Origin: Archangiaceae bacterium
GTDB lineage: Bacteria; Myxococcota; Myxococcia; Myxococcales; Myxococcaceae
Assembly (NCBI GenBank): GCA_016879935.1
Contig: JAACJQ010000229.1
Location: 1 to 57,962 of the forward strand
Length of the DNA: 57,962 nucleotides
Direction of reading: 5' to 3'
How positions within the stretch are numbered: the stretch's first letter is position 1; each line of letters starts with the position of its first letter. The notes beneath the pieces are model-generated. The model saw only the letters and a program-made list of their open reading frames with translations. It was not told the origin of the DNA and did not search any database. Both the position numbers and the translations under genes were made by a program. Shown in pieces: positions 1 through 57,962 of this stretch.

Positions 1-843
1 CGCGATGGGCGCTGCGATGTACGACGCGCTCGCCGCCATCGTGCCCAGCACCGTCGCGCCACCGATCGACAGCCCCGCGACCTGGCCCAGCACGACGCCC
101 AACGCACCGTGGATGATCGGCATCACCACCGCGAACGCGATCAAGAACCAGCCGGCCTGCCGAAAGTCGGGAAACCGCCGCGCCGCCACCATGCCCATCT
201 CGAGCAGGAACAGCACGAGCACGCCCTTGAACGGCGTGAGAAACAACGGGGCCACCTGCTCGACGCCGTGCTTCCCCGACGCCCAGCCGATGGCGACGCC
301 GCCGAGGAGCAACAGCGACGCCTTGCCGACCACCACCTCGCGAATGATCTCCTTCAGACTCACCGCCGTGCTCGCCACGTGCGTCTGCGCCCGCCGCCCG
401 AGCAACAGCGCGACGAAGATGGCCGGCAACTCGAGCAACGCCACCAGCGCCGGCATGAAGCCCTCGGCCTTCGCGCCCGCCGCCTCGAGGAACAACAGCG
501 CCGTGGTGAAGGTGACCGCCGAGACCGACCCGTAGTGCGCTGCGAGCGCCGCCGCGTCGACGCCCTTGAAGCGCCCCACGTACTTGAGAATCGCGAACAC
601 CCAGAGCGGCGTCGCGAAGCCCAGCGTGACGGTGATGAGCGCCGGCCTCCAGAGCGCAGCGAGCGGCGTCTCGGCCAGCTCACCTCCACCGCGCAGACCG
701 ATCGCGAACAGCAGGTAGATCGACAGCCCCTGGTACATGCCGTCGGGAATGCGCAGGTCGCTCTTCACCAGCACCGCGATGGCGCCCAGCACGAAGGCGA
801 GCACCATGGGCGAGAGCAGATTGTGGACCAGCAGCTCGCTCAC
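1..843 (-). CDS. sbtA: SbtA-type sodium-dependent bicarbonate permease (partial, C-terminus cut)
   Basis: Integral inner-membrane transporter of the SbtA/DUF897 family, whose characterised members couple Na+ entry to bicarbonate uptake. The frame starts with GTG at 843, overlapping by one base the stop of the upstream lipoprotein gene (TAGTG), and stays open for 281 codons to the window edge. The N-terminal segment DLRIPDGMYQGLSIYLLF followed by AIGLRGGGELA is the family's first conserved block. The last visible residues, AASASYIAAPIA, are the second signature block. Most of the visible sequence is hydrophobic helices. The C-terminus is missing because the gene runs off the left edge. It is the last gene of a leftward run that begins at 8833. 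Substrate is inferred from the family; in a heterotroph it may supply bicarbonate for carboxylations rather than for CO2 fixation. Confidence 0.82.
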   Translation of the reverse strand, partial: MSELLVHNLLSPMVLAFVLGAIAVLVKSDLRIPDGMYQGLSIYLLFAIGLRGGGELAETPLAALWRPALITVTLGFATPLWVFAILKYVGRFKGVDAAALAAHYGSVSAVTFTTALLFLEAAGAKAEGFMPALVALLELPAIFVALLLGRRAQTHVASTAVSLKEIIREVVVGKASLLLLGGVAIGWASGKHGVEQVAPLFLTPFKGVLVLFLLEMGMVAARRFPDFRQAGWFLIAFAVVMPIIHGALGVVLGQVAGLSIGGATVLGTMAASASYIAAPIA

Positions 844-3800
844 TACGGAACGACCTGCCCGAGATTGACCGGCCCGTTCAGGTCTCCACGGAACCCGTCC
901 CACGCCTGGCCGCTGCCGTTCGCGCCGTTGCCGTCGTTGTCGGCGTAGCACCACGTGCCGCCGTCATCGCGCGAGAACCGGAACGCGTAGTTGGGGTTGC
1001 CTCCATCAGGCCGGTAGTCCACGAAGTACTCGTTGTTGTTGTTCATCGTCGGCGGCAGGCCGAAGCCCAGGAACGCCGCCGGGCCCCACTGCCACGCGAG
1101 CGACGGCTCGGCGTTGCGCGCGCCGATGCCGAACTGCGCACGAATCGGAGCTCCGGCATCGGGCGTCACGCCCGACTGGAACACCTGGCCGTAGACACGC
1201 GAGACGCCGGCGTCGAGCGACACCGTCGTGGGGAACTGCAGCTTGCAGAACTGCACCGACGTGTGGCGCGTCACCGTCACGTTGTACTGCTGGCTCGGCT
1301 CGAAGCCGTTCTGATCGGAGCCGTTCAGATCGCAGTACGTCCACGAGACGCCGTTGTTGGTCGAGACGCGCGCCGCGACGGCCCGCGCTCCGATGTACGA
1401 CGGTTGGAACGTCAGCTCGTACACGTCACGGCCGTTCACGTCGTTCACGTACGTCGCTTCACCCCAGCCCCACAGCGCGCTCTGGCTCGCGTCATCAGGC
1501 GAAGGAACACCCATGCCGATCTGCGCGCGAATGTTGGGCGCCTGACCCGCGGTCGGCGTACCCGTCGCCGCCACGTTCACCGAGGCCGTCAACGGAGACC
1601 CGCTCTCGACCGAGAACGCGCTCGGCGTCAGCAGCTGGCACGCGCTCACCAACGCCGACGTCACCTGCAGCTGCGCGGCCTGCGCGCTCGTGTACCCATT
1701 TCCGCGCCCGTCGCGGTCGCAATAGACGAACGGCTTCGTGCCCACGCGGAAGCGGAAGGCGACGTCGAAGGTGCCGAGCGAGTTCGGCGTGGTGAAGGTG
1801 CCCGAGTACCGATCGAACGCCATCGAGTCGGCGTCGAAGGTCGCCGCCGTCCACGTGCTCCAGGTCGAAGGCGTCGAACCCGTCGGGCCGTAGCCAATCT
1901 CGGCGGTGACGCCCATGCCCTGACCCGCGGCCTGCGTCAGCGTCGGCACCCGAACGCGCGCGAGGTACGGCCCCGGCAACGCCGTCATCGGCGTGCTCTG
2001 CTGCGACGTGGTGTCGACGAAGCACTCGTCGACGTCGTACGGGCCCGCCGTCAGCACGCCGGCCTGCGCCTGCTGGTAGCTGTTCGCGCTGCCGTCGAGA
2101 TCGCAGTACGTCCACACGCCGCCCATGTAGCGAACGCGCCACGCGTAGGCGTACGTGCCGGGAACAGGCCCCGTGAGCGAGGCCTGGTACTCGGCGCCGT
2201 TGCCCGTCACGCCGGTGTTGAAGGCGCCCGCCGTCCAGCTCCAGCCGGCGTCAGGCTGCTGCGGGTCGGAGCTCGACGGCCCCACGCCCAGCTCGGCATC
2301 GATGCCAGCCGGCGCGCCACCGTCGGGGGCCACGTTCGTCACGCCCGTCGCGAAGACCTGCCCGTACACGAGCGAGGTCGGCCGCCCTTCGGCGCTCGTC
2401 AGCGTCGCGGGGAACTGCAGGCGGCACTCGTCGAAGTTGAACGGCGCCACCGTGAACACACCGGCCTGCGTCGTCTGGAAGCCGTTCTGGCTGCCGTCGA
2501 GATCGCAGTAGGCGTACGCACCGCTCCCGAGCTTCGCGCGCCAGGCGTACGCGTACGTGCCCTGCAGCGACGCGGGGAGGCGCGACTGAAACTCGGCTCC
2601 ACCACCGGCCACCGACACGTTGAAGGCCGCGGCCTGCCACGACCACGAGCTCTGATCAGGCTGAACGCCCCCGGGCCCGATGCCGAGCTCCATGCTCAGC
2701 GCCATCGGCGGAGCACCGCCATCGAGGCGATCGGTGATGCCGCCCGCGAAGACGCGGCCGTACACGAGCGGGCCTGCGGCACCCACCAGCGCCTGCGCGT
2801 TGTTCGGGAACTGGAGCACGCAGTTGTCGACGCCGGGCGCCGTCACCACGAGCGTGCCAGCCTGATCTTCGGTGAAGCCGTTCATCGCGAGGCCGTCGTT
2901 GTCGCAGTACGCGTACGTGCCGTCGTCGAGGTTGAAGCGCCACGCGAAGCGGTAGCTGCCCTCGCCGGGGTTCGGCAGCGTGGCCCGCCACTCGTCGTTG
3001 TTGCCCACGTCGGTGTTGAACGCGCCGTCGACCCACGTCCACGTGCTGGGGTTCGCGCCCATCATGCCGTAGCCGAGCTGCCCCTTGATTCCGGTGCCCG
3101 AGCCACCCGCTTCGGTGCGGCCCATGACGAAGACCTGCGCGTAGATCGTCGGACCCATCTGCGTGCCACGCAGGTTCACCGTCGGAGGCGCCGTACCCAC
3201 CGTCTGCCCGCCGAGCCGGCACCAGTCGACGCCCTTCACCTCGACGATGAGCTTCGGCAGCTGCGGCTCCTGCACGCCGTTCGACGAACCGTCACGATCG
3301 GCGAGCTTCCACGTGGCGCCGTTGTCGACCGAGAAGCGCGCCGCCAGCCGGTACGTCTTCGACATCGTCATCGCGCCCGGCACCGTCACCATCGCGCCGT
3401 AGACGTCTCGCGCGGCGTCTCCGGCCATCGCGCCATCGGCGTCGGCGCTGTAGGTGGCGTCGCTCCACGTGAAGTCGGACTCGGCCGGCGTCGCCGAGAG
3501 CGTCGTCGCGAAGCCCACCTGGCCTTTCACGCCAGAGCCCTGGCCGGTGCCCTTCGTCACGTTCGGCACCTCGACCTGCGCGGTGATGGCGACGGTGATC
3601 ATCGCGGCGCCAGAGCGATCGGTCGCCTCGGCGGCGTTCGTCACGAGCGCCTGCGTGATGGTGCGCGTGGTGCCCGCCTCGAAGGTGAACGCGTCGGGCA
3701 ACGTCGCCGAGGTGCCGTCAGGGTTCGTCACCGTGAGCGCCACGCGGCCGGCGTTGGTGACGGCAGGCGTTCTCACGGTCAGGCGTAGCGCGTTCTGCAC

Positions 3801-4022
3801 GACGACCTGCAGGCCTGGGGCGTCGCCGAACTTCACCGTCGCTCCGTCGACGAAGCGCGAGCCGTTCACGGTGACGTTGGTGCCGCCTGCGATGGGCCCG
3901 GTGGTTGGCGAGATCGAGCTGATGGTCGGCGGCAGCAGCGTGCCACCGTCAGGCTTCGGAGTCGGACCAGGACAGGCGAGGACGACGGGAAGCAGACCAA
4001 CGACGAGCAGGCGCACGCGCAT
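843..4022 (-). CDS. Large repeat lipoprotein with IPT/TIG domain and seven Cys-rich repeats
   Basis: Predicted 1059-residue surface lipoprotein of unknown function. I chose the ATG at 4022 because it gives a clean signal peptide ending in the lipobox VLAC (Cys17); a longer frame upstream lacks one. Residues about 33-115 look like an IPT/TIG immunoglobulin-fold domain (SPTTGPIAGGTNVTVNGSRF). The rest is seven repeats of about 120-145 residues. Most begin with a Cys near a CxLxFP stretch, continue with a YGQVF-type strand, carry an internal W-W or WxWxxAxF segment, and close with YCDxDGxxNGF. The paired cysteines per repeat suggest disulfides outside the cytoplasm. It lies 46 bp downstream of the 4069-5148 gene and overlaps sbtA by one base. 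No enzyme motif was seen; a structural or adhesive role is a guess. Confidence 0.85.
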   Translation of the reverse strand: MRVRLLVVGLLPVVLACPGPTPKPDGGTLLPPTISSISPTTGPIAGGTNVTVNGSRFVDGATVKFGDAPGLQVVVQNALRLTVRTPAVTNAGRVALTVTNPDGTSATLPDAFTFEAGTTRTITQALVTNAAEATDRSGAAMITVAITAQVEVPNVTKGTGQGSGVKGQVGFATTLSATPAESDFTWSDATYSADADGAMAGDAARDVYGAMVTVPGAMTMSKTYRLAARFSVDNGATWKLADRDGSSNGVQEPQLPKLIVEVKGVDWCRLGGQTVGTAPPTVNLRGTQMGPTIYAQVFVMGRTEAGGSGTGIKGQLGYGMMGANPSTWTWVDGAFNTDVGNNDEWRATLPNPGEGSYRFAWRFNLDDGTYAYCDNDGLAMNGFTEDQAGTLVVTAPGVDNCVLQFPNNAQALVGAAGPLVYGRVFAGGITDRLDGGAPPMALSMELGIGPGGVQPDQSSWSWQAAAFNVSVAGGGAEFQSRLPASLQGTYAYAWRAKLGSGAYAYCDLDGSQNGFQTTQAGVFTVAPFNFDECRLQFPATLTSAEGRPTSLVYGQVFATGVTNVAPDGGAPAGIDAELGVGPSSSDPQQPDAGWSWTAGAFNTGVTGNGAEYQASLTGPVPGTYAYAWRVRYMGGVWTYCDLDGSANSYQQAQAGVLTAGPYDVDECFVDTTSQQSTPMTALPGPYLARVRVPTLTQAAGQGMGVTAEIGYGPTGSTPSTWSTWTAATFDADSMAFDRYSGTFTTPNSLGTFDVAFRFRVGTKPFVYCDRDGRGNGYTSAQAAQLQVTSALVSACQLLTPSAFSVESGSPLTASVNVAATGTPTAGQAPNIRAQIGMGVPSPDDASQSALWGWGEATYVNDVNGRDVYELTFQPSYIGARAVAARVSTNNGVSWTYCDLNGSDQNGFEPSQQYNVTVTRHTSVQFCKLQFPTTVSLDAGVSRVYGQVFQSGVTPDAGAPIRAQFGIGARNAEPSLAWQWGPAAFLGFGLPPTMNNNNEYFVDYRPDGGNPNYAFRFSRDDGGTWCYADNDGNGANGSGQAWDGFRGDLNGPVNLGQVVP

Positions 4023-4068
4023 GGGTGAGGCGTGTAGCAATGCCGTGGAGCCGTGCAACAGCCCCCCG

Positions 4069-5148
4069 TCAGTCGTGCAACTCGAAGCGCATGACGAGGC
4101 GCTCCATCACTTCGATGCGATCGCCCGGCACCAGCGCGGCGTTGAAGAACTCCATGCCGTTGATCTTCACGTCGTCGCTGCGGGGTGCGCCATGCCGCCA
4201 CATGAGGAACCAACGGCCGTCGTGAAACGCGAAGTCCCACGAGGGCCACGAGTCGTAACGCGGCCACACCGGCCGCTCGAAGAGCACCTTGTTCGGGAAC
4301 ACGCGCACCCGCAGGCCTTCGTCGAGCTCGAGCGCGTCGGCCGTCACGCCTTCGACCTGAAACGCATCGGTCACCGACTCGAGCGTGAGCCTCGCGCGAT
4401 CGGCGCGTTGAAAGAGCGGGGCGCGGGAGAGCCGCGGTCTGTGCTCGATCAAGCTCTGTGGCGTCACCAGGAGCGGGGGATCGGCGAGCACGCCGAAGTG
4501 CAGGCGTACGAGCCACGGGGGCCAGGGCAGGGCGAGCAGATCGCGGGCGACGACGGTCAGCTCGAGCGGCGTCGCGTCAGGCTCGAGGCGCGGCAGATCG
4601 ATCGACAGCTCTTCGAGAAAGCGCGAGCTGCGCGAGCAGAGAATCTCGAGCAGCGCTTCTCTCCAGGGCACGCGCGAGGCCCACTCGGGCCGGGTGATCG
4701 CTGCGCGCCGGAGCACGCCGTGTCGCCAGTTCGTTCCGACCCACGTGTGGGGCGAGAGGGGCGTGGCCGCGGTCTCTCCGAGCGCCGACGAGATGCGTTC
4801 TCCGAGCGGGTCGCCGTGATCGAGCAGGCGATCGGCGAGCACGCCCCAGTGGGCGGTGTGATTCCAGTCGTCGACGGCGCGGCGTTCGAGGTCGGGCTCG
4901 CGGTGCGTCGGCTCCGGCTCCAGCACCAGCCCGTCACCCGGCCCCCACAACACGTCACCGTCTTCGAGCAGGTACCGCGTCTGTCTCGGCACCATCACCT
5001 CTTGTGACAGCCGCCGCCGCACCGACACCACCGCGCCCGTCGTCTCGAGCACGAAGCCGTGTTCGGCGCGCACGATTCGGTAGTCGCGGCGGGCCGCCTC
5101 TTCGGCTGGTCCGATGACGATGGGCGAGAGTCGGAGTGAGCGGAACAT
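4069..5148 (-). CDS. Hypothetical protein with FHA-like ends and a TIGR02996-like segment
   Basis: A 359-residue protein I do not recognise with confidence. It has no signal peptide or membrane helix. The N-terminal 80 residues and the C-terminal 40 residues (DDVKINGMEFFNAALVPGDR, then IEVMERLVMRFEL) both look like strands of an FHA/SMAD-type beta sandwich. Around residues 100-120 the segment WGVLADRLLDHGDPLGERI resembles the short TIGR02996 domain common in myxobacterial paralogous proteins. The ATG at 5148 lies 3 bp after the stop of the molybdopterin oxidoreductase, so the two are probably co-transcribed, but that does not show a shared function. The FHA resemblance is by eye and could be wrong. 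Confidence 0.7.
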   Translation of the reverse strand: MFRSLRLSPIVIGPAEEAARRDYRIVRAEHGFVLETTGAVVSVRRRLSQEVMVPRQTRYLLEDGDVLWGPGDGLVLEPEPTHREPDLERRAVDDWNHTAHWGVLADRLLDHGDPLGERISSALGETAATPLSPHTWVGTNWRHGVLRRAAITRPEWASRVPWREALLEILCSRSSRFLEELSIDLPRLEPDATPLELTVVARDLLALPWPPWLVRLHFGVLADPPLLVTPQSLIEHRPRLSRAPLFQRADRARLTLESVTDAFQVEGVTADALELDEGLRVRVFPNKVLFERPVWPRYDSWPSWDFAFHDGRWFLMWRHGAPRSDDVKINGMEFFNAALVPGDRIEVMERLVMRFELHD

Positions 5149-5151
5149 CGG

Positions 5152-7287
5152 CTACGACTTCTCGATGCGGCAGATGCCAGAGCGGAACGCAGGGAAGCCG
5201 CTGATCGGGTCTCGTTTGTCGGGGCTGATCAACCGATTGGGGTTCGCGTCGGCGAAGCCCGCCGCCATCACCGCGCACTCTCGCTGCACGTCGTCGGTCA
5301 CCACCACGGTGAGCTGAATGGAGCCGTAGGGCGACGTGAGCTTCACGGGCATGCCCGTCGCCAGCCCGAGCGGCTTCGCGACGCTGGAGTGAATCGTCAC
5401 CTCGGCCGTGCGCATGCGGGCGTTGACGCTCGGCACGTCGTGGAACTGCGAGTTGATGTACGCGCGCGGTCTCGGGCCTGTCACGAGACGCAGCGGAAAC
5501 TCGGGCGTCAGGTTCTCGGTCGGCGGCGTCCACACGGGGAGGCCGGGGTGGCCAGCACGCTCGAGCAGCTGGCTCTTGAACTCGGCGCGGCCGGAGAGGG
5601 TCGAGAACTTCGGCGTCTCGACCGTCGGCTGCGGCTTCGGTTGTTGCTCGGGGTCGAACATCCACGGCACGTGCTTCTGCTTCGAGGCCTCGTGCATCGT
5701 CGCCCAGGGGAAGTACTGGCCGAGCCCCAGCCTCTTCGAGAGCTCGACGATCACCTTCCAGTCGGGCCACGCCTCGTGTTGCGGCTGCACGATGCTCTGC
5801 GCGGCGACGCGATCGTCGTCGTCGATGTCGGGTGACTCGGCGAAGGTGGTGGCCGGCAGAATGACGTCGGCCTTGCGGGCGGAGTGCGTGAAGAAGGGGT
5901 CGACGGCGACGAGCAGATCGAGCTTGTCGGCCGCTTCTTCGAGGCGTTGCGTACCTTGCGAGGTCACCAGCGCGTTGCTCGCCACCAGCATCACCGCGCG
6001 AATCGGGTAGGGCGTGTCGCGCAGCACGGCGTCGGCGAGCAGCTGGCCCTGCGCTTCACGGTTGAACATCTCGTACAGCGGGAAGGTGTCGCGGCCGATG
6101 GGGCGGGCCTTCGGGGCTGGAGGCACCGGCTCCGGCGTCGCCATGTCGTAGAGCGCGGGAAGGATCTCGTCGCGAAAGCGCGGCCCGGGCGGGGTGAGAA
6201 TGGAGCGCGGCTCCTGCGTGCCATCGAAGCGGCCCACCAGCACTTCGAGCGAGCTCATCGCCCGCAACGTCTGAACGCCGTTCTCGTGATGCTCGACGCC
6301 GAGGCCGCCCCAGACGCCAGTCGGCCCCTCCTGCGCCATCATGCGCGCGATGCGCTCGACGTCGGCCGCAGGAATGCCGCAGAGCCGCTCCACCTCGGGC
6401 GGGGTGTACGTCGCGGCGAGCGCGCGGAGCTCTTCGAGCCCCAGCGTGTTCGCCTCCATGAACGCTTTGTCGTACCAGCCGTTCTCGAGCACTACGCGAA
6501 TGAGTCCGAGGGCGAGGGCTCCGTCGGTGCCGGGCCGAACGGGAACCCACAGCGTCGCTTCCCGCGCGAGCCCCGTCTTCACCGGGTCGATGACGATCAG
6601 GTTTCCGCCGTCGGCCTTCTTGGCGATGACGTGGAGAAAGGGAGGCGCCGTGACGCCGGGGTTCGAGCCCCAGATCACCATCGTCTTCGCGCGCCGCACG
6701 TCGGAGGAGTACTTGCTGCCCACCGTGAGCGCCTGGCCCATGCGCAGCGAGGCTTCACACAGGCTCGCGACGGTGGAGACGTTGGGCGACCCGAAGGCGC
6801 GCGCGAAGCGGTGCAGCCAGTTCACCAGCGGGTGGCGCACCATCGGCCAGCCCGTCTGAATGAGGAACGCCTCGGGGCCGTACTTCGCCTTCACCGCGTC
6901 GAGCCGCTTCGCGACCTCGTTCAGCGCGTCGTCCCACGAGACCTCGTGAAACGCGTCGCCCTGGCGAATCATCGGGTGTTTGAGCCGCGCGCCCGAGTGC
7001 ACCATCTCGCGCAAGGCAAACCCGTGCTCGCAGATGAAGCCGCGCGTACGTGACGCGAGATCGCCTTCGACCTTCTCGAGCCGCTCGCCCTTCGTGTGCC
7101 CGATGATTCCGCAGTGCATCAGGCAGAAACGGCAGGTGCCCTTCGTCGCGGCTTCGGCTTCTTTCGAGAGCCCTCCCGCGGCCAGCACGCCGACGCCCGC
7201 GACCGCCGCTCCGATGGGAGCCGCCTTCATGAGATCGCGTCGCGTGAACTTCCGGCGAACGATGGTGTTGATGGGCTGACGACTCAT
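5152..7287 (-). CDS. Tat-exported molybdopterin (bis-MGD) oxidoreductase, NapA/PsrA-like
   Basis: Catalytic subunit of the DMSO-reductase superfamily, 711 residues, predicted periplasmic. The start at 7287 forms an ATGA overlap with the ferredoxin gene upstream and gives a Tat signal with the twin-arginine motif TRRDLMK at residues 15-21. Cysteines 52, 55, 59 and 86 form the N-terminal [4Fe-4S] site (CRFCLMHC then ICEHG). The Mo-ligand region ASLCEAS has a Cys at residue 177, as in nitrate, polysulfide and thiosulfate reductases, rather than Ser or selenocysteine. The C-terminal domain (LRLVTGPRPRAYINSQFHD) is the MopB-CT cap that closes over the cofactor. The neighbours encode NapG- and NapH-like electron donors, so electrons probably arrive from quinol. 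Substrate cannot be read from the sequence: nitrate, a sulfur compound or an arsenic/selenium oxyanion all remain possible. Confidence 0.88.
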   Translation of the reverse strand: MSRQPINTIVRRKFTRRDLMKAAPIGAAVAGVGVLAAGGLSKEAEAATKGTCRFCLMHCGIIGHTKGERLEKVEGDLASRTRGFICEHGFALREMVHSGARLKHPMIRQGDAFHEVSWDDALNEVAKRLDAVKAKYGPEAFLIQTGWPMVRHPLVNWLHRFARAFGSPNVSTVASLCEASLRMGQALTVGSKYSSDVRRAKTMVIWGSNPGVTAPPFLHVIAKKADGGNLIVIDPVKTGLAREATLWVPVRPGTDGALALGLIRVVLENGWYDKAFMEANTLGLEELRALAATYTPPEVERLCGIPAADVERIARMMAQEGPTGVWGGLGVEHHENGVQTLRAMSSLEVLVGRFDGTQEPRSILTPPGPRFRDEILPALYDMATPEPVPPAPKARPIGRDTFPLYEMFNREAQGQLLADAVLRDTPYPIRAVMLVASNALVTSQGTQRLEEAADKLDLLVAVDPFFTHSARKADVILPATTFAESPDIDDDDRVAAQSIVQPQHEAWPDWKVIVELSKRLGLGQYFPWATMHEASKQKHVPWMFDPEQQPKPQPTVETPKFSTLSGRAEFKSQLLERAGHPGLPVWTPPTENLTPEFPLRLVTGPRPRAYINSQFHDVPSVNARMRTAEVTIHSSVAKPLGLATGMPVKLTSPYGSIQLTVVVTDDVQRECAVMAAGFADANPNRLISPDKRDPISGFPAFRSGICRIEKS

Positions 7288-7898
7288 GCCGGCCCCCGGC
7301 GCATCGGGCCGCGGCGAATCGGCTCGGGTTTCGGAATCTCGGTGCCCAGTGGCTCGATGATGATCGCGCTCGCCTGATCGGGGCACGCCTCTTCACACAG
7401 ACCACAGCCCACGCAGGCGTCGACGTGAAAGAGCGGTGCCTTCTGAGGGCCGACGAGCTCGACCGCTTTGTCGGGGTACGGACACACCTGGTAGCAGAGC
7501 CGGCACACGCCCGAGCCATTCCACGGCAGGCACTTCGAGCGCGTCAGCACGGGCACGCCCATGCGCACCTCTTTGGCGATCACCTGCGCATCGGCCGCGA
7601 TGGGGAGCAGCGCGTCGGTCGGGCAGACCTGCGTGCACTTCATGCAGAGCACGCACGCGCGATCAGAGAGCTCGAGGTGCGGCGTTCCTTGATCGAGCGA
7701 GAACGTCGACGGGAAACGAATGCACGACGTCGGGCAGACCTCGGCGCAGCGGAAGCAGCCGATGCAGGCCTGCTCGAACTGGCCCGGGGGCAGGGCTCCG
7801 GGTGGGCGAATCTTCTTCGGGTTCGCGCGCGCACGTTTGGGAACCACCGCGAGTGACACCGCGGCAGCGAGCGCTCCGATGAGGCCGCGTCGGTTCAT
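7284..7898 (-). CDS. NapG-like periplasmic ferredoxin with four 4Fe-4S clusters
   Basis: A 204-residue Fe-S electron carrier. The ATG at 7898 overlaps the stop of the NapH-like gene (ATGA) and begins MNRRGLIGALAAAVSLAVV, a twin-arginine-like leader; the longer upstream reading lacks one. Four cysteine clusters follow in order: CIGCFRCAEVCPTSC, CVLCMKCTQVCPTDA, CLPWNGSGVCRLCYQVCP (with a longer first spacing, as in NapG) and CVGCGLCEEACPDQA. In characterised systems NapG works with NapH to pass electrons from menaquinol toward the periplasmic molybdoenzyme. The 4-bp overlaps on both sides indicate translational coupling within a three-gene unit. No cytochrome c gene lies nearby, so this protein is the likely direct donor to the molybdoenzyme. 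Confidence 0.87.
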   Translation of the reverse strand: MNRRGLIGALAAAVSLAVVPKRARANPKKIRPPGALPPGQFEQACIGCFRCAEVCPTSCIRFPSTFSLDQGTPHLELSDRACVLCMKCTQVCPTDALLPIAADAQVIAKEVRMGVPVLTRSKCLPWNGSGVCRLCYQVCPYPDKAVELVGPQKAPLFHVDACVGCGLCEEACPDQASAIIIEPLGTEIPKPEPIRRGPMRRGPA

Positions 7899-8833
7899 GT
7901 GCCGGGCTTCTCCTCTGGTTTGCGGAACGCCGAGGGCGTTCCCAACTTCCACGTCAGCGCCTGCGTCGGGCACGAGGCGATGCACTTGCCGCAGCGCTCA
8001 CAGCCGCCGTCGAGCTTGTCGGTCATGGGCAGCTGGCCGAGGTTGCAGACGACGTCGCAGATCGTGCAGTCGGTGCACTTCGGAATGTCGCGGTGGACGC
8101 GCAGCGGCGACAGCGCTCCGAGCGTCGAGAACATCGCACCACCGGGACAGAACGAGCGGCAGAAGCCCGCGCGCGAGACGAAGGTGTCGAAGAGGAACGC
8201 GCCGAGCACCACGAACGCCCCTGCGCCGAGGGAGCCGTAGAAGAGCGCGCGGAAGACTTCACGCCCGATGATTGCGGGCGGGTAGATGAGCGGGAGCAGC
8301 TGCGTTCCGAGCAGGGCACTCCCCACGAGCACGCCGACCAACGCGACGCGGGCGGTGATGCGCGGCACCTTCACGTCTCGAATCGGAACGCCCAGCTTCG
8401 AGAGGAACCAGCGGGCCGCGTTGCTCGCCGCGAGAATGGGCAGGTAGGGGCACGCCCACCCGCAGAAGAACCGGCCGAGCGCGACCACGAGCAGCAGACC
8501 GGGGAGGAGTGTCCACACCATGCCGGGCGACAGGCCGCGGTTCATCGTCACGCCCAGCCACTCGAGGGGATCGACCAGCTCGATGCCGAACAGCTCGATC
8601 GAGGTGGGGGCTCCGACGAAGGGAACCTTCGCGACGGGCAGCCAGCGAATGAGCCGCGCCCACGGCGAATCATCAGCGAGTCCCGCGCCTTCCATCGACA
8701 GTGCGCGCAGGTGAAGCAGCGGCAGCCCGAAGGTGAGCGACACGGAGAAGCCGAGGAACAGCTTGCGAACGAGCTGGTAGCGGCGGCCGTAGCGAAGGGT
8801 GATGTCGAGGGGCTGCAGAACACGGCGCGCCAT
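7895..8833 (-). CDS. NapH-like membrane quinol dehydrogenase, 4Fe-4S
   Basis: A 312-residue polytopic membrane protein with about four to five hydrophobic helices. Both conserved CxxxCP motifs of the NapH/CcoG group are present (FCGWACPY near the middle and GFCRSFCPGG after it). A C-terminal two-cluster ferredoxin domain follows (CTDCTICDVVC and CERCGKCIASC). These are the features of NapH, which oxidises menaquinol at the inner membrane. The ATG at 8833 was chosen over a longer frame because it starts MARRVLQPLDITLRYGRR and has AGGA-type complementarity upstream. It is the first gene of the leftward run and faces recJ across a 127-bp divergent gap. NapC and NapB homologues are absent. Confidence 0.85.
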   Translation of the reverse strand: MARRVLQPLDITLRYGRRYQLVRKLFLGFSVSLTFGLPLLHLRALSMEGAGLADDSPWARLIRWLPVAKVPFVGAPTSIELFGIELVDPLEWLGVTMNRGLSPGMVWTLLPGLLLVVALGRFFCGWACPYLPILAASNAARWFLSKLGVPIRDVKVPRITARVALVGVLVGSALLGTQLLPLIYPPAIIGREVFRALFYGSLGAGAFVVLGAFLFDTFVSRAGFCRSFCPGGAMFSTLGALSPLRVHRDIPKCTDCTICDVVCNLGQLPMTDKLDGGCERCGKCIASCPTQALTWKLGTPSAFRKPEEKPGT

Positions 8834-8867
8834 GGCGTTTGGAATCCTGTGCGAAGGAGAGGCCACT

Positions 8868-8881
8868 GCCAACTCGTTGGC
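8868..8881. promoter_or_regulatory. 14-bp inverted repeat between divergent NapH-like gene and recJ
   Basis: GCCAAC-TC-GTTGGC is a perfect 6-bp-arm inverted repeat in the 127-bp divergent gap, 35 bp upstream of the NapH-like start. Its size and position suit a dimeric repressor or activator. It is not an FNR-type TTGAT-N4-ATCAA site. Short palindromes occur by chance in GC-rich DNA, so this is only a candidate. Confidence 0.25.
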
Positions 8882-8960
8882 CAGCTCGAGGCGTCGATAA
8901 GGCGTGGGAATAGCTTGGCTTCTCGACCGCGTGTCAGGGCGGTGTGGTACTCGTTTCCTC

Positions 8961-10703
8961 GTGAGGGACCTCGCTCAACCGTTGAAGTGGGTCTGGCCGG
9001 CGGCCGATGTCGATGGTGAGGCTGCTGCGCGCCTGTCGAAGGAGCTGGGCCTGCACCCCATCGCGGCCCGCGTGCTGGCGAACCGTGGCTACCAGACGGT
9101 CGAGGCGGCACAGGGCTTCTTGTCTGACGCGCTGACGACGCTGCCTGACCCGTTCACCATGAAGGGCCTCCCGGCCGCGGTGGAGCGGCTGCTGCGCGCG
9201 ATCGATCGCCAGGAGAAGGTGACGCTCTGGGGCGACTACGACGTCGACGGGGTGTGCTCGACCGCGCTGCTGACGACGTTTCTTCGCGACGTGGGCCTCG
9301 AGGTGCGCACGTATATCCCGCACCGGCTGGGCGAGGGCTACGGGCTCAATCACACCGCCATCGAGAAGTTGGCGACCGAGGGCACGCAGCTGCTGGTGAC
9401 GCTCGACTGCGGCATCACCTCGCATGCCGAGATTCAGAAGGCGAACGAGCGCGGGCTCGAGGTGATCGTCGTCGATCACCACGCGGTGCCCGAGACGATG
9501 CCGCCCGCGGTGGCGGTGCTGAACCCGCTCCAGCCCGGGTGCGAGTACCCGACGAAGTGGCTGTGCGCGGGCGGCGTGACGTTCAACCTGTGCATGGCGC
9601 TGCGGAAGTCGCTGCGCGAGCGTGGGCACTTCACGAAGCGGCCCGAGCCGAACTTGAAGCAGCTGCTCGATCTCGTGGCCTTGGCGACGGTGGCCGACGT
9701 GGTTCCGCTCACGGGAGCCAACCGCGTGCTGGTGCGGCACGGCCTCGACATTCTGACCTCGGCGACGCGGCCGGGCGTGCGGGCGCTCAAAGAGGTGTCG
9801 CAGCTGTCGGGCTCTCGCATCACGTCGGGCCACGTCGGGTTCCGGCTCGGGCCCCGCATCAACGCTGCGGGCCGGCTCGATGACGCGTCCATCGGGCTGC
9901 AGCTGCTCTTGTCTCGTGATCTCGAGTCGGCGCGCCCGTTGGCGCAGAAGCTCGACGCGGCGAACGCCGAGCGGCAGCAAATCGAGCGCAACATGATTCA
10001 GGGCGCCGTCGAGCAGGCGCAGGAACATGTCGCGCGCGGCGCTCGTGGCCTCGTGCTCGCCAAAGAGGGCTGGCACCCCGGCGTCGTCGGCATCGTGGCC
10101 TCTCGCGTGGTGGAGCGCTTTCACCGGCCGACCGTCATCGTCGGGTCCTTCGAGGGCGCGTGGCGCGGTTCGGCGCGGAGCATCGAGGGCTTTCATCTCT
10201 ATGACGCGCTCAAGTCGTGCGCCGGGCACCTGACGAAGTTCGGCGGGCACAAGGCGGCGGCCGGGTTGTCCATCGACCCTGATCGAATGGAGGCGTTTAG
10301 CGCGTCGTTCGAGCAGGTGACGGGTGAGCGGTTGTCCGAGGAGCAGCTGATTCCACGGCAGCGCGTCGATGCGATCGTGACGCCGAAGGAGCTCGACGTG
10401 CAGGCGGTCGAAGCGCTGCAGACCCTGGCGCCGTTCGGCATGGGCAACCCCGAGCCCGTGCTCGGTTCGCGGCGCATCGTGACGTCTCCGCGGGTGCTCG
10501 AGAACAAGCAGCCCGGGCTGCCGGGGCACTTGAAGCTGTCACTCGAGGCAGCGCCTCAGCTCGACTGCATCGGGTTCGGGTTTGCCGAGCTGGCTCCGCT
10601 CACTGAGGCGCCGGTCGATCTCGCGTTTCAGGTGGCGGTCGACGAGTACCTCGGCCACCAGCGTGTGGGGTTGAAGCTCAAGGCGCTGCAAGCCACGCCC
10701 TGA
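8961..10703 (+). CDS. recJ: Single-stranded-DNA-specific exonuclease RecJ
   Basis: RecJ degrades single-stranded DNA 5' to 3' in RecF-pathway recombination, mismatch repair and base-excision repair. The DHH-family motifs are intact: DYDVDG at residues 92-97, VTLDCG further on, VDHH at about 171-174, and the DHHA1-domain GGHKAAAG. I chose the GTG at 8961 (580 residues, close to the usual 570-580, beginning MRDLAQPLKWVWP). A GTG at 8904 would add 19 non-conserved residues. No Shine-Dalgarno sequence precedes 8961. An extended -10-like TGGTACTCG lies 7 bp upstream, so a very short leader is possible. It is convergent with the lipoprotein gene ending at 10719. Confidence 0.95.
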   Translation: MRDLAQPLKWVWPAADVDGEAAARLSKELGLHPIAARVLANRGYQTVEAAQGFLSDALTTLPDPFTMKGLPAAVERLLRAIDRQEKVTLWGDYDVDGVCSTALLTTFLRDVGLEVRTYIPHRLGEGYGLNHTAIEKLATEGTQLLVTLDCGITSHAEIQKANERGLEVIVVDHHAVPETMPPAVAVLNPLQPGCEYPTKWLCAGGVTFNLCMALRKSLRERGHFTKRPEPNLKQLLDLVALATVADVVPLTGANRVLVRHGLDILTSATRPGVRALKEVSQLSGSRITSGHVGFRLGPRINAAGRLDDASIGLQLLLSRDLESARPLAQKLDAANAERQQIERNMIQGAVEQAQEHVARGARGLVLAKEGWHPGVVGIVASRVVERFHRPTVIVGSFEGAWRGSARSIEGFHLYDALKSCAGHLTKFGGHKAAAGLSIDPDRMEAFSASFEQVTGERLSEEQLIPRQRVDAIVTPKELDVQAVEALQTLAPFGMGNPEPVLGSRRIVTSPRVLENKQPGLPGHLKLSLEAAPQLDCIGFGFAELAPLTEAPVDLAFQVAVDEYLGHQRVGLKLKALQATP

Positions 10704-10718
10704 GCCTCAGCGCTCACC

Positions 10719-13700
10719 TCAGAACGAGGGGTGGCGCCGGTACACGAAGGCCGTGTTCGACTGAATGCCGGGCGTGGCCGAGTTGATGTTGATGGGCGCG
10801 GCGACGAGGCCGAGGTCGATCCAGGTCGTCGCGCTGTCTCCGATCGCCCGCGTCGCGACCGATCCCGTCCCCGTCATCGTTCCGTAGACGAACTCGATCT
10901 CCTGATTCGCCCTGATGATGACCTGGAAGTTGAGGTTGGCCGTGTTGGTGGAGTCGGCTGCGTAGAGACTCCAGTTCTCCCACGAGACCGTCACGTCGCC
11001 GCTGGGGCTCTGGAAGAAGTAGATGGTGCTCCCGGCGTTGCGCCCACCGTGCAGGTCGTCCCAGAAGGGGGCGATGACGAAGACGGGCGAGCTGGACGAC
11101 GGCAGGCTCTTGTTGCTCAGCGTCAACGAACTCGTGGAGTTGGGAATGATGCCGCCGTTCGACCCCACCGCGAGGCTGGTGATCTGGGCGCCGTAGAGCG
11201 TGATTGGCCGGGCGAGGGTGACGACCGCCGAGCCGTCGTCGAGGCTCGAGAGCGTCAGGGCCGTGCCTGTGCCTGCCAGCGAGGTGAACGTGCTACCGGT
11301 GGCCACGGGCGCTTCGTAGGGGAAACACGACGGGTTCAAGCCACCAGGCGTGCCACGCTGCCCAGCCGAGCCGTAGCCAACGCGGAAGGACTGACAGACG
11401 TACCGCGTCGTCGGTGCGTCGTAGATCGTCCACGGCGCTCGAATGTCCTCTACGCCGTAGGAGCGCCCCTCGGTGCCAGCCGGCAGGTTCGACGGCGGGT
11501 TGGTGTTGGGGAAGCGCGAGTACTCGTTGCCTCCGATGCTCAGCCGCACGATGCCTCCGGCCGCAGGCCCGAGCGTCGACGGGAACGTGGCGTTGGCGGG
11601 TTGCCGCGGTTCGGTGCCGCCGTCTCGCAACGGGAAGGCGCTCGGCGTTCCGTCAGGGTCTCCGAGGTCGCTGTTCTGGCCCAGCAGCACGCGCCCGAAC
11701 GGCGGCAGCACGGTGCCCATGGGAATCTGGAATGACTGAGCCCCACCGAAGTCGACGTCCCAGCCGCCGAGATCGAGCCCTGCGTCGGAGTTGCTGCCCA
11801 CCTCGATCCACTGGCCGCCGGTGACTGAGGCGGCTGGCCGGTAGTGCACCTCGGTCACGCCGAAGAGTCCGGGCGCGAAGCTGGCGGCACCTTCGGCCTC
11901 CATCGTGATGCCTCCGACGATCGCGCTCGCTGCGAAGGCCGTGAGCTCGATGCGGAGCGGCGCGGGCACTGGCTGCGGGCCGAAGAGCCGGTAGACCTCT
12001 CCCGCGGCGACTGCAGTCGTGGGCCCGATCTCGTCGGACTCGGAGTTGTTCACCACGCCCGCCGTTCCGCTGCCCTGCACCTTGAAGAAGTCGCGGTAGG
12101 CGAAGATCACGCGACCGTTCGAGTACAGCTGCGCCTGGAAGGTGAGGCGCGCGTCGATGGGGCCGTTGGTCGGCCGAACGTTCGTCCATTGAACGATGAG
12201 GCGGCGGGCATCGCCGACCGCGTCGACCTGCCAGTGCACCTGGTTGCTGGCGGTGACGAGGTTGGCCCAGTACGGCGAGATGGCGAGCGGCTCGAGCGCA
12301 TCACCGAGGCGAACGTCGTTGTCCGGGCGGCCGGGCACCGCCGTCGTCGACGTCGACAGGTTGAACCAACCGAACTTCGAGATGTTGAGTTGGCTGCGGC
12401 TGAATCGGGTGCCGAACACCGTGGCCTCGAACGGGGCTGGGAGCGCCAGGTTGGTCGCGTCTGCCGAGAACGCCACCGGGTTGCCCGTGCGCCGAATGTC
12501 GATGAAGGCCTCCTGGGCGGGGTTCTTCTCGACGTTCTTGAAGCCGAGGACGTGGGTGGTGGTGCCGAGCGTGGTTCCCGTCACGGTGGTGGGGGCTCGA
12601 ACCGGGAGCTGTCTCGAGAAGGTGAACGCAGCCCCGGTCGCCACGTCGACGTCGACGGTGCGCACGATGGGCGCCGCTCCGGTGCCGTTGTCGGCCTCGA
12701 GCCGGTACGTCACGCGCGTGATGCCGGTGCGCACGTTGGGCAGCACGACGAGGGAGCCCGAGTCGACGTTTCCAGTGAACTGCCGATAGAAGCCGGCGCC
12801 GGTGTTGCTGGTGATTCGCACCGCGCGGGCGTTGGTGACGCTCCACTCGAGGGTCACGGGCTCGCCGGCCGCAACGATCGCCGGCTTGTTGCTGCGGAAG
12901 AAGTTGTAGGCGATGGGGCCGACTCCCTGAATCGTGCGTGACTCGCGGGCTTCAGCGCCCCGGCGGTTCCGAACGATGAACTCGACCCGGGTGTTCTGGG
13001 TCGGTCCGCTCAAGGTGTAGCTGCCGCTCGCCACCTCGGCGGCAGTCTGAGCGAGGTATGCGCGCTGCCCGTCGACGACGAGCTCTGCCGAGTCGCCGCC
13101 GATCGTCGCCCACGAGATCGAGAACGTGTTTCCCGTGAGGGCATAGGCCGGAGCCTGGAACCTGGAGATCTGCACGCCGCCGCCCACGGGCACCTCGATG
13201 GCGCGCGAGACCGTCGTGGTGCCGTCGCTCGCTTCGAGCACGTAGGTGAGAATGGCATCGGCGGGCAGAGTGGCGGGCACGGTGTCGGTGAAGGTGCCAG
13301 CGGCTTCCTGGCCGGCGGGGAGCGGCAGGGGCGTCGCGAGGCCAACGCGACGAAGCGTGACCGAGGTCGCCGACGCCGTCTGCCACGTCAGCACCACGGG
13401 CTCACCGGCAGCCGGCAACGTGGACTGCGCCGCGAACGCGACGATGGTGGGAGCCACCGTCACCTGCGTCGTCGAAACCACCGAGTCGGCCACCAGCCGG
13501 TAGGTGGTGGTCTTCCTGGGCGCCAGCCGAACCGAGCCCGACTCGATCTGCTGCCCGATGTCGATTCGCGCTCCGCCGACTTCTTCGAGGCTCGCCGAAC
13601 GGGCGCCGGGCGCGTTCCACACCAGCGTGGTGAAAGCTCCGGCTTCGACGGTCGACGGCACGGCGCTGAACAACACCGAACGAGCGCTCTTGGTGACGGT

Positions 13701-14036
13701 GACGGACGACGCCCTGACGTCACTGCCACCAGCGCCCTGCGCGGTGATGAGGAAGATCGTGTCAGCCTCGACCGCGAGCTTGAGGCGGCCTTCGGTGATC
13801 GAGTCGCCGAGGGCGAGCGGCCCCTTGCCGACCTGCTCGATGGTGACGCCGGTGGCGTTGCTGGTGCCCCATTCGACGACGACGTCACCGGGGGTCGTCA
13901 ACACCGCCGGCTGAACCGAGAACGAGGTGACGGTCGCTGGGGCAGGCGCGGGCAGGGGGGCCTGCGATCGAACCGGGCAGCCGAGGACGAGGGCGGCCAC
14001 CGACAACAGAAGCAGCTTCGACAGAGAAGTCGTCAT
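10719..14036 (-). CDS. Ig-like/lamin-tail-type lipoprotein, third tandem paralogue
   Basis: Predicted surface lipoprotein of 1105 residues, the most downstream of three paralogues. The ATG at 14036 gives a signal peptide ending VLGC (Cys20); it lies 10 bp after the stop of the previous paralogue. Residues about 35-510 are a series of Ig-like beta domains, each with VVLTW- or VVEWG-type strands and a TSVTL/GVTIEQ pattern. Two globular modules typical of the trio follow: one around YWANL-to-FAYRDF and one at the C-terminus with APFWDDL and FQVIIRANQEIEFVYG. Between them lies a lamin-tail-like domain (EVHYRP, GQWIEV, LDLGGWDVD, FGRVLLGQ). Function is unknown; exposure on the cell surface and ligand binding are inferred from the domain types. 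Confidence 0.85.
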   Translation of the reverse strand: MTTSLSKLLLLSVAALVLGCPVRSQAPLPAPAPATVTSFSVQPAVLTTPGDVVVEWGTSNATGVTIEQVGKGPLALGDSITEGRLKLAVEADTIFLITAQGAGGSDVRASSVTVTKSARSVLFSAVPSTVEAGAFTTLVWNAPGARSASLEEVGGARIDIGQQIESGSVRLAPRKTTTYRLVADSVVSTTQVTVAPTIVAFAAQSTLPAAGEPVVLTWQTASATSVTLRRVGLATPLPLPAGQEAAGTFTDTVPATLPADAILTYVLEASDGTTTVSRAIEVPVGGGVQISRFQAPAYALTGNTFSISWATIGGDSAELVVDGQRAYLAQTAAEVASGSYTLSGPTQNTRVEFIVRNRRGAEARESRTIQGVGPIAYNFFRSNKPAIVAAGEPVTLEWSVTNARAVRITSNTGAGFYRQFTGNVDSGSLVVLPNVRTGITRVTYRLEADNGTGAAPIVRTVDVDVATGAAFTFSRQLPVRAPTTVTGTTLGTTTHVLGFKNVEKNPAQEAFIDIRRTGNPVAFSADATNLALPAPFEATVFGTRFSRSQLNISKFGWFNLSTSTTAVPGRPDNDVRLGDALEPLAISPYWANLVTASNQVHWQVDAVGDARRLIVQWTNVRPTNGPIDARLTFQAQLYSNGRVIFAYRDFFKVQGSGTAGVVNNSESDEIGPTTAVAAGEVYRLFGPQPVPAPLRIELTAFAASAIVGGITMEAEGAASFAPGLFGVTEVHYRPAASVTGGQWIEVGSNSDAGLDLGGWDVDFGGAQSFQIPMGTVLPPFGRVLLGQNSDLGDPDGTPSAFPLRDGGTEPRQPANATFPSTLGPAAGGIVRLSIGGNEYSRFPNTNPPSNLPAGTEGRSYGVEDIRAPWTIYDAPTTRYVCQSFRVGYGSAGQRGTPGGLNPSCFPYEAPVATGSTFTSLAGTGTALTLSSLDDGSAVVTLARPITLYGAQITSLAVGSNGGIIPNSTSSLTLSNKSLPSSSSPVFVIAPFWDDLHGGRNAGSTIYFFQSPSGDVTVSWENWSLYAADSTNTANLNFQVIIRANQEIEFVYGTMTGTGSVATRAIGDSATTWIDLGLVAAPININSATPGIQSNTAFVYRRHPSF

Positions 14037-14046
14037 GACGCGGTCC

Positions 14047-17000
14047 TCAAGGAATCCGGGTGAAGCGGATGGCCATGTTGGAGGTGATCGTGGGCCGGTT
14101 GATGCTGAACACCAGCGCGCGGGCAGGCGTGGCTTCGGGCGCCTCAAGCCAGATGGTGGCCGAGTTCCCGTTGCCGTAGTTGTCCGTCGTGGCGCTCGTC
14201 ATCGTCGCGTAGTGGTACTCGATGTCGCCGCTGTCGAAGAGCTTCACCTGGAAGGTGAAGTCATCGTTGTTCAAGAACCGCTCGGCGCGGTTCCACTGAA
14301 TGATCCAGTGGGCGCGAGGTTCGTTCGGGTCGTCGCCGGCAGCGAAGCGCTGAGAGAGAAGCGTCGAGCCGGGCCGAGACGTGAGGAACCGAAGGTCGTC
14401 CCAGAAGGGCGCGATGACTCCGCCCACGTCGGGCTCCCCACTGCTGGGAGACACCTTGTTCGTGAAGTTCGAGCTTCCACTGTACGCCTTGGGCACCAGC
14501 CAGCCGTTGGTCGAGACGGTGACGACGTTGGTCGACACGCCGTAGACCGAGACTGGCGCGATCGTCACGTCGACCGCCGCGACCGACTCATCGAGGCTCG
14601 ACAGGGCGACGACACGGCCGCTGGCCGCGATGTCTTTGAACCGAACGGGAATGGTCGACATCGTGTAGCCGAGGCACGAGCCGTTGCCCGAGGCGCCAGG
14701 CGTGCCTCGTTGGCTGGGCGAGAGGTTTCCGAACGTCTGGCTCGGTCGGGAGCTGCAGAGCCCCGACGTGAACGGCGCCGTCGAGGCCGCGTTTCGCAAG
14801 ACGAAGGGGCCCTGATCGACGGTCAGCGACACGCCCTGGGTACCAGCAGGGTAGGTGAGCGTGTTCGAGAACCCCTGTGCATTGGAGAGCCGAATCGACG
14901 AGCCGGTCGGCACGAGCGAGAGCGCGGGCGCTGCGATGAGGTTGACCGGCAGGCCATCATTCAGGAGGGGATCCGAGGTCTGGCCGACGACCAGATAGCC
15001 GCGGGGGGCGATTGAGGTGCCGCCGCTGAGCGTCGTCAGGACGCCACCGTCGCTCGAACTCACCTGCCAGCCTGTGACGTCGATGGTCGCGTTCGAGAAG
15101 TTCGCCAGCTCCAGCCACTGCCCCTGGGGCACGGCGGGGTTGGGGCGGTGCATGATCTCGCTGATGAAGATGTCGGTCGGCTTGACGATCTGGTCGTACT
15201 GAACCCGAATGGCGCCCGTGCCGATGGTGACGAGGGCGCTGCCGGGGGCGGCGAGGGTGGAGACGACGGCCGGCGAACTCGAAGCGCCGCCGAACGCCAG
15301 CGCCGACCCGCTCGCAGGGAACACCACCGACATGCCGCCATCGGCTGCCGCTGCCTGGAAGGCGTGGGCGTAGCCCAGGCCGGGCGGGCCCTGGTACCCG
15401 ATGGAGACGGGGACCGGCGCGGTCGTGGTGACGGTCTTGTACTCGAAGGTCACAGCGCCAGCCTGGTGGACGCGGGCCTGGAACGTGAGGCTCGACCCCG
15501 GCTGGCCGCGGACCTGAAGCTCATTCCACTGCACGACGAGCTCCTGAAGGGGCGCAGTGCCCGTCACCGCCCACCAGATGCTGCCTGTCGGGCCGAGCTC
15601 GAGGTCGGCCCAGAGCGGCGCGATGAAGTCTTCGGGAATGGTGCTGGCGTTGGGAATCGTCGCAGGAGCGGCACGTGCGTTCGTCACGGCCACGCCCGAG
15701 AACTGAAGGAAGCCGTTGGTCGACACCCACACCGTGTTCTCGACCCGACGACTCCCGAGGAAAGTCTCGAAGTTCACGGGCGTGAAGCTCACCAGGGCGT
15801 CGTTGGTGTTGGGCAGCAGCTCGAGTCTGGTGCCAGTGGTGACGATGTCGACGAAGCCAGTCGACGTCGCGCGAACCTCGGCCGTGGGTGTTCCGAAGCC
15901 GATGAGCTTCGAGGCCGCGCCGCCCACCGTCCACGAGAGCTGGGCCGAGTTCTGTGACTGGTAGATGGTTCCACCGTCGGCTGCGGCGAGGGTAGCAGGC
16001 GTGGTGACCGTCACCGACGTCGCGCGCTTCACCTCTGGCTCGAGGGTGTTGGTGGCACGCAGCTCGTACGAGGTGTTCGCGCGGTTCGGGTAGACGGTCA
16101 CGGTTCCCGCGCCGGCCGTAGCTCCTTCGAACGCGGCGACGGTAGTCTCACCATTCTCGAGAATGCGGGCGCGCACGGCCCCGGGAGCGCTCCAGGTGAG
16201 GGTCACGGGTGTGCCTCCGGTGGCGATCGTCGTAGGCGCCGCCGTGAAGGTGGGCATTCCGACGTCCGTCACGGGCGTGACCTTGAAGTTCCGGGTCGCC
16301 GTGGCGCCGCTCGGGGTCGAGATGGCCGCGAGCGTGAAATCGGTGGCCATCGCCGGCGCGGGAATGGAGACGCTGCCCATCGCCACGCTGATGCCATCGG
16401 GCGTGCGATAGACGATCTGCTGACCGGTGCGAACCTCGACGCGATCGGCTCCGACGGTCGTCCAGGCGACGGTGAAGCTCAGGTTCTCTTTGACGAAGTC
16501 GGGCGCGGTGACGGTCAGCACCTGCGGCGCGGAGCCAAAGTAGACGGTGACGACCTTCGTCTCGACCGGGCCACGACCTTCGACCTCGAGCACGTAGTTG
16601 ACGGCCGAGCCATCGATCTGGGCGCCCAGCTGATCCATCACCGAGCCCATGCTCATCTCGGCGGCGTCAGTCGTCTCTTTGAGGACGCCACGGCCGGGGC
16701 TGCTCAAACGCACCTTCGAGGCGTTCTGCGTCTTCCACGAGAGGGCGAGGGAGTCTCCTTCTTTGACCTGGGTCTGCGAACTCTTGAACTCGTTGATGCC
16801 CTGACCGCGAACGAGCACGACGTTTCTCGTCACGCCGTCGGCGGTGAGCACGTAGGTCGTCTCGGTCGCGGTCGGGTCGACCTCGATGCTGCCCGAGGTC
16901 TTCTGACCCTTCAGATCGATCGCCTGCCCACCCATGGGCGCGATCTGCACCTGCTGGGCGTTGGGCGCGTTCCACACGAGCAGGCCCTTCTCTCCGGGGC

Positions 17001-17391
17001 GCACGACGGGGGGGTAGGCCGTGAAGACGATGGCGGCGGCCTGCACGCCTTCGACGTTCACGCTGGCGACGGCAGAGACGCGAGCGCCGCGGCTGTTCTT
17101 CGCAGACACCACGAAGACGGTGGGCTGGCTCACGACGACCTGCACGTCACCTGCGCTCTTGTCGGCGACGCCGGGAATCGCGCCGCGGTTCAAGTCGACG
17201 ACCTCGATGGTAGTCGCGTTGCTGGTCTCCCACTTGAGCGTCGTGGTGCCGCCGCGCAGCACGGTCGCGGGGCTGGCGGTGAACGAGACGATGCGCGGCG
17301 GCTCGGGCAGCGGGTCGGGGGCAGGCGCCACGGGGCAGCCCGTGAGCGCGGCGAGCGTGAGGGCCGAGGCGAAGAGGTGGCGAACGTTCAT
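14047..17391 (-). CDS. Ig-like/lamin-tail-type lipoprotein, second tandem paralogue
   Basis: Lipoprotein of 1114 residues with the same architecture as its neighbours. The ATG at 17391 shares an ATGA with the stop of the upstream paralogue; a much longer open frame to 18660 is antisense-type noise. The signal peptide ends LTGC (Cys19) and is followed by a Pro-rich linker. Several Ig-like domains carry the pattern VLRGGTTTLKWETSNATTIEV. Next comes a module with IAPLWADLELGPTGSIWW, a lamin-tail-like domain (ISEIMHRPNP, GQWLELANFS, DVTGWQV, GYLVVGQT), and a C-terminal module with IAPFWDDL, WNRAERFLNNDDFTFQVKL and DIEYHYATM. Translational coupling implies production together with the 17388-20834 product. 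No catalytic motif was found. Confidence 0.86.
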   Translation of the reverse strand: MNVRHLFASALTLAALTGCPVAPAPDPLPEPPRIVSFTASPATVLRGGTTTLKWETSNATTIEVVDLNRGAIPGVADKSAGDVQVVVSQPTVFVVSAKNSRGARVSAVASVNVEGVQAAAIVFTAYPPVVRPGEKGLLVWNAPNAQQVQIAPMGGQAIDLKGQKTSGSIEVDPTATETTYVLTADGVTRNVVLVRGQGINEFKSSQTQVKEGDSLALSWKTQNASKVRLSSPGRGVLKETTDAAEMSMGSVMDQLGAQIDGSAVNYVLEVEGRGPVETKVVTVYFGSAPQVLTVTAPDFVKENLSFTVAWTTVGADRVEVRTGQQIVYRTPDGISVAMGSVSIPAPAMATDFTLAAISTPSGATATRNFKVTPVTDVGMPTFTAAPTTIATGGTPVTLTWSAPGAVRARILENGETTVAAFEGATAGAGTVTVYPNRANTSYELRATNTLEPEVKRATSVTVTTPATLAAADGGTIYQSQNSAQLSWTVGGAASKLIGFGTPTAEVRATSTGFVDIVTTGTRLELLPNTNDALVSFTPVNFETFLGSRRVENTVWVSTNGFLQFSGVAVTNARAAPATIPNASTIPEDFIAPLWADLELGPTGSIWWAVTGTAPLQELVVQWNELQVRGQPGSSLTFQARVHQAGAVTFEYKTVTTTAPVPVSIGYQGPPGLGYAHAFQAAAADGGMSVVFPASGSALAFGGASSSPAVVSTLAAPGSALVTIGTGAIRVQYDQIVKPTDIFISEIMHRPNPAVPQGQWLELANFSNATIDVTGWQVSSSDGGVLTTLSGGTSIAPRGYLVVGQTSDPLLNDGLPVNLIAAPALSLVPTGSSIRLSNAQGFSNTLTYPAGTQGVSLTVDQGPFVLRNAASTAPFTSGLCSSRPSQTFGNLSPSQRGTPGASGNGSCLGYTMSTIPVRFKDIAASGRVVALSSLDESVAAVDVTIAPVSVYGVSTNVVTVSTNGWLVPKAYSGSSNFTNKVSPSSGEPDVGGVIAPFWDDLRFLTSRPGSTLLSQRFAAGDDPNEPRAHWIIQWNRAERFLNNDDFTFQVKLFDSGDIEYHYATMTSATTDNYGNGNSATIWLEAPEATPARALVFSINRPTITSNMAIRFTRIP

Positions 17392-20300
17392 GGCGTGGTC
17401 CACAGGAGGCTGCGGGGCGTGAAGCGGAAGGCCGTGTTGGGTTGAACGGTGGGCTCGTTGACGCTGATGGCCAGCGCTGCCGTGCCGGCGGGGTTCTCGA
17501 TCCACCGGGTGGCGCCGTTGCCGTTGGCCCAGTTCGAGGTGCTGCCCGAGATCATGGTGCCGTAGTGGAACTCGATGACGCCGTTGTCGAAGAGCTTCAC
17601 CTCGAAGCTCATGTCGTCGTTGTCGCCGAGCTGCTCGACCCGATACCACTCGACGATGGTGACGCCGGCTCGACGGGTCCAATAGACGTTCGAGGTGGGT
17701 ACCGAGACGTTGTCGCCGAGATCGTCCCAGAACGGAGCGATGGTGCCGAAGGGCGCCGAGCTCGTCGGAATGGTCTTGTTGATGTATTCGGTCGAGGTCG
17801 TCGGAACGAACGAGATCCAGCCGTTCGAGACGATGTGCAGGCTGGTGAAGGTCTGCCCGAAGTAGGTGAAGGGCGGAACCGTCACGTCGACCGAGGAGTC
17901 GTCCCAGCCGCTGGTGCCGGGAATGAGCCCGATGGTGGTTGCGGCGATCTCTTCGAAGTTGCCCGGAATCTCGGTGAGGACGTACTCGAAGCACTCCTCG
18001 TTTCGCGCGCCGGGCGTGCCGATCTGGGCGAGGGGCCCGAAGGTCCTGGTGCGAACGCACGAGAAGACCTGACCGGAGCGCACGAGCACCTTCTCGGGCG
18101 TCTGCACGCTGGCGCCGGGCTCGACGCCGCCGTCGGGAGCGAGGCCGCCGTCGGGCAGCTTCGAGTTGGTGCCACCCCAGGCGAGTCGGGAAATCACGAG
18201 CGTGCCGCCGTCGGCCAGCGGCGTGGGCAGCACGAGGCGCACGGCGTCGGGCGTCGCGAGCGGCACGGCGCCAGCGGTCCACTCCAGGCGAACGCCAGCG
18301 TCTCCGTTGAGCGACGAGTCGGTCGACTGGCCGAGCACGAAGAAGCCGTTGGCGGTGACGACGGTGTCGGCCGGCAGCACGAACGGGTTCATGGCGCCGG
18401 AAGTCGACTCGAGGCGCAGGCCCGCGATGTCCTGATCGTCGGTGCCGGGGTTGTTGAGCTCGACCCATTGGCCCTGCGCGATGCCGGCGAGCGGCGCGGG
18501 CATGGCCTCGCTGATGACGAGGTCGTTCGGCCCAAAGGCGCGGGCCTTGCCGTAGACGGGAATGCGCTCGTTGGGCGTCTCGACGACGAAGCCCAGCACC
18601 GAGGGGCCACGCACGCGCAGCTGACGCTGACCGGCGCTCTCGAGGTTGCCCGAGAACCACACGCGCTCGGTGTCGACGGCGAGCTCGGCCGAGGTGCTCG
18701 AGTTGTACGAGACGAGCCCCTGGTAGGCATCGACCGCGTCGACCGCACCGATGGTGGCGTCGGTACCGTCTGCACCCGGGCCGTCGAGCGTCTTCCAGTT
18801 GAAGATGAACTTGCCGGTCTCGAACAGCTGCACCTGGAAGGTGAGCTCACTGCCGGGCACGCCGACGCGCTTCATCTTGTGCCACGAGATGGTCAGGCGG
18901 CGGGGTGAGGTCACCTCGTCGACGTTCCACAACACCTTGCCGTCGACGCCGAGCTCGAGATCGTCCCAGAAGGGGGCGAGCAGGGCAGGGCCCGAGTAGC
19001 CGACGTCGCTCAGATCGGCGTTGGTGGGCAGCGAGTCGGTGCGCGCACCGATGGCCACGAAGCCGTTGGTCGAGACGGTGAGCTGCTTGGCCTGCCGGGT
19101 GACGAAGGGGAAGACGAAGCCGTTGGGCAGCGTGATGGTCGCGGTGCCGTCGTCGCGGTTCGAGAAGAAGAGCTGGCGCGCGGTGGGCGCCATCGTGAGG
19201 TCGTCGAAGGAGTTCGCGTTCATCGCGACGGCGGGAGGTGGGTTGATGAGGCCGGGCATGTCGGTCGGCTGAATCACGCCGACGTCCCACGTCATCGTCG
19301 TGAGCTCTCCGCGAGCGAGCAACTCGGGGCTGATGTTGAACGCCACGGGCGCGCCGACGTCGATGACGCGCTCCTCGCTGACGAAGTCGCCAGCGGCGTT
19401 CCACGCCTCGAACACGTACGTGCCCTTGATGGGCACCGTGAACTGGGTGGTGCCATTGGCGACGCTGTTGACGCCGTCTTCACGGAAGAAGGCCGGGCCA
19501 TTCTTGAGGCGCAGCAGCACGAAGGCCGCGTCGGCCGTGGTCCAGGTGACGGTGATGCGCATCGCCGCGGTGGCGGTCGCCATCGGCGCCATGAAGCTCA
19601 CGATGCGGGGCGGCGGAACGACCTTGACCGTCTTCGTCGACGAGACCTGCAGGCCGTTGAAGTCGAACGCGACGAGCGTGAACGTCGTCTCGGCCGAGAA
19701 GGCGCCCAGCTGGAAGCTGCCGGTGGTGTTGACGTTGGCGAGCGGGCTGTAGACGGGCAGGCCGTTGGCGAGCAGCTGAACGCGGGCGGCGCCGCTGGTG
19801 CGCCACGAGAGACGGAGCGGGCGGCCGCGGGTGCCGAAGGCGGGCGCTTCGAACACGTCGATCACGGGGCCCTGGCCCACGCGTGCGTCGACCGAGCGCT
19901 GAACCTGCTGCGCCGGGGTGACGGTCTTCGCGGTGACGGTGAAACGCAGCGGGAACCCATCGCGCACGATGGGTACCGTCGGGAGCGAGCTACCGGCATC
20001 GGCCACGCCACCGTCAGTGGTGCCAGCGTCGGCGTCGACGACTCCAGCGTCGACGACTCCGGCATCGGCGAAGAAGTTGGGCACGATGAAGTCGACCGTG
20101 CCCATGGCGACGTCGGTGCTGGTCGAGACGAGCTGACCGAAGGTCGACTCCTCGACCACGACCTGCTCGGCACCTGCCGTCTTCCAGGTGAGGGTGATCT
20201 TGTCGCCGGGTTTGGCGGCAGGCGGCGTGGCGGTGAACGACTCGACGACGGGCACCACGGTGACGGTCGCGCTCTGCGTCGACTGCGAGCCATCGGTGCG

Positions 20301-20834
20301 CTCGCCCGTCAGCGTGTACGTGGTCGTCTTCATCGGCGAATCGGTGACGGCGCCGCTCTCCATCATCGAGAGCATCTGAGCGCCCGCGGTGAGGCGAACG
20401 TTGCGGCCTCCGGCGGCCGACCAGATCAGATCGACGCGCTGGCCGGGGCGGATCTGCTGCGGCACCACCACGAGGAAGACCGACTGCAGGCCCTCGTCGA
20501 CGGCGACCTGCACGAAGGCCGAGTCACGGCCACCTTCGCCCTGGGCGCGGAGGACGTAGAACGAGGTGCGATCGGGGCTCGCCTTCGCGCTGCCCGTCTG
20601 CGCGAGCTCGTCGAAGTTCATCATCACGGTGGCGCCGCTCTGATCGACCAGCTCGACGCTCGTCGCGCGCTGCACGGTGAAGTTGAACGTCACCATCTCG
20701 CCGCGGCGAATCGCCTGCTTGTCGACGGTGAACGACGTTATGGCCGGCGGCTCCGGCGGGGGCTTGGGCTTCTCGGGCGTGGTGCACGCCACGGAAACGA
20801 CCAGGGCCAGGACGACCCCAAGACGGAGCTTCAT
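17388..20834 (-). CDS. Ig-like/lamin-tail-type lipoprotein, first tandem paralogue
   Basis: First gene of the three-paralogue operon, 1148 residues. The ATG at 20834 begins MKLRLGVVLALVVSVAC with lipobox SVAC (Cys17) and a Pro-rich linker. Ig-like domains fill the N-terminal half; one is interrupted by an Asp-Ala-Gly-rich insert (DAGVVDAGVVDADAG), a linker style typical of myxobacterial surface proteins. Then come the ALLAPFWDDLELGVDGKVLW module, a lamin-tail-like domain (ISEAMPAPL, GQWVELNNPG, DQDIAGLRL, GFFVLGQS) and the C-terminal IAPFWDDLGDN module ending in a NTAFRF strand. Upstream lie a candidate promoter (20923-20952) and an AT-rich palindrome (20892-20906). Surface location is inferred; function is unknown. 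Confidence 0.86.
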   Translation of the reverse strand: MKLRLGVVLALVVSVACTTPEKPKPPPEPPAITSFTVDKQAIRRGEMVTFNFTVQRATSVELVDQSGATVMMNFDELAQTGSAKASPDRTSFYVLRAQGEGGRDSAFVQVAVDEGLQSVFLVVVPQQIRPGQRVDLIWSAAGGRNVRLTAGAQMLSMMESGAVTDSPMKTTTYTLTGERTDGSQSTQSATVTVVPVVESFTATPPAAKPGDKITLTWKTAGAEQVVVEESTFGQLVSTSTDVAMGTVDFIVPNFFADAGVVDAGVVDADAGTTDGGVADAGSSLPTVPIVRDGFPLRFTVTAKTVTPAQQVQRSVDARVGQGPVIDVFEAPAFGTRGRPLRLSWRTSGAARVQLLANGLPVYSPLANVNTTGSFQLGAFSAETTFTLVAFDFNGLQVSSTKTVKVVPPPRIVSFMAPMATATAAMRITVTWTTADAAFVLLRLKNGPAFFREDGVNSVANGTTQFTVPIKGTYVFEAWNAAGDFVSEERVIDVGAPVAFNISPELLARGELTTMTWDVGVIQPTDMPGLINPPPAVAMNANSFDDLTMAPTARQLFFSNRDDGTATITLPNGFVFPFVTRQAKQLTVSTNGFVAIGARTDSLPTNADLSDVGYSGPALLAPFWDDLELGVDGKVLWNVDEVTSPRRLTISWHKMKRVGVPGSELTFQVQLFETGKFIFNWKTLDGPGADGTDATIGAVDAVDAYQGLVSYNSSTSAELAVDTERVWFSGNLESAGQRQLRVRGPSVLGFVVETPNERIPVYGKARAFGPNDLVISEAMPAPLAGIAQGQWVELNNPGTDDQDIAGLRLESTSGAMNPFVLPADTVVTANGFFVLGQSTDSSLNGDAGVRLEWTAGAVPLATPDAVRLVLPTPLADGGTLVISRLAWGGTNSKLPDGGLAPDGGVEPGASVQTPEKVLVRSGQVFSCVRTRTFGPLAQIGTPGARNEECFEYVLTEIPGNFEEIAATTIGLIPGTSGWDDSSVDVTVPPFTYFGQTFTSLHIVSNGWISFVPTTSTEYINKTIPTSSAPFGTIAPFWDDLGDNVSVPTSNVYWTRRAGVTIVEWYRVEQLGDNDDMSFEVKLFDNGVIEFHYGTMISGSTSNWANGNGATRWIENPAGTAALAISVNEPTVQPNTAFRFTPRSLLWTTP

Positions 20835-20891
20835 GTCTCGCCTCGTTTGAGCAGTTGAAGAGGGGCCTGTGAGAACGGCAACCCCTCGTGA

Positions 20892-20906
20892 CGAATTGAA
20901 AATTCG
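20892..20906. promoter_or_regulatory. AT-rich inverted repeat in the leader of the lipoprotein trio
   Basis: CGAATT-GAA-AATTCG is a perfect inverted repeat with 6-bp arms, strikingly AT-rich for this genome. It lies 57 bp upstream of the 20834 start and about 10-25 bp downstream of the transcription start predicted from the 20923-20952 promoter. That position suits a repressor operator. It could also be a weak hairpin in the mRNA leader. Confidence 0.4.
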
Positions 20907-20922
20907 GTTCTGTCGGCCCATG

Positions 20923-20952
20923 CGTCTAGCGATGGGGCCCCTCACCCGTCAA
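20923..20952 (-). promoter_or_regulatory. Candidate sigma-70-type promoter for the lipoprotein trio
   Basis: Reading the minus strand, TTGACG (20947-20952) is followed after 17-18 bp by CTAGAC/TAGACG (20923-20929). The -35 matches the consensus at five of six positions; the -10 is weak, as is common in GC-rich genomes. It lies in the only sizeable gap (165 bp) between the outer-membrane protein gene and the trio, about 90 bp upstream of the 20834 start. Confidence 0.4.
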
Positions 20953-20999
20953 CCCAGATTGCTGCCCTCATGCACTGCCAGTGTCAGTGAATGTAGGGG

Positions 21000-21761
21000 C
21001 TAGAAGAGGAGGCCGATGCCGGCGCCGAAGTAGGTGTCGTGCATGTACCCGCGAAGGTAGCGGGTGATCTCGACGCGCCAGGTGATGCGAATGGTCTCGT
21101 CTTCGGTGACGGCGGGCCGGCCACGCAGGCCAATGCCGTACTGAAAGAGAAAGCGTGCGCCCTGGAGCTGCACCTCGGTGGTGTCGATGCGAACGCCGGT
21201 GAAGGCCGCGTTCACGCCGAGGCCCAGCTGCGCGTAGGCCCCGAGCGTCTTCGAGAAGGCCCAGACGATGGCGGGGGCGAGGCTGAAGTCGTGCTGGCTG
21301 CCCCAGCTGCTGATCTGCGCGGTGCCGTCGGTGGTCACGGCGAAGCGCCACTGCACGTCGGCGAAGAACATCTCGCGCAGGTACTCATCGGAGAAGAGGC
21401 GGCCGAACTCCCAGGTGAAGCGCACGCCGAACGAGAAGCGCGGGTCGACGCCGCCGCGGCTCGCGTCGAGCAGCATGAGGCCGGCGTTGAGCTCGGCCCC
21501 GACGCCGTAGTTGGGGTCGTCGGTCGAGGCGAGGCGCTCGTCGCGTTCGGCGGCGTCTTCGTCTTCTTCGCGAAGGCGCTCGCTCTTGCGGCTCTTCTTC
21601 GGCTTCACCGGCTCTTCGGTGGCGCCTTCGTCGTCGTAGGGAATCGGCGCGTCGTCCTTCTGCGCGAGGGCGGGCAGGGCGATCAGCAGCAGCGGGAGCG
21701 TGAGGCGCAGCCTGGCGGAGGCGAACTGGGAAGCGATGTCTCTGGGCATGGGCGCGGTCAT
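21000..21761 (-). CDS. Exported barrel-like outer-membrane protein
   Basis: A 253-residue protein, probably an outer-membrane beta barrel. The start at 21761 overlaps the stop of the upstream metallopeptidase gene by one base (TGATG). A hydrophobic stretch LPLLLIALPALAQ ends in a signal-peptidase-I-like ALA site. A charged, Lys/Glu/Arg-rich linker follows (residues about 45-85). The C-terminal 160 residues alternate as amphipathic strands rich in Gly, Tyr and Phe and finish in FGAGIGLLF, with the terminal Phe expected of a BAM substrate. The family is unknown to me. It is co-directional with the metallopeptidase and VWA lipoprotein, suggesting a common envelope function. Confidence 0.75.
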   Translation of the reverse strand: MTAPMPRDIASQFASARLRLTLPLLLIALPALAQKDDAPIPYDDEGATEEPVKPKKSRKSERLREEDEDAAERDERLASTDDPNYGVGAELNAGLMLLDASRGGVDPRFSFGVRFTWEFGRLFSDEYLREMFFADVQWRFAVTTDGTAQISSWGSQHDFSLAPAIVWAFSKTLGAYAQLGLGVNAAFTGVRIDTTEVQLQGARFLFQYGIGLRGRPAVTEDETIRITWRVEITRYLRGYMHDTYFGAGIGLLF

Positions 21762-23053
21762 CACGGCAGCGGAGGCAGGACGGCGCAGGGCGTCGTCGCA
21801 CGGCGGGTCGTGCCGGGGCAGCTGGGCATCTTGTCGGCGCAGTCGGGGCGCGCACACTGGAGCTGCAGACGGGCGATGGCTTCACCACAGAACGCGGTGC
21901 GCAGTGGAATGTCGGGAATGTGGCTGGCGATCGACTCGGCGACGACCTCGGGTGTGAAGGCCATCGGGTTGTTCACGTTGCGGTTGATGATCTGGTTCAG
22001 ACCGGGCGTGCCTGCCTTGTCGTCGTCGTAGGCGGCGAGCAGCGCGACCTGCAGCGACTTCACCTTCTGCAGCCCGCCCGTCTTCGAGCCCGCCTGGTAC
22101 AGCGTGACGGCCCACAGGTTGCCGTAGAGGTAGAGCTCGCGGCCGCGCACCCACTGATCCTGACTGAACGACTTGAGGGCCGAGCGCAGGCCCTCATCCA
22201 TGCAGGCGTCGGGGCGGCTCACGTCGCGCTGGTGGGCGTAGTCCTGGTCGGCGATCGACGGGGCGAGAATGTCGGGGCGGCAGCCCGAGAGCGCGCGGCA
22301 GCTGACGCCGAAGCCGTGAAAGTCGGCGAGGCCTTCGTCGAGCGACTTGAGCAGGTTGAATGCCTCACCGCTCCAGGTGCGCAGGGGCGCGGGCACGCCC
22401 TCGTCGTTGTACACGCGCTTGCCCCAGACCTTGTGCGCGACCTCGTGGCCGACGATGCCGAGGTTCATGGCCATGGGCACCTTGTTCTCTTTCGAGAAGG
22501 GCGCGATGGCGAACGCTTTGACGAACGAGAGGTACAGCGCGTTGTCGGTGATCGGCGTCTCGGAGTTGATGCGCAGCTCGGGCCAGTACATCACCTTCAT
22601 CTTGTTGAGCTCGTCGGGCGTCTTGGTGGGCTGCTGCGACGCGAGCAGATCCTGGAAGTAGAGGTACGCGTTCTCGAAGTTCCAGTACGTGGTGACCATG
22701 TTCCACGTGTGGAAGTCGGCCGGCCAGTACACGCCCGAGCGCTCGAGGAAGTTGCCGCGCACGTCGGTGCCCTTGTCCTTCACGATGACTTCGTAGCGCT
22801 GCTCGTCGTTGAGGTTCTCGATGCCGCCGCGCTGGAGCGGATCGTTCGGGTCGACGATGAGGCGATTGGCGCCGACGAGCTCGGCGACGCTCCCCTTGAG
22901 GGTGGCGAGGTTGCTCAAGGTCTGAATCGAGACCTCGCGCGTCTCGTAGCTGCCGGTCTCGACGGGGACGATGGCCATCACGCGCACCGGCAACGGCGGC
23001 GTGGGGCCGCACGAGACGGCGACGGAGCAGAGGGCGAGCAGAAGCACACGCAT
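21761..23053 (-). CDS. Zinc metallopeptidase-like lipoprotein (HEVAH)
   Basis: A 430-residue lipoprotein with signal peptide MRVLLLALCSVAVSC (lipobox SVSC, Cys15). GHEVAHKVWG near residue 200 is an HExxH zinc-binding motif. About 45 residues later SLDEGLADFHG supplies a glutamate third ligand in the ExxxD arrangement of gluzincins. Several cysteines downstream (GVSCRALSGC, DACMD, QLQCARPDC) suggest disulfides in the periplasm or outside the cell. I cannot place it in a named peptidase family. The gene begins 51 bp after the VWA lipoprotein gene and overlaps the outer-membrane protein start. Proteolytic activity is inferred from the motifs only. Confidence 0.75.
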   Translation of the reverse strand: MRVLLLALCSVAVSCGPTPPLPVRVMAIVPVETGSYETREVSIQTLSNLATLKGSVAELVGANRLIVDPNDPLQRGGIENLNDEQRYEVIVKDKGTDVRGNFLERSGVYWPADFHTWNMVTTYWNFENAYLYFQDLLASQQPTKTPDELNKMKVMYWPELRINSETPITDNALYLSFVKAFAIAPFSKENKVPMAMNLGIVGHEVAHKVWGKRVYNDEGVPAPLRTWSGEAFNLLKSLDEGLADFHGFGVSCRALSGCRPDILAPSIADQDYAHQRDVSRPDACMDEGLRSALKSFSQDQWVRGRELYLYGNLWAVTLYQAGSKTGGLQKVKSLQVALLAAYDDDKAGTPGLNQIINRNVNNPMAFTPEVVAESIASHIPDIPLRTAFCGEAIARLQLQCARPDCADKMPSCPGTTRRATTPCAVLPPLP

Positions 23054-23104
23054 GGGCGCGCAGCCTAGTACGGAGGGGTGGCCCTGCGGTCTGCGATCAG
23101 TGCC

Positions 23105-24823
23105 TCACGGGGCCGGCAGGGCGGGCGCGCAGGTCGTCGACAGCTGCGACGCCTTCACCCGCACGATGCCGTCGGGCGGCGAGCGGATTCCACCGACGGG
23201 GAACCGCAGGTCTCGGGTGCGAAAGCGCGCGATGAGCGGCTGCGAGGTCTCTGCGTCATCGGCGCGGAACGAAGCGGTGAAGAGCAGGTCGTTGAGGCCG
23301 GGCAGGCGCTCTGCGGCAGGCGCCATCGGGTCGGGGTTCGCGCGCGTTCTGGCCATCAGCACGTTGTCGATGCGAACGGCCCAGCACTGCTGCCCCTGCT
23401 CATTCCTGCCCACGTCGGTGAGTTCGGTGCGGTAGGCGCCGCGGGTCGAGATCGCGCTGTCGCTCACCATCGGGTCGGTGTGTCGCGCCAGCTCGACCTG
23501 ATGCGCGACGCCGTCATTGTCGGAGTCGAAGTCGAGATCGTTCGAGGCGGGGTTGGTGCCGAGCTGGTGTTCGATGGGGTCGGCGACGCCGTCGCGATCG
23601 GAGTCGAAGGCGCGGGCGTTGGTGCCGAGCAACTGTTCATCGCAGTCGAGCAGGCCGTCACAGTCGCTGTCGGCGCGCATGGCTTCGATGGGGCAGCCCG
23701 TGTCCATGAGGGTGGGGCGAAGCGGCGCCCCGGTCGCGCGCAGCTCGACTTCGACGCCGTCGCTGAAGCCGTCGCCGTCGGTGTCGACGAGCCAGGGGTT
23801 GGTGCGCTCGCGCAGCTCGTCGGCGTCGAGCAGGCCGTCACTGTCGGAGTCGGCGCGGTCTTCGGGGCTGCCGGCCGGTGAGGAGAGGTTGGTGGCCACC
23901 ACGTTCGTGAGCGAATAACCGCGGCGCACGCGGCCGAGATCGTAGTTGAGGAAGTTGATGGGCTCGTCGTTGCGGAAGTCGCGGAAGGTGCCTCCGCCGT
24001 ACCTCGCCATGATCTGCAGGCGCTCGATGTTCTGGTTGATGATCAGCAGCGGGCACGAGTCCGACGGAAGATCACGAATGCGACAGTCGGACTGGGCGGG
24101 CGGCGGGGGCGCGGGCTGGTTGCACTTCGACGAGTCGATGGGCTGTGTGGGCCGGAACACGTGCACGGTGTGGAATTGCACGTCATCGGCGGCCTCGCGG
24201 AGCCGGCGAATCTGCTTCACCAGGTTCGGCGGGTCTCCGTCGCAGAGCAGCACGTTGTCTTGATTCACCGTGGGGTGGCCATCGGTGAGGAAGATGACGG
24301 AGTAGCGCGCCGGCGCACGGCCACGGCCTCTGAAGAGGTCGGTGTTGATCATCTGGTACAGCTGGGAGATCGGCTTCTGGAAGTCGGTCGCGCCGCGCTG
24401 CGTGGTGCTGGTGCCGGAGCGCACGATCTTCTGCTGGAGAATGTCGAGGTCGCCTTCGTCGTAGTCGATCACCTTCTCGAACTCGTTGAGCCCGCTCTTC
24501 GTGAGCCACGCCGTCGTGGTGTCGGCGAACACCATCACCGCGAACTCCACCTCGCGCTCGGCAGGCAACGAGCGCAGCAGCTGGAGCACGGCGCTCGCGC
24601 GGCTGTTGTCGGGGTCGCTGATGGTCATCGACTGAGAGGCATCCATCGCGATGAGGATCTTGATCGGCCGGTTGCCTTCGAGCGGCGTCGGCGCGCAGAC
24701 GTCGGCGATGATCGACACCGAGCGATCGACGGGAATGTCGAGGTCGCGGCGCTCGTCGTGCAGGTAGCTGTCGGTGCAGGCGGAGAAGGCGAGCAGCACG
24801 AGCGGCAGGCGGCGGGTCGTCAT
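23105..24823 (-). CDS. VWA-domain lipoprotein with thrombospondin-3-type Ca-binding repeats
   Basis: A 572-residue lipoprotein; the ATG at 24823 gives MTTRRLPLVLLAFSAC (Cys16), whereas the upstream extension has no leader. A von Willebrand A domain covers residues about 50-280 with the MIDAS motif DASQS. Acidic calcium-binding repeats of the thrombospondin type 3/EF-hand style follow, such as DSDSDGLLDADE, DTDGDGFSDGVE, DSDCDGLLDCDE and DSDRDGVADPIE. A C-terminal beta-rich domain of about 110 residues ends the protein. Such proteins usually bind other surface or matrix proteins through Mg2+/Ca2+. It heads a likely three-gene leftward operon with the metallopeptidase and outer-membrane protein. 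Confidence 0.82.
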   Translation of the reverse strand: MTTRRLPLVLLAFSACTDSYLHDERRDLDIPVDRSVSIIADVCAPTPLEGNRPIKILIAMDASQSMTISDPDNSRASAVLQLLRSLPAEREVEFAVMVFADTTTAWLTKSGLNEFEKVIDYDEGDLDILQQKIVRSGTSTTQRGATDFQKPISQLYQMINTDLFRGRGRAPARYSVIFLTDGHPTVNQDNVLLCDGDPPNLVKQIRRLREAADDVQFHTVHVFRPTQPIDSSKCNQPAPPPPAQSDCRIRDLPSDSCPLLIINQNIERLQIMARYGGGTFRDFRNDEPINFLNYDLGRVRRGYSLTNVVATNLSSPAGSPEDRADSDSDGLLDADELRERTNPWLVDTDGDGFSDGVEVELRATGAPLRPTLMDTGCPIEAMRADSDCDGLLDCDEQLLGTNARAFDSDRDGVADPIEHQLGTNPASNDLDFDSDNDGVAHQVELARHTDPMVSDSAISTRGAYRTELTDVGRNEQGQQCWAVRIDNVLMARTRANPDPMAPAAERLPGLNDLLFTASFRADDAETSQPLIARFRTRDLRFPVGGIRSPPDGIVRVKASQLSTTCAPALPAP

Positions 24824-24952
24824 GAGGCTGGCTCCGTGGGCTGCGGTGAAGCGCGAGCGTAGCGCCAGCGCTCTCGGGCTGTACACGCCAGCCGGCTGAC
24901 GACGCTCAATCGCGATGTGGGAGAAGGCAGGAAACGAGCGGCCACGCCGTCG

Positions 24953-24981
24953 TTGATGGGGCCTTTCCCGTCCTCTACGGT
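24953..24981 (+). promoter_or_regulatory. Candidate aspS promoter
   Basis: TTGATG (24953-24958), a 17-bp spacer and TACGGT (24976-24981) fit a sigma-70 promoter with a weak -10. The predicted transcription start is about 40 bp upstream of the aspS ATG. The location, in the 204-bp divergent gap between the VWA lipoprotein and aspS, supports it. No T-box or other leader structure was recognised. Confidence 0.35.
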
Positions 24982-25027
24982 GCCCGCGTTTGTTGCAGCT
25001 CACTCATCACAGGAAGAGCCACTCGAC

Positions 25028-26986
25028 ATGTCGCCCCAGTTCATCTCGAAGGTGAAGCGCACCCACTCCTGCGGCGCCCTCCGCGCCTCGGACATCGGCA
25101 AAGACGTCGTGCTGTTCGGCTGGGTGAACAACCGTCGCGATCACGGCGATCTCATCTTCATCGACTTGCGCGACCGTGAAGGGCTCACGCAGATCAAGTT
25201 CGCGCCGTCGATCGCCCAGGAGGCGCACGACCTCGCCGAGCAGCTGCGGCCCGAGTGGGTGATCGGCATCTCGGGCAAGGTGGCCTCGCGCGGCACGCAG
25301 TTCTCGAAGAAAGAGAACAAAGAGGTCTCGGCCGCGAACCCGAACCTCGCGACGGGCGAGATCGAGGTCTACGTGACCGCGATCGAGGTCTTCAACAAGT
25401 CCGAGACGCCGCCGTTCGAGATCAGCGAGCACATCAGCGCGAACGACGAGCTTCGCCTGCAGCACCGCTACCTCGACCTGCGCCGGCCGCCGCTCCAGAA
25501 GGCGCTCATCACCCGCGCGAAGATGAACGCCGCCACGCGCAGCTACTTCGTCGACAACGGCTTCCTCGAGCTCGAGACGCCGTTCATGGGCCGCTACACG
25601 CCCGGTGGCGCGCGGAACTTCCTCGTTCCCTCGCGCCTCAACGCCGGCAAGTTCTACGCGCTCGCCGAGTCACCGCAGCTCTACAAGCAGCTCTTCATGG
25701 TGGCGGGCTTCGAGCGCTACTTCCAGATCGTGAAGTGCTTCCGCGACGAAGACCTGCGCCTCGATCGCCAGCCCGAGTTCACGCAGATCGACGTCGAGAT
25801 GAGCTTCGTCGCGCAAGACGACATCTTCGGCATCATCGAAGGCCTGCTGAAGCGCCTGTGGAAGGAAGTGCACGGCCTCGACATTCCCACGCCGTTCCCG
25901 CGGCTGAACTTCGACGAGTCGATGGAGAAGTACGGCAACGACAAGCCCGACCTTCGTTTCGGCATGGCGCACGTCACGCTGAACAAGGTGATCGAGAAGT
26001 TCGGCGCCGAGGGTGGCGTTGCTCCGATGTGGGAGGCGATTCAGCAGAAGGGCGGCCTCATCAAGGCGTTCGTGGTCTCGCCCGTGCAGCCGGGGCAGCA
26101 CGATCAGTCGGTCGTGAAGGCGAAGGAAGAAGCGTTTCGTCGCGCGAACCCGAACCAGACGGCCAAGGTGCCTCCGCCGCCGCACGAGCTCACCCGCAAG
26201 GACATCGAAGAGACCGAGGCCTACGTCATGGGCATGGGCGCCAAGGGTCTCGCGCGCGCGAAGATCGCGGAGAACGGAGACTGGACGCAGGCGCCGCTCT
26301 TCAAGACGGCGAAGCCCGAGCTCAAACAGGCCATTCTCGACGCCACCGGAGCGAAGCCTGGCGACCTGATCCTCTTCCAGTTCGGGCCCGAGGCGAAGGT
26401 GCACACGGTGATGGCGAACCTGCGCGTGTACCTCGCGAAGAAGCTCTGGCTGATTCCCGAGTACGGCTCGGGTGGAAAGTGGAACTTCCTGTGGGTCGTG
26501 AACCCGCCGCTCTTCGAGTACGACGAAGAGACCAAGACCTGGGCGGCCGCGCACCACGCCTTCACGCGCCCGATGGACGAGTGCCTGAAGTACCTGCAGC
26601 CCGAGTCGTTCGATCCCGCGAAGGTGTACTGCTACCGCTACGACGTGGTGCTCAACGGCTTCGAGATCGGTGGCGGCTCGATTCGTCTGCACAACCCCGA
26701 GACGCAGTCGCTCGTGTTCAAGGCGCTCGGCATCAGCGACGAAGACGCGCGATCGAAGTTCGGCTTCCTGCTCGACGCGCTGAAGTTCGGCGCCCCGCCG
26801 CACGGTGGCATCGCGCTGGGAATGGATCGGCTCGCCTTCCTCATCACCGAGACCGAGTCGCTGCGTGACGTGATTCCGTTCCCCAAGACGCAGAAGGGCA
26901 CCGATCTCATGACGGGCGCTCCTGGCGACGTCGACGAGAAGCAGCTGCGCGATCTGTACGTGAAGAGCACGCCGCCGCAGAAGTGA
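25028..26986 (+). CDS. aspS: Aspartyl-tRNA synthetase (bacterial type)
   Basis: Class II synthetase charging tRNA-Asp. The ATG at 25028 follows AGGA at 25011-25014. The OB-fold anticodon-binding domain is residues 1-125 (VVLFGWVNNRRDHGDLIFID). Class II motif 2 is FRDEDLRLDRQPEFTQID, a bacterial GAD insertion spans about 300-430, and motif 3 is GIALGMDRL. At 652 residues it is some 60 longer than E. coli AspRS. The conserved flipping loop normally written TPEGARD is TPGGARN here, losing both acidic residues. This could affect aspartate recognition or tRNA discrimination; whether the enzyme also charges tRNA-Asn cannot be told without gatCAB and asnS information. It converges with the GH25 gene, separated by 6 bp. 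Confidence 0.95.
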   Translation: MSPQFISKVKRTHSCGALRASDIGKDVVLFGWVNNRRDHGDLIFIDLRDREGLTQIKFAPSIAQEAHDLAEQLRPEWVIGISGKVASRGTQFSKKENKEVSAANPNLATGEIEVYVTAIEVFNKSETPPFEISEHISANDELRLQHRYLDLRRPPLQKALITRAKMNAATRSYFVDNGFLELETPFMGRYTPGGARNFLVPSRLNAGKFYALAESPQLYKQLFMVAGFERYFQIVKCFRDEDLRLDRQPEFTQIDVEMSFVAQDDIFGIIEGLLKRLWKEVHGLDIPTPFPRLNFDESMEKYGNDKPDLRFGMAHVTLNKVIEKFGAEGGVAPMWEAIQQKGGLIKAFVVSPVQPGQHDQSVVKAKEEAFRRANPNQTAKVPPPPHELTRKDIEETEAYVMGMGAKGLARAKIAENGDWTQAPLFKTAKPELKQAILDATGAKPGDLILFQFGPEAKVHTVMANLRVYLAKKLWLIPEYGSGGKWNFLWVVNPPLFEYDEETKTWAAAHHAFTRPMDECLKYLQPESFDPAKVYCYRYDVVLNGFEIGGGSIRLHNPETQSLVFKALGISDEDARSKFGFLLDALKFGAPPHGGIALGMDRLAFLITETESLRDVIPFPKTQKGTDLMTGAPGDVDEKQLRDLYVKSTPPQK

Positions 26987-26992
26987 GGCGGT

Positions 26993-27675
26993 TCAACGGG
27001 CGGGTTGGAGCAGCGACTCCAGCTCGTTCGGCCCGCCGCGAAACACGTCGAGATCGACCGGGCCTTCGATGCCCGGTACTCGCCCCGAAGGGTCGAACTG
27101 CCAGAACCGCCACGGGTCGGAAGGCTCACGCGCGATGGAGCGAATCCACAGCGGCCGCTCGATTCCCTGCAGCAGCGCAGTGACGGCGTCGGGGGTCGAG
27201 TACACGACGACGCGGGAGCCGGTCTGCGCCTCCACTTTTTTCAGCCACACCTCGAGCTGCTCCCGAATCGCGTTCGGCGCCGGTGGCTCGCGGCAGTTGC
27301 CCACGAACTCGACGTCGACCGCGATCGGCAGCGAACGCGGCGTGCCAGCAATCGCTTCGAGGAAGTTCTCGGCCTGCTCGCTCCCGGCCGGCAGAAGGTG
27401 AAGAAGTGGTACGGCCCCGAGCGTACCTGCGGGGCTTCGGCGGCGGTCACGTTCCCGATGAAGCGGGGGGCGCGAACGTCGGCGCCTTCAGACGCCTTCA
27501 CCCACGCGAAGTTCACGCCTGCGCTTGCGACCGCGCTCCAATCGATCGCCCCATTGTGGCGTGAGACATCGATGCCGTGAACGGCGTACTTCGAGGGGAA
27601 CTTCGGTGCTTCGAGCCGCGGCTCTGCCTTGCAGGCGCTGACGACGAGGAGCAGCCACAGCACCCTCGTCGTCAC
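26993..27675 (-). pseudogene. GH25 lysozyme lipoprotein, interrupted by a frameshift
   Basis: Glycoside hydrolase family 25 enzymes cut the N-acetylmuramic acid-N-acetylglucosamine bond in peptidoglycan. The N-terminal part (27675 leftward) begins MTTRVLWLLLVVSAC, lipobox VSAC, followed by GIDVSRHNGAIDW with the family's first Asp and GPYHFFTFCRPG. Just after CRPG, near 27388, the frame shifts: one base is missing (or two extra). In the next frame the protein continues EQAENFLEAIAGT, then LPIAVDVEFVGNC with the catalytic DVE, and ends with RFWQFDPSG near the C-terminus. Both catalytic Asp/Glu regions are intact, so a single-base sequencing or assembly error is as likely as a real mutation. 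It is the last gene of the PAD-HEAT operon, 8 bp after the previous stop. Confidence 0.8.
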
Positions 27676-27683
27676 CGCTTCGC

Positions 27684-28565
27684 TCAGTGCGTCTTCAAGA
27701 GGAGCGCGTCGACGGCCGCGGGATCCTTCACGCGAACCTGGGCGAGCAGCACCTTCGTCTCGGGCGCGTTGACGATCAGGATCGCGTCAGAGGCCTGCTG
27801 GCGAACGTTGCCCTGCGACTCCGAGAAGAGCTTCACCAGTGCTCCGGCGGCTGCGGCGCGAAGCTGCGGCACCTCGGCGCGCACCGGCGCTCCCGCAGGC
27901 GTCTCGAGCGCCCACTCGTTGCCGATCATCGAGAGCGACTTCACCAGCGCGAGCTGCTCCTTCTCGAGCACCGTCGTGGCCAGCGTCTTCGCGAGGAAGT
28001 CGGCGACCACGGCGCGGCGGCAGGTGCCCATGCCCGCGAACACGGCAGCACGTTCGGCTCCCGTTCGCTGGTTGGCGGCAGCGATCAGCGCCGCAGCCGC
28101 CCCATCGGTTCCCAGGCGGCCAAGACCATCAGCCGCAGAACGAAGCGTCTCGGGCTCGACGCTGGCGTTCAGCGCCGCGACCAGCACCGCTTCGGTCTTC
28201 GCGTCACGACGGCCACCGAGCGACTCGAGCAGACCCGTCTGCCAGGCGATCTGCGCCGAGCGGGGCAGGGCAGGGTCGAGCGAGCCGTCGAGCACGATGG
28301 CTTCGGCGAGCGCCCAGGTCGCATCGGGAATGGCGTTGAGCCGCGGCGTCACGGGCGCGAACCGGCCCCGCTTCTTCGCGTCGAGGGTGGCCATCTGCGC
28401 GCGCACCGACTGCACCGCCGAGAACGCCAGCGGTGACGACTTCTTTGCCGCCGCGATCTCCTTCTGCATCGCCGCCGCGTCGGCCGGAGCGAGCTTCACC
28501 TCGATGGCTCCACGCGCCATCGCGACCTGCGCCATCACCACCACCACGAGTCCAAGCGTCTTCAC
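27684..28565 (-). CDS. Exported HEAT-repeat-like protein
   Basis: A 293-residue helical protein. The GTG at 28565 is preceded by GGAGGTGA and shares a GTGA with the stop of the PAD gene; the longer upstream frame is an overlap artefact. The leader MKTLGLVVVVMAQVAMARG resembles a signal peptide. Residues about 90-290 consist of Ala/Leu-rich helix pairs, for example LRSAADGLGRLGTDGAAAAL and LRAAAAGALVKLFSESQG, in the spacing of HEAT/armadillo-type repeats. Such repeats generally bind other proteins. Coupling to the PAD gene suggests that the two products work together, but this is inference. Confidence 0.78.
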   Translation of the reverse strand: MKTLGLVVVVMAQVAMARGAIEVKLAPADAAAMQKEIAAAKKSSPLAFSAVQSVRAQMATLDAKKRGRFAPVTPRLNAIPDATWALAEAIVLDGSLDPALPRSAQIAWQTGLLESLGGRRDAKTEAVLVAALNASVEPETLRSAADGLGRLGTDGAAAALIAAANQRTGAERAAVFAGMGTCRRAVVADFLAKTLATTVLEKEQLALVKSLSMIGNEWALETPAGAPVRAEVPQLRAAAAGALVKLFSESQGNVRQQASDAILIVNAPETKVLLAQVRVKDPAAVDALLLKTH

Positions 28566-30415
28566 GGCGTCACCTCCCACCACTTCGTCGACGGAATGGC
28601 CCGCATCGCATTCGTGCCGCAGTGCACCTCGCCGGCCAGGCGGTGGTACAGGTTCCAGTTCTCGACCCACTTCACCGTGTAGCCGTAGGGCGCGAGCGCG
28701 TCTTCGAGCTGCTTCTGGAAGAGATCCTTCCCGTCGATGATCGGGCCGTGCGGGTTGGGCACCGCCACCGTCTTGTCGTCGAGCACGAACATGTTCACCG
28801 TGCCGGGCATGTGCGCCAGCGAGGTGCCCTGCACGTCTTCGTGAAGGAACGGCACCTTGATGATCTCGGCGTCGGTGATGCCGGTCTCCCGCTTGAAGAT
28901 CGCGAGCTGCTCGTCGACCTTCACCGCGGCCTCGGCGCTCGCCATCATGATGTCGGTCTTCGCGAGCAGCGCCGAGATGGTGGTTCGGGCGGGCTGCTCG
29001 TTGCCCTGATCGTCCATCCAGTTCATGCCGACGAACATCGGCGTGGCGCCGTTGCCGCGGGCAACCTCGGCCTCGAGCATCGACTTCGCCAGCCGCGCGT
29101 CGTTGACGAGCAGAATCCACCCGCGCGGCGTCGACGCCTTGAGGAACGACATGGTCTCGTCGATGTGGCCGACGAGCAGCCACGAGGTGTCGACGTTCAC
29201 CGAAGGCTCCTGGTACTTCTGCGCCTCCGTCATCGACACGAAGCTCTGGTCGGGCGCGAAGCCGGTGATGCTGCCGCGAATCACCCGGCCCAACGGCCAC
29301 TGCTTGCCGCCGTTCGTGTACGGCGGAATCGTCTCGAAGTTGCCGAACGAGTTGAGCGACTGGCTGTCTTCGGGGCTGCCGAGATCGATCTGCTGAATGC
29401 CGGCTACGTCCTTACCCCGGAAGCGCGTGAAGACGATGCGGCCCGCGTCACGCATGGGGAAGCTGCGGTCGAACGGGTTCTCGATGTTCGCCGAGCGGAA
29501 GAAGACGCGCATCACGCGCTGAGCGCCGTTGGCTCCGGGCATCGTCGCGTAGCCAGTCTCGAAGAAGTCCTGGGCCCACTGATCCTGCGTGTTGGCGGTG
29601 ACCAGCGTCATGTTCGGGCTCGCGGCCATCAGCGCGGTGCGAACGTCGGCGAGGAACTTCACCGAGTCGGCGTCGCGCGGAACGGCCGAGGCGTAGGCGG
29701 TCTCGACGGGCTGCAGGTGGTGGAACGTCAGCACCGGCGCGACGCGCAGCCGCACGGTGTCGGTGTACGTGCCGGGCTTCCAGTACTTGTTCTCGGGCAC
29801 CGTCACCTGGAGCGTGACGTCGACGAAGCCGTCCCACGTACCCATGTTGCGAACGATGTCTTTGCCCTCGAGCAGCACCGTCACGCCCTTCGTGAGATCG
29901 GCGAGCGCGAGGGGCAGATCAGGGTTGATCGGCGTCGCGGCCGGGGTGTTGCCGCGGAAGAGCCGAACCTTCGAGGCAGGCGTCGGGTCGAGCAGAAGGC
30001 GGGCGACGGTGCCGGCCGGAGCTTCAGGCCACGCCTTGATCACCAGCGTCGAGAGATCGGCGAGATCGTCGTCGCCGTTGATCACCTCGTCGGTGGCGTC
30101 GTTGCAGTCGGGCAGCGTGGCGTCGGGCAGCGGACGGCCGGCAGCGTCGGTGCCCTTGCAGCGCGCCGAGTCGTCATCGACGTTCGCGAAGAAGATCGCG
30201 CCGTGCGTCGAGTCCCACGTGGCTTCGCCGTCGTCTTCGTTCGCCGCGTCGAGATCGACCACGCCATTGCGGTTCACGTCGGCGCGAAGATCGATGGGCG
30301 GCGTGCCAGGCTCGATGCGAACGGGAGCGGCTCCCGTGTCGAGGGTTGCCGCAGGCTTCGCGCACCCGAAGGTGAGGACGACCGCCACCACCACCAACAG
30401 CTTCTGATGTGACAT
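28562..30415 (-). CDS. Protein-arginine deiminase (PAD) family lipoprotein
   Basis: Member of the PAD family, whose enzymes convert peptidyl-arginine to citrulline. The ATG at 30415 follows CTGGAG and gives a signal peptide ending TFGC (Cys18), so the 617-residue product is probably a lipoprotein. Residues about 44-120 form an acidic, calcium-binding-like stretch (DVNRNGVVDLDAANEDDG and NGDDDLADL). The C-terminal catalytic domain has the PAD signatures: WAQDFFETGY (Asp283), SWLLVGHIDETMSFL (His417, Asp419) and EVHCGTNAMR (Cys599), matching the Asp-His-Asp-Cys active site of human PAD4 (D350, H471, D473, C645). The C-terminal fold ends in the usual WW-containing tail. The overlap GTGA couples it to the HEAT-like gene. 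Substrate proteins are unknown. Confidence 0.9.
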   Translation of the reverse strand: MSHQKLLVVVAVVLTFGCAKPAATLDTGAAPVRIEPGTPPIDLRADVNRNGVVDLDAANEDDGEATWDSTHGAIFFANVDDDSARCKGTDAAGRPLPDATLPDCNDATDEVINGDDDLADLSTLVIKAWPEAPAGTVARLLLDPTPASKVRLFRGNTPAATPINPDLPLALADLTKGVTVLLEGKDIVRNMGTWDGFVDVTLQVTVPENKYWKPGTYTDTVRLRVAPVLTFHHLQPVETAYASAVPRDADSVKFLADVRTALMAASPNMTLVTANTQDQWAQDFFETGYATMPGANGAQRVMRVFFRSANIENPFDRSFPMRDAGRIVFTRFRGKDVAGIQQIDLGSPEDSQSLNSFGNFETIPPYTNGGKQWPLGRVIRGSITGFAPDQSFVSMTEAQKYQEPSVNVDTSWLLVGHIDETMSFLKASTPRGWILLVNDARLAKSMLEAEVARGNGATPMFVGMNWMDDQGNEQPARTTISALLAKTDIMMASAEAAVKVDEQLAIFKRETGITDAEIIKVPFLHEDVQGTSLAHMPGTVNMFVLDDKTVAVPNPHGPIIDGKDLFQKQLEDALAPYGYTVKWVENWNLYHRLAGEVHCGTNAMRAIPSTKWWEVTP

Positions 30416-30458
30416 CGACACTCCAGAGTTTCGGGCCGGGCCCCGAAGAGGTCGCACG

Positions 30459-30487
30459 CACTAGCCCAGGAGCGAGGCGTGTCACAA
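30459..30487 (-). promoter_or_regulatory. Candidate promoter of the PAD operon
   Basis: On the minus strand TTGTGA (30482-30487) is followed by 17 bp and CTAGTG (30459-30464), with the predicted transcript start about 36 nt before the PAD ATG, leaving room for its GGAG ribosome-binding site. The -10 resembles CTAGAC of the lipoprotein-trio promoter. Confidence 0.35.
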
Positions 30488-30571
30488 GCAGGGCTCCCGA
30501 CGCGCGGCGCCACGACTCGTCGCGAATCGCCCCGTGCGTCGTGAAGGCGGGCTCGTTACCTCGACTGTCCC

Positions 30572-31921
30572 ATGCCGATCTTCGAGAAGCGCACCGAGGT
30601 ACCGGTCTCTGCCGACGAGCTGTTCGCGTGGCACGAGCGGCCTGGGGCCTTCGAGCGGTTGAACCCCCCGTTCGACCCGGTCGAGATCGAGGAGCGAACG
30701 GGCGGCCTCGAGGTCGGCGCCCGCACCGTGATGAAGGCGAAGGTCGGGCCGGTGCCCCAGCGGTGGATCGCCGAGCACACGGCCTATGAGAAGGGCCGGC
30801 TCTTTCGAGACGAGATGCGCTCGGGCCCGTTCCAGACGTGGATTCACACGCACCGCTTCGTGCCGGTGTCGGCGAACCGCTCGGTGCTCGACGATCGCAT
30901 CGAGTACGAGCTGCCGATGGGCGCGCTCGGCTCGCTCTTCGGAGGCGGCTTCGCGAAGGGAAAGCTCGAGAACGTCTTCGCGTATCGCCACGCGCTGACC
31001 CTGGCCGATCTCGAGCGGCACTCGCAGTTCGCCGGCACCCAGCCGAAGATCATCGCCATCACTGGGGCGAGTGGTCTCCTGGCGTCGTCACTCATTCCCT
31101 TTCTCACCACGGGCGGGCACACCGTTCGGCGCGTCACGCGCAAGGGCGATCGGCTCGACGCCTCGGCCATCGATGGCGCTGACGTCGTCGTTCACCTCGC
31201 TGGCGCCGGGGTCGCCGACGAACGCTGGAGCCCCGAACGCAAGAAGCTGCTGGTGGACAGTCGCATCGCGTACACGCGCCAGCTCATCGACGCGATCGCG
31301 AAGGCGAAGCGCAGACCCTCGGTGCTGGTGAGCGGCTCTGCCATCGGCATCTACGGTGATCGCGGCGACGAGGTACTGACCGAGACGTCTGCCGTCGGCG
31401 CGCGCTCGGAGCACGGCGCCGCCTTTCTCGCGGGCCTCTGCACCGACTGGGAGCACGAGGCGCGCGCCGCCGAAGCGCTCGGCCTTCGCGTCGCGCTCAT
31501 GCGCATCGGCGTGGTGATGACGGCCAACGGAGGCGCGCTCGCGAAGCTGCTGCCGCCGTTCAGCGCAGGGGCAGGCGGGCCTACCGGGCCAGGCACCCAG
31601 TGGATGTCGTGGATCTCGAGCGAAGATCTGATCGGCGCGCTCCATCACGTGCTGATGACCGACTCGATCTCGGGCGTGGTGAACGCGGTGGCGCCGAACC
31701 CGGTCACGTCGAAGGGCCTCGCGCAGGCGCTGGGCGGGGTGCTGCATCGGCCCGCCATCGCGCCCATTCCCTCGTTCGCGCTCAAGGCGATGTTCGGCGA
31801 GATGGCCGAGGCGACCATTCTCGCGGGGCAGCGCGTTCAGCCGACGGTGCTCGAGAAGTCGGGCTTCCGATTCCTGCACTCGAGGCTCGAAGACGCGCTG
31901 CGCTTCACGCTCGGCCGCTAG
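30572..31921 (+). CDS. SRPBCC domain fused to TIGR01777/YfcH-type epimerase
   Basis: A 449-residue two-domain protein. Residues 1-150 form a START/SRPBCC ligand-binding domain (VPVSADELFAWHERPGAFER). Residues about 158-449 are an atypical short-chain epimerase of the YfcH/SulA-like TIGR01777 family, with the NAD-binding ITGASGLLASSL, VVHLAGAGVADERW, and VSGSAIGIYGDRGDE segments. This fusion is known in bacteria; the reaction is not established. No Shine-Dalgarno sequence precedes the ATG. It ends 3 bp before the stop of the convergent Cys/Gly-rich lipoprotein gene. Confidence 0.9.
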   Translation: MPIFEKRTEVPVSADELFAWHERPGAFERLNPPFDPVEIEERTGGLEVGARTVMKAKVGPVPQRWIAEHTAYEKGRLFRDEMRSGPFQTWIHTHRFVPVSANRSVLDDRIEYELPMGALGSLFGGGFAKGKLENVFAYRHALTLADLERHSQFAGTQPKIIAITGASGLLASSLIPFLTTGGHTVRRVTRKGDRLDASAIDGADVVVHLAGAGVADERWSPERKKLLVDSRIAYTRQLIDAIAKAKRRPSVLVSGSAIGIYGDRGDEVLTETSAVGARSEHGAAFLAGLCTDWEHEARAAEALGLRVALMRIGVVMTANGGALAKLLPPFSAGAGGPTGPGTQWMSWISSEDLIGALHHVLMTDSISGVVNAVAPNPVTSKGLAQALGGVLHRPAIAPIPSFALKAMFGEMAEATILAGQRVQPTVLEKSGFRFLHSRLEDALRFTLGR

Positions 31922-31924
31922 GGC

Positions 31925-33940
31925 TCAAGGGCAGCCGGCGTCGAGGGCGGGCGCTGGGCTCAAGATGACCTGTGGGCCGATGCTGCAGCTGCCCGGGCCG
32001 CGGAAGAAGAGGCGACCCGATGAGCCTCCGCCACCACCACCCGACGTCGAGGCCGTACCGGCCGTGGGCGGGCCGAGCGCTCCACCTTGACCGCCTTCGC
32101 CGCCCACCGTTGCGCCGCCGCTGCCGCCACTCGCGGGGGTCGACGAGGCGAGTGCTCCATCGGCTCCCGCATTGCCGTCGGCGCCGATGACGATGCCGCC
32201 ACCTTCGCCGCCACCGCCGCCGTTGGCCGTCACTGCGCCGCCCGAGATGACCAGCGTCGTCGCCTCGAGCACCACCATGCCGCCGGAGCCGCCGCCATTG
32301 CCCGCCTTGCCCTTCACGAGCTGATAGGTGCCGCGCGCGCCACCACGGCCGGGGGCGGCGATGACGCCATTGATGCTCATCGTCCCACCCGCAGAGATCT
32401 GAACGGCTCCACCACCTTCGGCGCCAGCGCCCGACTGATCTCCGCCACGGCCACCGCGACAGCCGCCACGCAGCGGCGTCGGGCCGACCTGCGGTTCGGC
32501 ACCCCCAGCCGACGTGGTCGACGTGAAGGAGCCCGCACCGCCTTGTCCTCCCGCGGTCGAGAAGCCTGCGCCGCTGCCGCCCGAGTTGCCCAACGCCTCC
32601 GAGGCGCCATCGTTGCCATTGCCAGCCGTGCACAGCGGCGCACCCGCGCGGGTGACGATCTGCCCGGTGATGTCGACGTCGCCGAACACCGCGAAGATGA
32701 TGGGGCGGCTGCCGACGATGGTGAGGCCTGCGTCGTTCGAGATCGTCAGACCCGACATCGAGACGAGCAGCACCTCGGGCCCGTTCGCCTGCCGAAGCAC
32801 CGTCGCCTCGAAGGGCTGGCCGCGGCACCAGTTGTCGAGGCGCATGTTGCCCGTCGCGCTGGTGTCGATGGTCGTCTCACCGCAGTCGAGCACCGTGGGC
32901 ATCGGCGGCGGCGCCCGCAGATCGGTGATGTCGAAGTTCACCGGCTGGTACGGGAAACGCGGCAGGCAGTCGCCGGCGAGTGTGCAGAGCCCGCCGTCAC
33001 AGCTCGTGCCTGCGTCGACCATCGCGAAGATGCAGCCACCGTCGGCGTTGCACTGGTTGGTGAACGAACGGCACGAGGTGGGCTGGCACGACACGCGCGA
33101 GCCCGAGCAGGTGCCCTGCGCGCTGCAGCGATCGGTGATGGTGCACGAGTCGGAGTCGTCGCAGCCGGCGTCGATCTTCGGCGCGAAGGTGCAGCCGCCA
33201 TCGGCGCAGTTGCCGACGCCTTCGAGGCAGACGTTGCCGCTCTGCACGCAGCTGACCGGTGCTCCGCGGCACCCGCCGTCGAGCTCGCACTTGTCCTGCG
33301 TGGTGCAGACGTCGTTGTCGTCGCACTGCGCGGCCATTGCCACGGAGTACCGGCAGGTGCCGTCGTTGGGCGAGCAGGAGCCCGAGGGCTGGAAGCACGT
33401 GGAGGGTGGGGTGAGGCAGGCTTTCATCTCGCCTCCACCGCAGGAGCCGCTCGAGCAGCGCGTCGACACGAGACACAGGGCCGAGCTGGTGCACGGCTTG
33501 TCGTTGCAGTCCGAGTCTTCGCAATCCTTGGTGCCGTCCTCATCGTCGTCGCGGCCGTCGCTGCACTCGGTCTCGGTCTTCGGGAGCACCTTCTTGAGCG
33601 TCAGCATCACTTCGCGAACGGCCTTCTTGTCGAAGGTGGCGCTCACCAGCAGGCTCTCTTCTCTGGCGCGCGTCTGACAGCCCTCGTCGGCGTAGCCGAG
33701 CGCCCGCACTTCGACCTGATCGGGGAACGTGCCCTGCGCGATGCCGACGAAGACGACGCTCTTGCCGGCGAGGAGCACGGGGTTGCTGTTGCGGCGGGAG
33801 CCGTTGGCGCCGATCTCGAGCTGCATGCACTTCGAGACGAGGTTCGGGTCGATCTTCACCTTGGCGACCAGACCGGCTTCGGTCTCGCGGGGCTTGCAGG
33901 CCGTCATCACGAGCAGGGCTGCCGCAATCCAGGACTTCAT
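31925..33940 (-). CDS. Cys-rich and Gly-rich surface lipoprotein
   Basis: A 671-residue lipoprotein (signal MKSWIAAALLVMTAC, Cys15). An N-terminal beta domain of about 100 residues is followed by the acidic stretch CSDGRDDDEDGTKDCEDSDC. Then come roughly 200 residues of Cys-rich units with repeated C-x-DxD-x-C-Tx-xDxC and DGGC patterns, such as CDDNDVCTTQDKCELDGGC. These look like small disulfide-bonded modules used in myxobacterial and metazoan surface proteins. After a region of about 110 residues with parallel-beta-helix character, the C-terminal 230 residues are Gly-rich (GGGGGGSSGR and similar). No catalytic residues were recognised. It overlaps the upstream hydrolase gene by ATGA. Confidence 0.83.
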   Translation of the reverse strand: MKSWIAAALLVMTACKPRETEAGLVAKVKIDPNLVSKCMQLEIGANGSRRNSNPVLLAGKSVVFVGIAQGTFPDQVEVRALGYADEGCQTRAREESLLVSATFDKKAVREVMLTLKKVLPKTETECSDGRDDDEDGTKDCEDSDCNDKPCTSSALCLVSTRCSSGSCGGGEMKACLTPPSTCFQPSGSCSPNDGTCRYSVAMAAQCDDNDVCTTQDKCELDGGCRGAPVSCVQSGNVCLEGVGNCADGGCTFAPKIDAGCDDSDSCTITDRCSAQGTCSGSRVSCQPTSCRSFTNQCNADGGCIFAMVDAGTSCDGGLCTLAGDCLPRFPYQPVNFDITDLRAPPPMPTVLDCGETTIDTSATGNMRLDNWCRGQPFEATVLRQANGPEVLLVSMSGLTISNDAGLTIVGSRPIIFAVFGDVDITGQIVTRAGAPLCTAGNGNDGASEALGNSGGSGAGFSTAGGQGGAGSFTSTTSAGGAEPQVGPTPLRGGCRGGRGGDQSGAGAEGGGAVQISAGGTMSINGVIAAPGRGGARGTYQLVKGKAGNGGGSGGMVVLEATTLVISGGAVTANGGGGGEGGGIVIGADGNAGADGALASSTPASGGSGGATVGGEGGQGGALGPPTAGTASTSGGGGGGSSGRLFFRGPGSCSIGPQVILSPAPALDAGCP

Positions 33941-35019
33941 GGCGTTCCCTCCGGAACATCGACCCCTTCGCCGAAGCCCAGCACCTTGAAAGGGGCGGGC
34001 TTCGTCAGCAGGGCTGTCTTGAGCGCCTCGACGGGCTCGTCTTCACCGTCGTCTGCGAGGCTGAAGGTGCCGAAGTGCATGGGCACGGCGAGCCGGGCGT
34101 CGAGGTCGATCGCGGCCTGCACCGCCTGGCTCGGAGACATGTGAATCGCCGACATGAACCACTCGGGCCTGAACGCGCCGATGGGGAGCACCGCGAGCCG
34201 CATGGGCCCGAGCTTCTGGGCGATCGTCGCGAAGTGCGGGCCGTAGCCGGTGTCGCCGCCGAAGTAGGCCTTGCCGTTGCGGCCGCCGAGCACCCAGGCG
34301 CTCCACAAGGTGCCGTTCGCGTCGGTGAGGCCGCGATTCGAGAAGTGCTGGTTGGGCACCGAGGTGACGGTGACGTCGCCGACTTGCCGCGACTCCCACC
34401 AGTCGAGCTCGATGCTCTCGATGCCCTTGCTCGCGAGGAAGGCCTTGTTGCCGAGGCCCGCGAAGATCTGCACGCGCGGCCACGTGTCCGAGATGCGCTT
34501 GAGCGTCGCGACGTCGAGGTGATCGTAGTGGTTGTGGCTGAGCACCACCGCGTCGATGCGGGGGAGATCTTCGAAACGAATGCCGGGCGGCCGCACGCGC
34601 TCGGGCCCAGCGATGTCGGTCGGGCTGCAGCGTCGCGAGTACATCGGGTCGGTGAGCACGTTCACGCCGTCGAGCTGAATGAGCGTGGTCGCGTGGTTGA
34701 TGAAGGTGACGTGCATGGCGCCCGGAGCGACGTCGCGAGGCGGCGGTGGGCCGAACGGCTCTTCGCGGTACGGCTTCCACGGGCCTCGTTCGCGGTTCGC
34801 CTGCCACTTGAGCAGGTTCGACAGGCCTTCGAGCGAGCCGAAGGCGCCCGGCATCTTCGGGCCGTTCGGAGTGAAGAACGCTTCGCCGTCGAAGTGCTCC
34901 GACTTCGGGCCGGCCCATCGCGGCCCCGAGAGGGCGCAGCCGACGCCGAGCGCAGAGCTGACGAGCAAGGCCACCACGGAGAGCAGGCCAAGGGTGATGC
35001 GACGGCGACGCGAGGCCAT
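33937..35019 (-). CDS. Metallo-beta-lactamase-fold hydrolase, NAPE-PLD/UlaG-like
   Basis: A 360-residue metal-dependent hydrolase. A hydrophobic N-terminal segment (residues about 8-28) is either an uncleaved anchor or a signal peptide; the lipobox-like GVGC is imperfect. The MBL core carries SHNHYDHLD with the zinc ligands His162, His164, Asp166 and His167, then VPNQHFSNRG, FGGDTGYGPHF and PMHFGTF. This is the arrangement of N-acylphosphatidylethanolamine phospholipase D and UlaG-like proteins. The reaction may be on a phospholipid phosphodiester, but other substrates are possible. A weak TTGGCG-N17-TACACG promoter (35026-35054) sits only 6 bp upstream of the ATG. Confidence 0.87.
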   Translation of the reverse strand: MASRRRRITLGLLSVVALLVSSALGVGCALSGPRWAGPKSEHFDGEAFFTPNGPKMPGAFGSLEGLSNLLKWQANRERGPWKPYREEPFGPPPPRDVAPGAMHVTFINHATTLIQLDGVNVLTDPMYSRRCSPTDIAGPERVRPPGIRFEDLPRIDAVVLSHNHYDHLDVATLKRISDTWPRVQIFAGLGNKAFLASKGIESIELDWWESRQVGDVTVTSVPNQHFSNRGLTDANGTLWSAWVLGGRNGKAYFGGDTGYGPHFATIAQKLGPMRLAVLPIGAFRPEWFMSAIHMSPSQAVQAAIDLDARLAVPMHFGTFSLADDGEDEPVEALKTALLTKPAPFKVLGFGEGVDVPEGTP

Positions 35020-35098
35020 GCAGCCCGTGTAGGACAGCCGTGGCCGTCCGCCAATCTCCTCTCGTGTCGCCGTGGGGGCCGTGTAGAACCGTCAGGCC

Positions 35099-36652
35099 GT
35101 GACGATCGCGCCGCTCGCCGGAAATGCGCTCCCGCCCCCGCGCGCCGGGGTGCTCGATGCCCAGGCCGCGCTGGCGGCGATCGTTCAGGGCAGGCTCTCG
35201 ACGAAGCAGCTCGATCGCGTCTCGTACTCCCGAGACATGTGGCCGTTGGCGATGGTGTGGCTCCGACAGGGGCGGGTTCCGCCACCGCCCGACGCCGTGA
35301 TCTGGCCTGGCACCGACGACGAGGTGGCGAAGGTCATTCGCCTCGCGCGTGAACGTCGGCTGGCGGTGATTCCGTTCGGCGCGGGCTCGGGCGTGTGTGG
35401 CGGCACCGTCGCCCTGCACGGTGGGCTCTCGCTCGATCTCAAGCGCTTCGACGGCATCGGTCAGATCGATCCCACGCGGCGCTGCGTCGACGTCGGCGCG
35501 GGCGTGATGGGCGAGACGCTCGAGCGGCGGCTCGAAGCCCGCGGGTGGACGTTGGGGCACTTCCCTTCCTCCATCGCGATGTCGACGGTGGGTGGTTGGC
35601 TCGCGGCGCGCTCGGCCGGCCAGCTCTCGACCCGCTACGGGAAGATCGAAGACATGGTGCTGTCGGTGCGTGGCGTGCTCGGCACCGGTGAGCGCTTCGA
35701 GACGCCGGAGCGTCCCTTCGACGGCCCCGACCTGTCGCAGCTGCTGATCGGCTCCGAAGGCACGCTCTGTGCGTTCACCGGGGTTCGGCTGCGCGTTCAC
35801 CCTCGAGCCGAGGCACGCGTGTTTCGAGCGTTCGACGTGCCGTCGGTGGAGCGTGGGCTCGAGCTGATTCGGCGCGTGCTGCGTGAGGGCCTGCGACCCG
35901 CCGTCGTACGTCTCTACGACCCGTTCGACACGGTGCTGGTCGGGCGACAGAAACCGGCGAGCGCGCACCGCAGCCCGTCACGGCGCTCCGGCTTCGAGGC
36001 GACGGTGCTGCCGGGGCTGCTGAAGACGCTCGCCTCGCAGACGCTGGGCCGGCCGAAGCTGCTCAACCCGCTCGCGCAGCTGGCGAAGAAGAGCCGGCTC
36101 GTCTTCATGTTCGAGGGTGAGGCGAAACACGCCGACGCGGAAGATCGCGCGGCCGCTGCGGCGTGTCTGTCGATGGGCGGCCATGATCTCGGCGAAGGCC
36201 CGGCGCGCGAGTGGTTTCACAAGCGCTACGACGTGAACTTCCGCCTGCCGCGCCTGATGGAGTCAGGCACCTTCGTCGACACCATGGAGGTCTCGGCCTC
36301 GTGGGACGTCGTGCAGGACGTCTACGAGCGCGTGCGGGCCGCGGCGTCGTCGTACGCGCTCGTGCTCTGCCACTTCAGCCACGCGTACGCAGAAGGGTGC
36401 TCGCTCTATTTCAGCTTCGTCGGCTCGGCTCCGAGTGAAGAGGCGATCGAAGAGCGCTACCAGGCGCTGTGGCGTTCGGCCTTGAGCGCGGCGACGAGCG
36501 CGGGCGCGAACGTGAGTCACCACCACGGCATCGGGTTGCTCAAGGCGCGCGCCTACCAGGACTCGTTGGGTGAAGGCCGTCACGCGCTGGCAACGCTGAA
36601 GCGACTGTTCGATCCCGATGGGATCATGAACCCGGGGAAGCTCGGCCTGTGA
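35099..36652 (+). CDS. FAD-linked oxidase, alkyl-DHAP-synthase (AGPS)-like
   Basis: A 517-residue flavoprotein of the vanillyl-alcohol-oxidase/PCMH family. FAD-binding motifs are PFGAGSGVCGG and STVGGWLAARSAGQLSTRYG, the latter close to the AGPS block that ends in YGNIEDLV (here YGKIEDMVL). The C-terminal half has CHFSHAYAEGCSLYFSF and VSHHHGIG (His474-476), resembling the Tyr and triple-His catalytic region of alkylglycerone-phosphate synthase; glycolate and lactate oxidases instead have GEHGVG. AGPS swaps the acyl group of acyl-DHAP for a fatty alcohol to start ether-lipid synthesis. The GTG start lies 79 bp from the divergent hydrolase. It is coupled by GTGA to the next gene, heading a five-gene operon. 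AGPS activity is likely but unproven. Confidence 0.85.
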   Translation: MTIAPLAGNALPPPRAGVLDAQAALAAIVQGRLSTKQLDRVSYSRDMWPLAMVWLRQGRVPPPPDAVIWPGTDDEVAKVIRLARERRLAVIPFGAGSGVCGGTVALHGGLSLDLKRFDGIGQIDPTRRCVDVGAGVMGETLERRLEARGWTLGHFPSSIAMSTVGGWLAARSAGQLSTRYGKIEDMVLSVRGVLGTGERFETPERPFDGPDLSQLLIGSEGTLCAFTGVRLRVHPRAEARVFRAFDVPSVERGLELIRRVLREGLRPAVVRLYDPFDTVLVGRQKPASAHRSPSRRSGFEATVLPGLLKTLASQTLGRPKLLNPLAQLAKKSRLVFMFEGEAKHADAEDRAAAAACLSMGGHDLGEGPAREWFHKRYDVNFRLPRLMESGTFVDTMEVSASWDVVQDVYERVRAAASSYALVLCHFSHAYAEGCSLYFSFVGSAPSEEAIEERYQALWRSALSAATSAGANVSHHHGIGLLKARAYQDSLGEGRHALATLKRLFDPDGIMNPGKLGL

Positions 36653-37623
36653 AGACCCTGCTCGAGTCACTCGGTTCGATCGCGCGCCAGGCCGGTGACG
36701 GGCTCGTCTTGAGGCCGCGGTCGGAGCGCGAGCTCGCCAGCGCGTTGATGGTGCTTCGAGATCGCCAGCTGGCGCTCGGTGAAGGCGTGACGCTCGATCG
36801 CGGCGGCTTCGATCGGCTCGGCCGGCTCGACGATCGCAGCATGACGATCGACGTCGGCGCGGGGGTGCCCGTGCGTGAACTCGAAACCCGGATCAACCTT
36901 CAGCGGTTGACGTTGGGTGCGCTCGCGCCGGCCGCGTGGGACGCCACCGTGGGGTCGCTCGTCGAAGATCCGTCGCTCGGGTTTCGAGTGATCGTCCCCG
37001 GCCGCCTGGAGCCGCTCGCGGTGCGCGTCACCGGTGTGCTGCCCGATGGCGCGGTCGTCACGTCGTCTCCGGGGCCTCGGCACGCCGTCGGGCCCGATCT
37101 CGCGTCGCTGCTGATCGGCGGCGGTGGCGTGCTGGGCCTCGTCACCAGCGCGACCCTGCGCTTGATGCCCCTGCCTCAGGACGAGCAGCGCCGCCTCTAT
37201 TCGTTCGCGAGCCACGCCGACGCGCTCGAGGCGCTGCGCGAGTCGTTGTCGGCTGGAGCGTCGTTCGCGCGAGTCGTCGTTCGCGGCAGGGCAGGGCGAA
37301 TCATCGTCGAGGTCACGGTGCGTGGCTCCGCGGGGCAGGTCGAGCGCGAGCTGGCCCTGATCGGTCGCTGCGCCGAGTCGACCTCGGGTCGGTTCGAAGG
37401 CCAGGGTCGTGAAGCCGAGGTCGATGGCGCCGCGCATGAGGTCACGTGGTCAGACGTCGCGAGCGCCCTGGCGCAGGGCGCGTCGGTCGAGCTCTTCCGC
37501 GTCTCGCTCTCGACGGTGATCGCGCGTGGCGTCGGCGTGCGCACCTTCGTCCCTCCGAGTCCGCTCATGCGCTCGTTGAAGGACGTCTTCGATCGCGCAC
37601 GAGTGCTGGGGAGGTTGCCGTGA
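36649..37623 (+). CDS. FAD-binding PCMH-domain protein, GlcE-like
   Basis: A 324-residue protein with a compact FAD-binding PCMH domain and little else, like the GlcE subunit of glycolate oxidase. The family segments DVGAGVPVRELETRI and LLIGGGGVLGLVTSATLRL are clear, but the usual P-G-GS/TG FAD loop is weak, so flavin binding is uncertain. Start (GTG) and stop overlap neighbours by GTGA on both sides, pointing to fixed stoichiometry with the AGPS-like and Fe-S proteins. The role is probably that of an accessory flavin subunit passing electrons to the Fe-S partner. Confidence 0.83.
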   Translation: MKTLLESLGSIARQAGDGLVLRPRSERELASALMVLRDRQLALGEGVTLDRGGFDRLGRLDDRSMTIDVGAGVPVRELETRINLQRLTLGALAPAAWDATVGSLVEDPSLGFRVIVPGRLEPLAVRVTGVLPDGAVVTSSPGPRHAVGPDLASLLIGGGGVLGLVTSATLRLMPLPQDEQRRLYSFASHADALEALRESLSAGASFARVVVRGRAGRIIVEVTVRGSAGQVERELALIGRCAESTSGRFEGQGREAEVDGAAHEVTWSDVASALAQGASVELFRVSLSTVIARGVGVRTFVPPSPLMRSLKDVFDRARVLGRLP

Positions 37624-38711
37624 CCGATCACCGCCGGCTCGAGCAGGCCACGTCGACCTGTTCGTACTGCCCAAAGGCGTGCCGCTTCTCGTGCCCCGTC
37701 TCGGAGGCGACGCAGAACGAGTCGCTGTCGGCGTGGGGCAAGATGTCGGCGGCGCATCACGTCGTGGCCGAGAAGAAGCCCATCGACGTCGAGGTCTCTG
37801 CCGCGGTGCATGCGTGTACGGGTTGTGGCCGCTGCACCAGCTTCTGCAAACACGAGAACGACGTGGGCCCGACGTTGTTCGCCGCGCGGGGCGAGGCCGT
37901 GAAGGCCGGGCTGCAGCCACGCGGAGCCGCCTCGACGCTCGCGACGTTTCATCAGGCACAGAACCCGTTCGGTCGTGAGCTCGGTTCACTCGTGGCCTCG
38001 TGGCGGGCTCAGCGGCCGGTCCGGTACCCACTCTTTCCAGGCTGCTCCACGCTCGTGAAGCGCCCCGGCCTGCTCGAGCAGACGATCGCCGTGTCCGATG
38101 CGTTCGGCGCGCCCATGGGCGTCGCGAAGTCGGCGTCGAAGTGCTGCGGGTACCCGCTCTATGCCGCGGGCTCGTTCGACGCGTTCGCTGCCCACGCGAA
38201 GTCGGTGGCCGAGGCCTTCGTCGAGACGCCCGAGGTCGCAGTGCTCGACGCGGGCTGTGCCTTCACCTTCCGAAAGCTCTACCCCGAGTTCGGTGTTCGC
38301 CTGCCCACGCGCATTCGTACGGTGATCGAGGTGCTGCACGAGAACCTGCCGCACGCTCCCGAGCGCAAGCCGCTGCCGCAGCGGGTCGGCTACCATGACG
38401 CCTGTCACCTCGGCCGCGGGCTGGGGCTGTACGACGAACCGCGCGCGCTGCTGGCGAGGGCCGTCATCACCATCGTCGAAGCGCCATCGGTGCGTCGCGA
38501 AGGGGGCTGTGCGGGCGGAGGCGGGCTGCTGCCGCGCACGATGGTCGAGACGTCGGTCGAGATGGCGCGCCGTCAGGCGCTCGAGATCTCGGACGACGCC
38601 AACGTCACGATGGTGACCGGCTGCCCAACCTCGACTCGAATGTTCGAACGCGCTGGCCGGCGTGCGATGGATCTCATCAGTGTTCTCGAGCAGTGGGTGA
38701 CCCAACCATGA
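37620..38711 (+). CDS. Two-cluster Fe-S protein with CCG domains, GlcF/HdrD-like
   Basis: A 363-residue electron-transfer protein. The GTG at 37620 is set by the GTGA overlap; the longer open frame upstream is in the preceding gene. N-terminal clusters are CSYCPKACRFSCP and CTGCGRCTSFCKHE. The C-terminal region has two cysteine-rich CCG units: PGCSTLVKR...KCCGYPLY and YHDACHLG...GCAGGGG. The second lacks the first Cys of the usual Cys-Cys-Gly, so it may bind its metal site differently. GlcF and LutA-type proteins accept electrons from flavin subunits and reduce quinone. The neighbours suggest the same role here. Confidence 0.87.
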   Translation: MTDHRRLEQATSTCSYCPKACRFSCPVSEATQNESLSAWGKMSAAHHVVAEKKPIDVEVSAAVHACTGCGRCTSFCKHENDVGPTLFAARGEAVKAGLQPRGAASTLATFHQAQNPFGRELGSLVASWRAQRPVRYPLFPGCSTLVKRPGLLEQTIAVSDAFGAPMGVAKSASKCCGYPLYAAGSFDAFAAHAKSVAEAFVETPEVAVLDAGCAFTFRKLYPEFGVRLPTRIRTVIEVLHENLPHAPERKPLPQRVGYHDACHLGRGLGLYDEPRALLARAVITIVEAPSVRREGGCAGGGGLLPRTMVETSVEMARRQALEISDDANVTMVTGCPTSTRMFERAGRRAMDLISVLEQWVTQP

Positions 38712-39622
38712 AGACCTTCTTCGTCGTGAACCCGAAGAGCGCGAACGGCTCGACGGGAAAGCGCTGGGGCGAATTGGCGGCGACGATCGCGCGCTCGTTG
38801 TCCGACTTCGGGGTCGAGTTCACCCAGAAGCCGATGGACGCGATGAACATCACCCGTCACGCCATCAAGTCCGGCTACGAGTGCATCGTCGCGGTCGGCG
38901 GAGACGGCACCATCAACGAGGTCACCAACGGCTTCTTCGAGGGCGGCAAGGCCATCAACGCGAACGCGGCGCTCGGCGTGCTGCCTCGCGGAACCGGCGG
39001 CGACTTTCGCAAGACGTTCGAGTGGTCGACCGACTTCGAAGAAGCGGTGAAGCGGCTCAAGACGCCCGAGACGCGGCCCTTCGACGTGGGCGTGTGCGAG
39101 TTCGTCGATCACCAGGGCCAGAAGGTGACGCGGTACTTCGCGAACATTCTCTCGTTCGGCATCTCGGGGCTGGTCGATCGTGAGGTCGCGGCGATGAAGG
39201 GCTTCGGCGGGCGCATCGGCTTCTCGCTCGCGTCACTCCGGGCCCTCACGAAGTACCGCGACCACGCCGTCAAGCTGACTCTCGATGGCAAGCCCGCCGA
39301 GACGCTGCCCATCACCGTGGTGGCAGTCGGCAACGGGCGCTTCTTCGGCGGAGGCATGAAGGTGACTCCGAACGCCGACGTGAGTGACGGCATCTTCGAC
39401 GTCACCTACTGGAGCGGCTACACGCTCTCGGACTTCATCTTCAAGCAGGGCGGCATCTACAACGGCAAACACCTCGACTACCCCGGCACGTCGACGCGCC
39501 AGTGCAAGGAGCTGATCGCCGAGTCCGATGGCGAGGTGTTGATCGACTGTGACGGTGAGCAGCCCGGCCGGCTGCCGTGCAAGGTGTCGATCCTCCCGGC
39601 GGCGATTCGACTGAAGGTATGA
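38708..39622 (+). CDS. Diacylglycerol kinase-like lipid kinase (DagK/YegS family)
   Basis: A 304-residue soluble lipid kinase. The ATG at 38708 overlaps the preceding stop (ATGA). The catalytic domain begins with VVNPKSANGSTG and contains the nucleotide-binding VGGDGTINEV (GGDGT at residues 64-68) and LGVLPRGTGGDF. The C-terminal half carries VVAVGNGRFFGGGMKVTP and the final LIDCDGEQPG block. Family members phosphorylate diacylglycerol, sphingosine or, in bacteria, diacylglycerol and phosphatidylglycerol-related lipids. Being fourth in the AGPS-like operon, it may act on an ether-linked or alkyl-glycerol lipid, which is inference. Confidence 0.92.
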   Translation: MKTFFVVNPKSANGSTGKRWGELAATIARSLSDFGVEFTQKPMDAMNITRHAIKSGYECIVAVGGDGTINEVTNGFFEGGKAINANAALGVLPRGTGGDFRKTFEWSTDFEEAVKRLKTPETRPFDVGVCEFVDHQGQKVTRYFANILSFGISGLVDREVAAMKGFGGRIGFSLASLRALTKYRDHAVKLTLDGKPAETLPITVVAVGNGRFFGGGMKVTPNADVSDGIFDVTYWSGYTLSDFIFKQGGIYNGKHLDYPGTSTRQCKELIAESDGEVLIDCDGEQPGRLPCKVSILPAAIRLKV

Positions 39623-40056
39623 GCGTGCTCGGTGCCTTTCCCGTTCGGCTCACGCTGCCCGTGCAGTGGGGCGAGATGGATGCGTTTCACCACGTGAACA
39701 ACGTGCACTACCTGCGCTGGTTCGAGTCGGCGCGCATCACGTACTTCGCGGCACTCGGAATCGCGATCGAGCTCGACGGCAGCCCGAAGCTCCGCCCGAT
39801 TCTCGCGCGCTCGACCATCGACTACCGCGCACCCGTCACGTTCCCCGACACGGTCACCGTCGAGGCCACCACGAAGTCGTTCGGCACCACGAGCTTCGTC
39901 ATGGGCTACCGGCTCTCGAGCGCTGCGCAACAGCGCGTCGTCGCCGAAGGAGACTCGGTGATCGTGCTGCTCGACGGCGCGGGCAACAAGACGCCGCTCA
40001 CCGACGAGCTCAAGGCGCGCATTCACGCGCTCGAGGTCAGTACCGCTTCTCGCTGA
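39619..40056 (+). CDS. Hot-dog fold acyl-CoA thioesterase (4HBT family)
   Basis: A 145-residue thioesterase. The ATG at 39619 overlaps the lipid-kinase stop (ATGA). The active-site stretch is WGEMDAFHHVNNVHYLRWFE, with the Asp-x-Phe-x-His-Val-Asn-Asn pattern of FadM/4HBT thioesterases. Next comes STIDYRAPVTFPDTVTVE, typical of the rest of the fold. It is the last gene of the five-gene operon and its 3' end overlaps the convergent lipoprotein gene by 20 bp. Hydrolysis of a fatty acyl-CoA, or release of acyl groups used upstream, is a reasonable guess. Confidence 0.9.
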   Translation: MSVLGAFPVRLTLPVQWGEMDAFHHVNNVHYLRWFESARITYFAALGIAIELDGSPKLRPILARSTIDYRAPVTFPDTVTVEATTKSFGTTSFVMGYRLSSAAQQRVVAEGDSVIVLLDGAGNKTPLTDELKARIHALEVSTASR

Positions 40057-40858
40057 GCAGGTTCTTCTCGAAGTCGGTCGAGATGCGCGCGCCGATGAGC
40101 TTCACGCGCACGAGCCGGCCAGCACCCCAATCGAGGTTGTCTTCGCCTTCTTCGCCGTTGGGCTTCATCGTCTTCTTGAACTTCGAGTCGACGTCGGGCT
40201 TGCCGAGCGTGAACACGAGCCTCGCGATGGTGCCGATGCCGGCCTTCTCGGTGAACGCCTTGGCCTCGGCCGCGCTCTCGAAGGGAATCGGGAACCGCAG
40301 CGGCTGCGCGCGCCACACCGACTGCGGCGGGTTGCTGTCGTCTTCGTCGTCGTCTTTCGGGCGGAACGGCTTCGCGGGATCGCCCCACGCGACGCTCAGA
40401 AGTCCCGCGCCGTCGAAGCACTCGACGAGCCCCTCGACCTCGACCGTCAGCGTCTTCTTCTTGGGGTTGTACTTCTTCAGCTCGACGCCCTGATCGTGGC
40501 GGAGCTGCACGAAGTACGTCTGGCCCTTCACCTTCTCGAGCAGCGCTTCGCGTTTGGCTTCGTTCGCCTGCTGCTCCGCGCCTTCACCGGGCGTGACGGG
40601 AAAGAGACTCCACAGGCCTTCGGGGCAGGGCTTGCCTGACGAGATCTTCACGGCGCCGGGCGGCTCCCAGAACTCGTCGAGCTTGGCCCAGTCGATCTTC
40701 GGCTCCGCCGCTTTGCGCTTCGCCTCGGCCGCGTCCTCCTGGGCCTTCTTCTCGGCCTCGCGCGCCTTCTGGCGCTCCTTCATGCGGTCGCTGCCGCTCT
40801 TGCACCCGAGCAGGGTCAGCAACAGCACCGAGAGCAGAATCTTCGCTGCGCGGGTCAT
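40037..40858 (-). CDS. Lipoprotein with coiled-coil N-terminal region, unknown function
   Basis: A 273-residue lipoprotein, signal MTRAAKILLSVLLLTLLGC (Cys19), with Lys next to the lipidated Cys. GGAGGGGTGA just before the ATG is a strong ribosome-binding site. Residues 25-50 (RMKERQKAREAEKKAQEDAA) form a charged helix, probably coiled coil. The rest is beta-rich with a DDDEDD acidic patch near the middle and closes with a Lys/Arg-rich tail. I do not recognise the family. It is convergent with the thioesterase and downstream of nothing obvious on its own strand except the SNF2 gene, 21 bp away. Confidence 0.78.
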   Translation of the reverse strand: MTRAAKILLSVLLLTLLGCKSGSDRMKERQKAREAEKKAQEDAAEAKRKAAEPKIDWAKLDEFWEPPGAVKISSGKPCPEGLWSLFPVTPGEGAEQQANEAKREALLEKVKGQTYFVQLRHDQGVELKKYNPKKKTLTVEVEGLVECFDGAGLLSVAWGDPAKPFRPKDDDEDDSNPPQSVWRAQPLRFPIPFESAAEAKAFTEKAGIGTIARLVFTLGKPDVDSKFKKTMKPNGEEGEDNLDWGAGRLVRVKLIGARISTDFEKNLLSEKRY

Positions 40859-40879
40859 TCACCCCTCCAGCGACGAAGC

Positions 40880-43630
40880 CTACTCCACCCAGAAGTACGT
40901 GCTGGCGACGAGCGCGCGGTTGGTGACGACTTTCGCCTTCTGCGCCTGGGCGGCCAGCGTGCGGTCTTTCTCGGCGTAGCGCGTGTCTTCCGCCTGCCGG
41001 AGCTGCTGCAGCTTGCGGCGGTACTCACGCTCTAGACGTTCGGCCGTCGCGCGCGGCTTCACGCGCTCGGCGGGATCTTCGATGGCCAGCACCGCGAGGC
41101 GCGCTTCTTCCCACTCGGCGCGCGCGCGATCGACCTGCTGGCGGGGCGAGAACAGGCTGTCTTCGGCGAAGCGATCGGCCCGATCTCGCGTGGCGTCGAA
41201 CTCGAGCACGCTCTTCTTCTCGTAGATGCGGGTGATCTCGTCCTTCGCGGCCATGATGGCCTGCTCGTGCACGAGCGTCGGGCTGTTCACCGACTGCGTG
41301 CGGCCCGAGATCTCCTTCGCCTGCGCGCGGGCCATGCCTTCACCGTCGGCCCACGGCACCACACGGAACGACTCGCCGTGTTTGTAGAGCAGCAGGTGAA
41401 CGAGCTTCTCTTCGGGTTTGAGGCCCGAGATCTCGAACCGGTAGACGTACCACCAGCCTTCTTTGCCCTGCAGGTGATCGAGGGTCGAGGGCAGGGTGCT
41501 GCCGTCGATGACGATCTGGCTGGCGGCGTCGGTGACGCGTGAGCGCACCTCTTTCGCGGCGAGCTGCAGCTGCTTGCGGCCGGTGACGGCCTTGCCGAGC
41601 ACCGCGCCCGTCAGTTGCTCCTCGTTCGCCTTGCGCGTCTTCAGCGCCGCCTTCGCGTTCTCGGTCGCCAGGCGCAGGCGCTTGCGCACCTCACCGTCGA
41701 AGCGCTCGATGAGCAGCGAGCGCGTCTCGGTCATGCGCTGATCGATGCGCGACTCGAGATCCTTCCGAAGGGCGTCGAAGGCCGCGTTGATGTCCTCGGG
41801 CATTCGGCACGACTGGTAGATCTCGAGCACCCGCTTCTCGAAGTCGACGCCGTTCTCGAGCGCCCCGAGAATCTCGTCGGAGGCGCCGAAGACGCCGTCG
41901 AACAGGTTCAGCTTCTTCTCGAGCAGCTCGTACAGGCGCGCGTCGGCGGCGTTCGAGCGGTTCAAGAAGTTCAGCACCAGCACGTCGCGGGCCTGGCCGT
42001 AGCGGTGACACCGGCCGATGCGCTGCTCCACGCGCTGCGGGTTCCACGGCAGGTCGTAGTTCACGACCAGGTTGCAGAACTGCAGGTTCAGACCTTCGGC
42101 GCCCGCCTCGGTCGAGAGCAGAATCTGGGCCCGGTTGCGGAAGTCTTCGACGAGCGCGCGGCGGGCCTCGGGCGTTCCAGCATCACCCGTGAGCTTGGCG
42201 ATCTTCCCTGCGAAGCCGTGCCCCGAGAGCAGCTGATCGAGGTACTCGAGCGTGCGCTTCGACTCGGTGAAGATGACGGCCTTCTCGGGCCACTGGTGCG
42301 CACGGGCGACGGTGAAGACGCGATCGATCGCGCGCTTGAGCGCCTCGCCCTTCGAGTTCACCCGAATCTTGTCGGCGCGGTTGGCGAACTGCTGCAGCTC
42401 CCACACCTCGCGCTTCATCGCGTCGAGCGTGTGTGGCTTCTCGGTCGGGTCGTCAGACCACTCTTCGGCCTCTTCGACGTACTGCTTCGTCTCTTCGGGC
42501 TCGAAGAGCAGCGCGCTGCCAGACTTGCTCAGCTTCGCGTACTCGAGGCGCTTCTCGAGCGACTCGGCCAGACGACGGAGCGTCGGCGCGATCGCGTACG
42601 TCGATGACGCGAGCAGCTTCCGGTACACCATCGTGAGCAGCGTGCGTTTGCCGGGCTCGATGGCGGCGCACTCGTTGCGGCGCAGGTACTCCGAGACGTC
42701 GTCGTACAGCGCCTGCTCCTCGGGCAGCGGCGTGAAGTCTTCGACGACCGAGCGGCGGTTCGTGTACCGCACGTACTCACGCACCTGCCGACGCAGCGTG
42801 CGCTGAACCACCGGCGCCAGTCGCTGCTTGATGTCACGCGACGCGGCTTCGGTCAGCCCGCCGTGCTCGGGGTCGATGGGGAAGTGCGCGCGAAACGCCT
42901 CTTCGGGCCCGAGGATCTGCTCGTCGAGGAGCGAGATGAGCCCGAACAGCTCGCTCAAGTCGTTCTGCAGCGGCGTCGCGGTGAGGAGCAGCTTGGGCGC
43001 GTTTCGCAGGCCCGCTTTCAGGGCCTTGCCCGTCTTGTTGCCCGGTTTGTGCGCATTGCGCAGGCGGTGGGCCTCGTCGATGACCACGAGATCCCACGTG
43101 ATCTGCGCGAGCAGCTCGGAGCGGTTCGCCGCGAACGGGTGAGACGCGATGACGATGGGAACGCTCTGATCGAAGCAGTTGCCCGTGGCGCGAACGGTGC
43201 GCCCGTCGACGACCGCCGACTCGAGATCGAACTTGTCCTTCAGCTCCTGCTGCCACTGCGCACGCAACGTCGCGGGCGCGAGCACCAGAATGCGCGACTT
43301 GCCCTCGCTGACGAGCTGGCTCAGCACCATGCCCGCTTCGATCGTCTTCCCGAGCCCGACCTCGTCGGCCAGCATGCAGCCGCCCCGCGGCAACGAGTCG
43401 ATGGCGAAGACGGCCGCCTCGAGCTGGTGCGGGTTCAGGTCGACCTTCGCCTCCGACAACGCACGCACCACGCGTTGCTGGGCGTCGCCCTGCTTGCCGG
43501 TCAGCTCCTCGGCCACCAGGCGCTGATGAAACCGCGTCAGCCCATCGGACGAGGGAATGACGCTCATCTGAGGAGGCGGTTGGGGAACGGCCTCGAGGTC
43601 GCGGCTCAGGCCGCGCGCGATCTCCGACAT
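40880..43630 (-). CDS. SNF2-family ATPase/helicase-like protein
   Basis: A 916-residue superfamily 2 ATPase related to RapA/HepA. Walker A is LADEVGLGKTIEAG; Walker B is VIDEAHRL; motif III is LLTATPLQND. C-terminal helicase motifs include LLSTEAGAEGLNLQFC and QRIGRCHRYGQ. The last 250 residues are helical and charged, as in nucleic-acid or protein-remodelling members. The start at 43630 is supported by TTTACA-N16-CACAAT lying just 9 bp upstream (43640-43667). Three alternative starts (43567, 43738, 43762) have no comparable support. Similar proteins occur in DISARM-type defence loci, but no methylase, DrmA, DrmB or DrmC gene is adjacent, so a defence role is not claimed. Confidence 0.88.
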   Translation of the reverse strand: MSEIARGLSRDLEAVPQPPPQMSVIPSSDGLTRFHQRLVAEELTGKQGDAQQRVVRALSEAKVDLNPHQLEAAVFAIDSLPRGGCMLADEVGLGKTIEAGMVLSQLVSEGKSRILVLAPATLRAQWQQELKDKFDLESAVVDGRTVRATGNCFDQSVPIVIASHPFAANRSELLAQITWDLVVIDEAHRLRNAHKPGNKTGKALKAGLRNAPKLLLTATPLQNDLSELFGLISLLDEQILGPEEAFRAHFPIDPEHGGLTEAASRDIKQRLAPVVQRTLRRQVREYVRYTNRRSVVEDFTPLPEEQALYDDVSEYLRRNECAAIEPGKRTLLTMVYRKLLASSTYAIAPTLRRLAESLEKRLEYAKLSKSGSALLFEPEETKQYVEEAEEWSDDPTEKPHTLDAMKREVWELQQFANRADKIRVNSKGEALKRAIDRVFTVARAHQWPEKAVIFTESKRTLEYLDQLLSGHGFAGKIAKLTGDAGTPEARRALVEDFRNRAQILLSTEAGAEGLNLQFCNLVVNYDLPWNPQRVEQRIGRCHRYGQARDVLVLNFLNRSNAADARLYELLEKKLNLFDGVFGASDEILGALENGVDFEKRVLEIYQSCRMPEDINAAFDALRKDLESRIDQRMTETRSLLIERFDGEVRKRLRLATENAKAALKTRKANEEQLTGAVLGKAVTGRKQLQLAAKEVRSRVTDAASQIVIDGSTLPSTLDHLQGKEGWWYVYRFEISGLKPEEKLVHLLLYKHGESFRVVPWADGEGMARAQAKEISGRTQSVNSPTLVHEQAIMAAKDEITRIYEKKSVLEFDATRDRADRFAEDSLFSPRQQVDRARAEWEEARLAVLAIEDPAERVKPRATAERLEREYRRKLQQLRQAEDTRYAEKDRTLAAQAQKAKVVTNRALVASTYFWVE

Positions 43631-43639
43631 GGGGAGCGA

Positions 43640-43667
43640 ATTGTGATCGTCGACACCCCTCTGTAAA
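43640..43667 (-). promoter_or_regulatory. Candidate SNF2-gene promoter with almost no leader
   Basis: TTTACA (43662-43667), 16 bp and CACAAT (43640-43645) read on the minus strand as a fairly good sigma-70 promoter. The -10 ends 9 bp before the ATG at 43630, so the transcript would begin 2-3 nt upstream of the start codon. No Shine-Dalgarno sequence is present between them. Confidence 0.45.
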
Positions 43668-43781
43668 GCCAGAGTTCTCCGAGGCCGATTTACCGCCACC
43701 GGCGCGATCTCGATCACACCCTCGCCAGCGAAGTCCATGTGCGACGAGGTGGGCTCACACACCGTCCGACATGAAAGAAAA

Positions 43782-43799
43782 GTGGACTTTCGTGGACTT
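43782..43799. repeat. Tandem octamer GTGGACTT, 10 bp apart
   Basis: The octamer GTGGACTT occurs at 43782-43789 and 43792-43799, one helical turn apart, in the 215-bp gap between the SNF2 gene and the 43846-44529 gene. It lies about 115-140 bp upstream of the candidate SNF2 promoter. Such face-matched repeats often bind a regulator. A second short inverted repeat (GTAAA...TTTAC, 43663-43693) overlaps the -35 element. Nothing else was seen in the gap. Confidence 0.35.
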
Positions 43800-43845
43800 G
43801 AGCGGCGACCTCATGTGGGCCTCGCGCGCACCGCTGATCCGCTGA

Positions 43846-44529
43846 TCAGGGCTCGCTGATCGGCTGATCAGGCGCGGTCGTGGTGCCCTTCTTCAGCGCT
43901 TCGGCGAGCTCAGGCCACCACTTCTGCAGCTCGTCGATGCTGCCTTCTCCGAGCAGCGTCGCGCTGTCGAGCTTGCGGGGCTGACGATCGAGCTGGGTGG
44001 TCGCCATCGCGCTCACGACCTCGAGCAGCGCGCGGGCGCGTGGGTTTCCAGTCGTCGCCGGGAGCGCCTCGAGCGCGGCCTTCCAGTGCCCGCGCCGGAG
44101 CTCCATGACCGCGAGGCCGAGCCGCGCCTCCGACTGACTCGACGAGCGAGCACCCGACAACATCACCCAGTCTTCGACGTCGCGATCGCCACGCAGCGCG
44201 GCCGCGAGCGCGAGGTACGGCGCCACCTTCAGTTCGTCACGCCGCTCCAGAATCGACGCCGCGGAGTCGAGCTCGTGCCGCGCCGAGTTCAGCCGCCAGA
44301 GCCACATCGAGGCCTGACCGCGCAGCAGCAGCTTGTCGTTGCAGGCGTCGAACGACTCGTACGCCTCGAGAATGCGACCTTCTTCGAGCTGGGCGAGGCC
44401 GGTCTTCAGAGCGCGCGAGCTGCGTGTTCCAACCCACCACACGAGCGCGCCGATGAGCCCGAACGGGAGCACGTAGCTCACGCACGCGACGAAGCCCAAC
44501 ATCGCCGCGAGTGCCTCGTCAGAGCCCAC
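43846..44529 (-). CDS. Membrane-anchored helical (TPR-like) protein
   Basis: A 227-residue protein with one N-terminal hydrophobic segment, residues about 8-35 (MLGFVACVSYVLPFGLIGAL). About 190 helix-rich residues follow, with Ala/Leu patterning like degenerate tetratricopeptide repeats (ARHELDSAASILERRDELKV, then ARLGLAVMELRRGHWKAALE). I do not recognise a specific family. The GTG at 44529 follows the upstream stop by 6 bp; an ATG at codon 10 is an alternative. It is the last gene of the phosphatase-led leftward operon. The stop region contains several CTGATC copies but no convincing terminator. Confidence 0.72.
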   Translation of the reverse strand: MGSDEALAAMLGFVACVSYVLPFGLIGALVWWVGTRSSRALKTGLAQLEEGRILEAYESFDACNDKLLLRGQASMWLWRLNSARHELDSAASILERRDELKVAPYLALAAALRGDRDVEDWVMLSGARSSSQSEARLGLAVMELRRGHWKAALEALPATTGNPRARALLEVVSAMATTQLDRQPRKLDSATLLGEGSIDELQKWWPELAEALKKGTTTAPDQPISEP

Positions 44530-44535
44530 CCGGCC

Positions 44536-44928
44536 TCAGGGCTCTTCGTAGGTGGGGTGCAGGTACTTGCGGAGCTTCTTGTTCACGTAGCTCTGCGCCG
44601 CCGACGCCAGCATCGTGCCCGGGTCGTAGGCCATGGCGAACACGGCCTTCTCTTGCACGTTGAAGACCGCTTTGATCTCGACGCCCCAGACACTCCCGGT
44701 GAGGAAGACGCGGTCGCCGTGCCACTCACTGTGAATGCTGAAGCGGCGCGCCCAGTACTCGAGCAGGTAGCCGATGCGCTCGCGGGCGACCGAGCGTTCG
44801 AACGCGTGGCCAACCGTCATCTTGATGGCGGTCGAAGCATCGAGCGTGAACGGTTCGGCTGACGGCTCTTCCGTCCCAGCGAGTGCCGTGGTCGCGAACA
44901 TCACGCTGAGGAGCAGCGCCCGATGCAT
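44536..44928 (-). CDS. Exported PHA-granule-region-like small protein
   Basis: A 130-residue protein with a signal peptide (MHRALLLSVMFATTALAG). The mature part, roughly TVGHAFERSVARERIGYLLE to VNKKLRKYLHP, resembles the polyhydroxyalkanoic-acid-system domain (PF09650-like): an early helix, a WxGDxxxLxG strand, then a C-terminal helix with K/R-rich end. Typical members of that family are cytoplasmic, so an exported copy is unusual. The resemblance is by eye. It sits 12 bp downstream of the oxygenase-like gene and 6 bp upstream of the helical-protein gene, suggesting a common transcript. Confidence 0.65.
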   Translation of the reverse strand: MHRALLLSVMFATTALAGTEEPSAEPFTLDASTAIKMTVGHAFERSVARERIGYLLEYWARRFSIHSEWHGDRVFLTGSVWGVEIKAVFNVQEKAVFAMAYDPGTMLASAAQSYVNKKLRKYLHPTYEEP

Positions 44929-44940
44929 CGTTCGACAACC

Positions 44941-45609
44941 CTAAACGGCCCGCCCCCTGATTTCCAAGCGTCGATAGTGTGTCGACTCGGAAAAGGTGGC
45001 GACCCGCCTCGGCCGCCGCTTCCAGAAGTTGATCGCGATGCCGATGCGCCAGCCCGGCTCCGTGGGCAGCCGCTTGAGCGGAATCTCGTTGCGCGCGTCG
45101 AGCACGCCATGCGTCAGCTTCGCGTCGAAGAAGGCAAACCGGTTGGGCCCAGGCTCGACGAAGTCGAAGTCGTCGGTGTCAGGCGCACACGCGGGCCGTG
45201 AAGGGTCGGCCTTCTGCTTCGTCACCGCCAGCAGCCCGCCAACGCTCTTCGTCACGTAGAGCAACGACGAGGTGTGGGGCGTGACGGTTCGACCCGTGTC
45301 GTCGAAGAGCGCGTTGTCGCGATCGACGTGGAAGTCGACCTTCACGTTCGAGGTGCGCATGCGCGAGAGCCACCACTCCACGCCCGTCACGCCTCGCCGC
45401 CGCTCTGGTGTGAGGTGCGGCAGCAGCTTCAGCACCGCCTGCTCCACGACGTTGGTGGGCGGCGTCGAGAGCTCGAACCAGAAGGTCGTCTGGTAGCTCT
45501 CGCGGAGCCGCTCCTCGCCGAGGGAGAGAATGCGTCGTCGCAACGTCGAGAACTGTGCGGCGGGGAGCGCCGGCTCGACGAGGGTGACGAACGGCGCGCG
45601 GGGCTTCAC
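44941..45609 (-). CDS. 2OG-Fe(II) oxygenase-like protein
   Basis: A 222-residue protein. The GTG at 45609 shares a GTGA with the phosphatase stop, and a longer open frame upstream is antisense-type noise. The segment VKVDFHVDRDN supplies an HxD pair (His94, Asp96). KLTHGVLD (His167) and GWRIGIAINFW (Arg188) complete the H-x-D...H...R pattern of 2-oxoglutarate/Fe(II) dioxygenases. It was not possible to place it in a named subfamily or to infer a substrate. Translational coupling with the phosphatase and tight spacing with two further genes indicate a functional unit. Confidence 0.7.
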   Translation of the reverse strand: MKPRAPFVTLVEPALPAAQFSTLRRRILSLGEERLRESYQTTFWFELSTPPTNVVEQAVLKLLPHLTPERRRGVTGVEWWLSRMRTSNVKVDFHVDRDNALFDDTGRTVTPHTSSLLYVTKSVGGLLAVTKQKADPSRPACAPDTDDFDFVEPGPNRFAFFDAKLTHGVLDARNEIPLKRLPTEPGWRIGIAINFWKRRPRRVATFSESTHYRRLEIRGRAV

Positions 45610-47222
45610 TTCGGCAGCGCGAGCAACTCGGAGAGCGCTCGCCCCTCGGTCATCGCGGGCGTGCCCAGCTCCATCAGCGCCGCTGCGGTGGGCGCGACGT
45701 CGACGGCCCGGGCCCACGAGGCCGAGATGCCCGGCTTCACGCCGCGGCCCCACAGGAGCAGCGGCACCTCGGAGTCGTACGCGTACGGCGTTCCGTGTGA
45801 GGTGCCTCGCGGCTCGCTCTCGAGCACGTTGAAGGGCTTGAGCAGCATCAGCACGTCGCCGCTGCGATCGGGGTGGAAGCCGAGCTGCAGCGCTTTCACG
45901 AACCCACCGGGATCGGGCGCGAAGAGATCGTCGCGCGAGACCGCGACCGCCACCTCGGGCAACGCACGGAGCTGCTCAGCCACCTGACGTCGCACCGTCG
46001 CGAGGTCGAGCTTCTTGTCGGCGATGACCTTCCAGTCGAGGTAGACGTCGGTCTCTTCGTTCGCGGCGATCACCTTCTCGACGCCGAGCTTCGCCTTGAG
46101 CGCGTCGTTCACCGCGCCAGTGAGCTGCGCGGGAGGCACGCGTTTTCCCTCGAGGCCCAGCGCCGCCCACTCTTCGGGAATCGCCGCACCGCCGTGATCG
46201 GCGGACATGATGACGACGACGTTGCCCTTGCCGACGGTGCGCTCGAGCGTCTGGAGCAGGTCGCCGATCGTCTTGTCGAGTCGCACCACCATGTCCTGCA
46301 TCTCCCACGAGGAGGGGCCGTACAGGTGATACGTGCGGTCGAACGGCGAGAAGCTGATCGACAAGAGATCGGGCACGTCGTCTTTGCCCAGCTGCTCCCC
46401 TTCGATGGCCGCCTTCGCGAACTCGACGAGCACGTCGTTCATCATCGGGCTCGACGCGAGCGCCGAGTACGACTGCGGGCCGGGAGAGGGAAGACCGCCA
46501 GAGAGCGGGTGGGGGAAGACGCGCGACATGCCGTACCAGTCGCTCTCGAAGGGCCGCTCGTCGTCGCCCTGGTAGTCCTTCGCGGGCGAGAGCAGCTCCC
46601 ACTTCTTCGCCTGGTACGCGTCGGCGAACTTCTTGTCGTTGTACGCCTGCACCCAGGTCGGCACCGCCTTGCGGTACCAGGTGCCGGTCACGAAGCGGCC
46701 GAGCTGCTCGTGAAACCACCACGCCTCACCGAGCCGGCCGGCCATCGCGATCGCCGCGCGCCCCTTGCCCGCGACGGCGATCGACTTGCCCTTCATCCAC
46801 GTCGAGGCGCGCACGCGATCGGAGAGCGTCTCGGCCAGCAGATGATCGGGTGAGACGTCGTCGTTGCCGAGCGGCGCCTCGAGCATCGGGTGGTTCGGGT
46901 CGACGAAGACAGGCTCGAGCTTGCCCGTCGCACGGTTGAAGACCTTGTTCGACACGATGCCGTGCCGCCACGGGTTGGCTCCGGTGACCAGCGTCGTGTG
47001 GCCGGCGGCCGTCACGCACTCGGCGTGCTCGTAGTGCAGCGAGGGCACGAAGGCGCCTTCGGCGATGAGCCGCGCCAGCCCTGCCTTCATGCGAGGCCGG
47101 TGCTTCAGGAAGACGTCGGTGCCCATCGCGTCGACGCTGATGAAGACAGTCAGGCGAGGGGGCTTCGCGAACGACGGGAGCGCCGCGAGGAGACAACAGA
47201 GCGCGAGGAGGCGGCTCATCAT
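45606..47222 (-). CDS. PafA-like alkaline phosphatase superfamily protein, exported
   Basis: A 538-residue exported hydrolase of the alkaline phosphatase superfamily, signal MMSRLLALCCLLAALPSFAK. The core has SVDAMGTDVFLKHR (metal ligand Asp31), HAECVTAAGHTTLVTGANPW with the probable nucleophile Thr71, SFSPFDRTYHLYG, and SADHGG. This pattern is that of PafA-type phosphate-irrepressible phosphatases and related phosphodiesterases. Both residual metal-binding blocks near the C-terminus (TSHGTPYAYDSEVPLLLWG) are present. It heads the leftward four-gene operon. Periplasmic phosphate release is the likely role, substrate unknown. Confidence 0.87.
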   Translation of the reverse strand: MMSRLLALCCLLAALPSFAKPPRLTVFISVDAMGTDVFLKHRPRMKAGLARLIAEGAFVPSLHYEHAECVTAAGHTTLVTGANPWRHGIVSNKVFNRATGKLEPVFVDPNHPMLEAPLGNDDVSPDHLLAETLSDRVRASTWMKGKSIAVAGKGRAAIAMAGRLGEAWWFHEQLGRFVTGTWYRKAVPTWVQAYNDKKFADAYQAKKWELLSPAKDYQGDDERPFESDWYGMSRVFPHPLSGGLPSPGPQSYSALASSPMMNDVLVEFAKAAIEGEQLGKDDVPDLLSISFSPFDRTYHLYGPSSWEMQDMVVRLDKTIGDLLQTLERTVGKGNVVVIMSADHGGAAIPEEWAALGLEGKRVPPAQLTGAVNDALKAKLGVEKVIAANEETDVYLDWKVIADKKLDLATVRRQVAEQLRALPEVAVAVSRDDLFAPDPGGFVKALQLGFHPDRSGDVLMLLKPFNVLESEPRGTSHGTPYAYDSEVPLLLWGRGVKPGISASWARAVDVAPTAAALMELGTPAMTEGRALSELLALPK

Positions 47223-47289
47223 GGGCCGCGAACAATGGTCGCTTTCTCCCGACCGGTCGAGCGAGATGATGCGCTAGACGCGGGCCGCG

Positions 47290-47709
47290 ATGCCCCCTCC
47301 GCAACCGACCTCACGCGTCGTCGAAGCCCGCACCCGCGTCATCTACGGCGACACCGATCAGATGGGCGTCGTCTACTACGCGAACTACTTCCGCTACTTC
47401 GAGCTCTCGCGCAGCGAGTTCTTCCGCTCGCTCGGAGGCAGCTACGTCGAGCTCGAGAAGCAGGGCTTCGGGCTGCCGGTCGTCGAGGCCAACGCCCGCT
47501 ATCGTTCGCCCGCGAAGTACGACGACGTCATTCTCATCGAGGTGAAGCTCGCCGAGCTCAAACGCGCGTCGATGCGCTTCGAGTACGTGGTGCGGCGCGA
47601 AGCCAATCGAGACGAACTCGTGTCGGGTCACACCGTGCACGCCTGCATCGGCCCCGGGGGAAAACCAACTGGACTTCCCCCAGAGGTGATGCGACTGCTC
47701 AGCGCCTGA
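47290..47709 (+). CDS. Acyl-CoA thioesterase, YbgC/FadM type
   Basis: A 139-residue hot-dog thioesterase. YGDTDQMGVVYYANYFRYFE is the YbgC-type active-site block with the catalytic Asp. VVEANARYRSPAKYDDVILIE follows the usual pattern. The ATG at 47290 has no Shine-Dalgarno sequence; TAGACG lies 9 bp upstream and may be a -10 element of a very short-leader promoter. It precedes glpX by 27 bp. YbgC proteins work in acyl-CoA turnover and in the Tol-Pal region of many Gram-negatives; no tol genes are here. Confidence 0.92.
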   Translation: MPPPQPTSRVVEARTRVIYGDTDQMGVVYYANYFRYFELSRSEFFRSLGGSYVELEKQGFGLPVVEANARYRSPAKYDDVILIEVKLAELKRASMRFEYVVRREANRDELVSGHTVHACIGPGGKPTGLPPEVMRLLSA

Positions 47710-47736
47710 GCCGAGAAGAATTTCCCGGAGACCTCC

Positions 47737-48690
<954 letters not shown>

Positions 48691-48693
<3 letters not shown>

Positions 48694-48710
48694 TCCACCT
48701 GGATCAATTT
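48691..48710 (+). terminator. Weak stem-loop after glpX
   Basis: TGATCC-ACCT-GGATCA, followed by ATTT, starts within the glpX stop codon. The stem is only six bases and the T run is short, so it is at best a weak terminator or a transcript 3' end. Another palindrome (GCTGATCAGC) follows at 48715-48724. Confidence 0.25.
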
Positions 48711-48773
48711 CCCTGCTGATCAGCCCGGGGCTGGTACGCTCCGGCGCTCTCTCATTTCGGAGGTACTCCCCGC

Positions 48774-49202
48774 ATGCCTGGCGCGACCCGCTCGATCGTC
48801 TTCAACGCTCCCATCGAGAAGTGCTTCGAGATCATCTCGGACTACGAGCGCTACCCGGACTTTCTCCCCGAAGTGAGAAAGATCCGCACCTCGAACCGTC
48901 GCGGCAACGAAGTCGACGTGCACTACGAGGCCGAGGTCGTGAAGGTCATCAAGTACACGGTGCACAGGAAGGAAGAGAAGCCCAACCGCGTCAGCTGGTC
49001 GTTCATCGACGGCGAGTTCATGAAGGACAACAAGGGCGGCTGGGTGCTCGAAGACGCAGGCAATGGAACCACCAAGGGCACCTACAACATCGAAGTGACG
49101 GTGGGCCCGCTGGTGCCGAAGACGATTCTCAATGCCCTGGTCGACAGCCAGCTTCCGAAGCTCATGGAGAACTTCAAGAAGCGCATCGAAGCGTCGAAGT
49201 GA
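48774..49202 (+). CDS. SRPBCC (Coq10/RatA-like) family protein
   Basis: A 142-residue member of the START/SRPBCC fold, close to Coq10/RatA-type polyketide-cyclase-like proteins. The first strand and helix, SIVFNAPIEKCFEIISDYER, and YPDFLPEVRKIRT are characteristic. Upstream GGAGGT sets the ATG with 9-nt spacing. Members bind hydrophobic ligands such as quinones or interact with ribosomes, so function is unresolved. It follows glpX by 80 bp. Confidence 0.88.
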   Translation: MPGATRSIVFNAPIEKCFEIISDYERYPDFLPEVRKIRTSNRRGNEVDVHYEAEVVKVIKYTVHRKEEKPNRVSWSFIDGEFMKDNKGGWVLEDAGNGTTKGTYNIEVTVGPLVPKTILNALVDSQLPKLMENFKKRIEASK

Positions 49203-49291
49203 ACGTCACTGCAGCGGTCGGTGACTGAGTCAGGGAGGGCTGGGCTGGCGCATCCAGTGAAATCGGGTGGTTCGCGGTGCGTCAGCGTGGG

Positions 49292-49319
49292 TTGTGGGTG
49301 GTGCCGGGCCGGTTATCAT
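49292..49319 (+). promoter_or_regulatory. Candidate promoter for the small protein-HDAC unit
   Basis: TTGTGG (49292-49297), 16 bp and TATCAT (49314-49319) form the strongest-looking sigma-70 promoter in the window; the -10 matches consensus at five positions. It sits about 40 bp upstream of the 49360 ATG and follows a gap after the SRPBCC gene, implying an independent transcript. Confidence 0.5.
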
Positions 49320-49359
49320 TGCAGCAGCTTCACACGGCGGTTCGACGGGAGTCTCCAAC

Positions 49360-49548
49360 ATGCTCGACGGGTACATCATCGAAGAGCTGCGTCGCCGTGA
49401 AGCGGAGCGTCAGCGCCAGGAGCGACAGCGGCCGCAGGTCGAAATCCCGCTCCACCGCGACGACGACGACGCGACCGATCGCCGCTCGGAAAAAGACGAA
49501 CCCGCCAGCAACACCGAAGGCGGCAGCGTCGTCACCATCGACTTCTGA
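49360..49548 (+). CDS. Conserved-looking 62-residue acidic/basic small protein
   Basis: A 62-residue protein: MLDGYIIEELRRREAERQRQ leads a helix, followed by RPQVEIPLHRDDDDATD and a C-terminal VVTIDF. The helix carries an alternating Arg/Glu pattern and the middle is acidic. I recall similar YIIEELRRRE small proteins in other myxobacteria, but no function is known to me. A GGGAG sequence lies about 9 nt before the ATG, and a good promoter is placed just upstream, so it is likely expressed. The HDAC-family gene begins 9 bp later. Confidence 0.75.
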   Translation: MLDGYIIEELRRREAERQRQERQRPQVEIPLHRDDDDATDRRSEKDEPASNTEGGSVVTIDF

Positions 49549-49557
49549 CGGTCTTCA

Positions 49558-51306
49558 GTGCTCCCTCAAGGTCTGCGGCGCTGGTTCGATCGCGGTGCGC
49601 GGCTCAAGGTCTTCTACGACGAGGCGTACCGGCTTCCGCTGAGCGGCGTGGAGTCAGGGCCGGCGCACCTCGAGACGCGGCGCGCTGACGACGCGATTCA
49701 CTACCTGCTCGCCTCGGAGATCATCGCGGCCTCGGACGTGATCACCCCGCAGCCGGCGAGCTACGCCGATCTCGGCCGTGTTCACACCGACGAGTACCTG
49801 GAGTCGCTGCAGAAGGTCGAGACGATCGCCCACTTGTTCGCGGTCGACCCCTCCGACGTCTACGTCGACGAGGTGCTGCGCACCGTTCGCCTCGCCACGG
49901 GCGGAACCATTCAGGGCGCACGCCACGCGATCGAGCACACCTCGGCAGTGCTGAACACGTTGGGCGGCTTTCACCACGCGGCGCCTTCTCGCGGTGCCGG
50001 CTTCTGTGCCGTTCACGACGTCGCGGTCGCCATCGCGGTGCTGCGCTCCGACGGCTTCACCGGGCGCATCGCGGTACTCGATCTCGACTGTCACCCACCC
50101 GATGGAACCGCCGCGTGTCTGGGTCGTGACGCGTCGGTGTGGCTGGGCTCCATCTCGGGCACGTCGTGGGGGCCGCTCGAAGGAGTCGACGAGGTGCAGC
50201 TGCCCGAGGGCTCGGGTGACGACGTGTACCTCGAGGCACTCGAGAAGCTGCTGTCACGCGCGCCGAAGGTCGATTTTGCCTTCGTCCTCGCGGGCGGCGA
50301 CGTGCTGGCAGGTGATCGTCTGGGCACCCTCGGGCTCTCGCTCTCGGGCGTACGGCGGCGAGATCTTCGCGTGCTCGAGCACTTCGCCGAGCTGCCTCAG
50401 CTGTGGCTGCCTGCAGGCGGCTACACCTCGCACGCGTGGAAGGTGCTGGCTGGCTCGGGCCTGGTGCTGGCGAAGCACTCCGACGAGCCGATTCCCTCCG
50501 ACTTCGACCCGCTCGCGGCGCGCATGAAGGGCATCGCCCGCAGCATCAAGCCCGAGAATCTGGGCAGCGCGCCGCTCCTCTCGGAGGCCGACGTCGCCGA
50601 GGCGTTGGGCCTTCCCCGCAGCGGCCCTGCGCGGCTCGTCTCGTACTACACGCCCGAGGGCCTCGAATTCGCGCTCGAGAAGTACCGCGTCTTGCCGCTG
50701 GTGCGCCGCCTGGGCTTCGAGAACCTGCACGTCGTGATCGATCGCGCCGGTGCCTACGATCGCGCGCGCCTGCTGGGGCGTGACTCGACGACGGGTGGCA
50801 ACGTCGTGCTGGTCGAGCTCGAGGTCGAGCGACGCCGCGTGGGTGACGGCACCTTCTTGTTCGTGAACTGGTTGTCGCTGAGAAACCCGCGTGCGCGGTT
50901 CTCGGGCGTGCGGCCCCAGCTGCCCGGCCAGGAGGTGCCAGGTCTCGGGCTGGCGAAGGAGATGACCCACCTGCTCACGTTGATGGCGCACCGACTGCTG
51001 CTCGACGGCGTCGCCTTTCGCCCGTCGTGGTTCCACATGGCGTGGGCTGCGCGGCAGTCAGCGCGGTTCGTCAACTCCGCGAGGCAGGGCCGCTTCGAGG
51101 CGCTCTGCCGTGACGTGCGAGGCATCTCGCTGCTCGAGGCGACCCGTGCCGTGGCCGAAGGGCGCATGCTGCTCAACGGGCAGCCGTACGCGTGGGAAGC
51201 CGATGAGATGGTGCGCTGGCTCCACCCGCCCGACGACGAGGCCGACAAAGCGGCCATCGCCGAGGTGCGTGAGTCGAGTCACTTCACCCTGAAGCAGGTC
51301 AGTTGA
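49558..51306 (+). CDS. Histone deacetylase-family deacetylase with extra C-terminal domain
   Basis: A 582-residue protein. Residues about 15-315 are a class I/II HDAC/AcuC-type Zn deacetylase: GGFHHA (His139-140), VLDLDCHPPDGTAA (ligands Asp177, His179), LAGGDVLAGDRLG (Asp248) and LPAGGYTS (Tyr289). All catalytic and zinc-ligand positions are present. The remaining 270 residues (from about 315) form another domain that I do not recognise (HVVIDRAGAYDRARLL, NWLSLRNPRARFSGVRPQLP). The start is GTG at 49558. Bacterial homologues deacetylate acetyl-CoA synthetase, polyamines or small acetyl compounds. Its 3' end overlaps the convergent lipoprotein gene by 8 bp. Confidence 0.86.
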   Translation: MLPQGLRRWFDRGARLKVFYDEAYRLPLSGVESGPAHLETRRADDAIHYLLASEIIAASDVITPQPASYADLGRVHTDEYLESLQKVETIAHLFAVDPSDVYVDEVLRTVRLATGGTIQGARHAIEHTSAVLNTLGGFHHAAPSRGAGFCAVHDVAVAIAVLRSDGFTGRIAVLDLDCHPPDGTAACLGRDASVWLGSISGTSWGPLEGVDEVQLPEGSGDDVYLEALEKLLSRAPKVDFAFVLAGGDVLAGDRLGTLGLSLSGVRRRDLRVLEHFAELPQLWLPAGGYTSHAWKVLAGSGLVLAKHSDEPIPSDFDPLAARMKGIARSIKPENLGSAPLLSEADVAEALGLPRSGPARLVSYYTPEGLEFALEKYRVLPLVRRLGFENLHVVIDRAGAYDRARLLGRDSTTGGNVVLVELEVERRRVGDGTFLFVNWLSLRNPRARFSGVRPQLPGQEVPGLGLAKEMTHLLTLMAHRLLLDGVAFRPSWFHMAWAARQSARFVNSARQGRFEALCRDVRGISLLEATRAVAEGRMLLNGQPYAWEADEMVRWLHPPDDEADKAAIAEVRESSHFTLKQVS

Positions 51307-53734
51307 GGGTGGCGGTGAAGCTGTAGGTGCCCGACGACGAGCTGAAGCCGTCGACCCACAAGTAGTACGTGCCCGAGCTGAGCGACCGGCTGATGGGGCC
51401 GAACGACAGGTTGCCGCCCGTGCAGGTGAGTTCGGTCGCCGAGCTGCAGGTCGAGCTGGGCCCGGTCAGCGCGAGCACGGGCGTCGTGAAGCCGCTCCCG
51501 GGCGTCAAGGTGACGCTGAAGCTGCGCGTGCCGCTGACGGTGAAGGAGTAGACACGGTCGGGCCCGCTGCCACCGCACGAAGCCGAGGTGCGATCGCTGA
51601 TCGCAGAGGTCGTGGAGCCGCTCGCCGTCGCGGTGCCCGACGTGCCCGACGAGAACGACAGCGGAATCGGGTCGGTGCAGCTCTCGCCCGTCGCGACGGT
51701 GCCTCCGCTCAGTGTGACGGTCAGAGAGAACGTGCCTGAGGCTCCCGAAACGCCATCGACCCAGAGGTAGTAGGTGCCTGCGGAGAGCGACGTCGCGCTG
51801 AAGTTCACCGTCGAGCCGCTCGCCGTGCCCGCGAGGCAGTCGAACTCCGAGGCCGTGCTGCAGCTGCTGCTGGGACCTTCCAGCATCAACGCACCGCGGA
51901 AGGTGCTCGACGGCGAGAGCACCGCCGACACCGACTGGCCGCTCGTGACGGTGAAGGAATAGACGACGTCTGGCCCGGTGACCGAGGTGCAGACGAGCGA
52001 CGAGGCGTTGTCGTTGACGCGCCCGACGGTCGTGCCCGAGACGGTCGCCGTGTTGCCGACGAAGGAGAGGGGCGTGGGCGCAGTGCACGACTCTCCGCCT
52101 GACGAGCCGCCGCTCAACGTCGCGCTCAACGTGAAGGTGCCCGCCCCTGCGCCCGAGACCGAATCGACCCAGAGGAAGTAGGTGCCCGCCGTGAGCGTCG
52201 TCGAGGGAATGCTCGCGCTCGAGCCACCCGTCGTCGCCGCGTTGCACGTCGTCTGCGTCGCCGAGCTGCACGCGGTGCCCTGCATGAGCGTGAGAATCGG
52301 GCGCCACGTCGAGCCCGGGGTGACCGAGGCGCTGAAGACCTGCCCGGCGGTCGCGGTGAAGGAATAGACGACGTCGGCGCTGCTGGTCGCGCAGGTCGAG
52401 ACCTGATCGTTCGCCGCGCCGCTGACGGTGCTCGAAGCAGACGCCGAGCCACCCGTGAAGACGAGCGGAACTGCGGTGGAGCAGGTGTCTCCGGCGATAC
52501 CCGCGGTCTGCGTCGTGACGGTCATGCTGAAGTTGCCCGTACCGACGCCGACGTTCTTCACGACGAGGTAGTAGGTGCCCGACGCGAGGCTCGTGGCGGT
52601 GAGGGTGGCCGAGGCGCTCGTCGTCGCCGACTCACCACAGATGATCTCACTCGCGCTCGCGCACGAAGCGATGGTGGTGGGCCCGAGGAGCATCACGCTC
52701 GCGAGCGAACCCGACGAGGGCGCGACCGTCGCAGTCAGCGAGGCTGTCGTGGTGGGGAGCGTGAGCCGGTAGTACCGGTCGGGGCCCGCGGCCGTGCACG
52801 AGGTCGTCGTCACGTTCTGCATGTACCCGTCGGTCGATGCGGTCACGGTGGTGGAGCCGCTCGTCAGCGTCAGCACCTCGGCGCTGTTGCAGTCGTCACC
52901 TACCATCGGAGTGGGCGTCGAGAGGGTCACGGTCGCGGTGAAGGTTCCGGTCGCGGTGGCGCTCAGCGCGTCGACGATCAGCCGGTAGCTCCCAGGCTGC
53001 AGGTTGACGGGCGTGCTCGTCGCAGTGCCGCTCTGGCAGCGCAGCTCGGTGGTGCAGTCGTCGCGCCGCAGGTAGCCGACAGGAGTGCTGCTGCCCCCGA
53101 TGCTGGTGATGCTGAAGCTCACGTCGGACGACTGGGCGACCACGAACGTGAAGGCGATGTCCTTGCCGGCGCCGCCGCAGGTTCCCGACGAGTCATCGTT
53201 CGCCGACGTCAGAGAGCCCGTCGCGGTGAACTGGGTCGAGCTGATGGGCGTCATCGCGATCGCCGTGGCGCAGGTGTCGCCAGCAACTGCGCTCCCGCCA
53301 CCGACGCCCGTGCCGCCGCCGACGCCCGTGCCACCGCCGACACCCGTACCGCCGCCGACACCCGTGCCGCCGCCGACGCCCGTGCCGCCGCCGACGCCCG
53401 TGCCGCCGCCGACACCTGTGCCGCCGCCGACGCCCGTACCGCCGCCGACGCCAGTGCCACCACCCGTCGCGAAGCCGCCTCCGACGCCGCTGCTGCCGCC
53501 TCCCGTGCCGCCGAAGCTGCTCATGCACGAACCGAAGGAGCACGACTCGGTGACCGAGCAGGACTTGCAGACGGCTCCGCTCTTTCCGCAGGCGTTCGAC
53601 TGCGAGCCGAGCTGGCAGACGCCAGACGCATCACAACACCCGGTGCACGTGGTGGCGCAGGGCGGCTTCGTCGGGCAGGCCGTGATGAGGAGCAGGGCGG
53701 CCGACGCAAACAGTGGAAAGGTGAAGGAGCGCAT
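51299..53734 (-). CDS. Lipoprotein with Gly-Val-Gly-Thr minisatellite and five PPC-like repeats
   Basis: An 811-residue surface lipoprotein, signal MRSFTFPLFASAALLLITAC (Cys20). A small Cys-rich segment (CATTCTGCCDASGVC, then CGKSGAVCKSC) follows. A GGGTGV repeat linker runs from about residues 75 to 145. Five beta-sandwich repeats of about 120 residues resemble pre-peptidase C-terminal domains; the starts are recognisable by GDTC/GDDC/GESC and most end near FTATV/TLSGG. Each repeat has a Cys pair. No catalytic domain was found, so the repeats themselves may be ligand-binding. The gene is convergent with the HDAC gene and divergent from osmC. Confidence 0.85.
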   Translation of the reverse strand: MRSFTFPLFASAALLLITACPTKPPCATTCTGCCDASGVCQLGSQSNACGKSGAVCKSCSVTESCSFGSCMSSFGGTGGGSSGVGGGFATGGGTGVGGGTGVGGGTGVGGGTGVGGGTGVGGGTGVGGGTGVGGGTGVGGGTGVGGGSAVAGDTCATAIAMTPISSTQFTATGSLTSANDDSSGTCGGAGKDIAFTFVVAQSSDVSFSITSIGGSSTPVGYLRRDDCTTELRCQSGTATSTPVNLQPGSYRLIVDALSATATGTFTATVTLSTPTPMVGDDCNSAEVLTLTSGSTTVTASTDGYMQNVTTTSCTAAGPDRYYRLTLPTTTASLTATVAPSSGSLASVMLLGPTTIASCASASEIICGESATTSASATLTATSLASGTYYLVVKNVGVGTGNFSMTVTTQTAGIAGDTCSTAVPLVFTGGSASASSTVSGAANDQVSTCATSSADVVYSFTATAGQVFSASVTPGSTWRPILTLMQGTACSSATQTTCNAATTGGSSASIPSTTLTAGTYFLWVDSVSGAGAGTFTLSATLSGGSSGGESCTAPTPLSFVGNTATVSGTTVGRVNDNASSLVCTSVTGPDVVYSFTVTSGQSVSAVLSPSSTFRGALMLEGPSSSCSTASEFDCLAGTASGSTVNFSATSLSAGTYYLWVDGVSGASGTFSLTVTLSGGTVATGESCTDPIPLSFSSGTSGTATASGSTTSAISDRTSASCGGSGPDRVYSFTVSGTRSFSVTLTPGSGFTTPVLALTGPSSTCSSATELTCTGGNLSFGPISRSLSSGTYYLWVDGFSSSSGTYSFTATLN
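53301..53462. repeat. Coding minisatellite, nine copies of an 18-bp unit
   Basis: Nine head-to-tail copies of an 18-bp unit (CCGACGCCCGTGCCGCCG with 0-4 changes) fill 53301-53462. On the minus strand each codes for the six residues Gly-Gly-Gly-Thr-Gly-Val. Most differences are third-position changes, so the protein repeat is perfect. Copy number could vary by slippage without breaking the frame. Confidence 0.92.
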
Positions 53735-53790
53735 GGTTTTGGGGTGTGACCCTCGGCTGGGGGGCGCTGTGCAACGAATGGGAGGATCGT

Positions 53791-54201
53791 ATGGCAGGTG
53801 TCGAGATGCGGGTGCAGCTTCGCGGAATCGGGTGCGAACTGCACCACGGACCGAGCGGTGCCGTCATTCACACGGTGCCCCCGAAAGACAATGGCGGCGA
53901 CGGATCTTCGTTCTCTCCGACCGATCTGCTGGGGGCTTCGCTGGCCAGCTGTGCGCTGACGACCATGGCGTTGCTGGCCGCGAAAGAAGGGCTCACCTTC
54001 GGAGACGCTTCGGCGACCGTGGTGAAGCACATGGTCGGGCCGCCGCGTCGAGTGGGCGAGTTGACGGTCGAGCTGCGAATGCCGAAGGGCGTTCCTTCGG
54101 GCCAGCGCGCCCGCCTCGAAGAGATCGCCCACGGCTGCCCCGTCGCGAAGAGCCTTCACCCAGACGTGAAGGTGCCGATGACGTTCGTGTGGCCCGACTG
54201 A
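53791..54201 (+). CDS. OsmC-family protein
   Basis: A 136-residue OsmC/Ohr-fold protein. The ATG at 53791 has GGGAGGAT upstream; the longer frame from 53746 is rejected for lack of a ribosome-binding site. It has the two conserved cysteines in LGASLASCALTTMALLAAKE and HGCPVAKSLHPD. The pattern is of the OsmC subfamily of thiol peroxidases, which reduce organic hydroperoxides. Overlap with no other gene; speA ends 1 bp after it on the other strand. Confidence 0.92.
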   Translation: MAGVEMRVQLRGIGCELHHGPSGAVIHTVPPKDNGGDGSSFSPTDLLGASLASCALTTMALLAAKEGLTFGDASATVVKHMVGPPRRVGELTVELRMPKGVPSGQRARLEEIAHGCPVAKSLHPDVKVPMTFVWPD

Positions 54202-56208
54202 TCAGGTCCCGGTGCGCGGGCTCGCGCGTGGGGTCAGATCGGTCGGCACCAGCCGCAGCTGCGCATTCGACGCCGTGAAGCTCTTCGCGTCGACCTCGCG
54301 CTCCAGGTACGTGTAGCCGGCGAGCCCCTGCTCGTAGACCTGCAGGATCTTGCGCGACTCGTCGAGGGTGATCGTGCCCGCGCGCAGGGCGAGCTCGGCC
54401 TTCATGCGCACCTTGGCGATCAGATCGTCCTTGTTGAAGGCGACGTAGTTGAGCACCTCGGTCACCGTGTCGCCCTCGACGACGCGATCGATGAGGTAGC
54501 CACCGCCCGGCGCGAGCGAGACCTGAATCGTGTGCGTGTCACCGAACAGGTTGTGCAGGTCGCCGAGGATCTCCTGGTACGCGCCGACGAGGAAGATGCC
54601 CAGGTAGTACTCGTCGTCGTTGAGTGCGTGCAGCTCGAGGTCGTCTTTCACCTCGCGCTTGTCGATGAACTTCTCGATCTTTCCATCGGAGTCGCAGGTG
54701 ATGTCGGCGAGCACGGCGCGTCGCGTGGGCCGCTCGGTGAGCCGGTGAATGGGCATCACGGGGAAGAGCTGATCGATCGCCCACGAGTCGGGGAGCGACT
54801 GGAAGAGCGAGAAGTTGCAGAAGTACGTGTCGCTCAGGTTGTGCTCGAGCGCCTCGAACTCCTCGAAGCTCTCGCCGGCCTCTTTGCCCATGCGCAGAAT
54901 CTTGTGACAGATGGCCCAGAAGAAGTTCTCGGCGAGCACGCGCTGCTCGAGCGAGAGGTGGCCGAGCGAGAACAGCGTCAGCACCTCGTCCTTGTACTCG
55001 AGCGCGTCGTGGTAGGTCTCGAGCAGGTTCTTGTTCGTCACGTCGCGCAGCGCAGCGTGCAGGTTCTTCACCACCTGCGGCACCTCGTCGGGCAGGCCCT
55101 CGGGCACGGGGCCGGCTTCGAAGTCGCTGTTGCCGAGCACCTCGGTGATCAGCACGGCGTGGTGCGCGACGACGGCGCGGCCCGACTCGCTCACGAGCAC
55201 GGGGTGGGGCACGCCGGCCTTGTCGCAGGCCTCCATCACCGAGAAGACGACGTCGTTCGCGTACTCCTCGGTCGAGTAGTTCATCGACGACGAGAAGTTC
55301 GTGCGAGAGCCGTCGTAGTCGACGCCCAGACCGCCGCCGACGTCGAGGTACTTCAGAGGGGCACCGAGCGCGTGCACCTCGACGTAGAAGCGGCCCACCT
55401 CACGCAGCGCGTTCTTCACGTTGCGAATGTTCGAGATCTGGCTGCCCAGGTGGAAGTGGAGCAGCTCGAAGCTCTCGAGCAGCCCGGCCTCTTTCATGAA
55501 CCCGATCGCCTGCATCAGCTCTGCGGCCGAGAGGCCGAACTTCGAGCGATCACCGCCCGAGGCCTCCCACTTGCCAGCGCCGCGGGTCGACAAACGCACG
55601 CGCATACCGAGGCGGGGCGTGATGCCGGTCTTGCGTGACACTTCGGCGATCAGCGGAAGCTCCGAGGGCTTCTCGACGACCATCACGACCTTGCGGCCGA
55701 GCTTCGAGGCGTACAGCGCCGTCTCGACGTACTCCTCGTCCTTGTAGCCGTTGCAGACGATCAGCGCGTCGGGGTCTTCGACGAGCGCCATCACCGCGAG
55801 CAGCTCGGGCTTCGAGCCAGCCTCGAGGCCGTACCCGTAGGGCTTGCCCGCATCGACGATCTGCTCGACGACGAAGCGGTGCTGGTTCACCTTGATCGGG
55901 TACACGCCGCGGTACTGCGCCTGGTAGTTGTGCTCGGTGATCGCCTTGCGGAAGGCCTCGTTGAGGTGCACCACGCGGTGGCGCAGCACGTCGGTGAAAC
56001 GAATGAGCAGGGGCAGGCTGATGCCGCGGCGGCGAACCTCGTCGACGAGATCCTTCAGGTCGAAGTTCGGCGAGTCGGGCCCACCAGGGTGAACGCAGAC
56101 GTTGCCCTTGTCGTTGATGCCGAAGTACCCCGCGCCCCAGTTGCGAATCGCGTAGGTGTCGAGGGAGTCGCCAATCGTCCAGCGCTGCTGCGGGGTCGTG
56201 TTCGCCAT
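54202..56208 (-). CDS. speA: Biosynthetic arginine decarboxylase SpeA
   Basis: Makes agmatine from arginine, the first step of the agmatine route to putrescine and spermidine. At 668 residues it is close to E. coli SpeA. The PLP-lysine block is VYPIKVNQHR (Lys106), GLEAGSKPELLAVMAL follows, and LLHFHLGSQISNIR and YLDVGGGLGVDYDGSRT lie in the barrel. The inserted helical domain and GLAPGGGYLIDR-type end are present (SLAPGGGYLIDRV). The ATG at 56208 lies just 11 bp downstream of a good -10 (TATAGT), with no Shine-Dalgarno sequence, so the transcript may be nearly leaderless. The gene ends 1 bp after osmC on the opposite strand. Confidence 0.95.
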   Translation of the reverse strand: MANTTPQQRWTIGDSLDTYAIRNWGAGYFGINDKGNVCVHPGGPDSPNFDLKDLVDEVRRRGISLPLLIRFTDVLRHRVVHLNEAFRKAITEHNYQAQYRGVYPIKVNQHRFVVEQIVDAGKPYGYGLEAGSKPELLAVMALVEDPDALIVCNGYKDEEYVETALYASKLGRKVVMVVEKPSELPLIAEVSRKTGITPRLGMRVRLSTRGAGKWEASGGDRSKFGLSAAELMQAIGFMKEAGLLESFELLHFHLGSQISNIRNVKNALREVGRFYVEVHALGAPLKYLDVGGGLGVDYDGSRTNFSSSMNYSTEEYANDVVFSVMEACDKAGVPHPVLVSESGRAVVAHHAVLITEVLGNSDFEAGPVPEGLPDEVPQVVKNLHAALRDVTNKNLLETYHDALEYKDEVLTLFSLGHLSLEQRVLAENFFWAICHKILRMGKEAGESFEEFEALEHNLSDTYFCNFSLFQSLPDSWAIDQLFPVMPIHRLTERPTRRAVLADITCDSDGKIEKFIDKREVKDDLELHALNDDEYYLGIFLVGAYQEILGDLHNLFGDTHTIQVSLAPGGGYLIDRVVEGDTVTEVLNYVAFNKDDLIAKVRMKAELALRAGTITLDESRKILQVYEQGLAGYTYLEREVDAKSFTASNAQLRLVPTDLTPRASPRTGT

Positions 56209-56219
56209 CGTGGCGGCGG

Positions 56220-56245
56220 ACTATAGGGATCTCGCTCGGCGATCC
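56220..56245 (-). promoter_or_regulatory. speA -10 element with overlapping inverted repeat
   Basis: TATAGT (56220-56225, minus strand) matches the -10 consensus at five of six positions. No good -35 is seen at 16-18 bp. Immediately upstream, GGATC-N9-GATCC (56227-56245) is an inverted repeat filling the spacer, where a repressor would block RNA polymerase or an activator could substitute for a weak -35. The 77-bp gap to the next gene contains nothing else recognisable. Confidence 0.4.
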
Positions 56246-56285
56246 ACCACCCTTGGCGAATCGTTGTGTGGGTATCAGCCGCGCT

Positions 56286-57029
56286 TCAAGGAGCGAGCTC
56301 GCCGATCCGCTCGAGGCGTCGCGCCGACGTTGGATCCTGAATGAGTTCGACCACCTCGTTGCTGCCGATGAGCCCGCGAATGTCTCCGGTCTCGAGGGCC
56401 TTCTGCATGGCGGCCGTGTTGAGCAGCTTGCCGAAGCGCGGGTCTTTCGAGAGGGCGGTGAAGTCGGGGTCTTCCTTGAGGCGTTGCTGCGCTTTGGGGT
56501 CTTTGGCGAGCTGCGCGACGCGCACGAGATCGTGGGCGCCCGAGAACTGCCGCTGCTCGAGCAGGTTGTATTCGCGCACGAAGCCCATGAGCTGCGAGTC
56601 CTTCGGGGTGAAGGCCATCTTCTTGCCCATGATGCTGACGTTCTGCTCGAGGAAGCTCATCGCGCAGAGGGCGACGTAGACGACGGCCAGCACCTTGCCG
56701 CCTCCGAGAATGAAGCCGAGCCCCCGATCGAGCGTGCGGCTGTTCGGGTCGCGCCCCGCGAGCACGCGGCGAATGATCAGCGTGGCGACGATCTGCACCG
56801 CGATGAGCACGATGACGAACGCGGCGAGCGTCGCGAGCACCACGCCGACGAAGGCCGAGGTCGCCAGCCGCTTCGCGAAGACCGGGCCGTAGAACTGACC
56901 GACGGGGCCTGCCGCCGCCCACGCGACGATGCCAGCGAGCAACGCCGCGATCTGCCGCGCCGCACCCGAGAAGAAGCCCCAGATGGCGAAGACGAAGGCG
57001 AGGCCGAGAATGACGAGGTCGAGCGTCAC
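56286..57029 (-). CDS. CvpA-family membrane protein
   Basis: A 247-residue inner-membrane protein. Four hydrophobic helices (residues about 4-22, 25-45, 60-85 and 105-125) match the CvpA/colicin-V-production family, with the conserved FAIWGFFSGAARQIAAL and RTLDRGLGFILGGGKVLAVV segments. The C-terminal 120 residues are soluble and helical, longer than in E. coli CvpA. The GTG at 57029 overlaps the stop of the J-domain gene (GTGA). The family's molecular function is not settled. Confidence 0.87.
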   Translation of the reverse strand: MTLDLVILGLAFVFAIWGFFSGAARQIAALLAGIVAWAAAGPVGQFYGPVFAKRLATSAFVGVVLATLAAFVIVLIAVQIVATLIIRRVLAGRDPNSRTLDRGLGFILGGGKVLAVVYVALCAMSFLEQNVSIMGKKMAFTPKDSQLMGFVREYNLLEQRQFSGAHDLVRVAQLAKDPKAQQRLKEDPDFTALSKDPRFGKLLNTAAMQKALETGDIRGLIGSNEVVELIQDPTSARRLERIGELAP

Positions 57030-57962
57030 TTGATCTTGAAGGAGTCGCCGGAGCGGCGCTGTTCATCGAGCTTGCCCTGCACGAGCGCGAGCTTCTCTTT
57101 GAACTTCGCGTTCGACGACTCGTACATGAGGGCGCTCTTGAGGTTGCGTTCGGCGTTCGACCACTGCTGGCGTTCGATCTCCTGGAGCGCGGTCTTGAAC
57201 AGCTGACGGCCCTTGGGCGTGGTGCCGAACTCTTCTTCGACGACCTTCTTCGCTTCGGCCTTGAGCTCGGCTTCAGACGCCTCGGTGTAGCGGAGCTTCG
57301 ACGCCCGCTCGGGGCTGTTGATGTCGACGAGGTACTTCTTGCGCTTCGCGTCGTCGCGCAGCACGTAATAGGCCTCGGTGATGCGCCGGTAGATCGCGCC
57401 GATGTTGGCCTTCGGCTCCGCGTCTTCGAGGTGGAAGATGCGATCGGGGTGGTAGATGCGGCTGTCGCGGTAGAATGACCGCTTGATCTCCGCGGCCGAC
57501 GCCGTCTGTGGCAGCTGGAGCACCTGGAAGTAGTCCTGCGTGTCGAGCGCGTCAGCGATGAACGCGAGCTGCTGAGCCTGCTGCGGAGAGATCGTGTCGA
57601 CTCCACCCGTGGGAGGCAGCGGGCTGGCGCGGGTGGCGACGGCGACGGGCGCGGCCGCCTGCGCAGGCGCTGCGATGACGCCCGAGGTGCGGCTGGCCAC
57701 CGGTGGCGCGATCACCGCAGGGCGAGGCGCTCCGGGGTTGGCCGGTTGCGCGGCGCCTGGAAACGGGGGGGCAGTCGGGGTCGCAGCCGCAGGCGGCCGG
57801 GGCTGGGCTGGGGCGCCTGGACACGGAGGCGCGATGGCTGGCGGGCCAGCAGGTGGTCGCGGTTGGGCAACTCCCGGAAACGGAGGGGCGATGGCTTGCG
57901 CCGCAGCGGGTGGCCGGGCCTGAGGCACCGCGTGAAGCGAAGGCACCGACGGCACGGCCGGA
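57026..57962 (-). CDS. J-domain protein with Pro/Ala-rich linker (partial, N-terminus beyond edge)
   Basis: A DnaJ-like co-chaperone or adaptor. The frame runs from the right edge with no stop; the first possible start seen is GTG at 57955, but the Pro/Ala-rich linker visible from the edge implies that the true N-terminus is outside the window. That linker contains repeated APPFPGxAQPRPPA-like units. The J-domain spans about residues 140-215 of the visible part, with the HPD motif in YHPDR. The C-terminal 90 residues are helical (LFKTALQEIERQQWSNAERN), likely TPR-like. In myxobacteria such proteins often carry an N-terminal zinc-ribbon or GYF-like domain. It is coupled by GTGA to the CvpA gene. 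Confidence 0.83.
   Translation of the reverse strand, partial: PAVPSVPSLHAVPQARPPAAAQAIAPPFPGVAQPRPPAGPPAIAPPCPGAPAQPRPPAAATPTAPPFPGAAQPANPGAPRPAVIAPPVASRTSGVIAAPAQAAAPVAVATRASPLPPTGGVDTISPQQAQQLAFIADALDTQDYFQVLQLPQTASAAEIKRSFYRDSRIYHPDRIFHLEDAEPKANIGAIYRRITEAYYVLRDDAKRKKYLVDINSPERASKLRYTEASEAELKAEAKKVVEEEFGTTPKGRQLFKTALQEIERQQWSNAERNLKSALMYESSNAKFKEKLALVQGKLDEQRRSGDSFKIK

Follow-up and report, generated by a model that had tools for sequence, protein, structure and literature searches.

An operon joining an AGPS-like flavoprotein and its degenerate paralogue to a GlpC-like protein and a lipid kinase looks like a route for glycerolipid oxidation or remodelling

A five-gene operon in a relative of Archangium appears to encode an uncharacterised pathway that oxidises or remodels membrane glycerolipids. 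It combines an AGPS-like flavoprotein and a degenerate copy of the same protein with a GlpC-like Fe–S protein and a lipid kinase, and most of this set is kept in distant lineages. The operon lies in the window (the whole stretch of DNA analysed, 57,962 nucleotides), which is part of contig C174 in a draft genome of 9.5 Mb; Archangium and MAGs of Myxococcaceae are the closest named relatives of this genome. The genes, designated A to E here, are all found on the forward strand. As the preliminary description of this DNA had it, the five reading frames at 35099–40056 are all open and joined by four overlaps of exactly 4 bp. Read in the sequence, these stop/start overlaps are GTGA at 36649–36652 (A/B) and 37620–37623 (B/C) and ATGA at 38708–38711 (C/D) and 39619–39622 (D/E), each on the forward strand. 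That description also proposed an AGPS kinship and a coupling to electron transfer and to a lipid kinase, and named conserved linkage as a test; all of these are borne out below, but its analogy with glcDEF is not, and the set is not specific to the myxobacterial setting that it pointed to.

Gene A (35099–36652, 517 aa) encodes the predicted catalytic subunit, an FAD protein of the AGPS superfamily with the Pfam domains FAD_binding_4 and FAD-oxidase_C. The two blocks that had marked it as AGPS-like, CHFSHAYAEGCSLYFSF and SHHHGIG, are both present. The best PDB matches are AGPS from Dictyostelium (E 2.4e-52) and guinea pig (1.9e-48), with D-lactate dehydrogenase behind (3e-33). A 118-protein tree places the protein on the AGPS side of a split with SH-aLRT 100; the other side holds GlcD, LDHD, LctD, and 2-hydroxyglutarate-type dehydrogenases. 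A grouping with D-lactate or glycolate dehydrogenases, named beforehand as an outcome that would speak against the proposed lipid pathway, was thus not seen. True AGPS forms its own clade in this tree, made up of animal and Dictyostelium proteins and a Myxococcaceae copy (505 bits to guinea pig AGPS), and the A family falls outside that clade.

Guinea pig His300, Arg419, Tyr578, and His615–617 correspond to H154, R271, Y437, and H474–476 of gene A, none of which varies among the 37 members of an alignment; at these positions, Pro/Val, Glu, Leu/Ile, and GEH are found in the dehydrogenases. The GEHG motif of the dehydrogenases is absent from gene A, and Ser435 stands where the HxGDGNxH motif in GlcD and LDHD has its second metal-binding His. 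According to a review, Arg352, Tyr508, and Arg447 are important for catalysis in Dictyostelium AGPS (PMC3509576). The first two are matched by R271 and Y437. Arg447 (guinea pig Arg515) is replaced by L383 in gene A and mostly by Gln, Met, or Leu across the family; the residue just before it is Arg or Lys in 76 of 97 cases. Because this defining Arg is replaced, gene A is called AGPS-like here and not AGPS. A structure model (pLDDT 87) used in a fold search did not separate AGPS from D-lactate dehydrogenase (Z 36 and 37), and therefore the tree and the residues carry the argument for the AGPS side. The AGPS of eukaryotes and Myxococcus (EC 2.5.1.26; MXAN_1676) shares its fold, its side of the tree, and the guinea pig positions listed first with gene A, but has the third catalytic Arg, sits on a separate branch, and has different operon partners. 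In M. xanthus, MXAN_1676–1674 encode AGPS, a FAR/GNPAT-like protein, and an epimerase (PMC9131029); the window operon does not have that order, and MXAN_1676 orthology was rejected.

Gene B (36649–37623, 324 aa) is a degenerate AGPS paralogue and the predicted non-catalytic partner of A. The partial FAD domain found by annotation libraries (FAD_binding_4 in Pfam) invites the label GlcE. The preliminary description had used this comparison, which does not survive pairwise scoring: E. coli GlcE gives 13.4 bits with gene B, compared with 55.5 for A and 39.4 for Dictyostelium AGPS. When 26 B proteins are combined into a profile, its top PDB match is AGPS (E 4.8e-53). A joint tree of A and B proteins groups eight B rows in a single clade (SH-aLRT 97) on the AGPS side. 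The window B is a long unstable branch in this tree and is assigned by its pairwise and profile scores. The AlphaFold model of gene B has the same fold as A (pLDDT 91), and here too the fold search did not separate AGPS from D-lactate dehydrogenase. Two other loci encode a full-length AGPS-like protein at the place of B, 485 aa long in L062 and 463 aa in L094, scoring 256 and 166 bits with the window A. Neither has intact Tyr and HHH motifs: they read G and HVY in L062, and L and HHR in L094. In the window B, the FAD P-loop region is gone as well as the catalytic motifs. In Sorangium and other Polyangiaceae, A has a B remnant joined to its C terminus or overlapping its end. Given the AGPS kinship, the broken full-length relatives, and the A–B fusion, gene B is most simply explained as a degenerate copy of A, still physically tied to it.

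Gene C (37620–38711, 363 aa) is a two-cluster Fe–S and CCG protein (Fer4_8 and CCG in Pfam) and the predicted electron carrier. It has two 4Fe–4S motifs, CSYCPKACRFSCP and a second CxxC group. The preliminary description was right about the Fe–S/CCG architecture but not about a likeness to GlcF. The NCBIfam scores are 95.5 bits for TfrB, 74.1 for GlpC, and 19.3 for GlcF (cut-off 333), and direct comparison gives 43.2 bits to E. coli GlpC versus 19.7 to GlcF. Some canonical Cys residues are missing from the CCG domains, which counts against the explanation favoured below. Gene D (38708–39622, 304 aa; DAGK_cat and YegS_C in Pfam) is a lipid kinase, as had been proposed. It belongs to the YegS/Rv2252/BmrU family, scoring 139.9 bits with TIGR00147 (cut-off 118.65) and carrying the GGDGT motif as GGDGTINE. 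Its second motif is an atypical GTGGDF; GTGGD is found in every D homologue from which this motif was recovered, and two other DAGK_cat proteins of the genome have GTGN in its place. Gene E (39619–40056, 145 aa) is a hot-dog thioesterase of the 4HBT type (4HBT_2, PF13279). The thioesterase assignment holds, but the gene stands outside the widely conserved core: only the window clade and Archangium-type loci have it next to the operon, and E was rejected as a core part. Upstream and divergent, on the reverse strand at 33937–35019, is a gene for a NAPE-PLD-like hydrolase of the metallo-beta-lactamase fold (E 2.5e-56 to human NAPE-PLD, 4qn9), a placement also kept in related loci. It adds further phospholipid context to the operon, and a shared pathway is only suggested.

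Comparison of gene neighbourhoods in other genomes, one of the checks proposed for this DNA, found the linkage to be conserved. The order A–B–C–D is found across Myxococcota, A–C–D in Bacillota, and A–C in archaea, where it occurs with GlpA or glpABC. The order A–B–C–D(–E) is kept in relatives at 60–80% identity, and A–B–C–D or A–C–D in distant lineages at about 38–48%, so it reflects more than chance. Among 80 loci from public genomes that were classified by hand and then tallied, B lies near A, separate or fused, in 60, C in 41, D in 24, and a G3P dehydrogenase in 8. Where A is unfused and at least 4.5 kb of downstream sequence is available (35 loci), the counts are 29 for C, 22 for B, and 20 for D. 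Polyangiaceae have A–B without C and D nearby, which counts against the explanation favoured below; C and D are therefore not strictly needed or lie elsewhere. Since the set also occurs in Bacillota, and as A–C in archaea, it is not specific to myxobacterial ether-lipid development, the context suggested for it earlier. Of 193 Myxococcota genomes sampled, 90 give a match at 1e-80; about 68 of these fall in the A family and the remainder in AGPS proper, a split made by score only. The A family and true AGPS never occur together in one genome of the window's family; the classes are clumped by genus, and no claim of mutual exclusion is drawn. AGPS homologues as such are already widely noted. For the A–B–C–D set or a degenerate AGPS paralogue, a literature search covering papers outside subscription found no description, and a study of archaeal ether-lipid synteny (PMC3197636) is unrelated to the set in the window.

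The neighbourhoods of A homologues repeatedly contain G3P dehydrogenase genes. The eight loci with glpA, glpB, glpC, or glpD beside A include two archaea and an actinomycete. GlpA, GlpB, and GlpC all adjoin A in three of them (L045, L048, and L080), and single loci have the orders A–C–GlpA (L114) and GlpD–A (L111). A second AGPS-superfamily gene in the window genome lies between a gene for a FadR-type regulator and a GlpD gene; this trio recurs in a congener, and the AGPS-like/GlpD pair recurs in another genus. The recurring theme is an AGPS-like flavoprotein with an electron-transferring dehydrogenase module of the G3P type and a lipid kinase. The window operon itself contains no G3P dehydrogenase, a point against the explanation favoured below, and B and the GlpC-like C stand in the place of the absent dehydrogenase. 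While GlpC of E. coli glpABC resembles C, GlpA and GlpB have no counterpart in the window operon, none of whose five genes is of the DAO fold.

Similar combinations have been described elsewhere. Rv2251 of M. tuberculosis is a flavoprotein that we take to be kin of gene A. It lies in one locus with a diacylglycerol kinase (Rv2252) and glpD1 (Rv2249c), although B and C are not listed there (PMC4564863). The P. aeruginosa operon PA3026–PA3023, activated by GliR together with a phospholipase C, likewise has an FAD oxidoreductase (PA3026, likened to A by its description), a quinone-type dehydrogenase, and a YegS-type kinase, and has been proposed as a route to alkylglycerone phosphate (PMC8151288). 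It differs from the window operon in having GlpD and a carbohydrate kinase, and a degenerate paralogue and a CCG protein are not reported for it. Deletion of the P. aeruginosa operon gave no growth phenotype (PMC8151288), which counts against the explanation favoured here.

That explanation, held tentatively and at somewhat less than an even chance, is that A, B, and C act as an enzyme that takes a G3P-type lipid supplied by D and oxidises it to the DHAP level, giving up the electrons through C; an AGPS-type exchange of chains would be possible. Beyond the gene inventory, complex formation, substrate, electron acceptor, and direction are what we infer. The AGPS-type flavoprotein, its non-catalytic degenerate partner, and the GlpC-like Fe–S protein would together form one enzyme. 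D would phosphorylate a glycerolipid (monoacyl-, alkyl-, or diacylglycerol) to give the substrate, which A–B–C would convert to the ketone (DHAP-type) form on which AGPS flavin chemistry works. C would pass the electrons towards the quinone pool, and the sn-1 chain might then be removed or exchanged at the flavin of A. AGPS chemistry requires a DHAP (ketone) lipid and an oxidised flavin (PMC3509576), and shuttling of lipids between the G3P and DHAP levels would answer why a redox-neutral enzyme has redox partners. Oxidative turnover or remodelling is a more probable direction than net synthesis. Oxidation or breakdown is favoured because of FadR at the sister locus, the GlpD and GlpABC neighbours, and the archaeal members; some room is left for synthesis because of a Psd-like gene near the Polyangiaceae A–B fusions and the ElbD-type and CarF genes of the window genome. 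An oxygen-independent cleavage of ether lipids is a narrower and unlikely proposal: 1-O-alkyl-G3P made by D would be oxidised by A–B–C to 1-O-alkyl-DHAP, quinone taking the electrons, and the AGPS reaction in reverse would free the fatty alcohol. AGMO, a monooxygenase, has been described as the sole known alkylglycerol-degrading enzyme (PMC7911779).

Gene A could instead be a working AGPS for ether-lipid synthesis, making alkyl-DHAP from acyl-DHAP and a fatty alcohol. B would then be structural, C would keep the flavin oxidised or recycle electrons between acyl-G3P oxidation and alkyl-DHAP reduction, and D would salvage alkylglycerol. The mostly kept AGPS active site, the need of AGPS for oxidised flavin, and the Psd-like neighbours agree with such a role. 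The window genome also encodes an ElbD-type FAR/ACS/ACP/acyltransferase protein and the CarF desaturase, which makes production of ether lipids and plasmalogens likely, and it has no AGPS of the MXAN_1676 type. Co-occurrence of A with ElbD is uninformative, as nearly all relatives have ElbD, and co-occurrence with CarF is likewise uninformative. This reading is nonetheless rather unlikely: Leu, Gln, or Met replaces the catalytic Arg447, archaea carry A homologues, ElbD occurs with or without A, and the repeated linkage to G3P dehydrogenases and a GlpC-like protein is left unexplained.

The GlpC-like nature of C and the glpAB genes beside A in L045, L048, and L080 could also indicate a GlpABC analogue, in which A–B–C acts on a small phosphorylated polyol, either G3P itself or a relative, as its dehydrogenase and D is an unrelated lipid kinase. 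This is quite improbable, since GlpA is itself present at those three loci, so that A has another role there, the window genome already has G3P dehydrogenase genes, and D, with its own signature motif, is linked to A in 24 of the 80 loci. Least probable by far is a 2-hydroxyacid (glycolate or D-lactate) dehydrogenase of the glcDEF type. The window does resemble E. coli glcDEF in its order of FAD protein, FAD-domain protein, and Fe–S/CCG protein, and the D-lactate dehydrogenase and AGPS structures share a fold and tie in Z. However, the tree contradicts this reading, gene A shows AGPS residues instead of a GEHG motif and a metal-ligand His, B is not GlcE but a degenerate paralogue of the AGPS kind, the nearest kin of C is not GlcF, and a GlcD-type gene lies elsewhere in the window genome. 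The glcDEF reading, from which the preliminary description had drawn its analogy, was rejected on the tree, the motifs, and the identity of B.

In humans, AGPS underlies a peroxisomal disease, and the enzyme is cited as a model for redox-neutral flavoenzymes. A prokaryotic branch that is widespread and has most of the AGPS active site together with a degenerate twin and a GlpC-like carrier or G3P dehydrogenases would link AGPS chemistry to redox chemistry. Environmental surveys that take AGPS homologues as evidence of ether-lipid synthesis, one of them with thresholds of E below 1e-30 and 30% identity (PMC11868695), may include genes of the A-family kind. The operon could fill a gap in the bacterial synthesis or breakdown of ether lipids and other glycerolipids.

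The operon is flanked in the window by a NAPE-PLD-like hydrolase (33937-35019, minus strand) that matches human NAPE-PLD with an E value of 2.5e-56. It lies divergent to the operon, a placement conserved in the window genus and in Archangium-type loci. Also on the minus strand, 31925-33940 encodes a 671-aa protein rich in Cys and Gly; it carries what looks like a signal peptide and matches nothing in Pfam. In Sorangium and relatives, where a remnant of B is fused to the C terminus of the AGPS-like A (L089:6705-12004 and other Polyangiaceae loci), a putative phosphatidylserine decarboxylase-like gene, so labelled by its sequence, is found immediately 5' of the fusion, as is a methyltransferase-like gene.

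Elsewhere in the same genome, contig C149 encodes an ElbD-like protein of 1469 aa (FAR/AMP-ligase/ACP/acyltransferase) followed by an ElbE-like epimerase (L126:1502-6936), and contig C430 carries a CarF homologue. Another AGPS-superfamily gene forms a single run with a FadR-type regulator and GlpD (contig C89, L124:4628-8994); the trio is also present in a congener (G006), and the AGPS-like/GlpD pair is conserved in another genus (G013). A third AGPS-superfamily protein (contig C432, L123:6508-8265) lacks the SHHHG motif, and no lipid genes were detected among its gene's neighbors.

In homologues of the YegS-type lipid kinase D (e.g., window 38708-39622), GTGGDF replaces the GTGN form of the nucleotide-binding loop. 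This motif is the mark of a subfamily of kinases linked to A.
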